In this document: in pieces, positions 1 to 45,972 of the stretch | Numbering within the stretch: position 1 is the first letter of the stretch | Layout of the letters: each line of letters opens with the position of its first letter | Assembly (NCBI GenBank): GCA_902564245.1 | Contig: CACFAF010000008.1 | Span: forward strand, 1-45,972 | DNA length: 45,972 bases | Direction of reading: 5' to 3' | From: an uncultured Pelagibacteraceae bacterium | Lineage (GTDB): Bacteria; Pseudomonadota; Alphaproteobacteria; Pelagibacterales; Pelagibacteraceae | Program-made: the position numbers and the translations under genes | The notes under the pieces: model-generated | Databases searched by the model: none | Told to the model about the DNA's origin: nothing | What the model saw: the letters and a program-made list of their open reading frames with translations, nothing else

Positions 1-162
1 AAATCACTTTCTAAAGATCTTGAAATTACTGCTGAAACTACAGAAGGAATAATTATGGGTGTTCAGCATAAAAATTATCCTGTTCATGGAGTGCAATTTC
101 ACCCTGAAAGTATTAAAACTAAGATAGGTATTAAAATTTTAAAAAACTTTATTAGAATTTAA
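1..162 (+). CDS. trpG: Anthranilate synthase glutamine amidotransferase subunit, 3' end
   Basis: This is the last 53 codons of a gene that begins outside the window; frame 1 is open from the first base to a TAA at 160-162. The visible protein contains GVQFHPES, the signature around the His and Glu of the Cys-His-Glu triad in class I glutamine amidotransferases. TrpG releases ammonia from glutamine for TrpE to convert chorismate to anthranilate, the first step of tryptophan synthesis. The same motif occurs in PabA, so the assignment to TrpG rests on trpD starting only 5 nt downstream and trpC following it. The catalytic Cys lies outside the window. Confidence 0.9.
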
Positions 163-167
163 GATTA

Positions 168-1160
168 ATGAAAAAATTCATAGAAAAAATTAAGAATAAA
201 AAAAATTTAACTTTTGAAGAAAGTAAAGCAGCTTTTGAATTATTAATGGAAGGCAAAGCTGAAGACCAAGAAATATTTGATTTTTTGACACTTTTATCAG
301 CTAAGGGTGAAGCTTCAGATGAAATAGCTGGTGGAGTTTTTGTTCTTAGAAATAAGTCAAAAAGAGTAAATGTAGAAAATTGTGTTGATACATGTGGCAC
401 GGGTGGAGATGGTATGAATACACTTAATATATCTACAGCATCTGCGTTATTACTTGCAAGTATGGGTGTTAAGGTAGCAAAACATGGAAATAAAGCTGTA
501 TCTTCTAAGTGTGGGTCAGGTGATGTTTTAGAAGCTTTAAATATAAAAATTAATTTAGAACCAAATGATATAGAGACACAAATTAATAAAAATAATTTTG
601 GATTCATGTTTGCACCTAATTATCATAGTGCAATGAGGTTTGTTGGTCCTACTAGAAAAAAAATTGGAAAAAGAACTATATTTAATATGATTGGACCTTT
701 AAGTAGCCCTGCTCTAGTTAAACGACAAGTAGTAGGCGTTTTTGATAAAAAACTTTTAAAGATATTTGCAAATGCTTTAAATAATTTAGATATTAAATTT
801 GCATGGATTGTAAATAGTGAAGATGGTTTAGATGAAATTTCTCCTTATGCTAAAACAAATGTAATTCAATTAAAAGATAATAAAATTTCTGAAATTGTTA
901 TTGACCCTAAAAAATTAGATATAAATGCAGATAAATTTGATAATCTTGTTGGTGATGATGCAAAATTTAATGCAGATAAAATGATTAATATATTTAAAGG
1001 TGAGGATAATGATTTTTCTAAAGCTGTCTGTTTAAATTCAGCAGCAGGATTGATGGTAAATGAAACTCATCAAAATTTTTCTGACGCATATAAGAATGCA
1101 AGAGAACATATTTTATCAAAAAAAGTTGTTAAACATTTAGAAAAAATAAAAAATGGCTGA
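168..1160 (+). CDS. trpD: Anthranilate phosphoribosyltransferase
   Basis: The 330-residue protein has the normal length of a monofunctional TrpD, which transfers phosphoribose from PRPP to anthranilate, the second step of tryptophan synthesis. The family signature is intact: CGTGGDG at residues 76-82 and NIST at 87-90 bind PRPP, KHGNKAVSS follows at 105-113, and MFAPNYHSAM and GPTRKKIGKRT lie in the anthranilate-binding half. The sequence NSEDGLDEISP matches the later conserved metal-site region. It starts 5 nt after trpG and its last 8 nt overlap trpC, so translation of trpG, trpD and trpC is probably coupled. Unlike in enterobacteria, trpG and trpD are separate genes. Confidence 0.96.
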   Translation: MKKFIEKIKNKKNLTFEESKAAFELLMEGKAEDQEIFDFLTLLSAKGEASDEIAGGVFVLRNKSKRVNVENCVDTCGTGGDGMNTLNISTASALLLASMGVKVAKHGNKAVSSKCGSGDVLEALNIKINLEPNDIETQINKNNFGFMFAPNYHSAMRFVGPTRKKIGKRTIFNMIGPLSSPALVKRQVVGVFDKKLLKIFANALNNLDIKFAWIVNSEDGLDEISPYAKTNVIQLKDNKISEIVIDPKKLDINADKFDNLVGDDAKFNADKMINIFKGEDNDFSKAVCLNSAAGLMVNETHQNFSDAYKNAREHILSKKVVKHLEKIKNG

Positions 1161-1944
1161 AAATATTCTTGAAAAAATAATTCAAAAAAAAAGTGAAAAA
1201 ATACTTAATTTAAAAAAAACCACTTCACTTGAAAAATTAAATGAATTAATAAAGGACAATAAATTATTTATCAATTTTAAAGAAAAAATTGAAAAAAATA
1301 TAAAAAAAAACAAGTTTTCAATTATTGCTGAAATTAAAAAAGCTAGTCCTTCAGCCGGTATAATTATAAAAGATTATGATCCTGTTAAAATAGCTAATAC
1401 ATATAATGATAATAAAGTTACTTGTTTATCAGTTTTAACTGAAGAAGATTTTTTTCTAGGAAACTTGATACATATTAGCAAGATTAAACAAAAAGTTAAT
1501 TTACCAATTTTATGTAAAGACTTTTTTGTAGATAAATTTCAGATATCTTTAGCAAAAAGTTATGGAGCTGACGCAATATTAATTATATTAGCAGGTGTTA
1601 GTGATAAACTTGCTGATGATCTATATAACGAAACACTTAGATTAAACATGTCGGTAATTGTTGAAGTTCATACTGTTGAAGAAGCGAAGCGAGCTTTAAG
1701 ATTTAAAGACGCTTTGATAGGAATAAATAATAGAAATCTAAAAACTTTAAAAACTGATATAAATACAACTTTTGATATTCATGATGTTTTAGTTAATCAC
1801 TCTGGTCCATTAATTTCTGAAAGTGGAATTAAAACAAAGAATGAGCTTTTAGAACTCTCAAACAAAACTTCTATTAAAACTTTTTTAATTGGTGAATCAC
1901 TTTTGAAAGATTTAGATAATAATTCTATTTTTTCCGTTCTTTAG
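1153..1944 (+). CDS. trpC: Indole-3-glycerol-phosphate synthase
   Basis: The 263-residue TIM-barrel enzyme converts CdRP to indole-3-glycerol phosphate. Conserved family blocks occur in order: IAEIKKASPSAG near the N-terminus (catalytic Lys and phosphate-binding Ser), LSVLTEEDFFLG, LCKDFFVDKFQI, EVHTVEEAKRA, IGINNRNLKTL and LISESGIK near the end. The protein is monofunctional; no TrpF domain is fused to it, unlike E. coli TrpC. Its ATG lies inside the end of trpD (8-nt overlap). It ends a trpGDC unit; in many alphaproteobacteria moaC and moeA follow before lexA, but here lexA comes next after 89 nt. Confidence 0.96.
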   Translation: MAENILEKIIQKKSEKILNLKKTTSLEKLNELIKDNKLFINFKEKIEKNIKKNKFSIIAEIKKASPSAGIIIKDYDPVKIANTYNDNKVTCLSVLTEEDFFLGNLIHISKIKQKVNLPILCKDFFVDKFQISLAKSYGADAILIILAGVSDKLADDLYNETLRLNMSVIVEVHTVEEAKRALRFKDALIGINNRNLKTLKTDINTTFDIHDVLVNHSGPLISESGIKTKNELLELSNKTSIKTFLIGESLLKDLDNNSIFSVL

Positions 1945-1994
1945 TCAAATAATCCCCTACTTTATTAGCTTTTTTTACTATTGTGAATTCTAGA

Positions 1995-2009
1995 GAACTT
2001 TTGTAGAAC
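1995..2009 (-). promoter_or_regulatory. LexA box upstream of lexA (perfect GTTC-N7-GTTC)
   Basis: On the plus strand the bases read GAAC, seven bases, then GAAC, which is exactly GTTC-N7-GTTC on the minus strand. This direct repeat is the established LexA operator of alphaproteobacteria. It ends 24 nt before the lexA start codon, the right place for autorepression. A possible -35 (TTGTGA, 1981-1986) lies just upstream, so the site would overlap the -10 region, although no strong -10 hexamer is evident. Confidence 0.8.
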
Positions 2010-2016
2010 ATATTTT

Positions 2017-2031
2017 GTACGATATTTGTTC
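2017..2031 (+). promoter_or_regulatory. Second, imperfect LexA box (GTAC-N7-GTTC)
   Basis: GTAC, seven bases and GTTC lie on the plus strand, one mismatch from the alphaproteobacterial operator. The site runs opposite to the perfect box and ends 2 nt before the lexA ATG. The centres of the two boxes are 22 nt apart, about two helical turns, so LexA dimers would sit on roughly the same face of the DNA. It is less certain than the first box because of the mismatch and the AT-rich background. Confidence 0.5.
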
Positions 2032-2033
2032 TT

Positions 2034-2711
2034 ATGCTAACAAAAAAACAAAAAAACCTGTTATTATTTATCAACAAGAAGTTGAGAAGTTCTGGTGTAT
2101 CTCCTTCTTATGAAGAAATGAAACAATCATTAAATTTAAAATCTAAGTCTGGAATTCATCGTTTAATAAGTGCTCTAGAAGAAAGAGGCTTTATTAAAAG
2201 ATTAGCTCATAAAGCTAGGGCTTTAGAGGTAATAAAATTACCAGAAACTGCTTCTGCAAACGATATTTATAATAGTTTTTCACCAAGTGTAATTAAAGGT
2301 GGTCTTGATGAAGATAAAATTTCATCAAATGAAACTGAAGTACCAGTTTTAGGTAAAATAGCTGCTGGAACACCTGTAGAAGCTATTCAAAATGAAGTAT
2401 CTAGAATACCTTTGCCAACTAATTTAGAAAAAAATGGTGATTATTTTGGTCTTAAAGTACAAGGAGACTCTATGATTGAAGCAGGAATTCATGAAGGAGA
2501 TACTGTTATAATTAGAAGAACAGATAGTGCTGATAATGGCAAGATAGTTGTTGCTTTAATTGATGAACATGAAGCAATGTTAAAAAGGATAAGAAAAAAA
2601 GGCAAAGTAGTAGCGCTTGAAAGTGCAAATAAAAACTATGAAACTAAAATTTTTGGTCCTGATAGAGTAAAAGTTCAAGGTGTTTTAGTATCTTTATATA
2701 GAAACTTCTAG
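2034..2711 (+). CDS. lexA: LexA repressor, SOS response regulator
   Basis: The 225-residue protein has an N-terminal winged-helix domain ([13 protein letters not shown] to about residue 68) and a C-terminal S24 peptidase domain. The self-cleavage site is the Ala111-Gly112 bond in KIAAGTP; the catalytic dyad is Ser146 ([10 protein letters not shown]) and Lys184 (AMLKRI), spaced as in E. coli LexA. RecA-stimulated cleavage would derepress DNA-repair genes. A longer, low-complexity linker (about 70-100) separates the domains, as in other alphaproteobacterial LexA proteins. LexA-type operators lie directly upstream, indicating autoregulation. gltX begins 22 nt downstream and may be co-transcribed. 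Confidence 0.96.
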
Positions 2712-2733
2712 AAAAATAGTCTAAACAATTTTA

Positions 2734-4134
2734 ATGAAAAAAGTAGCAACAAGATTTGCTCCATCTCCTACTGGACCTTTGCACATAGGTGGTGTGAGAA
2801 CAGCTTTATTTAATTGGTTGTATTCTAAAAACCAAAAAGGTAATTTTTATTTAAGAGTTGAAGATACTGATAAAGACAGATCAAAAGATGAATATAAAAA
2901 TCAAATAATACAATCTCTTAAATGGATTGGCATTAACTATGATGGTGATGAATATATACAATCAAAGAAAATTGAAGATCACATAAAAGTTGCAAATGAA
3001 TTACTCAAAAATGGTCATGCATATAAATGTTATTGTTCGAGTGAAGAAATAGAGGATCAAAAAAAAAGAGCGAGGCAAAAGAAAATTCCTTATATTTACG
3101 ATAGAAAGTGGAGAGACAAAAAAGAAACTGATGCTCCAAAAGATATTAAACCAGTTATAAGGTTTAAAAGTAAAATAGATGGAACTTCTATATTGAAAGA
3201 TTTAGTTCAAGGTGATGTTGAAATTGACAATAATACTATTGAAGACTTTATTATTTTAAGAAATGATGGAACTCCGACATATAACTTATCAGCATCAGTT
3301 GATGACCATCAAATGAATATGACTCACATAATTAGAGGTGATGACCATAAAATTAATACCTTTAAACAAATACAAATTTATCAAGCTATGAAATGGGAGA
3401 TACCATCATTTGCTCATATACCTTTAATACACACAATTGAGGGGAAAAAACTATCAAAACGAGATAAAGCCTCAACATTAGATGATTATTCAAAAATTGG
3501 TATTATGCCAGAAGCACTGAGGAATTATCTTCTTAGACTAGGTTGGTCCTATAAAGATAAAGAAATATTCACTTTAGATGAAAGTATTAAACATTTTAAT
3601 CTCGATGGAATTGGTAAATCTCCATCTAAATTAGATATGAGTAGAATTTTATCAATGAATGAGCACTATATTAAAAATATTGATGAAACTGATTTATTTA
3701 ATCAACTAATCGATTACTGCAAATTACATAAAAGCGAAATTAAATCAGATAAAAAAGATAAGATTAAAAAATCCCTTATCTTCCTAAAAAATAAAGCTAA
3801 AACTTTAGAAGATATATTTAATAATGGTCAATATATAATGGTAGATGAGATTAATTTTAATCAAGATGATATCAAATTAATTGATGATAAAGCCAAAAAG
3901 GTCATATCAGATTTTAGTGCTAAATTTGGTAACGTTGATAAACTAAGCAAAGAAACATTAGAACCAATAGTTAACGAATTGATTAAATCAAATGATACTA
4001 ATTTTAAAGGAGTTGGGCAGCCTTTAAGAATAGCTTTAACAGGCTCAAAATTTGGACCTGGAATATATGATATAATTATTTCTCTTGGAAAAGAAGAAGT
4101 AACAAAAAGATTAACCAATAAGAAACTTAGTTAA
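2734..4134 (+). CDS. gltX: Glutamyl-tRNA synthetase
   Basis: The 466-residue class I synthetase charges tRNA-Glu with glutamate. The ATP-binding HIGH-type motif is at residues 8-21 (FAPSPTGPLHIGGV) and the KMSKS-type loop is KLSKR at 239-243. RVEDTD follows the first motif, as in all GluRS proteins. Many alphaproteobacteria have two gltX paralogues, one of which mischarges tRNA-Gln for the GatCAB route; the sequence alone does not show which type this is. The last 24 nt overlap the end of lpxB on the other strand, and transcription appears to stop at a hairpin inside lpxB. In related genomes comEC and gltA flank this gene; neither is present here. Confidence 0.96.
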   Translation: MKKVATRFAPSPTGPLHIGGVRTALFNWLYSKNQKGNFYLRVEDTDKDRSKDEYKNQIIQSLKWIGINYDGDEYIQSKKIEDHIKVANELLKNGHAYKCYCSSEEIEDQKKRARQKKIPYIYDRKWRDKKETDAPKDIKPVIRFKSKIDGTSILKDLVQGDVEIDNNTIEDFIILRNDGTPTYNLSASVDDHQMNMTHIIRGDDHKINTFKQIQIYQAMKWEIPSFAHIPLIHTIEGKKLSKRDKASTLDDYSKIGIMPEALRNYLLRLGWSYKDKEIFTLDESIKHFNLDGIGKSPSKLDMSRILSMNEHYIKNIDETDLFNQLIDYCKLHKSEIKSDKKDKIKKSLIFLKNKAKTLEDIFNNGQYIMVDEINFNQDDIKLIDDKAKKVISDFSAKFGNVDKLSKETLEPIVNELIKSNDTNFKGVGQPLRIALTGSKFGPGIYDIIISLGKEEVTKRLTNKKLS

Positions 4135-5247
4135 TACCGAGGAGGCTTCATCAGAAGATGAAGTTTTTGATCTGATTTTAGTTAAAGTCTCCTCACAATC
4201 ATTAATTTGTTTTTTCATTAATTCTGGATTTTTTAAAAAGTAGACAACTGAATTGAAAATCTCTTTAGGATTGCACTCTTTTTGTATTAATTCTGGAATT
4301 ATTTCTTTGTTATTTATAATATTGATAATGTTAGCAAATTTGATTTTAACTAACATTTTAACAATCCAAAAATTTAAAAAATTCATTTTATAGATAATTA
4401 TAGAGGGAACTTTTGCATTACAGATTTCAAGAGAAACTGTACCAGATTTAGAAACTGCAAAAGTAGATTTATTGAGTATTTGTTTTTTTATATTTTCATC
4501 AGAAATAACTTCGACATTTTTTAAATTTACGTTATTGATTTTTTCGCTAATTAAATTCTTATTTTCATCGGTTGCATGAAATACAAAGGTTAAATTATCA
4601 AATTTTGCATTCATCAAATTTATAAAATCTATTAAGATAGGCAAAAGTAAATTTACCTCGGATGATCTACTACCAGAAAAAAGAGAAATAATTTTTTTAT
4701 CATTTGATATGATACTAGACAGATCTATCTTATCTTTAGTTTCATGTTCTAATAATGGATGTCCAACAAAAGTATTGGGAATATTTTCTTTATCAAAATA
4801 CTTTTTTTCAAAATCAAATAATAATAAAATATGATCTAAGAATTTTTTAAACTTTTTTACTCTACCCTCTCGCCAAACCCATACTTGTGGAGCCACATAA
4901 TGAACTGTCTTAATCCCACTATTTAACTTTTTAACTTTTTCAGCAACTCTTAATGTAAAATCGGGACTATCTACACTAAATAAAATATCTGGGTTAAATT
5001 TTATTATCTCTTCTACAGTTTTATTTATTCTACTCTTTATTTTAAAAATATTAAATAAAACACTAGTGAATCCAATGTAGGTAATTTCTTTAAGATCAAA
5101 AATAGATTTTATTCCTAAGGAATTTAAATGTGTTCCGCCAACACAAGAATACTCAATATTAGGATTATTTTTTTTGAGTTTAGATATAACTTTGGAGGCA
5201 AGTTTATCTCCAGAGGGTTCGCCTGTTAATATAAAAATCTTTTTCAT
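4111..5247 (-). CDS. lpxB: Lipid-A-disaccharide synthase
   Basis: The 378-residue GT19 glycosyltransferase joins UDP-2,3-diacylglucosamine and lipid X to make the lipid A disaccharide at the inner face of the cytoplasmic membrane. Family motifs seen are TGEPSGDK at residues 8-15, VDSPDFTLRVA, HYVAPQVWVWREGR, VGHPLLEHE, the nucleotide-binding LFSGSRSSEV and KSGTVSLEI. It is the last gene of the lpx run, with its start overlapping the lpxI stop by 4 nt. Its 3' end overlaps gltX by 24 nt on the opposite strand, and the gltX terminator lies within it, which constrains this part of the protein. No terminator serving lpxB itself was found. Confidence 0.95.
   Translation of the reverse strand: MKKIFILTGEPSGDKLASKVISKLKKNNPNIEYSCVGGTHLNSLGIKSIFDLKEITYIGFTSVLFNIFKIKSRINKTVEEIIKFNPDILFSVDSPDFTLRVAEKVKKLNSGIKTVHYVAPQVWVWREGRVKKFKKFLDHILLLFDFEKKYFDKENIPNTFVGHPLLEHETKDKIDLSSIISNDKKIISLFSGSRSSEVNLLLPILIDFINLMNAKFDNLTFVFHATDENKNLISEKINNVNLKNVEVISDENIKKQILNKSTFAVSKSGTVSLEICNAKVPSIIIYKMNFLNFWIVKMLVKIKFANIINIINNKEIIPELIQKECNPKEIFNSVVYFLKNPELMKKQINDCEETLTKIRSKTSSSDEASSVLTKFLIG
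4146..4168 (+). terminator. Intrinsic terminator of gltX inside the lpxB reading frame
   Basis: A perfect 7-bp stem, CTTCATC at 4146-4152 and GATGAAG at 4157-4163, closes an AGAA tetraloop and is followed by TTTTT at 4164-4168. It begins 12 nt after the gltX stop, in the correct orientation to end plus-strand transcription. The same bases encode a Ser/Asp/Glu-rich stretch near the LpxB C-terminus, so one sequence serves as protein code on one strand and terminator on the other. Confidence 0.8.
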
Positions 5248-6038
5248 CTTACAACGATAAACATTTTGTTTTTATTGGCAAATTGAATGCAACTTTTTTT
5301 ATCTAAAAAAACGTGTTGTTTACTTTTTATAACAATACCTTTTAATCCTACAGTCTTACTTTGTTTTATAGTTTTCAATCCAATTGTTGGAAGATCTACT
5401 CTTAAATCTTGTTTTTTTTTAGGAAACTTAACTAAAACTCCATGATTTTTAAATTTTTTGCTTCTGCTTTTTTCAAGCATTTTTTTGGTTCCACCTTTAC
5501 CTTCTATAGAAACTACTTTTTTATTTCTAACTACAACACCTTGGCTAAAATTATATTCTCTTAAACTGTTTAAAGTTTTAATTGCTTTTTTAATATCTAA
5601 TTGGTCTTGTTTGTTTGGTTTAAATTTTGAATAATTGCCTTTTTTTAATGAAAGTTCAGGATTAAATTTAAGTGAATTTTCAGTTTTGATCTTGTTATGA
5701 GCCAATATCTTAATGATTTCTTTAAGTATTGCTGCATCACCAAGCTTCGATGCTTTGATAATCCTTGGAATATAATAAATACCTTTGAAGTCTAGTTTAA
5801 GTTTAGAAAAGTTTGGTTTATTTACCTTTCCTGCAAATAAGACTTTTTTACAATTATTTTCCCTTAGAATGTTAATGATTTTACCAAATTGACCTATGGA
5901 AACTGAATAAGATTTTCTATCTTGTTTAAATTTCTTTGATTTTGATAAATCAATTATTAAATATTTTATTTTTCTTTTTTTGACAGTTTTAAGAATTTCC
6001 TTTGGAAAATCGGTATCACCAAAAATTAATCCTATCAT
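5244..6038 (-). CDS. lpxI: UDP-2,3-diacylglucosamine pyrophosphatase, LpxI type (DUF1009)
   Basis: The 264-residue protein fits the LpxI/DUF1009 family, which in alphaproteobacteria replaces the unrelated LpxH and hydrolyses UDP-2,3-diacylglucosamine to lipid X and UMP. The N-terminus begins with the typical GLIFGDTDFP, the middle has KLGDAAILKEI, and the C-terminal half carries EGKGGTKKML, a basic VLVKFPKKKQDLRVDLPTIG segment and a GIVIKS block. It sits between lpxA (1 nt upstream) and lpxB (4-nt overlap), exactly where the enzyme is needed in the pathway. The protein is lysine-rich. The assignment relies on both motif pattern and position. Confidence 0.9.
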   Translation of the reverse strand: MIGLIFGDTDFPKEILKTVKKRKIKYLIIDLSKSKKFKQDRKSYSVSIGQFGKIINILRENNCKKVLFAGKVNKPNFSKLKLDFKGIYYIPRIIKASKLGDAAILKEIIKILAHNKIKTENSLKFNPELSLKKGNYSKFKPNKQDQLDIKKAIKTLNSLREYNFSQGVVVRNKKVVSIEGKGGTKKMLEKSRSKKFKNHGVLVKFPKKKQDLRVDLPTIGLKTIKQSKTVGLKGIVIKSKQHVFLDKKSCIQFANKNKMFIVVR

Positions 6039-6039
6039 T

Positions 6040-6816
6040 TTACGAAAATGGTGTGCAAATAGATCTTTTTTTATCTTTTGTTATAAAATCAATTACATTT
6101 TTTACTAATGGATTTTCTTGAAAAGAGCCATTTAATTTATTTATATTTTCATTAATATTTTTAGTAGCAAAAATCTCTTTATAAGCTTCACTCAGGCCTA
6201 ATATATCCTTATTTTCGAACTTAGCTCTTCTTAAACCTATTAAGTTTAATCCTTGTAATGAGTTTCTATTTCCAGTTGACAATCCATAAGGAATTACGTC
6301 ATGCAAAACACCTGTCATTCCACCAATCATTGCCATTTTTCCAATTCTAGTGAATTGTTGAACTGCAGAGTTTCCTCCGATTACAACATTATCTTCGATA
6401 ATTGCGTGACCACCTAAAGGAACATTGTTAGCAATTATTACATTATTTCCTACCTGACAATCGTGAGCGATATGAGATGAAATCATAAATAAACAGTTAT
6501 TTCCAATAATTGTTTTGCCACCACCACCAACTGTTCCTGGATTTATTGTTACGTACTCTCTGATTTTATTATTATCTCCAATTATCAAATTAGTTGGTTC
6601 TCCAGCATATTTTAAATCTTGTGGGTCGTTAATAGAAACAAAGGGGTATATCTTATTCCCTTTACCAATTTTAACATTTCCAGAAATATTTACATGTGAT
6701 TGAATAACAGTGTTTTCTCCAATCTCAACATTAGGGCCTATTACACAATAAGGACCTACTTGAACATTTTTTTCTAATTTTGCTTTTGAATCTATGATTG
6801 CAGTTTTATCTATCAT
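6040..6816 (-). CDS. lpxA: UDP-N-acetylglucosamine acyltransferase
   Basis: LpxA adds the first 3-hydroxyacyl chain to UDP-GlcNAc and so opens lipid A synthesis. The 258-residue protein has the left-handed beta-helix hexapeptide pattern (repeats such as IGENTV, IGKGNK, VGNNVI) over most of its length, and a C-terminal helical part. SSHIAHDC at 113-120 holds the conserved His pair; His118 aligns with catalytic His125 of E. coli LpxA. INDPQDLKYAGEPT is the substrate-binding loop. The first codons overlap the lpxD stop by 4 nt, and lpxI follows after 1 nt. Confidence 0.96.
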   Translation of the reverse strand: MIDKTAIIDSKAKLEKNVQVGPYCVIGPNVEIGENTVIQSHVNISGNVKIGKGNKIYPFVSINDPQDLKYAGEPTNLIIGDNNKIREYVTINPGTVGGGGKTIIGNNCLFMISSHIAHDCQVGNNVIIANNVPLGGHAIIEDNVVIGGNSAVQQFTRIGKMAMIGGMTGVLHDVIPYGLSTGNRNSLQGLNLIGLRRAKFENKDILGLSEAYKEIFATKNINENINKLNGSFQENPLVKNVIDFITKDKKRSICTPFS

Positions 6817-7793
6817 CTGTTGTCTTTTATAAATTCTCTTAAATTTTTTGCTGGATATCCCATGACTTTCTTATTATCAGATATATCATTTATAACACCA
6901 CTACCACCTCCAATTTGGACATTGTTACCAACTTTTAAGTGACCTGAAACACCGGCTTGCCCACCAATCATAACATTATTACCTAAAGTAGAACTTCCAG
7001 CAAAACCGACTTGACCAGCAATAATACAGTTATCTCCAATTTTATTATTATGTGCAATATGGACTTGATTATCTAAATATGTATTTTTGCCAATTATAGT
7101 ATTTGATAATGAGCCTCTATCAATTGTAGATCCACATCCAATTTCACAATTTTCATTTATTATAACAATTCCAATATGTGGGTATCTTATATTTTTTTCT
7201 TGATTAGGGAAAAATCCAAAACCTTTTTTTCCTATTACGCATCCATCCAAAATATTTACATTATCCTTGATAATTGTATTTCTTACAATAACATTTGAAC
7301 CAATAGAACAATTGGAACCAATTACTACATTTTTTTCAATAATCGTATTATGACCAACTAAACAATTTTTTCCTATTTTAACATTTTTGCCTATTAAAAC
7401 ATTTTTTCCAAATTTAACTTTTTTTTTGAAAGATGTTTTGGAAATGTCTTTTGCAGAGTCATCAAAATCATCAACAATAGATTTTGGATAGAATTCTTTT
7501 GTAATTTTTGCCATTGTTAATAGTACATTCTTAACAATAATTTTTTTACATGTGTCTGGTAAAAACTGAGAAAGATTATCTAATGTAACACAGTAAGAAG
7601 CTTTAGTTTTTGATGCTAATTCAGAATATTTTTTTGAATGAAAAAAAGTTAAATCTTTATTTGTTGCTAAAAGTAAATCAGCAACATTATAAATTTTACT
7701 ATTTTTTAAGTTTTCTGTATTTTTGATACCAGTATTTTTAAGTAATTTCTGTATATCAAATGGTCCTACATTTTTAAAAAATGGATTGATCAT
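6813..7793 (-). CDS. lpxD: UDP-3-O-acylglucosamine N-acyltransferase
   Basis: The 326-residue protein has the LpxD layout: an N-terminal uridine-binding domain (about 1-115) containing LTFFHSKKY, a long hexapeptide beta-helix (about 125-300; GKNVLIGKNVKIGKNC and similar), and a short C-terminal tail. VHIAHNNKIGDN carries His248, the counterpart of catalytic His239 in E. coli LpxD, which N-acylates UDP-3-O-acyl-glucosamine. The MINPFF start gives the usual N-terminus, so longer starts are not needed. It lies after fabZ rather than before it, the reverse of the common bamA-lpxD-fabZ-lpxA order. A short inverted repeat includes the first two bases of its start codon. Confidence 0.96.
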   Translation of the reverse strand: MINPFFKNVGPFDIQKLLKNTGIKNTENLKNSKIYNVADLLLATNKDLTFFHSKKYSELASKTKASYCVTLDNLSQFLPDTCKKIIVKNVLLTMAKITKEFYPKSIVDDFDDSAKDISKTSFKKKVKFGKNVLIGKNVKIGKNCLVGHNTIIEKNVVIGSNCSIGSNVIVRNTIIKDNVNILDGCVIGKKGFGFFPNQEKNIRYPHIGIVIINENCEIGCGSTIDRGSLSNTIIGKNTYLDNQVHIAHNNKIGDNCIIAGQVGFAGSSTLGNNVMIGGQAGVSGHLKVGNNVQIGGGSGVINDISDNKKVMGYPAKNLREFIKDNR

Positions 7794-7816
7794 AGTTTAG
7801 TTATTATCAAAACTAT
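7792..7816 (-). other. Inverted repeat covering the lpxD start codon
   Basis: A perfect 7-bp inverted repeat (ATAGTTT at 7792-7798, AAACTAT at 7810-7816) with an 11-nt loop occupies much of the 53-nt fabZ-lpxD gap. In the minus-strand RNA its 3' arm includes the AU of the lpxD AUG. It has only one G-C pair, so the fold would be weak; it may be chance in such AT-rich DNA, or may tune lpxD translation. Confidence 0.3.
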
Positions 7817-7846
7817 TGTTTATTACTTATCAAGAATTGTTACTAA

Positions 7847-8296
7847 TTATTTTCTATCAACTATAGTAGCTGACCATTGGGCATCTGCCATTTTATTACC
7901 TTCAACATATGCTTCTCCTTTGTATTTCCATACTTTTCCATGTGATCTTATTGCTTCTATATTGAGTTCTAATTTACAATTGGGAATTACAGGTTTTCTA
8001 AATCTGGCTTTTTCTATATTCATTAAAAAAACTAATTTATTTTCATAAGTAGATTTATCTATCCCATGGGCAGTTAAAGCAGCAGCAGCTTGACCAAAAG
8101 CTTCAACTATTAAAACACCTGGCATAACTGGTTCTCCAGGAAAGTGTCCTTGTACAAAAAAACTATCTTTTTTAACATTAACTATTGCAGTGGCAGAAAA
8201 TAATTTCTTAATATTAATTAATTCATCGATCAAAAGCATAGGTTCTCTATGAGGTAATAAATTCGTAATTTGATCTTTATTAAGTGAGTCAGTCAT
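7847..8296 (-). CDS. fabZ: 3-hydroxyacyl-[acyl-carrier-protein] dehydratase
   Basis: The 149-residue hot-dog-fold protein dehydrates 3-hydroxyacyl-ACP in fatty acid elongation. LLPHREPMLLID near the start and GHFPGEPVMPGVLIVEAFGQ around residues 50-69 are diagnostic; His51 and Glu65 are the catalytic pair. FabZ competes with LpxA and LpxD for 3-hydroxyacyl-ACP, so its place in the lipid A cluster couples membrane and LPS synthesis. It lies 5 nt after ompH and 53 nt before lpxD, the largest gap between genes of this cluster. Confidence 0.97.
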   Translation of the reverse strand: MTDSLNKDQITNLLPHREPMLLIDELINIKKLFSATAIVNVKKDSFFVQGHFPGEPVMPGVLIVEAFGQAAAALTAHGIDKSTYENKLVFLMNIEKARFRKPVIPNCKLELNIEAIRSHGKVWKYKGEAYVEGNKMADAQWSATIVDRK

Positions 8297-8301
8297 AGAT
8301 T

Positions 8302-8826
8302 TTAATTTAAATCAATCGATTTAATTTTTGTATTAAGTAATTCTATAATTTTATCTGTTATATCTAATTCAGTTTTTCCAATAACAATACTTTTTTTATC
8401 AACAATTAAAGAAATTGATTCTGAGTCAGAATATTCTGTTAGAATAGGTTGTAATTGTTTTAATATATTATTTGTTACATCTATTCTTTTTTTTGACAGG
8501 GAATCTATTTTCTTTTTTCTTTCAACTCTATAATCATTTGATTTTTTTCTTAATTCATTAAGTTTTTTTTCTAATTCAGCTTTTTCAAGAATATTTTTTT
8601 TGGAGATTATATCTTGTTCCTGTTTTTTTAGTTGAATTTCTATTTTTTTAAAATTATCAATATTTTCTTTATGCATTTTTGTTAATTTTTTATTAACCGA
8701 GATACCAACTTTGGATTGATTTAAAACCCTTTGCATATCCAAATAGGCAATTTTATTTTCTGCTGATACAGAATTAAAGCTAAAGATTAAAATAATAATT
8801 ATAAAATAATTAAAAAAAAATTTCAT
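8302..8826 (-). CDS. ompH: OmpH/Skp-family periplasmic chaperone
   Basis: The 174-residue protein has a clear signal peptide (short basic start, hydrophobic core about 5-17, likely cleavage after SVSA at residue 22). The mature protein opens with KIAYLDMQRVLNQS, the typical Skp/OmpH strand and first helix, followed by a Lys/Glu-rich coiled-coil stretch (about 45-120) with regular heptads, and a C-terminal return to the body domain. Skp trimers hold unfolded outer-membrane proteins in the periplasm and deliver them towards the BAM complex. Its start overlaps the bamA stop by 1 nt, a partnership conserved across Gram-negative bacteria. Confidence 0.88.
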   Translation of the reverse strand: MKFFFNYFIIIILIFSFNSVSAENKIAYLDMQRVLNQSKVGISVNKKLTKMHKENIDNFKKIEIQLKKQEQDIISKKNILEKAELEKKLNELRKKSNDYRVERKKKIDSLSKKRIDVTNNILKQLQPILTEYSDSESISLIVDKKSIVIGKTELDITDKIIELLNTKIKSIDLN

Positions 8827-11075
8827 TAAAATGTTGTTCCTAAATTAAATCTAAATGTTTCTGTAACATCTGAAGATGCTTTCGTTATTGGTTGTGTAAG
8901 TGAAAAATTTAAAGGACCGATAGGTGTAAACCAATCTATACCAATTCCAGTTGATGATCTTATTTTGCTACCATCATCTAATGCTTCGTTATAATCAACT
9001 CCCCATATATTGGCAACATCAATGAAAAATAAAAAATCAGCATTTTGAAATTCTGGCATAATATTTGGTAAAGTTGTAGAAAAGTTTACTGCTGTAATAT
9101 AATTTCCTCCTACAAAATCTTCCCCATCTTTAGGCCCAACTTTTCCGGCTTCGAAACCTCTTAATCTTTTTGATGGAATAAATAATCTTTTAGAAATACG
9201 AACATCTTCATCGTTTATTGAGTTTATTGTTTTTCCATAAAATGAAAGTTGAGTTATCATATCTGGTTTAATTTCGTTATAAGTAGAATATTGATAAGCA
9301 TTTATTATAGAGTAGCTATTTGCGATTAAAGGAATAGACTGATTAAATAAACTTCTATATCCGTCAGTTGTTTGAAAACGCTGATCTCTTTTATCATAAT
9401 TTAAACCATAATTAAAAGTGACATCATAATAATCTCCTTCCTGTTTCTTTAATGCACTGGAAGCAGAGCTAGTAGTGGTTAGTGTTTCATAAGCAGTTGA
9501 AATTTCAGGCGAAAAATATAGATCCTGGTATTGTTCAAAATTAGTGCCAAATGAGAAACCAGTTGACGTATTTTTATAACCAGAAGAGCCCATATTATCA
9601 GTACTTCTACTTCTTAAAGATGTAGTTAAAGATTTATCACTATTTTTATAATTAGGATTTGTGTGCGTAAAACTTCCACGAATTGAATTACTGCTAAGTG
9701 AAAGATTCGTATTTAATCTTATACCTTGTCCTAAAAAATTATTTTCTTTTACAGCAAATGATATTGATTCACCTGAGGTTCCAATTCCAGCTCCAGCAGA
9801 TATTTCACCAGTAGCTTTTTCTTCAACATTATAATTGATAATTTTTTGATTAGGTTCCAATCCATCAATAACTTCAGCTTCAACTGAGGCAAAAATTCCT
9901 AAAAATTTAATTTGATTTATTGATTTATTATGTAAGATTTCATTAAAAGCATCTCCTTCATCAACTAATAATTGATTTCTCAAAACTGATTCTTCGGTAA
10001 TATTGTTTCCTAAAATATTAATTTTTTCTACATAATATTTTTCAGTTTCCTCAATTATAATCTTAAAATTAATTAAATTATTAGAAACAATAGTTTCTTC
10101 AACACTAGCATTAATAAATTCAAACTGTTTAAATTCAGCAATATTATCTATTTCATCTAAAATATTTTCAATTTTATTATAAGAATAAACTTCACCTTTT
10201 AGATTTGTTAAGAGTTTTGAAACTTTGTCAAAATTATTTGCATTATAGTCAAGTGGTAGCTCTAAGGACAGTTCATTAAATTTATATTGTAATCCTGAAT
10301 TAATTAAATAAGTCAATTCAAATTGAGTATTATCTATAAATTTTGCAGAAGAATTTTCAACTTTGACTTTATAATAACCTTTATTAATATAGAAATTTTT
10401 TAATAGTGTCTTATCAAAATCAATACGATTTTGATCTAAATATTTTCTTTGTGAGATAAATTTCCAAAATTTACTTTCTTCAGATAGAATAACATTTCTT
10501 AATTTTCGATCTTTAAACTTCTTATCTCCAATAAATTTTATTTTTTTTATAAGAGCTTTCTCTCCAAGATTAATATTATAAATTAAATCAATAGTATTAT
10601 TATCATTAAATTTTTTTGATAAATCTATTTCAGCAAAATAATAACCTTTGGATCTTAGAATATTTGTAATTTTATTTAAATCTTCTGAAACTACACTTTC
10701 AATATATGGAGATCTATCTTTTATTTTTATTACTTCTAATAAAGCTTTTTTAATACTTTTTTTTTTAATTCCATTAAATTTTAGAGTTTGAATAATTGGA
10801 TTTTCTTCAACATTTACAAATAAAATTCCATTTGAGAAATCTATTGAAACATCTTTAAAAAAATTTGTTTCATATAATTTTTTTAGTATATTATTTAAAT
10901 CTTCAGCATTTAATTCATCATCAATGTTTATATTACCAAACATAATAATTGCTTCTTCTGATATTCTTAAATTACCTTTAATATCTACATTTTTTAATTT
11001 TTCTGAATAGCCTGGTGAAAAAATAAAAAGAATAAAGATTAAATTTAATAATAATTTATATAGCTTTGTTCTCAT
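8826..11075 (-). CDS. bamA: Outer-membrane protein assembly factor BamA (Omp85)
   Basis: The 749-residue protein has a signal peptide (hydrophobic residues about 8-20, cleavage near GYS), a run of POTRA domains over about residues 26-410, and a C-terminal 16-strand barrel. RLRGFEAGKVGP in the barrel is the conserved (V/L)RGF motif of the Omp85 family, and the chain ends in FRFNLGTTF, an outer-membrane beta-signal with terminal Phe. It inserts beta-barrel proteins into the outer membrane. The start overlaps the dxr stop by 4 nt. The protease gene rseP, usually between dxr and bamA in proteobacteria, is absent here. Confidence 0.96.
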   Translation of the reverse strand: MRTKLYKLLLNLIFILFIFSPGYSEKLKNVDIKGNLRISEEAIIMFGNINIDDELNAEDLNNILKKLYETNFFKDVSIDFSNGILFVNVEENPIIQTLKFNGIKKKSIKKALLEVIKIKDRSPYIESVVSEDLNKITNILRSKGYYFAEIDLSKKFNDNNTIDLIYNINLGEKALIKKIKFIGDKKFKDRKLRNVILSEESKFWKFISQRKYLDQNRIDFDKTLLKNFYINKGYYKVKVENSSAKFIDNTQFELTYLINSGLQYKFNELSLELPLDYNANNFDKVSKLLTNLKGEVYSYNKIENILDEIDNIAEFKQFEFINASVEETIVSNNLINFKIIIEETEKYYVEKINILGNNITEESVLRNQLLVDEGDAFNEILHNKSINQIKFLGIFASVEAEVIDGLEPNQKIINYNVEEKATGEISAGAGIGTSGESISFAVKENNFLGQGIRLNTNLSLSSNSIRGSFTHTNPNYKNSDKSLTTSLRSRSTDNMGSSGYKNTSTGFSFGTNFEQYQDLYFSPEISTAYETLTTTSSASSALKKQEGDYYDVTFNYGLNYDKRDQRFQTTDGYRSLFNQSIPLIANSYSIINAYQYSTYNEIKPDMITQLSFYGKTINSINDEDVRISKRLFIPSKRLRGFEAGKVGPKDGEDFVGGNYITAVNFSTTLPNIMPEFQNADFLFFIDVANIWGVDYNEALDDGSKIRSSTGIGIDWFTPIGPLNFSLTQPITKASSDVTETFRFNLGTTF

Positions 11076-12238
11076 ATATACATCGACCTTACTTTCAATT
11101 TAACAAAATTATTAAGTTTTGCAATTTCTTTAAAATTGCTCGGTTTAACATTTTTATATTTGTTAAATACCTTTAGTTTAGAAAGTTTGATTATATTTTT
11201 AGAAATATCAACAAACTGAATCTTTTGTTCTAAAAATAGATTTACTAATTCATCATTTATACTAACCAATACAGTTTCAAATAATGATGATTTATTATTT
11301 ATATCTTTTAGTAGATTTATGACTGGATATCGTTTTTTATTAATTTTTTTTAGATCCAAATTGTTAAGAGATAAAAAATTTATATCTTTGGTTTTAATTT
11401 TTTTATTATCAGTTTGATCATATATTGTATTAAAAATTGGTATTTTCATATTAGTATCATGTATTAGTATCTTAATTAAACCATTGTTAAATTTAATTAT
11501 AGAATGAACATATGATTTAGGATGTGTGAATATTTCTATCTTTTTTAAATCAATATCAAAAATTCTTTGTGCTTCAATAACCTCAAAAACTTTATTCATC
11601 ATAGTGGCAGAATCTATGGAAATTTTTCTTCCCATTTTCCAACTTGGATGATTTAAAGCAGCATTTAAGTTTATGTTTTTAAAATTGTTAAGTGGTCTTT
11701 TTAAAAATGGTCCTCCTGATGCAGTAATAATTAGTTTTTCGATATTATTATCTCTAAATTGATTTATGAGTGACCATATAGAAAAATGTTCAGAGTCCAC
11801 CGGAATAAAATCAGTTTTATTTTTTTTTAGACTCTTTTTAATTAAATCCCATGCACAAATTAATGACTCTTTATTTGCTATTGCTATTTTTTTACTATAT
11901 TTAATTGCATCCAATGTGGGCTTTAAACCATCCAAGCCAATTATTGCAGACATAGTATAATCTATCTTATATTTATTTCTTTTATTAAAACTTTCATAAT
12001 CATTAAATACATTAATTTTTTTCTTAGATAAGATCTTTTTAGCTATTGAGTATGAATTTGGGTCTGTAATTATTAAATTTTTAACATTAAATACTTTTGA
12101 TTGATTTATTAAAGTTTTTATATTTTTTTGAGCAGATAATAAAATAAAATTAAATTTTTTCTTATCTTTTTTAAGTATGTTTAAAGTAGCTTTACCAATG
12201 GAACCTGTTGAACCAAGTATGACAATTTTTTTTTTCAT
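11072..12238 (-). CDS. dxr: 1-deoxy-D-xylulose-5-phosphate reductoisomerase
   Basis: The 388-residue enzyme makes MEP, the committed step of non-mevalonate isoprenoid synthesis. ILGSTGSIGKATL at 7-19 is the NADPH-binding motif; PVDSEH at 146-151 supplies metal ligands Asp148 and Glu150; IANKE (120-124), TASGGPF and the flexible-loop block SWKMGRKISIDSATMMNK lead to the third metal ligand Glu219. The product ultimately feeds uppS two genes upstream, so isoprenoid entry and undecaprenyl assembly are in one cluster. It lies 8 nt after cdsA and overlaps bamA by 4 nt. Confidence 0.96.
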   Translation of the reverse strand: MKKKIVILGSTGSIGKATLNILKKDKKKFNFILLSAQKNIKTLINQSKVFNVKNLIITDPNSYSIAKKILSKKKINVFNDYESFNKRNKYKIDYTMSAIIGLDGLKPTLDAIKYSKKIAIANKESLICAWDLIKKSLKKNKTDFIPVDSEHFSIWSLINQFRDNNIEKLIITASGGPFLKRPLNNFKNINLNAALNHPSWKMGRKISIDSATMMNKVFEVIEAQRIFDIDLKKIEIFTHPKSYVHSIIKFNNGLIKILIHDTNMKIPIFNTIYDQTDNKKIKTKDINFLSLNNLDLKKINKKRYPVINLLKDINNKSSLFETVLVSINDELVNLFLEQKIQFVDISKNIIKLSKLKVFNKYKNVKPSNFKEIAKLNNFVKLKVRSMYI

Positions 12239-12246
12239 TTAATAAA

Positions 12247-12909
12247 TTATAAAAATTTCCAAATCACCATTCCTAAAGGTATGGCAAAAATAATTCCGTC
12301 TATTCTATCTAATATACCTCCATGTCCAGGTAATAAATCACCTGTATCTTTCACTTTTGCAACTCGTTTTAAATATGAAAAAAACAAGTCTCCTAATTGA
12401 CAAGTTAAAGATACAATTATTGTAATTATTATTAAATGGTAAGGATTAAAAGAATTTAAATAGAAATAGTAAAAATAAGGTACCATCATCAATGACAGAA
12501 AGAATGATCCAAGTGTGCCTGCTATAGTTTTATTAGGACTAATTTTAGTAAGTTTTTTTCCTTTAAAGATCCTGCCAAACAATAAACCACCAATATCTGA
12601 ACTAATACAAATAGATAATAGATAGATCATATTTAGTTTAAAATCTATTGTGCTTATGCCATTAAATACTAAATATGAAAAAAAAACTAAGTAAATTAAA
12701 CCTAAAGCTTTGAATAAAAATCTTATAATAATTGAATTAAAAGATTTTTTTTTAAATATTCTGACAATTAAACCATAAAATTCTATCCAAGAAATTATGG
12801 AAACAATTATTAAAGATGAAATTAATATATAAGAATACTCGAATATGAGAAATAGTAATATAATTAAGAAAAATGAAGTTAAGATTCTATTTTTAAGTTC
12901 CTTTGTCAT
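12247..12909 (-). CDS. cdsA: Phosphatidate cytidylyltransferase (CDP-diacylglycerol synthase)
   Basis: The 220-residue, strongly hydrophobic protein has several membrane segments. The C-terminal half contains the CdsA signature SYLKRVAKVKDTGDLLPGHG followed by GILDRIDG, with the KD, HGG and DR residues all present. It makes CDP-diacylglycerol from phosphatidate and CTP, the branch point for bacterial phospholipids. It is shorter than the roughly 285-residue E. coli enzyme; the missing part appears to be N-terminal membrane helices, as in compact alphaproteobacterial forms. It overlaps uppS by 1 nt. Confidence 0.93.
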   Translation of the reverse strand: MTKELKNRILTSFFLIILLFLIFEYSYILISSLIIVSIISWIEFYGLIVRIFKKKSFNSIIIRFLFKALGLIYLVFFSYLVFNGISTIDFKLNMIYLLSICISSDIGGLLFGRIFKGKKLTKISPNKTIAGTLGSFFLSLMMVPYFYYFYLNSFNPYHLIIITIIVSLTCQLGDLFFSYLKRVAKVKDTGDLLPGHGGILDRIDGIIFAIPLGMVIWKFL

Positions 12910-13586
12910 TATATTGATCCAAAATTTCTCTTAATTTTTAGAAATTTATTTAAAATTAAAGTATAATTATTTTTAGTAAAATCTGGCCAAAGTTTATTGA
13001 CAAAAAAAATCTCAGCATAAGCAATTTGCCATAATAAAAAATTACTTAATCTTTTGGTATCACCAGTTCTTATCAATATGTCTGGATTTGGACAATCTGA
13101 AGTATAAAGATTTTTATCAATATTTTTTTTATTGATTAATAATTTTTTTTTATGAATTTTTTTAAAAGCATTAATTAGTTCATCTTTTGATCCATAATTT
13201 AAAGCAAGGTTAATTTGTAATTTTTTATTCATTCTTGTCATATTTTCTGATTTATCTAATATTTTAATGAGTTTTTTTGGAAAAACTTTCTTATTTCCGA
13301 TAATCTTTAATTTAATATTATTTTTTTTTAAATTATCAATTTTATTAATTAAGAATTCTTCTAATAAATTAAATAAAAAAATTATTTCTTTTTTGGGTCT
13401 TTTCCAATTTTCAGTTGAAAATGCAAAAAGTGTTAAATATTTAATCTTTTTTTTAATTGTCACTTCTAATATTTTTTCTACAGTTGATAAACCTGCTCTA
13501 TGTCCAAAATTTCTTGATTTTCTTTTTTTTAGTCCCCAGCGACCATTGCCGTCCATTATAATGGCCACATGTTTTATTGGGCTCAT
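12909..13586 (-). CDS. uppS: Undecaprenyl (polyprenyl) diphosphate synthase
   Basis: The 225-residue cis-prenyltransferase builds the C55 lipid carrier used for peptidoglycan and surface polysaccharides. HVAIIMDGNGRW (6-17) contains catalytic Asp12; GHRAG, LFAFSTENWKRP, the pyrophosphate-binding PDILIRTGD and the LLWQIAYAEIFF block are all intact. Length is slightly under the 250 residues of E. coli UppS. Its start overlaps the frr stop by 4 nt and its stop overlaps cdsA, so it lies inside a continuous coupled translation unit. Confidence 0.96.
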   Translation of the reverse strand: MSPIKHVAIIMDGNGRWGLKKRKSRNFGHRAGLSTVEKILEVTIKKKIKYLTLFAFSTENWKRPKKEIIFLFNLLEEFLINKIDNLKKNNIKLKIIGNKKVFPKKLIKILDKSENMTRMNKKLQINLALNYGSKDELINAFKKIHKKKLLINKKNIDKNLYTSDCPNPDILIRTGDTKRLSNFLLWQIAYAEIFFVNKLWPDFTKNNYTLILNKFLKIKRNFGSI

Positions 13587-14134
13587 ATTGTCATTATTTC
13601 TTTTTCTTTGCTAATTACTTTTTCATCTACTTTTTTAATATGTGTATCAGTAAAATTTTGTATGATTTTTTCAAATTTTTTTTCATCATCTTCACTTAAT
13701 TCTTTTTTTTTTAATAAAGCTTTAAGATCATCGTTGGCTTCTCTCCGTATATTTCTTATTGATATTTTGCATTTTTCTCCCATTGATTTAATAATCTTTT
13801 TCATCTCTGATCTTCTTTCTTCACTTAAATCTGGAACAGGTAGCCTAATTAATTGACCATCAATTTGTGGGTTGAGACCTAATTCTGATTTTCTAATTGT
13901 AGAATCTATTGCACTTACATTGTTAAGATCCCATACTTGAATATTAATAGTTCTAGGGTCAGGAGTTGTAACACTTCCTAATTGATTAATTGGCATTTGT
14001 TGACCGTAGACTTCAACTTTAATCAAATCTAACATGCTGGAACTGGCCCTACCAGTTCTTAAAGATGAAAGTTCTTTTACAAAAACCTCAAGGGTCTTGC
14101 CCATTTTTTCACTATAATTTTCTTCTTTAAACAT
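13583..14134 (-). CDS. frr: Ribosome recycling factor
   Basis: The 183-residue protein has the full RRF length. LSSLRTGRASSSMLDLIKVE, QLGSVTTPDPRTINIQVWD, NPQIDGQLIRLPVPDLSEERR and VRNIRR-like ISIRNIRREAND are the family blocks in their usual order, with a final three-helix segment rich in Lys and Glu. With EF-G it splits post-termination ribosomes. The start codon follows the tsf stop with no spacer. In most proteobacteria pyrH lies between tsf and frr; here the two genes abut directly. Confidence 0.96.
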   Translation of the reverse strand: MFKEENYSEKMGKTLEVFVKELSSLRTGRASSSMLDLIKVEVYGQQMPINQLGSVTTPDPRTINIQVWDLNNVSAIDSTIRKSELGLNPQIDGQLIRLPVPDLSEERRSEMKKIIKSMGEKCKISIRNIRREANDDLKALLKKKELSEDDEKKFEKIIQNFTDTHIKKVDEKVISKEKEIMTI

Positions 14135-14986
14135 TTATTCACCGATTTTTAACCTGTAAAAATCTTTAATTTTTAGATCACTAATACTAAGCTCTTTTAT
14201 TATATCTTGCACTTTTTTTTTTGGCTCCATTACCCAAGGTTGAGTAAGTAAGCTATTTTCTTCTTTAAATTTATTCATTTTTCCTAAACTTATCTTTTTT
14301 GCAATTTCGTCTGGTTTGCCCGAGTTTTTTAATTCTTCAGTAATTAAACTTTGTTCTTTATCAAGGATTTCTTTATCTATTTTATTACTATCTAAGGCTA
14401 TGGGATTAGAAGCTGCAACATGCATGGCTAATTGTTTTCCAAAAGACTGAATATTTTTAGAATTTTCTTTTGTTTCTAAAGCAACTATAACTGCAAGTTT
14501 TGACAAATTATCTTTAACCACTGTATGTAAATAATTAAAGTTTTTTACACCGTCATTTTTTAAAGTTTTAACTCGACCTATTGTTATTTTTTCACCCATT
14601 TTTGCAATTAGAGAAACTAAACTTTCTTCCACGGATTTATCGTTTTTCATTTTACATTTATTTAATTTTATTAATTCAGAATTACTTTCATTATTTAATT
14701 CGCTTAATTCCTTTGCAAAATTAATAAAGTCTTCATTTTTTGCTACAAAATCTGTTTCACAATTAAGTTCTATTACTGAAGTTTTATTTTCATCACCACT
14801 TACTGCGACTACTCCTTCTTTTGCAACACGAGACATTTTTTTTGACGCTTTTGAAATTCCTTTAACGCGAAGTATTTCAATGGCTTTTTCAATATCTCCT
14901 GCAGCTTCATTTATAGCTGCATTACAATCTTTAAAACCAGCGCCTGATAATTTTCTTAGTTGTTTTATTTTTTCTATTTCGCTCAT
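14135..14986 (-). CDS. tsf: Elongation factor Ts
   Basis: The 283-residue protein is the nucleotide exchange factor of EF-Tu. The start used is the ATG at 14984-14986, giving [17 protein letters not shown], the conserved N-terminal UBA-like module with LRxLSGAGFxDC; the frame remains open further upstream to 15046, but the 20 extra residues overlap rpsB and are not family-like. [15 protein letters not shown] is the core EF-Tu-contact block, and MHVAASNP lies in the second subdomain. It starts 1 nt after rpsB ends and abuts frr exactly. The rpsB-tsf pair is almost universal in bacteria. Confidence 0.95.
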
Positions 14987-14987
14987 T

Positions 14988-15806
14988 TTAATTTGTTTTT
15001 TTCTTTTCTTTTTTAGCAAATTTCTTATCCAATTTTTCTCTATCAATTTCTTGTAAAGTTTTAGGTTTTTCTGATTTATTTTTTTCTTCTAAATTTATCT
15101 TTTCCTCAATCACTTTTGGTGCATCCTTCTTCGCATTTTCAATAGTTTCTTTTATTAACGAACAATATAAATCAATAGATCTTCTAGCATCATCATTTCC
15201 TGGTATTGGATATTCAATTCCTTCTGGATCTGAATTTGTGTCTAAAATTGCTATAATTGGAATATTTAATTTAATAGACTCTTTAATTGCTAAAGATTCA
15301 TAATTTGTATCAATTATAAAGACTAATTCAGGTATTTTTTTCATTTCTACAATACCTCCTAGTGATCTTTGTAATTTGTCTCTTTGTACACTCATCTTTA
15401 AAAGTTCTTTTTTAGTAAATCCCCTATTTTCTGAAACTAAATCTAATTCAATCTTTTTTAATTTTTTTATTGATCCAGAAATAGTTCCCCAATTTGTTAA
15501 CATGCCACCAAGCCATCTATAATTAACAAAATACTGGTCAGTTTCTTTGGCGACTTGAGCTATTGCTTCAGAAGCTTGTTTTTTTGTTGAAACAAATAAA
15601 ATTTTGCCATTGTTTATAATTGTGCTGTATACTTTTTGTAAAGCAACATTTGTAAGTTCTAAAGTTTGAGTTAAATCAATGATGTGAATTGAGTCTCTTT
15701 TGCCAAAAATGTATTTTTTCATTTTTGGATTCCATCTAAGCGTTTTATGACCTAAGTGAACGCCTGCTTCTAATAGTTGTTGTATTGTTACGTTTGGTAT
15801 TTTCAT
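14988..15806 (-). CDS. rpsB: 30S ribosomal protein S2
   Basis: The 272-residue protein carries the S2 signatures [19 protein letters not shown] (residues about 11-29), [14 protein letters not shown], the region ending in [16 protein letters not shown], and [26 protein letters not shown]. The final 50 residues form a highly charged Lys/Glu tail, common in alphaproteobacterial S2. S2 binds late on the back of the 30S subunit next to S1. It heads the translation and envelope cluster, and a 124-nt upstream region with evident secondary structure precedes it, suggesting that S2 may control its own synthesis, as it does in E. coli. Confidence 0.97.
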
Positions 15807-15880
15807 ATTTATTCCCGGTTATGCCACCACAGTAACTGCCACAAAAGGACCGGAGGTTTAAAACCACATACTGTGTGCGT
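15807..15880 (-). promoter_or_regulatory. Structured rpsB 5' leader, possible S2 autoregulatory element
   Basis: This stretch is much richer in G and C than its surroundings. In the minus-strand RNA, UCCGGU (from 15854-15849) can pair with ACCGGG (from 15819-15814), five Watson-Crick pairs plus one G-U, enclosing about 29 nt that contain a small CAG/CUG hairpin. The ACCGGGA arm is the likely Shine-Dalgarno site, 7-8 nt before the AUG, so pairing would hide it. A CACA/UGUG hairpin (15865-15875) and a GGUUUUAAACC palindrome (15855-15865) lie upstream. Structure and position suggest translational control by S2; this is inference. Confidence 0.55.
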
Positions 15881-15892
15881 GTTAATTTATGG

Positions 15893-15923
15893 ATTATTTA
15901 CAAATTATTTTTAGAAGAAACAA
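15893..15923 (-). promoter_or_regulatory. Possible rpsB operon promoter
   Basis: TTGTTT (15918-15923) and AATAAT (15893-15898) on the minus strand resemble -35 and -10 hexamers, but the 19-nt spacer is longer than ideal. Transcription would begin near 15886, just before the structured leader. The region is AT-rich, so chance matches are likely. No terminator for dnaE was found in the same gap, so readthrough from upstream is also possible. Confidence 0.3.
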
Positions 15924-15930
15924 GTAAATT

Positions 15931-18900
15931 TTAGTTAATAATTGCAGAAATATGGTGATTTTTTAAGATATTTATTGATTTTTTATCAATAGACCTTTTA
16001 TTCTTTAATTTAAAAAGTAATTTAGAATTATTATCATTAATTTTTATTTTCACTTCAGTAGGACCTTCTTTTTTTATTAAATTTGAAATTATCTCAATCT
16101 GACTAAGATTTGTTACATTAAATTGAATTTCATCAATAGGTTTATTGTATAAATCCTTTAATGAAGCTATTTTTTTTACATTAATTTTTTTAAAACGATT
16201 TTCTTGTTCATTGATATTTTTAAACAAAGAAATAATTAAAGAATTTCCTTCTATTAAAATTTTTCTATTTAATTCTAATATATCTGAAAAAATAAAAAGT
16301 TCAAAAACACTTTTTAAGTCGGTAAGTTTTAATATTGCATAAGAATTACCTTTTGATGTTTTTCTTTCTTGAATCTTTAAAAGAGTAGCTGCTATATTTG
16401 ATTCTTTTATTTGTTCATTCGAGTTAAATTCAATATAATCAATAATCTCATTATTTTCAAAAATTTCTTTGAATTGATTAAGTGGATGATCTGAAATAAA
16501 AAAACCTAATGCTTCAAATTCTTTTGAAAGTCTTTCATCAAAATTCCAATCTTTAGATGAGTTAATAAAATCATCATCTTTTATCTCTTCTTTTTCAAAT
16601 AAATCAATTTGATTTGCAACTTTATTTTCAAAAATATTTTTAGATTTTAGGATAAAATTGGGTATTGAATTATATAGAGATTGTCTATTATTGTTTAAAT
16701 TATCAAAAGCACCAGCTTTTACTAAGCCCTCCAACTGAAGTTTATTAATATCTTTTGGATTTACTCTGTTTATAAAATCATTAATTGAATTAAATTTACC
16801 ATTTTTAATTCTTTCATCTACAATATTTGAAATTGCCTCATATCCAACACTTTTTATAGCACCTAATGCATAAAAAAAATTATTATCTTCTGATTTAAAA
16901 TCGGCAAAACATTTGTTTATATCTGGTCTATTAATCTTAATATTCAATCTTTTAAGCTCTTCATAAAATTCACTTAATTTATTTTGATTAGAGATATCCA
17001 TAGTCATTGATGCAGAAAAAAATTCATTTGGATAATATTTTTTTAAAAAAGCAGTTTGATAAGATATTATTGCATATGCTGCAGCATGGCTTTTATTAAA
17101 ACCATATTCAGCAAATGGTTCTATCTTTAAAAAAATACTTGCTGCTACTTCTTTACTAATTTTGTTTTTAATTGCTCCATCAATAAATCTTTGTTTTTGT
17201 TTTTCTAATTCAGCTCTTTTTTTTTTACCCATTGCTCTTCTTAAAATATCAGCTTCACCAGCTGTAAATCCTGATAATTTTTGTGCAATTTGCATAACTT
17301 GTTCCTGATAGATTATTACTCCATATGTTGGTTTTAAAATTTCTTCTAATAATGGATGTAAATAATCAGGTTTTTGTCTTCCATGTTTGCAATCGTTATA
17401 AATTGATATATTGCTCATAGGTCCTGGTCTATAAAGCGCAACTAACGCAATAATATCTTCAATATGATTAGGCTTCATTTGAATCAATGCTTCACGCATT
17501 CCAGCACTTTCTATTTGAAATAAACCAACCGTGTTACCACTTGAAAGTAATTCAAAGACTAATTGATCATCAAATTTTATATTTTCTATTTTAAAATTTT
17601 TATTTTTTTCATTAATTAATTTTTCTGTTTTATTTATTACTGTTAATGTCTTTAAACCTAAAAAATCAAATTTTATTAATCCTGCATTTTCTGCTGAATA
17701 CATATCAAATTGTGTTGAGGGTAATAAAAGATTAGATGAATTATCTTTATACAGTGGTACCGTCTCAGTTAGTTTTTTATCTGCTATAACTACACCAGCT
17801 GCATGAGTAGCTACATTTCTATTTAATCCTTCTAACTTTAATGAAAGATCTGTTAATTTTTTAACTCTAGGATCCTCATCTATTAATTTTTTTAATCTTG
17901 GTTCAGTATTAATACATTCAGTCAAGCTCTGGGGTCTTGATGGATCAAAAGGAATCATTTTTGAGATATTGTCAACAAAGCCATAAGGTAAACCAAGAAC
18001 TCTTCCTACATCTCTAATAACCATCCTGGCTTTTAATTTACCAAATGTAATAATATGAGCTACACTTTCTTTATATTTCGAATTTAAATATTCAAATACT
18101 AAATCTCTTTTTTCTTCACAAAAATCTATATCAAAATCTGGCATAGAAATACGATCAGGATTTAAAAATCTTTCAAAAATCAAATTAAATTTAATAGGAT
18201 CTAAATCAGTTATAGATAAACACCATGCCACTAGTGATCCAGCTCCAGATCCTCTGCCTGGACCGACAGGTATATCATTTTGTTTTGCCCATTTTATATA
18301 ATCTGCCACAATTAAAAAATAACTCGCATATTTCATGTTAATAATAATCTTTAACTCATGATCTAATCTATCTTTGTACAAAATATATTCTTCATTGGTT
18401 AATAAATTATTATCATTTAATTCTAAAATTTTTTTAAGTTTAATTTTTAAACCCGCTTCCGAATCTTTAATTAATAACTCTTCAGCATTACCTCCTTTTT
18501 CTGAACTTATATCAGGAAGCATAGGCTTAGAAAATTTTGGTCTAAAATTACACCTATAAGGTAAATTAAAATTATTTTCTAATGCTTCCGGTAAATCAGA
18601 AAACAAATCAATCATATCTTTATGAGATTTTAGATAATGATTATCACTATACTTAATACGATTTTTTTCATTAATGTATGTTTTAGTTCCTATGCAAGTT
18701 AAAGCATCATGAGCTTCATACATATTTTTTTCTAAATAAAAGACTTCATTTGTAGCTATAATAGGTATTTTAATTTCAGATGAATTTTTTAAATTAAATT
18801 TTTCAAAAATTAACTCATTTTCATCATTATGTCTTTGAATTTCTAGGTAAAATCTGTCGTCAAATGATGACAATAAATTTTTGTAAATATTTTTTATCTC

Positions 18901-19347
18901 ATCAAATTTATTTTTTAAAAATAATTTTCCAAATAATCCATTAATTGTACCTGACAGTAATATTATCCCATCTGATTTAATATATAATTCTTCAATATTT
19001 ATATTTGGGTCTAAGTCATCTCTGCTATCTAAATAAGATTTAGAAGATAATTCAATAATTCTTTTATACCCATTTTCATTAGTTGCTATTAAAGGCAAAA
19101 GTCCAACAGTTTCTCCAAATTTAAAATTAATCTGAGTTCCAATAATTGGTTTTGTTCCAACTTTAGAGATATTTTCTGCAAATTCTAAAGCACCACATAA
19201 ATTTGAAGTATCAGATATACCTATACTTTGTAGCTTATTTTCCTTACAAAAATCTTTTAAATTTTCTATTTTAAGAGCACCTTCACATATAGAATATTGA
19301 GTGTGTATTTTAAAATGATTAAATTTTTGATTTTTTAGATCTTGCAT
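15931..19347 (-). CDS. dnaE: DNA polymerase III alpha subunit
   Basis: The 1138-residue replicative polymerase has an N-terminal PHP domain (about 8-270), C-family polymerase core (about 285-760), helix-hairpin-helix region and C-terminal OB domain (near residues 985-1060). VGPGRGSGAGSLVAW and MPDFDIDF (Asp404 and Asp406) mark the active site; EYGFNKSHAAAYA lies in the fingers. The PHP motifs are degenerate: the usual TDHG is SDTS at 46-49, so PHP-based proofreading is unlikely and a separate epsilon subunit should be needed. The start overlaps lolD by 29 nt. This gene ends the long nuo-to-dnaE run. Confidence 0.96.
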   Translation of the reverse strand: MQDLKNQKFNHFKIHTQYSICEGALKIENLKDFCKENKLQSIGISDTSNLCGALEFAENISKVGTKPIIGTQINFKFGETVGLLPLIATNENGYKRIIELSSKSYLDSRDDLDPNINIEELYIKSDGIILLSGTINGLFGKLFLKNKFDEIKNIYKNLLSSFDDRFYLEIQRHNDENELIFEKFNLKNSSEIKIPIIATNEVFYLEKNMYEAHDALTCIGTKTYINEKNRIKYSDNHYLKSHKDMIDLFSDLPEALENNFNLPYRCNFRPKFSKPMLPDISSEKGGNAEELLIKDSEAGLKIKLKKILELNDNNLLTNEEYILYKDRLDHELKIIINMKYASYFLIVADYIKWAKQNDIPVGPGRGSGAGSLVAWCLSITDLDPIKFNLIFERFLNPDRISMPDFDIDFCEEKRDLVFEYLNSKYKESVAHIITFGKLKARMVIRDVGRVLGLPYGFVDNISKMIPFDPSRPQSLTECINTEPRLKKLIDEDPRVKKLTDLSLKLEGLNRNVATHAAGVVIADKKLTETVPLYKDNSSNLLLPSTQFDMYSAENAGLIKFDFLGLKTLTVINKTEKLINEKNKNFKIENIKFDDQLVFELLSSGNTVGLFQIESAGMREALIQMKPNHIEDIIALVALYRPGPMSNISIYNDCKHGRQKPDYLHPLLEEILKPTYGVIIYQEQVMQIAQKLSGFTAGEADILRRAMGKKKRAELEKQKQRFIDGAIKNKISKEVAASIFLKIEPFAEYGFNKSHAAAYAIISYQTAFLKKYYPNEFFSASMTMDISNQNKLSEFYEELKRLNIKINRPDINKCFADFKSEDNNFFYALGAIKSVGYEAISNIVDERIKNGKFNSINDFINRVNPKDINKLQLEGLVKAGAFDNLNNNRQSLYNSIPNFILKSKNIFENKVANQIDLFEKEEIKDDDFINSSKDWNFDERLSKEFEALGFFISDHPLNQFKEIFENNEIIDYIEFNSNEQIKESNIAATLLKIQERKTSKGNSYAILKLTDLKSVFELFIFSDILELNRKILIEGNSLIISLFKNINEQENRFKKINVKKIASLKDLYNKPIDEIQFNVTNLSQIEIISNLIKKEGPTEVKIKINDNNSKLLFKLKNKRSIDKKSINILKNHHISAIIN

Positions 19348-20017
19348 TGATAGATCTTATATTACCATTAATCATTTCCAATTTACAATCAGCCATATTG
19401 GCAAATACTCTATTATGAGTTGCATATATAATTACTCGCTCAGCATTTTTAAGTTTATATAAAATTTTAAAAACTTGTTTTGCTGATTTTTGATCAAGAC
19501 TACCAGTCGGTTCATCTGCTAATATAATTTTTGGTTTGTTAATTAAAGCTCTTGCAATAGCAATTCTTTGCATTTCACCACCTGATAACTCTGAAGGATA
19601 ATGATACATACGATTTGATAAGCCCATTTTACTTAGAATTCTTTTTGCTTTTAAAACTGCATCTTGTTTATCATTATTTAAAGCTAAACAAGCTAAATAA
19701 ACATTTTCTAATGCTGTAAAATCTGAGAGTAAATTTTTTTCCTGATAAATAATTCCAATGTTCTTTGATCTGATATAGTCATTAACGTCAGAGTTCAAAA
19801 AATCTATTTCATTATTTTGTAATTTTATTTTCCCCTGCGTGGGTTTATCAATTAAAGATAGAATATTTAATAAAGTAGATTTTCCAGATCCAGAGGGACC
19901 CATCAAAGAATAAATCTTACCTTTTTGAAATTTAAAATTTATTTTATTTAAAACTTTTATATTTCTATTTATTTTAAAAATTTTTGAAATTTTATTAAGT
20001 GAAATTATACTATTCAT
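19319..20017 (-). CDS. lolD: Lipoprotein-releasing ABC transporter ATP-binding protein
   Basis: The 232-residue ATPase has Walker A GPSGSGKST (40-48), the signature LSGGE (144-148) and Walker B IILADE (164-169) followed by PTGSLD, typical of the LolD/MacB group. With the LolC/E-type permease encoded directly upstream (8-nt overlap), it drives release of mature lipoproteins from the inner membrane to LolA. Its last codons overlap the dnaE start by 29 nt, an unusually long overlap for this region. Membership in the wider MacB/FtsE group is excluded mainly by the partner gene. Confidence 0.93.
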   Translation of the reverse strand: MNSIISLNKISKIFKINRNIKVLNKINFKFQKGKIYSLMGPSGSGKSTLLNILSLIDKPTQGKIKLQNNEIDFLNSDVNDYIRSKNIGIIYQEKNLLSDFTALENVYLACLALNNDKQDAVLKAKRILSKMGLSNRMYHYPSELSGGEMQRIAIARALINKPKIILADEPTGSLDQKSAKQVFKILYKLKNAERVIIYATHNRVFANMADCKLEMINGNIRSINARSKKSKI

Positions 20018-21242
20018 ATTTGATTGATTTAATAGGATCTAATTTTGACGCTTTTAAAGCAGGGACTATTGAGACTATAATGGTTATTAAAATTGAAGAC
20101 AGAGAAATTAATATAATCGAATTTAAATTAATTTCTGATGGCATTTTACTTAAAAAATAGATCTCTTCAGGAAATAAACTTATATTAAAAATTTCACTTA
20201 AAAAAAATCTCAATTTTTCTATATTTATCGAAAATAAAACACCTAAAAAAATTCCAAATAATGTTGCAGAAGTACCTATAATTACACCAACTAAAAAGAA
20301 AATTTTTGCTATTGATTTGTTTAAAACTCCAATTGATTTTAAAATAGCTATTTCTCTAGTTTTATTTTTTACAAAAATAGTTAAACCTGAAATAATATTG
20401 AATGCAGCTACAATAATAATCAGTGAAAGAATTATAAACATTACATTTCTTTCGACCTTTAAAGCTGAAAAAAGAGCTTTATTTAAATCTGCCCAAGTAA
20501 ATACAAATTCATTATCGAAGATTTCCTCAATTCTAGTTTTAATCTTTTTAATTTTAGTTGGGTTTTTTAAATATATTTCTAAATTTCTATCTTTTTCATT
20601 CAAGTCAAAAAATTCGTCTAAAGTATCAATATTTATAAATGCAATGTTTTGGTCAAAATCAGAAAGTCCACTATCAAAAATTGAATTAACAATAAAGGTT
20701 TTTTGTTTAGGTAAATTACCAATAATAGTTTGAACTCCCGAAGATGACATTATCATAATCTTACTCCCAATTTTTAGATTCAAACTATCGCTCAAATCTT
20801 TTCCTAATGAAATATTGTTTTCTATTAAATTATTAGTTTTGCTAATAAAATTATCGTTATTAGTTAAATCTAATTTCATAAAATCTTTTCTAGAATAACC
20901 TCGTAAAAGAATACCTTTCGTATAATCTTTATGGATTATCATTGCTTCACCTTTACTAGAAAAAATCATCTTATTTGAAATTGATTTCAAATCTTTATTA
21001 TTTAGTTTGCTTTTATCTATTGAAATATCATAAGGCTGAATGGTTATGTGTGAATTAAAGCCTACAATTTTATTAATTAACTCAGATCTAAATCCATTCA
21101 TTACAGACATTACTATTATTAAAACTGCTACTCCGAGGCTTATTCCAATGAAGGAAAAAATTGAAATAACATTTAGAAAACCATCTTTTTTTTTGGTCTT
21201 CAAATATCTAAATGCAATTTCTTTTTCTAAAGTTGAAATCAA
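20010..21242 (-). CDS. lolC: Lipoprotein-releasing ABC transporter permease (LolC/E family)
   Basis: The 410-residue membrane protein has the LolC/LolE arrangement: N-terminal EIAFRYLKTKKKDGF, a first membrane helix (about 25-47, ending MSVMNGF), a large periplasmic domain (about 50-265), and three C-terminal helices with the FtsX-type motif KTREIAILKSIG at about 292-303. Only one permease gene is present beside lolD, so the transporter may be a homodimer, as inferred for alphaproteobacteria with a single LolC/E. It overlaps proS by 4 nt and lolD by 8 nt. Confidence 0.92.
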   Translation of the reverse strand: MISTLEKEIAFRYLKTKKKDGFLNVISIFSFIGISLGVAVLIIVMSVMNGFRSELINKIVGFNSHITIQPYDISIDKSKLNNKDLKSISNKMIFSSKGEAMIIHKDYTKGILLRGYSRKDFMKLDLTNNDNFISKTNNLIENNISLGKDLSDSLNLKIGSKIMIMSSSGVQTIIGNLPKQKTFIVNSIFDSGLSDFDQNIAFINIDTLDEFFDLNEKDRNLEIYLKNPTKIKKIKTRIEEIFDNEFVFTWADLNKALFSALKVERNVMFIILSLIIIVAAFNIISGLTIFVKNKTREIAILKSIGVLNKSIAKIFFLVGVIIGTSATLFGIFLGVLFSINIEKLRFFLSEIFNISLFPEEIYFLSKMPSEINLNSIILISLSSILITIIVSIVPALKASKLDPIKSIKYE

Positions 21243-22573
21243 ATTTGTTCTTTTTGTTGGTGTAAAAATTTTGCTATTTTTTCAATTGATAAACTAGTTG
21301 TTTCTTTACCTGTTTCTTTAAATTCAAGTAAATCTCCTTCAGATTTTTTTCCTAATATAATCTGATATGGAACTCCAATTAAATTAACCTTTTTAAGTTT
21401 AGATGAAAGATTTTCATCAGTATCGTCAATAATAACGTCAATATTTTGTTTTTTTAAATAATCATAAACATTAATTGCTTTTTCCAAATTTTTTGAGTCA
21501 TTTTTACTAATGACTGGTATTACCGCAACTTCGTAAGGAGCAACTACTAATGGCCATTTCATTATTTCATCTTTCTCATTATATTTTGCCTCTATTATTG
21601 CCCCAACTAATCTTGAAACACCTATTCCATATGATCCCATTTTAACAAAATCTTTTTTTCCACCTGAAAGGTCTACTGAGGCATTTAAAGGTTTTGAATA
21701 TTTATCTCCAAAATAAAATATATGACCAACTTCTATACCTTTTGTGATTAATCTATTTTCTGGCAAAACTTCCTTTTCAAATTCATTCTTATTAAATTTT
21801 TCATCTGTCACAGCATAATATTGTTCATATTTTTTTCTTAGATCTTCTAATGATTCTTTTGTAATTTCAGATCCTTCACTATCCAAATTAAAAATTCTTT
21901 TATCAGTAAAAATTTTACTTTCTCCTGTATCTGCTAAAATTACAAATTCATGTGATAAATTACCACCGATTGGTCCTGTATCAGCAGCCATTGGAATTGC
22001 TGTTAAATTTAATTTCTTAAAAGTTCTAAGATAAGATAAAAAAAATTTATTATATGAAAAAAAAGCCTCTTCATCATTAATATCAAATGAGTATGCGTCT
22101 TTCATATAAAATTCTCGACACCTCATAATTCCAAATCTAGGTCTTAGCTCATCTCTAAATTTCCATTGGATGTGATATAAGAGTTGAGGTAATGATTTAT
22201 ATGATTTAATACTTGACCTAAATATGTCTGTTATTAATTCTTCATTCGTTGGCCCGTAAAGCATTTCCCTATTCTGTCTATCTTTAATTCTTAACATTTC
22301 ATCTCCATAGTCATCATAACGACCACTTTCTTTCCAAATTTCACTTGATTGAATTGTTGGCATTAAAATTTCTTGAGCTCCAATGTTATTTTGTTCATCT
22401 CTTACAATTTTTTCAATTTTTTTCATAACTTTAAAACCTAGAGGTAACCAAGAATAAATTCCAGTTGACGATTGTTTGATCATCCCAATTCTCAACATTA
22501 ATTGATGAGATTTAATTTTAGCTTCTGAAGGATTGTTTTTAAGGATTGGTATGAATGCTTTAGATAAATACAT
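21239..22573 (-). CDS. proS: Prolyl-tRNA synthetase, short alphaproteobacterial form
   Basis: The 444-residue class II synthetase has the conserved SSTGIYSWLPLGFKVM, FRDELRPRFGIMRCREFYMKD (seen as motif 2) and a third motif with MGSYGIGVSRLV, followed by an anticodon-binding domain starting near VAPYEVAVIPV. It lacks the large insertion (INS) editing domain of E. coli ProRS, which is why it is about 130 residues shorter; this short form is typical of alphaproteobacteria. GPIGGNLSHEF is the proline-pocket loop. It lies 35 nt after rnj, the largest gap in the nuo-to-dnaE run, where mce and a DUF1467 gene occur in some relatives. Confidence 0.95.
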   Translation of the reverse strand: MYLSKAFIPILKNNPSEAKIKSHQLMLRIGMIKQSSTGIYSWLPLGFKVMKKIEKIVRDEQNNIGAQEILMPTIQSSEIWKESGRYDDYGDEMLRIKDRQNREMLYGPTNEELITDIFRSSIKSYKSLPQLLYHIQWKFRDELRPRFGIMRCREFYMKDAYSFDINDEEAFFSYNKFFLSYLRTFKKLNLTAIPMAADTGPIGGNLSHEFVILADTGESKIFTDKRIFNLDSEGSEITKESLEDLRKKYEQYYAVTDEKFNKNEFEKEVLPENRLITKGIEVGHIFYFGDKYSKPLNASVDLSGGKKDFVKMGSYGIGVSRLVGAIIEAKYNEKDEIMKWPLVVAPYEVAVIPVISKNDSKNLEKAINVYDYLKKQNIDVIIDDTDENLSSKLKKVNLIGVPYQIILGKKSEGDLLEFKETGKETTSLSIEKIAKFLHQQKEQI

Positions 22574-22608
22574 TATTAGTATTATGATTCTTAAATTAAA
22601 ATATTCAA

Positions 22609-24267
22609 TTAAATTCTCACTATATTTATATTTGTAAAAGGTTTTTTTCCTATTTTTTCTTTTGAATATTTTCTACAAACGATTTTAAGAGCATCAATTA
22701 GGTTATGTTCTTGTTTTTTGTTATTAAGTGCGAATTTTTTTGTTGTATTGCTTATTTGATCCTCAAGCCCATATATAAATTCTTCAATATCTTCTATTGG
22801 TAGGCCTCTAAATGTAACTATTGGTTCCTTATATATATTGCCTTTCGAATTAATAATAATTGTGGCTTCCATATAACCATTAGTGCTTAAGTTTTTTCTA
22901 TCTTTGATAGATTGTGAATCTTCTTCAACGCTTATATTTCCATCAAGATAAAGTCTTCCACTAGGAGCTTTATCATAAACTTCAGGTTTGCTGCCAGGGT
23001 ATAATTTTACTATATCGCCATTTTCTACTTGAACAGGATATTTAACCTGCATTTCTTTAGCAAAATTTATATGTTCAATCATATGTCTATGTTCACCATG
23101 AACAGGAATTACACACCTAGGCTTTACCCAGTTATACATATCTTTTAAGTCTTCTCGATTAGGATGCCCTGAGACGTGCACAAATTCATTTTCTTCCGAA
23201 ATAACTTCAATTCCTTCTTTTACTAACTGATTATGTAAATTATAAAGTTTTTTTTCATTACCAGGTATAATTTTGGATGAGAAAATTACCGCATCATCTT
23301 TTTCAATAAATACATCTGGATGAATGTGCTTAGAAATTCTCATCATAGCTCCCATTGGTTCACCTTGACTTCCTGTGCATAAATAAACAATTTTATTTTT
23401 TGATATATTTTTTGCATCACGTGAGTCAATCGGTTCAATAACATCTTTTAAATAACCACATTGTCTTGCTGCTTTAAAAATTCTATGCATAGATCTTCCA
23501 ACTAAAGAAATTTGTCTTCCTACTTTTTGTGCACAATAAAAAGCAGTTTCCATTCTTGCTACATTTGAGGCAAATGATGTAATTATAATTCTTTTTTTAA
23601 GTCTACTCATTATATTTAACATGCTTTTTCTTACATCTAATTCAGATCCTGATCTTCCTATACTAAAAACATTTGTTGAGTCACATATCATCGCTAAAAC
23701 TCCTTCTTTACCTATTTCTTTTAATCTGTCAGAATTAATTTTTCCTCCTATAAGAGGATTTGGATCAACTTTCCAATCCCCAGTATGTAACACGACTCCA
23801 GCTGGAGTTTTAATTCTTAGACCGTTAGGTTCTAAAATAGAATGAGTAAGGGTTATATATTCAATAACAAAAGGATCTAATTTGACTGTTCCATTTAAAT
23901 CTACAGTGACTAAATCTTTCGTAATATCAATATGTTTTTCTTTAAATTTTTCTTTAATTAAAAGAGCAGTAAAAGGTGTTGCATAAATCTTACATTTTAA
24001 CTTTGGCCATAAATGTGCAATTGCTCCAATATGATCTTCGTGTGCATGAGTTAAAATAATTCCTAATAAATCATTTTTTTTTTCAACAATAAAACCAGGG
24101 TCTGGATAAATCAAATCTATACCTGGCAAAGTATCATCTGCAAAGGTGACACCTATATCAACCATAATCCATTTATGAAAGTTAGGCTTTCCATATGCAA
24201 AAAGATTCATATTCATTCCGATTTCACCGGATCCTCCTAATGGACAAAATAAAAGTTCTTCCTTCAT
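22609..24267 (-). CDS. rnj: Ribonuclease J, metallo-beta-lactamase/beta-CASP family
   Basis: The 552-residue protein starts with FCPLGGSGEIGMNMN, the standard RNase J opening. ILTHAHEDHIGAI (71-83) contains the HxHxDH zinc-binding motif, HTGDWKVD supplies later ligands, and ICDSTNVFSIGRSGSE opens the beta-CASP region; VSGHPNREDL and VIPVHGEHRHM are beta-CASP/MBL motifs near 365-400. A C-terminal domain of about 90 residues completes it. RNase J is a 5'-3' exonuclease and endonuclease used in rRNA and mRNA processing. It lies 2 nt after coaX, its normal alphaproteobacterial place. Confidence 0.95.
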   Translation of the reverse strand: MKEELLFCPLGGSGEIGMNMNLFAYGKPNFHKWIMVDIGVTFADDTLPGIDLIYPDPGFIVEKKNDLLGIILTHAHEDHIGAIAHLWPKLKCKIYATPFTALLIKEKFKEKHIDITKDLVTVDLNGTVKLDPFVIEYITLTHSILEPNGLRIKTPAGVVLHTGDWKVDPNPLIGGKINSDRLKEIGKEGVLAMICDSTNVFSIGRSGSELDVRKSMLNIMSRLKKRIIITSFASNVARMETAFYCAQKVGRQISLVGRSMHRIFKAARQCGYLKDVIEPIDSRDAKNISKNKIVYLCTGSQGEPMGAMMRISKHIHPDVFIEKDDAVIFSSKIIPGNEKKLYNLHNQLVKEGIEVISEENEFVHVSGHPNREDLKDMYNWVKPRCVIPVHGEHRHMIEHINFAKEMQVKYPVQVENGDIVKLYPGSKPEVYDKAPSGRLYLDGNISVEEDSQSIKDRKNLSTNGYMEATIIINSKGNIYKEPIVTFRGLPIEDIEEFIYGLEDQISNTTKKFALNNKKQEHNLIDALKIVCRKYSKEKIGKKPFTNINIVRI

Positions 24268-24269
24268 TA

Positions 24270-25010
24270 TTAATTAATTAAATTACAAGCCTTTATAAGG
24301 CCTTTAATTGTAATATCCTTATCTATTATAATTTTTTTATCTATTGAGTTTTTAAATAAATGTGAAAAACCACCAGTAGTTATTATTTTATAAGTTTTAC
24401 CAGTCTCTTTTTTTATTAAATTTATAATATTCATAATTAGCCCATTGTAGCCCCAAAAAAATCCTGATTGAACAGCACTAATTGTATTAGATCCAACAAC
24501 TTTGCTAACTTTTTTTAAATCGAGATTAGGTATTAAAGTTGCATTCTTTATTAATGTATTTAAAGAAAGTTGAACTCCAGGTGCAATTACTCCTCCATAA
24601 TAAACATTTTTTATCAATACATCAAATGTAGTTGCGGTGCCAAAATCTAAAATTATAAAATTATCCTTGTTATTTACAACACTTAATGCATTTGAAATAC
24701 GATCAGATCCAATTTGTGTTCTATTTACTTTAATCTTTAATAAAGAGTTTAATTTAAGATCTTTTAGTTCATAAACTTTGATTTTTAAAAATCTTATTAA
24801 AAATTTTCTTACTAACTTAAATGATTTAGGAACAACACTACAAAAAACAGCCTTATTTACACTTTTTGAAAACTTTGTTTTTGCCAATTTTTTTAATAAA
24901 GAATTATTTATATGTTTTGTGTCAAAATTATATCTTTTAATAATTTTAAATTTTGAATTTACAAAACAAATTTTAGTTACTGTGTTACCTATATCTCCAA
25001 TAATAATCAT
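24270..25010 (-). CDS. coaX: Type III pantothenate kinase
   Basis: The 246-residue ASKHA-fold kinase phosphorylates pantothenate, the first step of coenzyme A synthesis. IIIGDIGNTVTKICFV at 2-17 is the phosphate-1 motif (usual form DIGNTNT), LDFGTATTFDVL the second phosphate motif, and GGVIAPGVQLSLNTL the CoaX-specific block; ITTGGFSHLF near the end contacts adenosine. Type III enzymes need a monovalent cation and resist CoA feedback. The gene lies 1 nt after birA and 2 nt before rnj. Confidence 0.94.
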   Translation of the reverse strand: MIIIGDIGNTVTKICFVNSKFKIIKRYNFDTKHINNSLLKKLAKTKFSKSVNKAVFCSVVPKSFKLVRKFLIRFLKIKVYELKDLKLNSLLKIKVNRTQIGSDRISNALSVVNNKDNFIILDFGTATTFDVLIKNVYYGGVIAPGVQLSLNTLIKNATLIPNLDLKKVSKVVGSNTISAVQSGFFWGYNGLIMNIINLIKKETGKTYKIITTGGFSHLFKNSIDKKIIIDKDITIKGLIKACNLIN

Positions 25011-25011
25011 A

Positions 25012-25569
25012 TCATATACTAATTATACTTTTAACATTTTTTTTAAAAAATAGTGGAATAAAATTTTCATATATAGATTTTAAATCATAAATAATTCTTT
25101 TTTTATTAATTTTAATTTTTGTTATATCGGAAAGATTAGTTGTCTTATAATTACGAATTTTTGGACTTTTTACTAAATTTATACCTATTCCAACTATAAT
25201 ATAAGTAGAATTCTTTTTTTTCAAAGTTTCTTGTAATATTCCACTTACCTTTTTTTTATTTATAAGCAAATCATTAGGATATTTTATAGATATATGATTT
25301 TTATAATAAATAGAGATTAAACGTTTAATTAAAAAACAATTAACTTTTGTCAGTTGTTTAATTGATAAGTTAATTCTATCTATACAAAAAAAAATTGATA
25401 CAAACAAATTTCCTTTATAAGAAATCCATTTTTTTCCATGATTTCCTCTACCTTTTTTTTGAGTTTCTGAAACAATCATGCCCAATTTACTCTTAGAGTT
25501 CTTTATCATTCTTATTGCCACATCATTTGTACTATTTACTCTTTTAAAATTAAATATTTTAAGTTTCAT
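25012..25569 (-). CDS. birA: Biotin-[acetyl-CoA-carboxylase] ligase, short form
   Basis: The 185-residue protein contains the biotin protein ligase core: NSTND near residue 12, the biotinyl-AMP loop KGRGNHGKKW at 39-48, IKYPNDLLINKKKVSGIL at 95-112 including the conserved Lys107, and IIVGIGINL. It attaches biotin to carboxylase carrier proteins. There is no N-terminal DNA-binding domain, so it should not repress biotin genes, and the usual C-terminal SH3-like domain (about 50 residues) is short or absent: the chain ends soon after YENFIPLFF. It overlaps nuoN by 1 nt. It may be a minimal but working ligase. Confidence 0.9.
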   Translation of the reverse strand: MKLKIFNFKRVNSTNDVAIRMIKNSKSKLGMIVSETQKKGRGNHGKKWISYKGNLFVSIFFCIDRINLSIKQLTKVNCFLIKRLISIYYKNHISIKYPNDLLINKKKVSGILQETLKKKNSTYIIVGIGINLVKSPKIRNYKTTNLSDITKIKINKKRIIYDLKSIYENFIPLFFKKNVKSIISI

Positions 25570-26987
25570 TAAATAATCACAATATTAGAAATGATTTCTA
25601 ATAATTTACTTGGTGCAATGAAATAAAAAGCAACTAATAATGTTGATAATACTAATGATATTTTTAAGCCAATATTATAATCTAAATCATATTTTTCTTT
25701 TTCTTTATCAAAATAAATTATCTTAATTATTCTTAGATAATAAAATGCAGAAATTACAGTTGCCAATAGTCCTACTATAGCTAAAAAATACATAGATTGT
25801 TCTATTACAATTTTAAAAATATAAAACTTTGCAAAAAAACCTGCTAGTGGTGGTATTCCTGCCAGAGAAAATAATACTATTAAAAAAGATAATGATAAAA
25901 GTGGATGATTTTTTGATAAACCAGATAAATCCTCAATATTTTCATAATACTTATCGTTTCTTTTGAGCATGAACAAACAGCTAAATAAACCCAAATTCAT
26001 TACTAAATAAATTGATATATAAATTATTGAAGATTGGATTCCTTGGTTTGTTCCCGTAGATAAGCCAGCTAGGGCATAACCCATATGTCCTATTGAGCTA
26101 TAAGCAACTAATCTTTTTAAATTAGTTTGTCCAATTGCAGCTATTGCTCCAAAAACCATAGAAGCAATTGAGAGAAAAATTATAATCATTTGCCATTGTT
26201 CAATCATATTAATAAAAGGAACATATAAAAATCTTATAAAAACTGTTAAAGCCGCTAATTTAGGAACTATAGCAAAAAATAAAGTTACTGATGTTGGAGA
26301 ACCTTCATAAACATCTGGTGCCCACATGTGAAATGGTACAGCTGAAATTTTAAAAGCTAAACCCACAAGTATAAAAACTAATCCAAAAGTTAAACCATAT
26401 TCTACTTTATCAAATGAGTCTGAAATCAAATCAAAATTTGTAGTACCTGAAAATCCATAGATTAATGAACATCCATACAACAACAAACCTGATGATAAAG
26501 CACTTAAAACAAAATATTTTAATCCTGCTTCTGAAGATTTTATTTGATCTCTATTAAAAGAAGCAAGTACATATAAAGATAATGATTGTAATTCAAGTCC
26601 AATATAAAATACAATTAAATCATTTGAACTTATCATCACCATCATGCCTAAAATTGAAGTTAAAATTAAGATTGAATATTCAATTTGTAAAATCTTAAAT
26701 ATTTTCAAATATTTAAATGAAACGATCAAGGTAAAGATACCACCAATAAAAACTAAAATTTTCATAAAAGTTGAAAGATAATCAATTTTATAACTTTCGT
26801 TAAAAAGAATGTTATCTGTATTTATTGGGTAATTAAAAGTAAGCACAAGTGTTCCAATTAATGTAATGATTGATAAATTATAAATTAAATTAGAACTATT
26901 TTTTTTAAAAACGCCTAATATAAGTAAAAACATTATTGAAATTGAAATAAAAATTTCTGGATATACAAAGTTTAGATTGTTCATCAT
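25569..26987 (-). CDS. nuoN: NADH-quinone oxidoreductase subunit N
   Basis: The 472-residue protein is an antiporter-like membrane subunit of complex I with about 13-14 helices. YIGLELQSLSLYVLASF contains the conserved transmembrane Glu, followed by SEAGLKYFVLSALSSGLLLYG with its channel Lys, and FKISAVPFHMWAPDVYEGSP, the proton-channel helix signature. It is one of three antiporter-like pumps in the arm. The gene is the last nuo gene, followed with a 1-nt overlap by birA, the normal alphaproteobacterial order. Confidence 0.96.
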   Translation of the reverse strand: MMNNLNFVYPEIFISISIMFLLILGVFKKNSSNLIYNLSIITLIGTLVLTFNYPINTDNILFNESYKIDYLSTFMKILVFIGGIFTLIVSFKYLKIFKILQIEYSILILTSILGMMVMISSNDLIVFYIGLELQSLSLYVLASFNRDQIKSSEAGLKYFVLSALSSGLLLYGCSLIYGFSGTTNFDLISDSFDKVEYGLTFGLVFILVGLAFKISAVPFHMWAPDVYEGSPTSVTLFFAIVPKLAALTVFIRFLYVPFINMIEQWQMIIIFLSIASMVFGAIAAIGQTNLKRLVAYSSIGHMGYALAGLSTGTNQGIQSSIIYISIYLVMNLGLFSCLFMLKRNDKYYENIEDLSGLSKNHPLLSLSFLIVLFSLAGIPPLAGFFAKFYIFKIVIEQSMYFLAIVGLLATVISAFYYLRIIKIIYFDKEKEKYDLDYNIGLKISLVLSTLLVAFYFIAPSKLLEIISNIVII

Positions 26988-26988
26988 A

Positions 26989-28482
26989 TTAATTATTAAT
27001 ATTAAGGCTTAAATTATAATTATACATTTCTAATAAACTCTTTATTGATGATTCTATAGTATTAAATAAAGGTTCAGGATAAAAACCAAATAATAAAGTT
27101 GGTATTGCTAAAAATATTAATATTATTAATTCAAAATTTTTTAAATCTTTTATTTTTAATAATTCTTTATTAACTAATTTACCAAAAATAACTCTTTTAT
27201 ATAACCAAAGCATATAGGCTGCAGCAAGAATGATACCAATGCTTGCTATAGTTGCGACTAAAAAATTATCATGAAAAGTACCTAATAAAATTAAAAACTC
27301 TCCTACAAAACCACTTGTTCCAGGTAAACCAACAGCTGCTAAAGTAAAAATCATAAATAATACGGCATATTTTGGCATCATGGAAACTAAACCTCCATAT
27401 GTACTAATAATTCTAGAATGTACTCGATCATAAACTACACCTACACAAAAAAATAAAGCTGCAGAAACTAATCCATGACTAATCATTTGAATAATACTTC
27501 CTTCAAGTCCATGTGTAGTGTTAGTAAAAATTCCTAAAGTAACAAAACCCATATGTGCTACAGAAGAATATGCAATTAGTTTTTTCATATCTTCCTGCAT
27601 TAATGCTACAAGAGAAGTGTAAATAATCGCTATTAAACTTAAAATATAAATTAGAGGTGTAAAAAAATCTGATGCTACAGGAAATAATCCTATAGAAAAC
27701 CTTATAAATCCGTAACCAGCCATCTTAAGTAAAATAGCTGCCAAAAGAACTGAACCTGCAGTTGGAGCCTCAACATGAGCATCAGGCAACCAAGTATGAA
27801 CTGGCCACATAGGAGTCTTGACAGCAAAAGAGCTAAAAAAAGCTAACCATAATAAATTTTGATATTTACTATCAATACTTAACTCATATAATTTTACAAT
27901 ATCTGTAGTACCATTTAGCCAATAAATAGAAATTATTGCAACTAGCATTAAAATTGAACCGAACAATGTAAATAAAAAAAATTTAAATGCAGAATAAACT
28001 CTTCTTGCACCTCCCCAAATACCAATTATTAAAAACATTGGAATTAATCCACCTTCAAAGAATAAGTAAAAAATTACTAAATCAAGTGAACAAAAAGCAC
28101 CAATCATTAAACTTTCCATAATAAGAATTGCTATTAGGAATTCTTTAAGTCTTTCTTTTGTGGTGTTAATAACAGAAATTATGCATAGTGGTGTGATAAA
28201 TGTAGTAAGTAAAATAAATAAAATTGAAATTCCATCTATTCCAATTTTATAATTAACAAAACCTTTTAACCATTCTCTTTCTTCAACAAATTGAAAATCT
28301 GGATTTGATGTATCAAATAAATACCAAATATATAAAGAAATCAAAAAATTTAAAAAAGTGACAAAAATTGAAATATATTTACTACTTTTATAATCATTAG
28401 AAAAATCATTTTTAAGAAATAATAAAAAAAGTGCCCCTAAAGATGGCAGTAATATTATAGAAGTTAAAATTGGGAAGTTCAT
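26989..28482 (-). CDS. nuoM: NADH-quinone oxidoreductase subunit M
   Basis: The 497-residue membrane subunit has about 14 helices. LFFEGGLIPMFLIIGIWGG carries the essential transmembrane Glu of NuoM, AVKTPMWPVHTWLPDAHVEA and PTAGSVLLAAILLKMAGYG are the discontinuous-helix region, and LIAYSSVAHMGFV follows. It is one of the three antiporter-like proton-pumping modules. Spacing is 1 nt to nuoN, and it overlaps nuoL by 1 nt, so the three are probably translated in series. Confidence 0.97.
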   Translation of the reverse strand: MNFPILTSIILLPSLGALFLLFLKNDFSNDYKSSKYISIFVTFLNFLISLYIWYLFDTSNPDFQFVEEREWLKGFVNYKIGIDGISILFILLTTFITPLCIISVINTTKERLKEFLIAILIMESLMIGAFCSLDLVIFYLFFEGGLIPMFLIIGIWGGARRVYSAFKFFLFTLFGSILMLVAIISIYWLNGTTDIVKLYELSIDSKYQNLLWLAFFSSFAVKTPMWPVHTWLPDAHVEAPTAGSVLLAAILLKMAGYGFIRFSIGLFPVASDFFTPLIYILSLIAIIYTSLVALMQEDMKKLIAYSSVAHMGFVTLGIFTNTTHGLEGSIIQMISHGLVSAALFFCVGVVYDRVHSRIISTYGGLVSMMPKYAVLFMIFTLAAVGLPGTSGFVGEFLILLGTFHDNFLVATIASIGIILAAAYMLWLYKRVIFGKLVNKELLKIKDLKNFELIILIFLAIPTLLFGFYPEPLFNTIESSIKSLLEMYNYNLSLNINN

Positions 28483-30395
28483 TAGTATAAGATTAAAAAA
28501 GTTAAAAGAATTGAAAATCCTAATAACATCATAAATGCATATTGATATATAAAACCACTTTGAAATTTTGATGCTTTTAATGAAAAATATTTAATTAAAT
28601 TTGAAATTCCATCAGGACCAAATCTATCAATAAATTTAATATCAATTATTTTCCAAAAGAATAAACCAATTTTTTTTGAAGTTTTAATAAAAATGAAATC
28701 ATACAATTCATCAAAATACCATTTTCTAACTAAAAAATCATATAATGGTCTGTTTAAATCTATTAAATTATTCAAGATTTCTTTATTTTTTATAAACAAA
28801 TAATATGAAAATGGTATAGCTAAAGTAACTATTACTGGTGTCGCCAAAATAAACCACATTGGTGGATGATCTGTGCTTAGAGGTGTTAAAAATTTAATAG
28901 ACTCTCCCCAGAATTTCTGAGTTAAGTTGATTTCAATAAACATATCTTTAAATAAAAAACCTGAAAATAATGAACCTGCAGCGAGAATTACCAATGGTAA
29001 GAGCATAACAAGCGGAGATTCATGAATTTTATCTATATTTAAATCTCCATTATTATATGAGCCATGAAAAGTTTTAAAAATTAATCTCCAAGAATAAATT
29101 GCAGTTAACATGGCAGTAAGAATTCCTACTCCTGCTGCATAATATCCTAATCCGCTAGTATGCAAGTATGCATACTCAATAATTGCATCTTTTGAATAAA
29201 AACCAGATAAAAAAGGGAATCCTGTTAAAGCTAAAGTACCAATAACCATTAAAACCCAAGTATATGGTAATTTATTCCATACACCTCCCATTTTATTAAT
29301 ATCTTGTTGATCATTAAATGAATGGATTACAGATCCAGCTCCTAAAAATAATAAAGCTTTAAAAAAAGCATGAGTAAATAAATGGAACATCGCTACATTG
29401 TAAGCGCCTACACCTACAGCAAAAAACATATATCCTAGCTGGCTACAAGTAGAATAAGCAATAATCTTTTTTATATCATTTTGCACTAAAGCAACAGTCG
29501 CAGCAAAAAAAGCAGTGCTTGTACCGACAATAATAATTAAATTTAATGTTAATTGAGAATATTCGAAAATTGGTGAACATCTGACAACTAAAAATACACC
29601 TGCAGTTACCATTGTTGCAGCATGTATTAAAGCAGAAACTGGAGTTGGACCTTCCATAGCATCAGGAAGCCAAGTATGTAAAAATATTTGTGCTGATTTA
29701 CCCATGGCACCTATGAATAAAAGTATGCATATTAAATCAATTGAATTAATCCTAATTCCAAGAAACAATATTTCATGATTTAAAAGTTGTGGTGTTTGCT
29801 GAAATACATCAATATAATTTACAGTGCCAAACAAATAAAAAATTAAAAAAATTCCTAAAGCAAGACCAAAATCTCCTACTCTATTTACTAAAAAAGCTTT
29901 AATGGCTGCAGCATTAGCAGCCTCTTTTTTAAACCAAAAACCAATTAAAAAATAAGAACATAAACCAACTCCTTCCCAACCAAAAAATAATTGAAGAAAA
30001 TTATCAGAAGTAACCAATACCAACATTGAGAATGTAAATAATGATAGATAAGACATAAACCTTGGTTTGTGAGAGTCGTGAGACATGTAGCCTATAGAAT
30101 AAATGTGTACTAATGCAGAAATTAAAGTTACGACAACTAACATCACTGATGACAATGTGTCAATTTGAATTGACCAATTAACACTCAATGATCCTGAATT
30201 TATCCATTCAGCAATAATAATATTATTTACATAGTTGACAGAAATTACTTTATAAAAAATAATTATTGATAAAATTGCTGAAATTGAAACAAATAAACTT
30301 GTTACAATTTCTGAAACTCTATCACCAATATATCTTCCAAAAAAACCTGAAATAATTGATGCTAACAATGGAAGAAATAAAAGAATAATTTCCAT
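28482..30395 (-). CDS. nuoL: NADH-quinone oxidoreductase subunit L
   Basis: The 637-residue protein is the distal antiporter-like subunit of complex I. LFFGWEGVGLCSYFLIGFWF holds the key Glu, AFLVNRVGDFGLALGIF follows, and KSAQIFLHTWLPDAMEGPTP is the channel helix. The C-terminal 90 residues form the long lateral helix and anchor, including DELYDFIFIK and a terminal hydrophobic helix. The length is normal (E. coli NuoL has 613). The gene lies 1 nt after nuoK and overlaps nuoM by 1 nt. Confidence 0.97.
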   Translation of the reverse strand: MEIILLFLPLLASIISGFFGRYIGDRVSEIVTSLFVSISAILSIIIFYKVISVNYVNNIIIAEWINSGSLSVNWSIQIDTLSSVMLVVVTLISALVHIYSIGYMSHDSHKPRFMSYLSLFTFSMLVLVTSDNFLQLFFGWEGVGLCSYFLIGFWFKKEAANAAAIKAFLVNRVGDFGLALGIFLIFYLFGTVNYIDVFQQTPQLLNHEILFLGIRINSIDLICILLFIGAMGKSAQIFLHTWLPDAMEGPTPVSALIHAATMVTAGVFLVVRCSPIFEYSQLTLNLIIIVGTSTAFFAATVALVQNDIKKIIAYSTCSQLGYMFFAVGVGAYNVAMFHLFTHAFFKALLFLGAGSVIHSFNDQQDINKMGGVWNKLPYTWVLMVIGTLALTGFPFLSGFYSKDAIIEYAYLHTSGLGYYAAGVGILTAMLTAIYSWRLIFKTFHGSYNNGDLNIDKIHESPLVMLLPLVILAAGSLFSGFLFKDMFIEINLTQKFWGESIKFLTPLSTDHPPMWFILATPVIVTLAIPFSYYLFIKNKEILNNLIDLNRPLYDFLVRKWYFDELYDFIFIKTSKKIGLFFWKIIDIKFIDRFGPDGISNLIKYFSLKASKFQSGFIYQYAFMMLLGFSILLTFLILY

Positions 30396-30396
30396 A

Positions 30397-30711
30397 TTAT
30401 CCTTTTAGACTATCTATTTCTTCAACCCTAATTGTTGAAGAGTTTCTATAATAAACAACTATAATAGCAAGTCCTATAGCAGCTTCGGCTGCTGCAACAG
30501 TTAAAATAAATAATGTAAATATTTGGCCAGTTAAATCATTCAAAAAAACAGAAAAAGATACTAGGTTTATATTAACCGCTAATAAAATTAGTTCTATGCT
30601 CATTAATATAACAATAATATTTTTTCGATTTAAAAAAATTCCTACCACACCTATAGTAAAGATTATTGCACCAAGTGTTAGGTAATGTCCTAATCCAATA
30701 TCAATCATCAA
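30397..30711 (-). CDS. nuoK: NADH-quinone oxidoreductase subunit K
   Basis: The 104-residue protein has three membrane helices. [24 protein letters not shown] and a second helix starting [16 protein letters not shown] contain conserved acidic residues on the proton path (Glu in the [10 protein letters not shown] helix), and [14 protein letters not shown] is the third helix with its conserved Glu. It starts inside nuoJ with an 11-nt overlap, the longest overlap among the nuo genes, and lies 1 nt before nuoL. Confidence 0.97.
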
Positions 30712-31333
30712 TATTTACTCCTTTATTGTTTTCAACTTCAACTAAGTTGATAGAATCAGATCTTTCTCTTGAAATTTGTTTAAAATAGCTTTGTCTTTTA
30801 AGTCCAGCTCTCTCTCTAAAAGTTAAAATAATAGCACCAATCATCGCTACTAATAAAATCATCCCGCTTAACTGAAATACATGAATATACTCTGTATATA
30901 AAATATTACCTATAGAGTGAGTATTACTTATACTTTCATTAATAATTAAATTGCTAGAAGTCATCAAATCAGGTTTATATTTCCAGCCCCCGACTACTAT
31001 TATTAATTCAAAAAAAATTATTACACTTATAATTAAACCAATCGGAATATGTTTTGAACTTTGTGATGATAAAAACCATTGATTTTTTTGCTGTGCCACA
31101 TTTAGCATCATGACAACAAAAAGAAATAAAACTGCAACCGCTCCCACATAAACAATCAGCATAATCATCCCTAAAAACTCTGCACCGATCATTATGAATA
31201 AACAAGATATACTTATAAAATCTAAGATTAAAAAAAAAACAGAGTGTACTGTATTTTTTGAAGCAGTCACCATTATTGCTGAAATAATTGCTATTATTGA
31301 AAAGGTATAAAAAAAAATAGAATGAGCTATCAT
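30701..31333 (-). CDS. nuoJ: NADH-quinone oxidoreductase subunit J
   Basis: The 210-residue membrane subunit has five predicted helices. The third helix block [20 protein letters not shown], with VVMMLN after it, is the NuoJ/ND6 signature and holds the pi-bulge helix. Residues about 165-183 ([18 protein letters not shown]) form the last helix, followed by the conserved [12 protein letters not shown]. The remaining C-terminus is hydrophilic. The gene lies 4 nt after nuoI and overlaps nuoK by 11 nt. Confidence 0.96.
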
Positions 31334-31337
31334 AGAT

Positions 31338-31823
31338 TTATCTATAAGGGTTATCCGCCTTTATATTAGCTGATAAAACATTTTCCCATCTATCACCATT
31401 ATCAAGAAGTTTTTCTTTATTGTAATATAATTCTTCTCTTGTTTCAGTCGAAAATTCAAAATTTGGTCCTTGAACTATTGCATCTACAGGACATGACTCT
31501 TCACACAATCCACAATAAATACATTTCATCATATCAATATCATATCTAGAAGTTTTACGACTTCCATCTTCTCTTTCATAAGATTCAATGGTGATTGCTT
31601 GAGCTGGACAAACTGCTTCACATAACTTACAGGCGATACATCGTTCTTCACCATTTGGATATCTTCTTAAAGCATGTTCTCCTCTAAATCTTGGACTGAT
31701 TTTACCTTTTTCAAAAGGATAATTTATAGTTTTCTTAGACTTAAAAATTTCTTTAATAGCCATTAATAAAGCTTTCAAAAAATCTAATAAAAAAATTGTT
31801 TTAATTATTCTAAAAAAATTCAT
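31338..31823 (-). CDS. nuoI: NADH-quinone oxidoreductase subunit I
   Basis: The 161-residue ferredoxin-like subunit carries two 4Fe-4S clusters, N6a and N6b, in the peripheral arm. Cys62, 65, 68 and 72 ([12 protein letters not shown]) and Cys101, 104, 107 and 111 ([12 protein letters not shown]) are the ligands. [18 protein letters not shown] precedes the first cluster, as in all alphaproteobacterial NuoI, and an amphipathic N-terminal helix docks it on NuoH. It lies 2 nt after nuoH. Confidence 0.97.
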
Positions 31824-31825
31824 AA

Positions 31826-32830
31826 TTAATAAACCGGTAACAAGTCAAAATAAAATAAATAACTAGCTGTAAATACTACCCAAATCAAAGACAAAGGTAA
31901 AAAAACTTTCCATCCCAATTTCATAAGTTGATCATATCTGTATCTAGGGACTATAGCTTTAACTAAAGCAAAAAGTATAAATAAAAATAAAATCTTAAAT
32001 ATTAACCAAATTGGAGTTGGTATTATTGAAAATGGATAAATATCTATTAATGGTAACCATCCACCTAAAAATAAAATAGATCCCATGGCACACATCAATA
32101 AAATATTTGCATATTCTCCAAGCCAAAACATTGCATACATCATCCCGGAATACTCTGTTTGATAACCAGCAACTAATTCTGCTTCTGCCTCTGGCAAATC
32201 AAAGGGTGGCCTATTAGTTTCAGCTAAAGCTGAGATAAAAAATATAACAAACATAGGAAACAAAGGAATTACAAACCAAATTTTTTTTTGGGCCATTACA
32301 ATATCATTTAAATTTAGAGATCCTGCACATAAAAGAACATTAATAATTATTACACCAATTGAAACTTCGTAGGAAACCATTTGTGCGGCAGATCTTATTG
32401 CTCCTAAAAAAGGATATTTTGAATTCGATGCCCACCCTCCCATTATTATGCCATATACACCTAAAGAGGAGACCGCAAATAAATAAAGTATACCAACATT
32501 AATATTAGAAATTACGTAATTTTCACCAAATGGAATGACGGCCCAAGATATTAGTGCCAAAGTCATTGTAACTATTGGAGCTAAAATAAAAATTACCTTG
32601 TTGGAACTAGCTGGAATTATAATTTCTTTAAAAATATATTTCAATGCATCTGCCAAAGATTGAAATAGTCCAAAAGGTCCAACAACATTTGGACCTCTTC
32701 TTTTTTGAACAAATGCCCAAACTCTTCTATCTAACCAAACTATCATAGCGACTGTTACCAAAACTGGAATTAGCAGAAATAAAATTTTATAAGTTTCTTG
32801 AAAAAAAATATTTAAATATTCTAGCACCAT
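31826..32830 (-). CDS. nuoH: NADH-quinone oxidoreductase subunit H
   Basis: The 334-residue membrane subunit forms the quinone chamber together with NuoB and Nuo[21 protein letters not shown] near residue 33 is the conserved cytoplasmic loop; [20 protein letters not shown] at about 205-224 is the acidic quinone-channel loop. Eight hydrophobic helices are visible. It overlaps the nuoG stop by 1 nt and lies 2 nt before nuoI. Confidence 0.97.
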
Positions 32831-34872
32831 TAGTTTTGAGTTTCAGTTAACTGTAATTTAATTTTCTCATTTCTACATTCATACATTGTCTTTGATGCTC
32901 TAGCTATTACGTTTGAATAATAATAATCGATATTGTCTAATATTATATTATGATTTTCAAATTTAATATCTTTCAAGAAAGTATGTTTAATTTGAGAATC
33001 ATTTTTCTTTAATATGTTTAAAGAATTAAACATATTTTTTTCAACTTCATCCAAATTTTTAAAGAAAGTTTTATTGCTAATATTTTCAGCTAATTGATTA
33101 ATTATCAACCAGTCTTCTTTTGCTTCGTTTGGTGGGTATGATGCTTTGTATGCTTTCTGAATTTTTCCCTCTAAATTTGTATAATGTCCATCTTGCTCGG
33201 TAAAAGCTGCTCCTGGCAGAATAACATCTGCAATTTCAGCTCCTTTATCACCATGACTACCAATATAAATTATAAATTCATCTTTTTTTTTAAAATCTAA
33301 GCTATCATTTCCTAATAAAAAAATTACTTCATATTTATTTTCTTGTAAATTTTTTAATACTTCATTTTCTCCAACTGTATTTTTGTATACGCCTAAATCA
33401 AAACTTCCCACGGTAGAAGCATTTTCAGAAATAATATTTAATGGATGCCATTCCTTTGAAATTTTTTTATTTTTATCAAGATAAATTTTAAATGATTCAA
33501 AAACAAATTTGCCGATTTCAAATTTTAATGCTGATTGTCCTAAAATTATTATTGGCTTTTTAGCATTTTTAATTAATTCTGAAACATAGTGCTCATCATC
33601 AAAAATTTTTTTTAATGTTTCAATTTTTCCATCTAAGCTTTGGTATGAATAAGTTAAGTCTCCTAATTCATCAAAAGAGATAATTTTTGTTTTATTTTTA
33701 AGAAATGCTTTTCTTATACGTGCATTTAACATTGTTGCTTCATATCTTGGATTAGACCCAATAATAAAAATAAAATCACTATCTTCAATTCCATTTATTG
33801 ATGAATTAAAAAGATAATTTTCTCTTTTTTCTGGATTTAAATAAGTATTTTTACTTCTAGACTCAATATTTTTTGAGTTTAAGATTTTATAAAAAAATTC
33901 TTTAAATAAATATAATGCTTCCATATTAACTAAATCACCTGAAAAACCACAAATTTTATCTGGAGATGTTGTTTTAATTTTTCCTTTGATTATATTGAAG
34001 ACTTCTTTCCAAGAAGCTCTATCAAATTTTCCACTATATTTAATATATGGTGTATCTAGCCTTTGATTTAATAGTCCATCACATGCATGCCTTGTTTTGT
34101 CAGAAATCCACTCTTCATTAATATCTTCATTAATTCTAGGTAAAATTCTCTTAACTTCCCAACCATATGTGTCAACACGTATATTAGATCCTACTGCATC
34201 CATAACATCGATTGACTCCGTTTTTTTTAATTCCCATGGTCTTGCTTCAAAAACATAAGGCTTAGAAGTTAGGGCCCCAACTGGACATAAATCAACAACA
34301 TTTGCGGATAATTCTGAATTAATTGATTTTTCTAGATAGGTTGTGATCTGCATATCTTCACCTCTTCCAATAGCTCCCAATTCTGGAACGCCCGCTATTT
34401 CTGTTGCAAATCTAATACATCTCGTACAATGAATACATCTTGTCATTTGAGTTTTAATTAAAGGCCCCATTTTTTTTTCAGGAACATATCTTTTATTTTC
34501 TTTGTATCTTGATTTATCAATGCCATAAAACATTGATTGGTCTTGTAAATCACATTCACCACCTTGGTCGCACACTGGACAATCTAGTGGGTGATTAGCC
34601 AATAAAAATTCCATAACTCCTTTTCGTGATTTTTCTACAAAAGAAGAATTAGTTTTAATATTCATTCCTTCAGATGCTGGCATAGCACATGAAGCAACTG
34701 GTTTAGGAGATTTTTCAATTTCAACCAAACACATTCTACAATTTCCAGCAATAGATAATTTTTCATGGTAACAAAATCTTGGAATTTCAACTCCAGCTTT
34801 CTCGCAAGCCTGAAGGACTGTTAGACCTTCTTCGACTTCAACATCAATATTATTTACTTTTAATTTAAGCAT
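32830..34872 (-). CDS. nuoG: NADH-quinone oxidoreductase subunit G
   Basis: The 680-residue iron-sulfur subunit has a 2Fe-2S site (Cys34, 45, 48, 62), the His-ligated N5 4Fe-4S site (His94, Cys98, Cys101, Cys107) and the N4 site (Cys146, 149, 152, 196). The rest is a molybdopterin-oxidoreductase-like domain without an evident cofactor site. The extra N7 cluster Cys set found in E. coli and Thermus NuoG is not seen, matching the mitochondrial 75-kDa type. The C-terminal third is more AT-driven and less conserved. The start overlaps nuoF by 8 nt. Confidence 0.96.
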
Positions 34873-36196
34873 TATCTTTATCTAATAAATGTTGGTCTAC
34901 TAAATATGGAATATTTTTATTTCTTTCTATCAAAGGATTAAAATTATTTCTTTTTTCTATTTCTTTTTTAAAATGTCGTAATAATCCTTGTACTGGCCAA
35001 GCTGATCCTTCACCAAAAGCACAGATTGTGTGTCCTTCGATTTGCTTTGTTACATCCATCAACATATCAACTTCATCTTTTGATGCTTCGCCTTTACCCA
35101 TTCTTTCAAGCATTCTCCACATCCAACCTGAACCTTCTCTACATGGAGTACACTGACCACAACTTTCGTGTTTATAAAATCGTGCAATTCTTGCCATACA
35201 TTTAATTATGTCTTGATCATTGTTAATAACAACTATGCCTGCAGTTCCTAAACCACTTTTTTCTTTTATTAATGAATCAAAATCCATCGTTATTGTTTCA
35301 CAAATCTTTTTAGGTAATAATGGCATTGAAGAGCCACCTGGTATAACAGCTTGTAAGTTTTCCCATCCACCTGTAACTCCTCCGGCATGAATTTGGATTA
35401 AATCTTTTAATGGTATTCCCATTTCTTCTTCAACGTTACAAGGATTATTCACATTTCCAGAAATACAGAAAATTTTAGTTCCAGTATTCTTTGGTTTTCC
35501 CAAAGATGAAAACCATTTCGCTCCTCTTCTTAAAATAGTAGGTACAACAGCAATAGTTTCCACATTATTTATTATTGTTGGACACCCATACAATCCTATT
35601 AAAGCTGGAAAAGGTGGTTTTAATCTAGGCTGGCCTTTGTTCCCTTCTAAACTTTCCAATAATGCTGTTTCTTCTCCACATATGTATGCACCTGCACCAT
35701 AATGAATGTAGATATCTAAATCCCAATTAGTTCCACAAGCATTCTTTCCAATTAATTTTTTTTCATATGCCTCATCTATAGCTTCTTGAAGTTTTTTTCC
35801 TTCATTAAAATATTCCCCTCTTATATAAATGTAACAGACATGAGCATTAACTGCATAAGACGCGATAAAACATCCCTCTATCAGTTTTTGAGGTTCAAAT
35901 CTTAAAATATCTCTATCTTTACAAGTCCCTGGTTCTGACTCATCAGCATTAATAACTAAATAATGTGGCCTATTACTTATTTCTTTTGGACAAAAAGACC
36001 ACTTCAATCCTGTAGGAAAACCAGCACCTCCTCTACCTCTCAATTCAGATGATTTAATTTCATTAATTATCCAATCTTTACCTTTTTCACAAAATTCTTT
36101 TGTATTATTCCAATCTCCTCTTTTTTTTGATGCTTCGACATCAGTTCCTTTATCATTATATAAATTTGTAAATATTCTATCTTGATCTTTAAGCAT
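34865..36196 (-). CDS. nuoF: NADH-quinone oxidoreductase subunit F
   Basis: The 443-residue flavoprotein oxidises [19 protein letters not shown] at 52-66 is the FMN/NADH glycine-rich loop, [13 protein letters not shown] (83-95) binds FMN, and [20 protein letters not shown] (166-185) the nucleotide. The N3 4Fe-4S cluster ligands are Cys346, Cys349, Cys352 and Cys392. It lies between nuoE (8-nt overlap) and nuoG (8-nt overlap). Confidence 0.97.
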
Positions 36197-36797
36197 TTTT
36201 AATTTCCATCAAAGTTTTTCTATTATTTTCTGGTTCTGAGTTTGATCTACCTCTGTACGAACCAGGTTTTGGCGTAACATTGTTTATTATTTCATTTAAA
36301 ATTTTTAGAGTTTTTTCTTTATCTAAATCCTCATAATAATCATTGTTAATTTGCATCATTGGAGCATTTATACAAGCACCAAGACATTCTACTTCCATCC
36401 AAGAACAATTTTGGTTTTTCGAAAGTTCATTTTCATTTTTTGATATTTTTTCCTTGCAAAGATTTACAAGTTCATAAGCTCCTCGAAGCATACAAGGAGT
36501 TGTTGTACACACCTGTATAAAATATTTGCCTACAGGAGTTAAATTGTACATTGAATAAAAAGTTGCTACTTCATAAACTTTTATATACGGCATTTCTAAA
36601 AATTTTCCTATATATTTTATTGCTGCTAATGGTATCCAATTGTTATTTTGATTTTGAGCCAGATATAATAATGCCATTACAGCACTTTTTTTTTTATCTT
36701 TTGGGTATCTTTCTAAAATCTTTTTAGCTTCAAGTAAGTTATCAGCACTAAATTCAAACTTATCTGGCTGATCTTTTGAAATTTTTTTTATACTCAT
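36189..36797 (-). CDS. nuoE: NADH-quinone oxidoreductase subunit E
   Basis: The 202-residue thioredoxin-like subunit binds the 2Fe-2S cluster N1a with Cys97, Cys102, Cys138 and Cys142 (VCTTTPCM and [11 protein letters not shown]). The N-terminal helical region has [10 protein letters not shown] and [11 protein letters not shown]-terminal tail of about 35 residues with [14 protein letters not shown] resembles the extension of the mitochondrial 24-kDa subunit. Overlaps are 4 nt with nuoD and 8 nt with nuoF. Confidence 0.97.
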
Positions 36798-37969
36798 CGA
36801 TCAATCTCTCCAAAAACTATATCTAAAGATCCTAATACAGCTGGGACATCTGCTAACATATGGCCCTTGATTAAATAATCCATTGATTGCAAATGAGAAA
36901 ATCCTGGTGCTCTTATTTTACATTTATAAGGTTTATTTGAACCATCTGATATAAGATATACACCAAATTCTCCTTTTGGTGCTTCAACAGCTGTATAAAT
37001 TTCATCTTTTGGAACTCTATATCCTTCTGTAAAAAGTTTAAAATGATGAATTAATGCTTCCATAGATTCTTTAATTTTTTGCTTAGGTGGAGGAGTGATT
37101 TTTCCATCTTGAGATTTAATTGGACCTTTTGGTATCATTGTTAGACATTGTTTGATAATTTTTACACTTTCTTTCATTTCTTCAATTCTACATAAATAAC
37201 GATCATAACAATCGCCATTTTTACCTACGGGTATTTTAAATTCCAATTGTTCATAACAATCATATGGTTGAGACTTTCTCAAATCCCAAGGAATTCCAGA
37301 CCCTCTAATCATTACGCCAGAAAAAGAATAGTCTAACGCATCTTGTTTGGTTACTATACCAATATCAACATTTCTTTGTTTGAAAATTCTATTATCAGTT
37401 AATAGTGACTCTAAATCATTAATAATTTTTGGAAAACTTTCACAAAATTTACTTATATCATCTTCTAAACCTCTTGGTAAATCCTGATGAACACCACCTG
37501 CTCTGAAGTAGTTAGCATGAAGTCTAGAACCAGAGGCTCTTTCATAAAAAGTCATTAATGTTTCTCTTTCTTCAAAGCCCCATAAAGATGGTGTTAGAGC
37601 CCCAACATCTAGAGCTTGAGTAGTAATATTTAAAATATGACTTAAAATTCTTCCTATTTCACAAAAAATTACTCTAATAAATTGTGCTCTAATAGGTACT
37701 TCAATTTTTAAAATTTTTTCTATAGCTAAAGCAAATGCGTGCTCTTGATTCATTGGAGCAACATAATCTAATCTATCAAAATAAGGTACAGCTTGCATAT
37801 AAGTTTTATTTTCAATAAGTTTTTCAGTTCCACGATGTAAAAGTCCAATATGAGGATCAGCTTTTTCCACAACTTCTCCATCTAGCTCAAGTATCAATCT
37901 CAAAACTCCATGAGCAGCTGGATGCTGAGGTCCAAAATTAAGATTTAAAGTTTTAGATTGTTTTGCCAT
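36794..37969 (-). CDS. nuoD: NADH-quinone oxidoreductase subunit D
   Basis: The 391-residue protein corresponds to the 49-kDa subunit that helps form the quinone-binding site. [20 protein letters not shown] near residue 11 has the quinone-site His pair; [30 protein letters not shown] and the C-terminal DIVFGEIDR are universal blocks. It is a separate gene from nuoC, unlike the fused NuoCD of E. coli. It overlaps nuoC by 1 nt and nuoE by 4 nt. Confidence 0.97.
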
Positions 37970-38559
37970 TATTTTTTTATTTGGTCTTTAATATATTTTG
38001 TTCCCTCCCAAGGACTTTCATAATCAAAATTTCTATAATTTTGCTCAAGTTTAATATCTTCATAAATAACTTTTTTCTCTTCTTCGCTATAACGAACCTC
38101 ATTATGGCCAGTTAATGGAAAATCTTTTCTTAATGGAAAACCTTCGAAATTATAATCTGTTAAAATTCTCCTTAAATCAGGATGATCTTTAAATTTAACA
38201 CCATACATGTCAAAAACTTCTCTTTCCATCCAGTTTGCAGCTGGAAAAATTTTTGTAACAGATGAAACAATTTCATTTTCATTAATAAAAAAAGTTAAAA
38301 TTATTCTTTGATTAAACTCATGACTCAAAAAAAGGTATACAATTTTAAATCTTTTTTGATTTTCAGGATAATCAACTGCAGTTATATCAATTAATTGTCT
38401 GAATTTTGTTAAATTATTATTTTTTAAAAAAAGTGTAACTTCAATTAAATCTGAACAATCTATGTCTAAAAAAAGTTGATTATGTAAAATCTTTGAATTA
38501 TTAATTTTTGTTGTTAATTCTGAATTAATTTTTTTTTCTAAATCTATAAGATTATTCAT
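37969..38559 (-). CDS. nuoC: NADH-quinone oxidoreductase subunit C
   Basis: The 196-residue protein matches the 30-kDa subunit of the peripheral arm. The signature is in the C-terminal half: [20 protein letters not shown] followed by [20 protein letters not shown]. It bridges NuoB and NuoD and has no cofactor. It lies 2 nt after nuoB. Confidence 0.97.
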
Positions 38560-38561
38560 TT

Positions 38562-39083
38562 TTATCTTTCTAATGAACCTTTATTTCTAATTTTTTTCTG
38601 TAACTGTAAAATTCCATAAAGTAAAGCCTCAGCTGAAGGTGGACACCCTGGAACATACACATCTACTGGAACAATTCTGTCACATCCTCTGACTACAGAA
38701 TACGAATAATGATAATATCCCCCTCCATTCGCGCAGCTACCCATAGATATTACATATCTAGGTTCTGGCATTTGATCATAAACCTTTCTTAGTGCTGGTG
38801 CCATTTTATTAGTTAAAGTTCCAGCAACAATCATTACGTCTGACTGTCTTGGTGATGCCCTTGGTGCAGCACCAAATCTTTCTAGGTCATATCTTGGCAT
38901 TGAAGTATGCATCATTTCAACTGCACAACAAGCTAGACCAAATGTCATCCAATGAAGTGAACCAGCACGTGACCAATTAATTAAGTTATCCAAAGAAGTA
39001 GTTATAAAACCATTTTTACTAAAATCTTTAGCTAATTGTTTAAATTCATTTGGAATTTTATCATATCTATTATCTATATTCAT
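38562..39083 (-). CDS. nuoB: NADH-quinone oxidoreductase subunit B
   Basis: The 173-residue protein carries cluster N2, the last electron donor to quinone. The ligands are the tandem Cys52 and Cys53 ([10 protein letters not shown]), Cys117 ([10 protein letters not shown]) and Cys147 ([14 protein letters not shown]). The N-terminal 35 residues form the usual amphipathic extension. A 31-nt gap separates it from nuoA, one of the larger spaces in this run. Confidence 0.97.
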
Positions 39084-39114
39084 ATTTGGTCCTTATTTTT
39101 TTAAGCAAAAGATT

Positions 39115-39483
39115 TTACTCCCAATCTAAAGCACCCTTCTTCCATTCATAGACAAATCCAACAGTAAGAATAAATAAAAAAATCATCATTGAACAAAACC
39201 CAAACAAACCAATATTGCCTAGAGAAATTGCCCAAGGAAATAGAAAAGCAATCTCTAAATCAAATATTATAAATAATATTGCTACCAAGTAAAATCTGAC
39301 ATCAAATTCCATTCTTGAGTCTTCAAATGGTTCAAAGCCACACTCGTAAGCTGAAAGTTTTTCAGGATCAGGATTTTTAGGAGATAAAATAAAATTAATC
39401 ATTATAAAAGCTAAACTTAAAGTCAAAGCAATTATTAGGAATAAAATAATTGGCAGGTAATCTTTTAAAAAATCGTGTAGCAT
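39115..39483 (-). CDS. nuoA: NADH-quinone oxidoreductase subunit A
   Basis: The 122-residue protein has three membrane helices (about 9-33, 63-85, 92-113). The loop with [20 protein letters not shown] contains the conserved Cys and acidic residues linking it to NuoB, NuoD and NuoH, and [20 protein letters not shown] is the second helix. It is the first gene of the complete 14-gene complex I operon. Confidence 0.97.
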
Positions 39484-39556
39484 AATTAACTATTATATAT
39501 AATCTTTTTAATTAAAAGAAAGTGCAGTAAAAGTCACATTATGCAGTTATCTTTGG
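39484..39556 (-). promoter_or_regulatory. Intergenic region before nuoA with a possible -10 box
   Basis: This 73-nt gap is the only space where the nuo operon could have its own promoter. TATAAT (39492-39497, minus strand) is a perfect -10 hexamer, but no good -35 sits 16-18 nt upstream. A start 6-7 nt after it would leave a leader of only a few bases, so the nuoA mRNA could be nearly leaderless. No terminator for the glycosyltransferase gene was found here, so readthrough from the upstream pair is possible. Confidence 0.35.
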
Positions 39557-40669
39557 TTATTTGCTTAATATTTTGTTTGTTAATGACAAATATTTTGAAA
39601 TTTGCTCTTTGGCTAAAAAACGATGAAGATAATATTTAATTTTTTTAACTTTTTTTAAACTATTGTTATAATTTTTAATTGAGTCTATCATTTTTTTTGA
39701 CAATAAATTATAATCATAGGTATTTGAAAAAGTTCCATATTTATTTGTCAAAATATCTTCGGCACCACTACATTTTGAACTTATACAAGGTAATTCATTA
39801 TTCACTGAGTCAATTAAAGCATTAGGTAAACCTTCATACAAGGATGGAAAAACAAAAAGTTTTGAATTTTCATAATAATAATTTGGGTTGGTTAGCCAAC
39901 CTTTAAATTCAACTTTATTCATTATTTTTAAGTTATTACAAACATTTGCTAGTTTTACTTTATCTGCTCCATGACCGATTAAAACAAGTTTGTAATCTGG
40001 GTATTTTTTTAAAAAAATACTAAATGCTTTTATTAATAATTCCTGATTTTTTTGCTTACAAAGTCTTCCTACTGATAAAATTATATTTTTTCTTTTCTTT
40101 GATTTGATTTTTTTAATTTTTATTAGATAAGGATTATAAATCAAATCTATTTTTTTTTTATAAAAAGTTATCTTTTGTAACGAATTTTTTGCTTTTTTAG
40201 AATTTGTTATGATTGCATCACTTAAAAAATAAAAAATTGTTTTAAGAAACATTACTAAATATGCGAATATTTTGTAATCAGCATATTTTGTAGCTCCTAA
40301 AACATCTTCTGAATTTCTAATAATGATTTTTCTTCCAAAAATTTTACATATAAATATCGAAACAATATGACTCTGAAAAGATACAATAATTGAATTTTTA
40401 GATCCAATTTTGTTAAATATTTTTATCATATTGTATATTGAGAGAAGTGATGTAATGAGCCTGTTAGAAATAAGTTTAAATGAAAAATTACTTATTTTAT
40501 AAAGATTAATCTGTTTAGAAAAAAAATTTCTCTTATCTTTATTATTTATATTTGAAATTAAATAAACATTATTTCTTTTTGAGCTTAAATTTGCAAAATT
40601 AATTAAATTAATTGTGGCACCTCCTTTTTCAAAGGATGGATAATATATAATAATATCTTTTTTAATCAT
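39557..40669 (-). CDS. Glycosyltransferase, GT4-like (GT-B fold)
   Basis: The 370-residue protein resembles GT4 glycosyltransferases of cell-surface polysaccharide synthesis. FEKGGATINLINFA near the start is the acceptor-domain glycine loop; IILSVGRLCKQKNQELLIKA (197-216) and FVFPSLYEGLPNALIDSV are the donor-domain motifs. The usual E-x7-E pair is Glu279 and Asp287, so the second acidic residue is Asp. Asn and Lys content is very high, more so than in neighbouring core genes. It overlaps the methyltransferase gene by 4 nt, suggesting that both modify one glycan. Donor and acceptor cannot be told. Its end lies 73 nt before nuoA. Confidence 0.85.
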   Translation of the reverse strand: MIKKDIIIYYPSFEKGGATINLINFANLSSKRNNVYLISNINNKDKRNFFSKQINLYKISNFSFKLISNRLITSLLSIYNMIKIFNKIGSKNSIIVSFQSHIVSIFICKIFGRKIIIRNSEDVLGATKYADYKIFAYLVMFLKTIFYFLSDAIITNSKKAKNSLQKITFYKKKIDLIYNPYLIKIKKIKSKKRKNIILSVGRLCKQKNQELLIKAFSIFLKKYPDYKLVLIGHGADKVKLANVCNNLKIMNKVEFKGWLTNPNYYYENSKLFVFPSLYEGLPNALIDSVNNELPCISSKCSGAEDILTNKYGTFSNTYDYNLLSKKMIDSIKNYNNSLKKVKKIKYYLHRFLAKEQISKYLSLTNKILSK

Positions 40670-41499
40670 TTAAATCTTTTTGAAATATCTTTTCTAATAA
40701 AAACAAAATTTGAAAGATGATATATGTTGCTCTCCGGACGCATTGGATCTACTTCAATTAGTTTATTACCATTAGGCAAAATTTGAAAAACATCTGAAAA
40801 AGGAATAAGTTTTGAAAAACTATACAATGTTTGCTTTTTTATCATTTGATGCCAATTAAACTCTATTTGTATAAATTTAGGTTTATATTTTGACAAAATT
40901 TTTTGAGCTCCTAATAAAACTTCGTATTCATAACCTTCTGTATCTATTTTAATTAAATCTATATTTTTTACAGATAAAATTTCCTCATAATCATCTAATT
41001 TTTTAACTTCAATTAGCATACTATGCTTATTATAATCCCTAACAAATGATAAACCTTCTAAGTTTTTTAAAAAAGAAGCTTTTTCTGAAGTTTCATCTCC
41101 ATAATTAATTTCTAAATTTGTATTTTTATCTCCTAAACCTATATTAAAAATTTTCAATCTGTCACTAAACTTTTCTTTAATAGTTTTTAACTTTTCAAAC
41201 GCTTTAGGTAATGGTTCAAAAGAAAATATGGTAGAATCTGTTTCTCTGAGTAAAAGTTTTGTATAATTTCCTATATTGGCCCCAACATCTATTGAAAATT
41301 TAATTTCTTTATTGATTAATTTTATAAATGCTTTTTCACCTGTCTTATTAAAATCACCGTAATTTTTATAACCTTTTGCATTTAATGATAAAGACAAAAT
41401 AATATCATTATAAAATTGCATGCTTTTTCTTCCAAAAATAAAAATATAAAAATTAGAAATCAGTTTATAGATTTTCACAATAAATTTTTTTAAAAACAT
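40666..41499 (-). CDS. FkbM-family SAM-dependent methyltransferase
   Basis: The 277-residue protein has the FkbM layout. FSIDVGANIGNYTKLL (68-83) is the SAM-binding motif I, FSFEPLPKAFEKL (93-105) includes the acidic residue that binds the SAM ribose, and DLIKIDTEGYEYEVLLGA (181-198) is the FkbM signature. FkbM enzymes typically O-methylate sugars or polyketides; next to a GT4-like glycosyltransferase, sugar methylation of a surface glycan is the best guess. A hydrophobic N-terminal segment (about 13-23) might associate it with the membrane. A good promoter lies 34 nt upstream, so the pair has its own start. Confidence 0.85.
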   Translation of the reverse strand: MFLKKFIVKIYKLISNFYIFIFGRKSMQFYNDIILSLSLNAKGYKNYGDFNKTGEKAFIKLINKEIKFSIDVGANIGNYTKLLLRETDSTIFSFEPLPKAFEKLKTIKEKFSDRLKIFNIGLGDKNTNLEINYGDETSEKASFLKNLEGLSFVRDYNKHSMLIEVKKLDDYEEILSVKNIDLIKIDTEGYEYEVLLGAQKILSKYKPKFIQIEFNWHQMIKKQTLYSFSKLIPFSDVFQILPNGNKLIEVDPMRPESNIYHLSNFVFIRKDISKRFK

Positions 41500-41532
41500 T
41501 GAAATTATTTATTCTAATTTATTAAATATTTA

Positions 41533-41561
41533 ATAATAAGTTTTTTTTAATTAACTCACAA
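41533..41561 (-). promoter_or_regulatory. Sigma-70-like promoter of the methyltransferase-glycosyltransferase pair
   Basis: On the minus strand TTGTGA (41556-41561) and TATTAT (41533-41538) are separated by exactly 17 nt; they match the -35 consensus at four and the -10 consensus at five of six positions. A start near 41526 would give a leader of about 27 nt. The -35 begins 4 nt after the tRNA-Asp CCA end, so it sits immediately beside the tRNA gene. Confidence 0.6.
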
Positions 41562-41565
41562 TTTA

Positions 41566-41642
41566 TGGCGGGAGTGAAGGGACTCGAACCCTCGACCTAT
41601 CGCGTGACAGGCGATCGCTCTAACCAACTGAGCTACACCCCC
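41566..41642 (-). tRNA. tRNA-Asp (GTC)
   Basis: This 77-nt gene has an encoded CCA end (41566-41568). The acceptor stem is GGGGGTG with CACTCCC (one G-U pair), the D arm is TAGCTCAGTTGGTTAGAGC, and the anticodon stem-loop ATCGC-CTGTCAC-GCGAT carries anticodon GTC. The T arm has the standard GGTTCGAGTCC. The discriminator base is G, as in tRNA-Asp. It lies 8 nt after tRNA-Val and is probably cut from the same transcript. A run of nine C residues (41638-41646, plus strand) spans its 5' end. Confidence 0.96.
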
Positions 41643-41650
41643 CCCCTATT

Positions 41651-41726
41651 TGGTGGGCAGTAAAGGACTCGAACCTTTGACCCCCTCGGTGTAAACGAGA
41701 TGCTCTACCAACTGAGCTAACCGCCC
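41651..41726 (-). tRNA. tRNA-Val (TAC)
   Basis: This 76-nt gene has an encoded CCA end (41651-41653). The acceptor stem is GGGCGGT with ACTGCCC (one G-U pair), the D arm is TAGCTCAGTTGGTAGAGC, and the anticodon stem-loop TCTCG-TTTACAC-CGAGG has anticodon TAC. The T arm has GGTTCGAGTCC and the discriminator base is A. It is the first of two tandem tRNA genes between lon and the methyltransferase gene. Confidence 0.96.
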
Positions 41727-41740
41727 AAAGTCAGGGTACT

Positions 41741-41767
41741 ATTACATCAACGCAAAGTTAATGTAAA
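41741..41767 (-). promoter_or_regulatory. Hairpin and possible tRNA promoter after lon
   Basis: A 10-bp stem with one G-U pair (41742-41751 with 41757-41766, 5-nt loop) begins 8 nt after the lon stop. No T-run follows, so it is not a standard intrinsic terminator; it could protect the lon mRNA 3' end or guide separation from the tRNAs. The same bases contain TTTACA (41762-41767) and TGTAAT (41741-41746) in promoter orientation, each five of six to consensus but only 15 nt apart. The two readings cannot be separated by eye. Confidence 0.4.
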
Positions 41768-41774
41768 TTACTAA

Positions 41775-44162
41775 TTATTGAATACTGGCTTGAGATTTAT
41801 CTTCTTTTTTAGTTTTTGAAATATTTTCTACTTCAGTCCACTCTACTCTTTTTAATTCTTTTGTTAAAGCAATCTTTAAAACTTCATCAACAGTTTCTAC
41901 TGGAGTTATTTTTATATCTTCTTTGACTTTTTTTGGAATATCAACTAAATCTTTTTCATTATCTTTTGGAATAATTACATGTTTAATTCCTGCTCTATGT
42001 GCTGCCAATAATTTTTCTTTCAACCCACCTATAGGCAAAACTTGACCTGTAATAGTCACTTCACCAGTCATAGCAATTTCTCTATTAATAGGATTGTTTG
42101 TAATAGATGAAACAATTGATGTAACCATGCCTATTCCTGCAGAAGGTCCATCTTTTGGAGTAGCACCTTCGGGTACATGAATATGAAAATCTTTTTTTTC
42201 AAATAATGGAGGTATAATCCCATATTCCAAACTTTTTGATCTTACAAATGATTTTGCTGCTTTTACAGACTCCTGCATGACATCCCCTAATTTTCCTGTA
42301 ATTTGCATTCTGCCTTTACCTGGCATATTTACTGTTTCTATTTTTAAAATTTCCCCTCCAAACTCAGTCCAAGCTAAACCAGTTACTATCCCAACTTTAT
42401 CTTTATCTTCTAATTCACCATATTTAAATTTCTTAACCCCTAAGAAATCAGGCAGGTTTTTCTTATCAATTGAAACTTTTTTTTCCTCACCATTAACTAC
42501 TTTTTTAACGACTTTTCTAGTTACTTTGGATATTTCTCTTTCAAGATTTCTAACCCCAGACTCTCTTGTATAATTTCTAATTATCTCCTTGATGGTTCCA
42601 TCAGATAATTCAAATTCTCCCTTTTTAACACCATTTTCCCTAATTTGTTTTGGTAATAAATATTTATTAGCAATGTTTATTTTTTCATCTTCTGTGTATC
42701 CAGGTATTCTTATTACTTCCATTCTATCTAATAGAGGAGGTAATATATTTAGAGTATTTGCTGTCGTAACAAACATAACATCTGAAAGATCATAATCTAC
42801 TTCAAGATAATGATCATTAAAAGTTGCATTTTGTTCTGGATCAAGTGCTTCTAATAAAGCTGAAGATGGATCTCCACGATAATCATTTCCTATTTTATCA
42901 ATTTCATCAAGTAATATTAAAGGGTTTTTAGTTCCTGCTTTTTTCATCATTTGTATAATCTTACCAGGAAGAGATCCTATGTAAGTTCTTCTGTGACCTC
43001 TAATCTCAGCTTCATCTCTAACACCACCCAAAGACATTCTAACGAATTGTCTATTTGTTGCTTTTGCAATAGATTTTCCTAGAGAAGTTTTTCCTACACC
43101 TGGTGGTCCTATTAAACATAAAATTGGTCCTTTGATTTTTTCCATTCTTTTCTGAACAGCCAAGAATTCAATTATTCTTTCTTTAACTTTTTGCAAGCCA
43201 AAGTGATCATCATCCAAAGTTTTTAATGCTTTATTTAAATCAATATCAACTTTATCTTTTTTAAACCAAGGTATATCAATCATCCAATCAAGGTAATTTC
43301 TTACTACAGTAGCTTCTGCAGACATTGGGCTCATATTTTTTAATTTTTTAAGTTCGGTCATACATTTTTTGTGAACTTCCTTAGGCATTTTCGCTTTTGC
43401 TATTGCTTTATTTAAACTTGAAGTTTCATCTTTTCCATCTTCTATTTCACCAAGTTCTTTCTGGATAGCTTTGAGTTGTTCGTTTAAATAGTATTCTCTT
43501 TGTGTCTTTTCCATTTGTGTCTTAACTCTGCCTCTAATTCTTTTTTCAACACCAATAATACTGGTTTCATTTTCCATAATTTTGATAATTGCATTTAATC
43601 GTTTCTTGATATCTGCTGTTTCAAAAATTTGTTGTTTTTCTGAGATTGTGGAATTTAAGTGTGATGCTATATTATCGGCTATCTTGGTTGGCTCTTTTAA
43701 TTTCTTAATACTATTAATTGTTTCATTTGAAATTTTTTTATTTATTGAAGTAAGTTTTTCTAATCTTCTTACAGCTGTCAACGCTAGTGGTAATAAATCT
43801 TCATCACTTTCTACAACATCATTATGATAAGAGAAATCACATGAAATAAATTTTTCATTATCAAAAAAATCTAAAATTTTTACTCTTTTGATGCCTTCGA
43901 CAAGCACTTTAACTGTTCCATCAGGTAACTTTAAAAGTTGTAAAATATTACCTTCACAACCATACATAAAAATATCTGTTTTTTTTGGATCATCTACCTC
44001 AGAATTTTTTTGTGTTACCAATATTATTTTTTTGTCAGTTTTCATTACTTCATTAAGCGCTGAAATTGACTTGTCTCTTCCTACAAATAATGGAATTACC
44101 ATACTTGGAAATACAACAATATCTCGAAGTGGTAGTAGTGGTAAATTAATTTTAACGTCCAT
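41775..44162 (-). CDS. lon: ATP-dependent protease Lon
   Basis: The 795-residue protein has the complete LonA layout: N-terminal substrate domain opening LPLLPLRDIVVFPSMV, central coiled coil, AAA+ domain with Walker A GPPGVGKT (352-359) and Walker B LILLDE (415-420), and a C-terminal protease domain with catalytic Ser674 (GPSAG) and Lys717 (GGLKEKLLA). The AAA block RGHRRTYIGSLPG is intact. Lon degrades misfolded and regulatory proteins. It follows clpX after 62 nt, the conserved clpP-clpX-lon order. The C-terminal tail after about residue 775 is charged and variable. Confidence 0.97.
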   Translation of the reverse strand: MDVKINLPLLPLRDIVVFPSMVIPLFVGRDKSISALNEVMKTDKKIILVTQKNSEVDDPKKTDIFMYGCEGNILQLLKLPDGTVKVLVEGIKRVKILDFFDNEKFISCDFSYHNDVVESDEDLLPLALTAVRRLEKLTSINKKISNETINSIKKLKEPTKIADNIASHLNSTISEKQQIFETADIKKRLNAIIKIMENETSIIGVEKRIRGRVKTQMEKTQREYYLNEQLKAIQKELGEIEDGKDETSSLNKAIAKAKMPKEVHKKCMTELKKLKNMSPMSAEATVVRNYLDWMIDIPWFKKDKVDIDLNKALKTLDDDHFGLQKVKERIIEFLAVQKRMEKIKGPILCLIGPPGVGKTSLGKSIAKATNRQFVRMSLGGVRDEAEIRGHRRTYIGSLPGKIIQMMKKAGTKNPLILLDEIDKIGNDYRGDPSSALLEALDPEQNATFNDHYLEVDYDLSDVMFVTTANTLNILPPLLDRMEVIRIPGYTEDEKINIANKYLLPKQIRENGVKKGEFELSDGTIKEIIRNYTRESGVRNLEREISKVTRKVVKKVVNGEEKKVSIDKKNLPDFLGVKKFKYGELEDKDKVGIVTGLAWTEFGGEILKIETVNMPGKGRMQITGKLGDVMQESVKAAKSFVRSKSLEYGIIPPLFEKKDFHIHVPEGATPKDGPSAGIGMVTSIVSSITNNPINREIAMTGEVTITGQVLPIGGLKEKLLAAHRAGIKHVIIPKDNEKDLVDIPKKVKEDIKITPVETVDEVLKIALTKELKRVEWTEVENISKTKKEDKSQASIQ

Positions 44163-44180
44163 ATGTCAAATATGGAGATT

Positions 44181-44208
44181 AATAATTATTTTGCAATAGA
44201 TAATTATT
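44181..44208. repeat. AT-only inverted repeat between clpX and lon
   Basis: AATAATTAT (44181-44189) and ATAATTATT (44200-44208) form a perfect 9-bp inverted repeat around a 10-nt spacer, in the 62-nt gap 19 nt upstream of the lon start. It could be a protein-binding palindrome or a weak RNA hairpin. With no G or C in the stem, chance is a serious alternative. No clear promoter was recognised in the gap. Confidence 0.3.
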
Positions 44209-44224
44209 GTTTATTAACGTAGTA

Positions 44225-45493
44225 TTAGGCCGCAGTTGTCTTTTCGTTCTTTGTCTTGTTATTATTCTTTGAGTGAACCAAAATTGGTTGTGATTGACCA
44301 TTTACTGCACTAGAATCTATAATAACTTCATCTACATTTTCTTCTGTCGGCAAATCATACATTGTTTTTAACAAAATATTTTCAAGAATAGACCTTAATC
44401 CTCTTGCTCCTGTTTTTTTATTAATTGCTTTTATTGCTATTTCTTTTACAGCATTATCTTTAAAAGTAAGTTTAGCCCCTTCTAATTTAAATAATTCTTG
44501 GTATTGTTTAATTAAAGAATTTTTTGGCTCTTTAAGAATTTTTACCAAAGATTTTTCATCTAAATCTTCAAGTGTAGCTATAATTGGTAATCTACCAATA
44601 AATTCTGGAATTAATCCATATTTTAATAAATCTTCTGGTTCTAAATTTTTCATCCATTCGCCAGTTTTTTTATCTTCTGTATTTTTTACTTCAGCTCCAA
44701 AACCAATTGAAGTACCTTTGTCCCTTTGTGAGATAATTTTATCTAATCCAGCAAATGCTCCTCCACATATAAATAATATATTAGTAGTGTCAACTTGAAG
44801 AAATTCTTGTTGTGGATGTTTTCTTCCTCCTTGAGGTGGAACACTTGCAATTGTGCCTTCCATAATTTTTAGTAAAGCTTGTTGAACACCTTCACCTGAA
44901 ACGTCTCGAGTTATTGAAGGATTTTCAGATTTTCTACTTATCTTATCAACCTCATCTATATAAACTATACCTCTTTGAGCTTTTTCAACATTATAATCAG
45001 CTGATTGTAATAATTTTAAAATTATATTTTCTACATCCTCACCTACATAACCTGCTTCTGTTAATGTAGTTGCATCCGCCATAGTGAAAGGAACATCTAA
45101 AATTCTAGCAAGCGTTTGAGCTAATAATGTCTTTCCACATCCAGTAGGACCTACTAATAAAATATTTGATTTTGCTAGTTCTACAGTTTTGCTGGTTTTA
45201 TTTTCATAATTTAATCTCTTATAATGATTATGTACTGCAACCGACAAAACTTTTTTTGCATGATTTTGTCCTATAACATAATCATCTAGTACTGCACATA
45301 TTTCTTTAGGAGATGGTAATCCATCTTGGTGTTTAACTAGAGTATCTTTACTTTCTTCTTTAATAATATCCATACACAACTCAACACACTCATCGCAAAT
45401 GAATACTGTTGGTCCAGCAATAAGTTTTCTTACCTCATGTTGGCTTTTGCCACAAAAAGAGCAGTACAGAATATTTTTATTACTAGTTGTCAT
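44225..45493 (-). CDS. clpX: ClpXP protease ATP-binding subunit ClpX
   Basis: The 422-residue unfoldase has the N-terminal zinc-binding domain (Cys11, Cys14, Cys33, Cys36), Walker A GPTGCGKT (115-122), Walker [10 protein letters not shown], and SIGFGAEV, the IGF loop that docks to Clp[13 protein letters not shown] and TGARGLRSI are the sensor regions. It unfolds tagged substrates and feeds them to ClpP, encoded 92 nt upstream. The last residues are a charged Lys/Asn/Thr tail. Confidence 0.97.
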
Positions 45494-45568
45494 ATATTTT
45501 TTTATAACGAATCACTTTATTTACTTTATTACAAAAAAGTCCTGCTAATCAAGTCTGGGTTGTGAACA

Positions 45569-45587
45569 AAACTACATATTGTAGTTT
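45569..45587 (-). terminator. Possible weak terminator at the clpP end
   Basis: In minus-strand RNA a 7-bp stem (AAACTAC/GUAGUUU, 5-nt loop) overlaps the clpP stop codon and is followed by UGUUC; counting stem bases, the U-rich tract is UUUUGUU. The stem has only two G-C pairs, so termination would be partial at best and clpX is probably also transcribed by readthrough. The rest of the 92-nt clpP-clpX gap shows no convincing promoter. Confidence 0.35.
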
Positions 45588-45972
45588 AATTTCTTTTTTC
45601 AACTACTTGATCAACTAAACCAAAGTTTTTTGCATTTTCTGGAGTCATAAAATTATCTCTTTCAAGAGCAACTTTTATATCATCTACTGATTGACCTGTA
45701 TGCTTTGAATAAATTTCATTAAGTCTTTTTTTTAGAGATAAAACTTCATTTGCATGGATTTCTATATCAGTTGCTTGACCTTGAAAACCAGCAGATGGTT
45801 GGTGAACCATTATCCTGGAATTAGGTAAAGAAAATCTTTTTCCTTTTTGTCCTGCTGCTAGTAAAAATGAACCCATAGATGCAGCTTGGCCAATACATAA
45901 TGTTGAAACTTCTGGTTTAATGTATTGCATAGTATCATAAATTCCAAGTCCAGCTGTAACTAAACCACCAGG
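45586..45972 (-). CDS. clpP: ATP-dependent Clp protease proteolytic subunit, 3' part
   Basis: The reading frame is open from the window edge: codon 1 visible is CCT at 45970-45972 and the first residues are [20 protein letters not shown], the conserved SPGGxVxAGxxIYDTMQ block, so the gene continues beyond the window. The 129 visible residues include the catalytic Ser in GQAASMGS and His in [10 protein letters not shown]; the Asp lies in the ERDNFM region. ClpP is the serine protease chamber fed by ClpX. The internal ATG at 45930 is a codon within the gene and not its start. Confidence 0.95.

Follow-up and report, generated by a model that had tools for sequence, protein, structure and literature searches.

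A two-gene FkbM-glycosyltransferase cassette at a tRNA-bordered junction in Pelagibacteraceae: rare, apparently old and present on either side of two tandem tRNA genes

Introduction

SAR11 cells dominate the surface ocean, come under heavy phage attack and have tiny genomes. In one genome of the family, that of an uncultured Pelagibacteraceae bacterium, two genes of apparent surface-glycan type lie between tandem tRNA genes and the nuo genes, and the locus raises the question of how they came to be there: as a foreign insertion at a tRNA 3′ end, as an earlier sequence-only reading of this DNA had it, or as long-standing residents that most relatives have lost.

Results

A gene pair between tRNA-Asp and nuoA

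The stretch of DNA analysed here (the window) is 45,972 nucleotides long and is one contig (C8) of a 1.02-Mb, 38-contig genome that is 86.8% complete and that its best named relatives place in SAR11/Pelagibacter. On its minus strand, the gene order is lon, tRNA-Val, tRNA-Asp, FkbM, GT4 and nuoA, with the following features:

41775-44162, minus strand: lon, conserved flank (PF05362, 3.3e-93)
41651-41726, minus strand: tRNA-Val(TAC), putative attachment gene of a second, busier slot on the lon side (ARAGORN)
41566-41642, minus strand: tRNA-Asp(GTC), whose CCA end borders the slot (ARAGORN)
41500-41565, minus strand: leader of 66 nt from the tRNA-Asp 3′ end to the FkbM start, with a putative promoter-like site (sequence)
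40666-41499, minus strand: FkbM-family methyltransferase, 277 aa, first gene of the pair (ORF, PF05050, TIGR01444)
39557-40669, minus strand: GT4-type glycosyltransferase (GT), 370 aa, second gene (ORF, PF00534, structure match 6eji)
39484-39556, minus strand: spacer running from the GT stop codon up to nuoA; it retains TGTGAC, the nuo upstream element, at 39534-39539 (junction comparison)
39115-39483, minus strand: nuoA, conserved flank (PF00507, 7.3e-42)

ORFs, ARAGORN and Pfam agree with the sequence-only reading that an FkbM and a GT4 gene, overlapping by 4 nt (ATGA), lie between tRNA-Asp and nuoA. Upstream of tRNA-Val come lon and then clpX, and the ORF at 45586-45930 is presumably clpP; the slot on the lon side is empty in the window, with 51 nt between tRNA-Val and lon. 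The first protein passes the cut-offs of PF05050 (E = 8.1e-20; 72.1 bits, cut-off 22.7) and TIGR01444 (91.2 bits, cut-off 37.7), and the second that of PF00534 (E = 6e-31; 107.7 bits, cut-off 26.4). Aligned at full length, three homologous pairs show no large gaps, the identities to the window copy being 61% and 55% (FkbM) and 59% and 54% (GT). The FkbM residues D71-G73-A74-N75-G77, E95-P96 and K184-I185-D186, which we take to be the SAM site, are unchanged across the three homologues. The solved structure closest to the GT is 6eji, "WlaC protein" (E = 1.5e-22, residues 12-369); FkbM matches only 2py6, and weakly.

Composition and borders of the insert

The pair had been described as poorer in G and C than its neighbours, and its GC is indeed low (0.208 in GT and 0.224 in FkbM, the third and seventh lowest among 43 window ORFs). 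Against the same 43 ORFs, GC3 is ordinary (z −0.24 and −0.39), as is codon usage, with deviation ranks of 29 for GT and 27 for FkbM, and the residues K, I, N, F and Y together make up 52% of GT and 46% of FkbM compared with 38% in the window. The low GC is thus explained by the amino-acid make-up of the two proteins, and we rejected it as a sign of foreign origin because synonymous composition is not atypical. The leader contains a promoter-like site, TTGTGA-17-TATTAT (41561 to 41533; 9 of 12 positions matched), that begins 4 nt from tRNA-Asp, exactly where a promoter belonging to the pair had been proposed. Sites of this quality number 20 in the region and 17.4 (sd 4.6) in shuffles, so that the position is as claimed but the match is at chance level, and a promoter of its own was dropped from our account of the cassette.

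The insert abuts the 3′ (CCA) end of tRNA-Asp, as is typical of tRNA islands, and this position is one reason to consider a recent capture, in which the two genes would be what remains of a phage or island that entered this lineage by integrating at the 3′ end of tRNA-Asp. At the window junction, however, the far border of the insert bears no direct repeat of the tRNA end, and a search of positions 39115-45972 with profiles of both tRNAs (nhmmer --max) found no remnant of tRNA-Val or tRNA-Asp, including around 39500-39560, where fragments of the tRNA-Asp 3′ end had been thought worth looking for. The cassette consists of two genes only, with no integrase or tyrosine recombinase, and the assembly's single integrase-family match (PF00589) sits on another contig; the earlier observation that neither an integrase nor a tRNA-end repeat accompanies the pair therefore stands.

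The slot is empty in most relatives

We compared the junction with 141 other loci of the genus, 64 taken upstream of nuoA and 77 other, disjoint ones centred on tRNA-Val. The second fetch comprised 80 loci, including two from another genus, with no nuoA within reach, and one from a third genus, in which the slot is empty (147 nt). The distance from tRNA-Asp to nuoA is 65-228 nt, that is, the slot is empty, in 139 of the 141 genus loci, and the remaining two (L061 and L068) hold the FkbM-GT pair in the same order and with the same 4-nt overlap as in the window; no other cargo was seen in this slot across the 141. The junction is thus variable. Close relatives of the FkbM protein (E ≤ 1e-20) number five in 397 genomes of the family, the window's own included. 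Homologous pairs also occupy the slot in L096/L106, L102 and L108, and divergent copies are found at other places in genomes G477 and G457, one of them with a stop codon. Junction comparison places the insert of the occupied copies between the CCA end of tRNA-Asp and the conserved nuo upstream element, so that nuo retains its own upstream region; GTGAC of this element is found in 138 of the 141 genus loci, L061 having GTGG.

The tRNA-Asp/nuoA spacer of relatives (e.g., L018, L031, L069 and L071) also contains a palindrome, GATAATNATTATC, which we take to be Fur-box-like. It scores 11-12 of 12 in 51 of the 141 genus loci and in 2 of 141 mononucleotide shuffles and, to judge from its sequence, may place nuo under iron control.

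Cassette trees follow those of the linked nuo genes

When the genome_contigs collection, which covers 84,980 species, was scanned with the FkbM alignment, 15 loci came up; 10 (L099-L108) are from Pelagibacteraceae or close to it, and the others are distant (36-42%). The carriers are deeply diverged from one another, at 54-66% identity. Four supported splits (L106/L107, L106-L108, L100/L103 and L101/L102) are common to the FkbM, GT and nuoABCD trees, and the GT tree additionally has a four-row clade with support 88/90. Distances correlate with those of nuo in Mantel tests (r = 0.94 over 9 taxa for FkbM and 0.96 over 8 taxa for GT, P = 0.0001 for both; P = 0.064 for FkbM with one row per close clade, 6 taxa), and the median rate ratio to nuo is 4.0 for FkbM and 4.3 for GT. 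As an unlinked marker, rpoB was usable for five carriers at the tRNA pair, namely the window (WIN) and the hosts of L100, L105, L106 and L107; the hosts of L099, L101 and L103 gave none and that of L108 only a fragment, and the rpoB of G529, the host record of L102, was set aside as a contaminant because of its terminal branch of 3.8, far from all others. In the rpoB tree, WIN groups with the host of L105, and the hosts of L106 and L107 group together, without conflict with the cassette trees.

In seven pair comparisons, dN/dS for FkbM and GT is 0.12-0.23, with no stop codons in the genes compared, and that for nuoB and nuoD is 0.02-0.05; both cassette genes are under purifying selection, less constrained than nuo. 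On the strength of the trees and dN/dS values, we read the cassette as an old resident, selected and often lost. A recent foreign origin is not supported by these results: GC3 and codons are ordinary, the trees track nuo, rpoB raises no conflict and no tRNA repeat is present. Of the two signs that together would have refuted the earlier reading, trees that match the core genome are seen, and presence at this place in nearly all relatives, with 2 of 141 loci occupied, is not.

Several points count against old residence. A presence of ∼1-2% needs many losses if inheritance is vertical, local recombinational gain being the alternative, and the well-supported congruence is with the linked nuo genes, which recombination in the flanks would also carry along. 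The weaker Mantel result over 6 taxa, the five carriers covered by rpoB and the divergent copies elsewhere in G477 and G457 count on the same side. Recombination in SAR11 is described as very high (PMC7542561), and since nuo is linked, the pair could also have spread among Pelagibacter populations by homologous recombination across the conserved lon and nuo flanks, in which case the junction would be a swap locus and the agreement with the nuo tree a product of hitch-hiking. Such allelic replacement fits the patchy presence of the pair, as well as the existence of carriers whose close kin are empty (for example, G009 beside L106/L107 and G042 beside L100), but it sits less well with the unlinked rpoB gene, which does not conflict with the split between {L106, L107} and {WIN, L100, L105}, and with the deep divergence of the carriers. 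We consider it possible, if on balance doubtful, as the main route.

The pair lies on different sides of the tRNA genes in different genomes

In L100 and L103, the two genes stand across the tRNA pair from the window position, before tRNA-Val, and L105 has FkbM alone at that place, directly after lon; all three copies fall within the same FkbM tree as those on the tRNA-Asp side. L099 reads lon, TPR, an extra and decayed tRNA-Val copy, FkbM, GT, tRNA-Val, tRNA-Asp and nuoA, an order that was read across GT from two halves because the contig has an inverted chimeric join inside that gene. Its sister in the lon tree, L054, reads lon, TPR, tRNA-Val, tRNA-Asp and nuoA, with a single tRNA-Val and no cassette. 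The 60 nt upstream of the L054 tRNA-Val are identical at 56 of 60 positions to those upstream of the decayed L099 copy and agree with those upstream of the second L099 copy in only 31 of 63 columns, whereas the tRNA-Val gene itself is identical to that second copy. Both arrangements would be accounted for if two tRNA-Val copies recombined, with loss or gain of the cassette; what is seen is a static difference between genomes that implies no direction.

Other rearrangements were noted in passing. The tRNA-Asp/tRNA-Val pair is duplicated in tandem in L035. An FkbM-GT pair lies beside tRNA-Met in L183, next to transaldolase and pnt genes, and in L181 GT and FkbM homologues at the tRNA-Met site are separated by transaldolase.

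The lon side is a hotspot with phage-type scars

The gap between lon and tRNA-Val exceeds 800 nt in 23 of the 121 genus loci that have both genes in reach, and 17 further loci (L019, L025, L040 and 14 of the second set) carry accessory ORFs there with no lon in the fetched stretch. Cargo on this side includes glycan genes (another FkbM in L400, WavE in L380, and those of L365 and L035), an acyltransferase (L072) and a trypsin-like protein (L060). In L050, L060, L340, L341 and L342, the insert is bordered towards lon by the first 38-40 nt of a tRNA-Val and is followed by a whole tRNA-Val. The tRNA-Val half pattern as such occurs in 280 of the 397 family genomes, and 7 have it twice. In L340, a 137-aa ORF (L340:7221-7634) lies beside the half tRNA-Val, with a run of small ORFs after it. 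Over 122 aa, it shares 78% and 70% of its residues with the starts of 318-aa (L225) and 317-aa (L214) ORFs of tyrosine-recombinase type, which directly follow the same tRNA-Val half in viral contigs. Most of the top matches of the L225 protein in phage records are named integrase or site-specific recombinase (31-33%). The 137-aa ORF itself had no match in Pfam, no named PHROG and none in the viral-contig pattern scan, and its only matches in the PDB, entries named SAKe, were taken as chance, the question being settled by the comparison with L214 and L225. L340 thus holds the truncated start of an integrase, perhaps as part of a decayed phage satellite. The lon/tRNA-Val side is a hotspot with phage-type scars, in the form of tRNA-Val half-repeats and a truncated integrase.

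Several further features of this side were observed. An island of ∼10 kb recurs between lon and tRNA-Val (L018, L021, L343, L345 and others); we take its genes to encode a TRAP-type transporter, an aminotransferase and an oxidase, and the family of its 390-aa gene on the tRNA side counts 17 members among the ORFs of this gap. L341:5691-11549 holds the type I restriction-modification genes hsdM, hsdS and hsdR between the tRNA-Val half and the whole tRNA-Val. The whole tRNA-Val genes of L050 and L060 have a different type of upstream promoter, carried by 39 of the 121 loci, and a conserved 39-aa ORF of small membrane type (C-end NNWRGGF) lies between lon and tRNA-Val in 19 of the 121, among them L017, L020, L031, L034, L042 and L045.

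tRNA pieces in viral contigs and in a sister family

Viral contigs carry pieces of both tRNAs. The tRNA-Val half was found outside a whole tRNA in 20 of 44 viral-contig stretches. For the tRNA-Asp 3′ end, 112 stretches were found, and of the 80 matches examined 41 lie outside a whole tRNA (L250 and L293 included). In L250, a marine viral contig, 45 nt are exactly the tRNA-Asp 3′ half of a sister family; its 443-aa protein has weak matches only in phage records. Within that sister family, L079 (oriented 4445-6287) has a single 505-aa ORF, weakly ceramidase-like, whose far side is marked by 36 nt of a tRNA-Asp 3′ end; its kin L093 lacks this ORF and has an empty site. The tRNA pair is thus a docking site for phages or elements in relatives, in line with the earlier suggestion that these tRNA genes serve as integration points.

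We also considered the cassette as phage-carried and rejected this: viral contigs yield distant FkbM matches only (≤35% identity, 50 loci), apart from one 46-residue stretch at 41%, and among 50,697 phage records just 2 gave FkbM matches, which cover half the length at 31%. Recent capture at the tRNA-Asp end can draw on L250 and on the L079/L093 comparison, as well as on the position of the insert; the missing far-end repeat, the lone integrase-family gene on another contig of this 87% complete genome, the ordinary GC3 and codons, and the related pairs with matching trees in other lineages make it improbable for the window copy.

A more tentative proposal is that the junction is docked on from two sides, phage-type integrases using the anticodon loop of tRNA-Val and, in the sister family, the 3′ half of tRNA-Asp, and that the duplicated tRNA pieces so produced would become homology handles by which cassettes lacking an integrase, such as FkbM-GT, could disappear, return or move across the tRNA pair. 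If so, the glycan pair would be a long-term resident that travels with the tRNA genes and not with a mobile element.

Predicted function of the pair

The pairing of a GT4 with an FkbM protein, together with WavE, epimerase, DegT and other LPS-type genes in neighbouring slots at this junction in kin, leads us to infer that the two genes tailor a surface glycan. Most probably, the GT4 enzyme transfers a sugar onto a surface glycan of LPS or O-chain type, and FkbM, as its family assignment would have it, may O-methylate a sugar of that glycan; this could cap or disguise the surface and so alter phage binding. Other substrates are conceivable, as the best curated matches of the GT are the protein-glycosylation enzymes PglH and PglJ and its closest structure is WlaC, and the pair might then modify a glycolipid, a polymer that the cell secretes or a glycan attached to protein. 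Those matches are far below the NCBIfam equivalog cut-offs (86 bits against 600 for PglH and 84 against 500 for PglJ), the GT4 family is broad, and the neighbouring slots hold LPS-type genes, and we regard a non-LPS target as rather unlikely. Serratia clones evolved under prophage activation are reported to carry mutations in glycosyltransferases, pglJ among them, and in an FkbM gene, and the authors consider that these likely confer phage resistance (PMC12505973); as far as that report goes, genes of the FkbM and GT types matter to phages, which says nothing of the present pair.

Discussion

Our preferred answer, to which we give a probability of roughly 0.6, is that the two genes are an old, fast-evolving and often-lost surface-glycan operon that has been inherited mostly vertically and under selection, with copies of the tRNA genes as recombination handles. 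They would form a small operon that has long resided at this Pelagibacter locus, in the accessory slot bounded by tRNA-Asp and the promoter region of nuo, and that evolves at about four times the rate of the linked nuo proteins. Purifying selection would have acted wherever the operon is present, and most lineages would have lost it. Recombination between tRNA copies could remove the pair or move it across the tRNA pair, and it may plausibly have first arrived there through phage-type integration.

A small glycan cassette that is on or off in one conserved junction would give a simple readout of the surface types coexisting in a population. Its neighbour is a slot that carries phage scars, defence genes and other glycan genes, and the junction is also a place to test the control of phage adsorption. 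It further suggests a way in which cargo that has no mobile element of its own can stay at tRNA genes and move about them. Among the titles and abstracts searched, a scope that leaves most subscription journals outside, none concerns this FkbM-GT cassette.

Several known systems resemble the locus in part. The tRNA-flanked flexible islands described for streamlined marine and freshwater bacteria likewise place accessory genes at a tRNA between conserved blocks (PMC10872708), and the repeats of the last 20 bp of tRNA-Lys reported there for an additive island of Methylophilaceae have a parallel in the tRNA-end repeats in kin of our locus. Relative to the islands in that account, the present cassette has only two genes, lacks a repeat or integrase at the window copy, is congruent with linked host genes and occurs on both sides of the tRNA pair. 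Strain-variable surface-glycan genes also make up HVR2, the SAR11 lipopolysaccharide island reported between the 23S and 5S rRNA genes (PMC2217521); that island is 48 kb long, whereas the cassette has two genes and lies at the lon-tRNA-nuo junction. A SAR11 prophage is reported in tRNA-Val of SAG-MED28 (PMC7542561), the attachment gene proposed here for the lon side; the window contains no prophage, and its cassette is on the tRNA-Asp side. GT4 enzymes of the PglH/WlaC type (6eji) share full-length homology with the window GT, which falls well short of the PglH equivalog cut-off and is partnered by an FkbM methyltransferase, and tycheposons, which are tRNA-bordered elements with cargo, differ from the cassette in that it has no tyrosine recombinase. 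As a glycan cassette in a tRNA-bordered slot, the pair is thus of an ordinary kind; its history, apparently old, rare and played out on both sides of a tRNA pair, is unusual.
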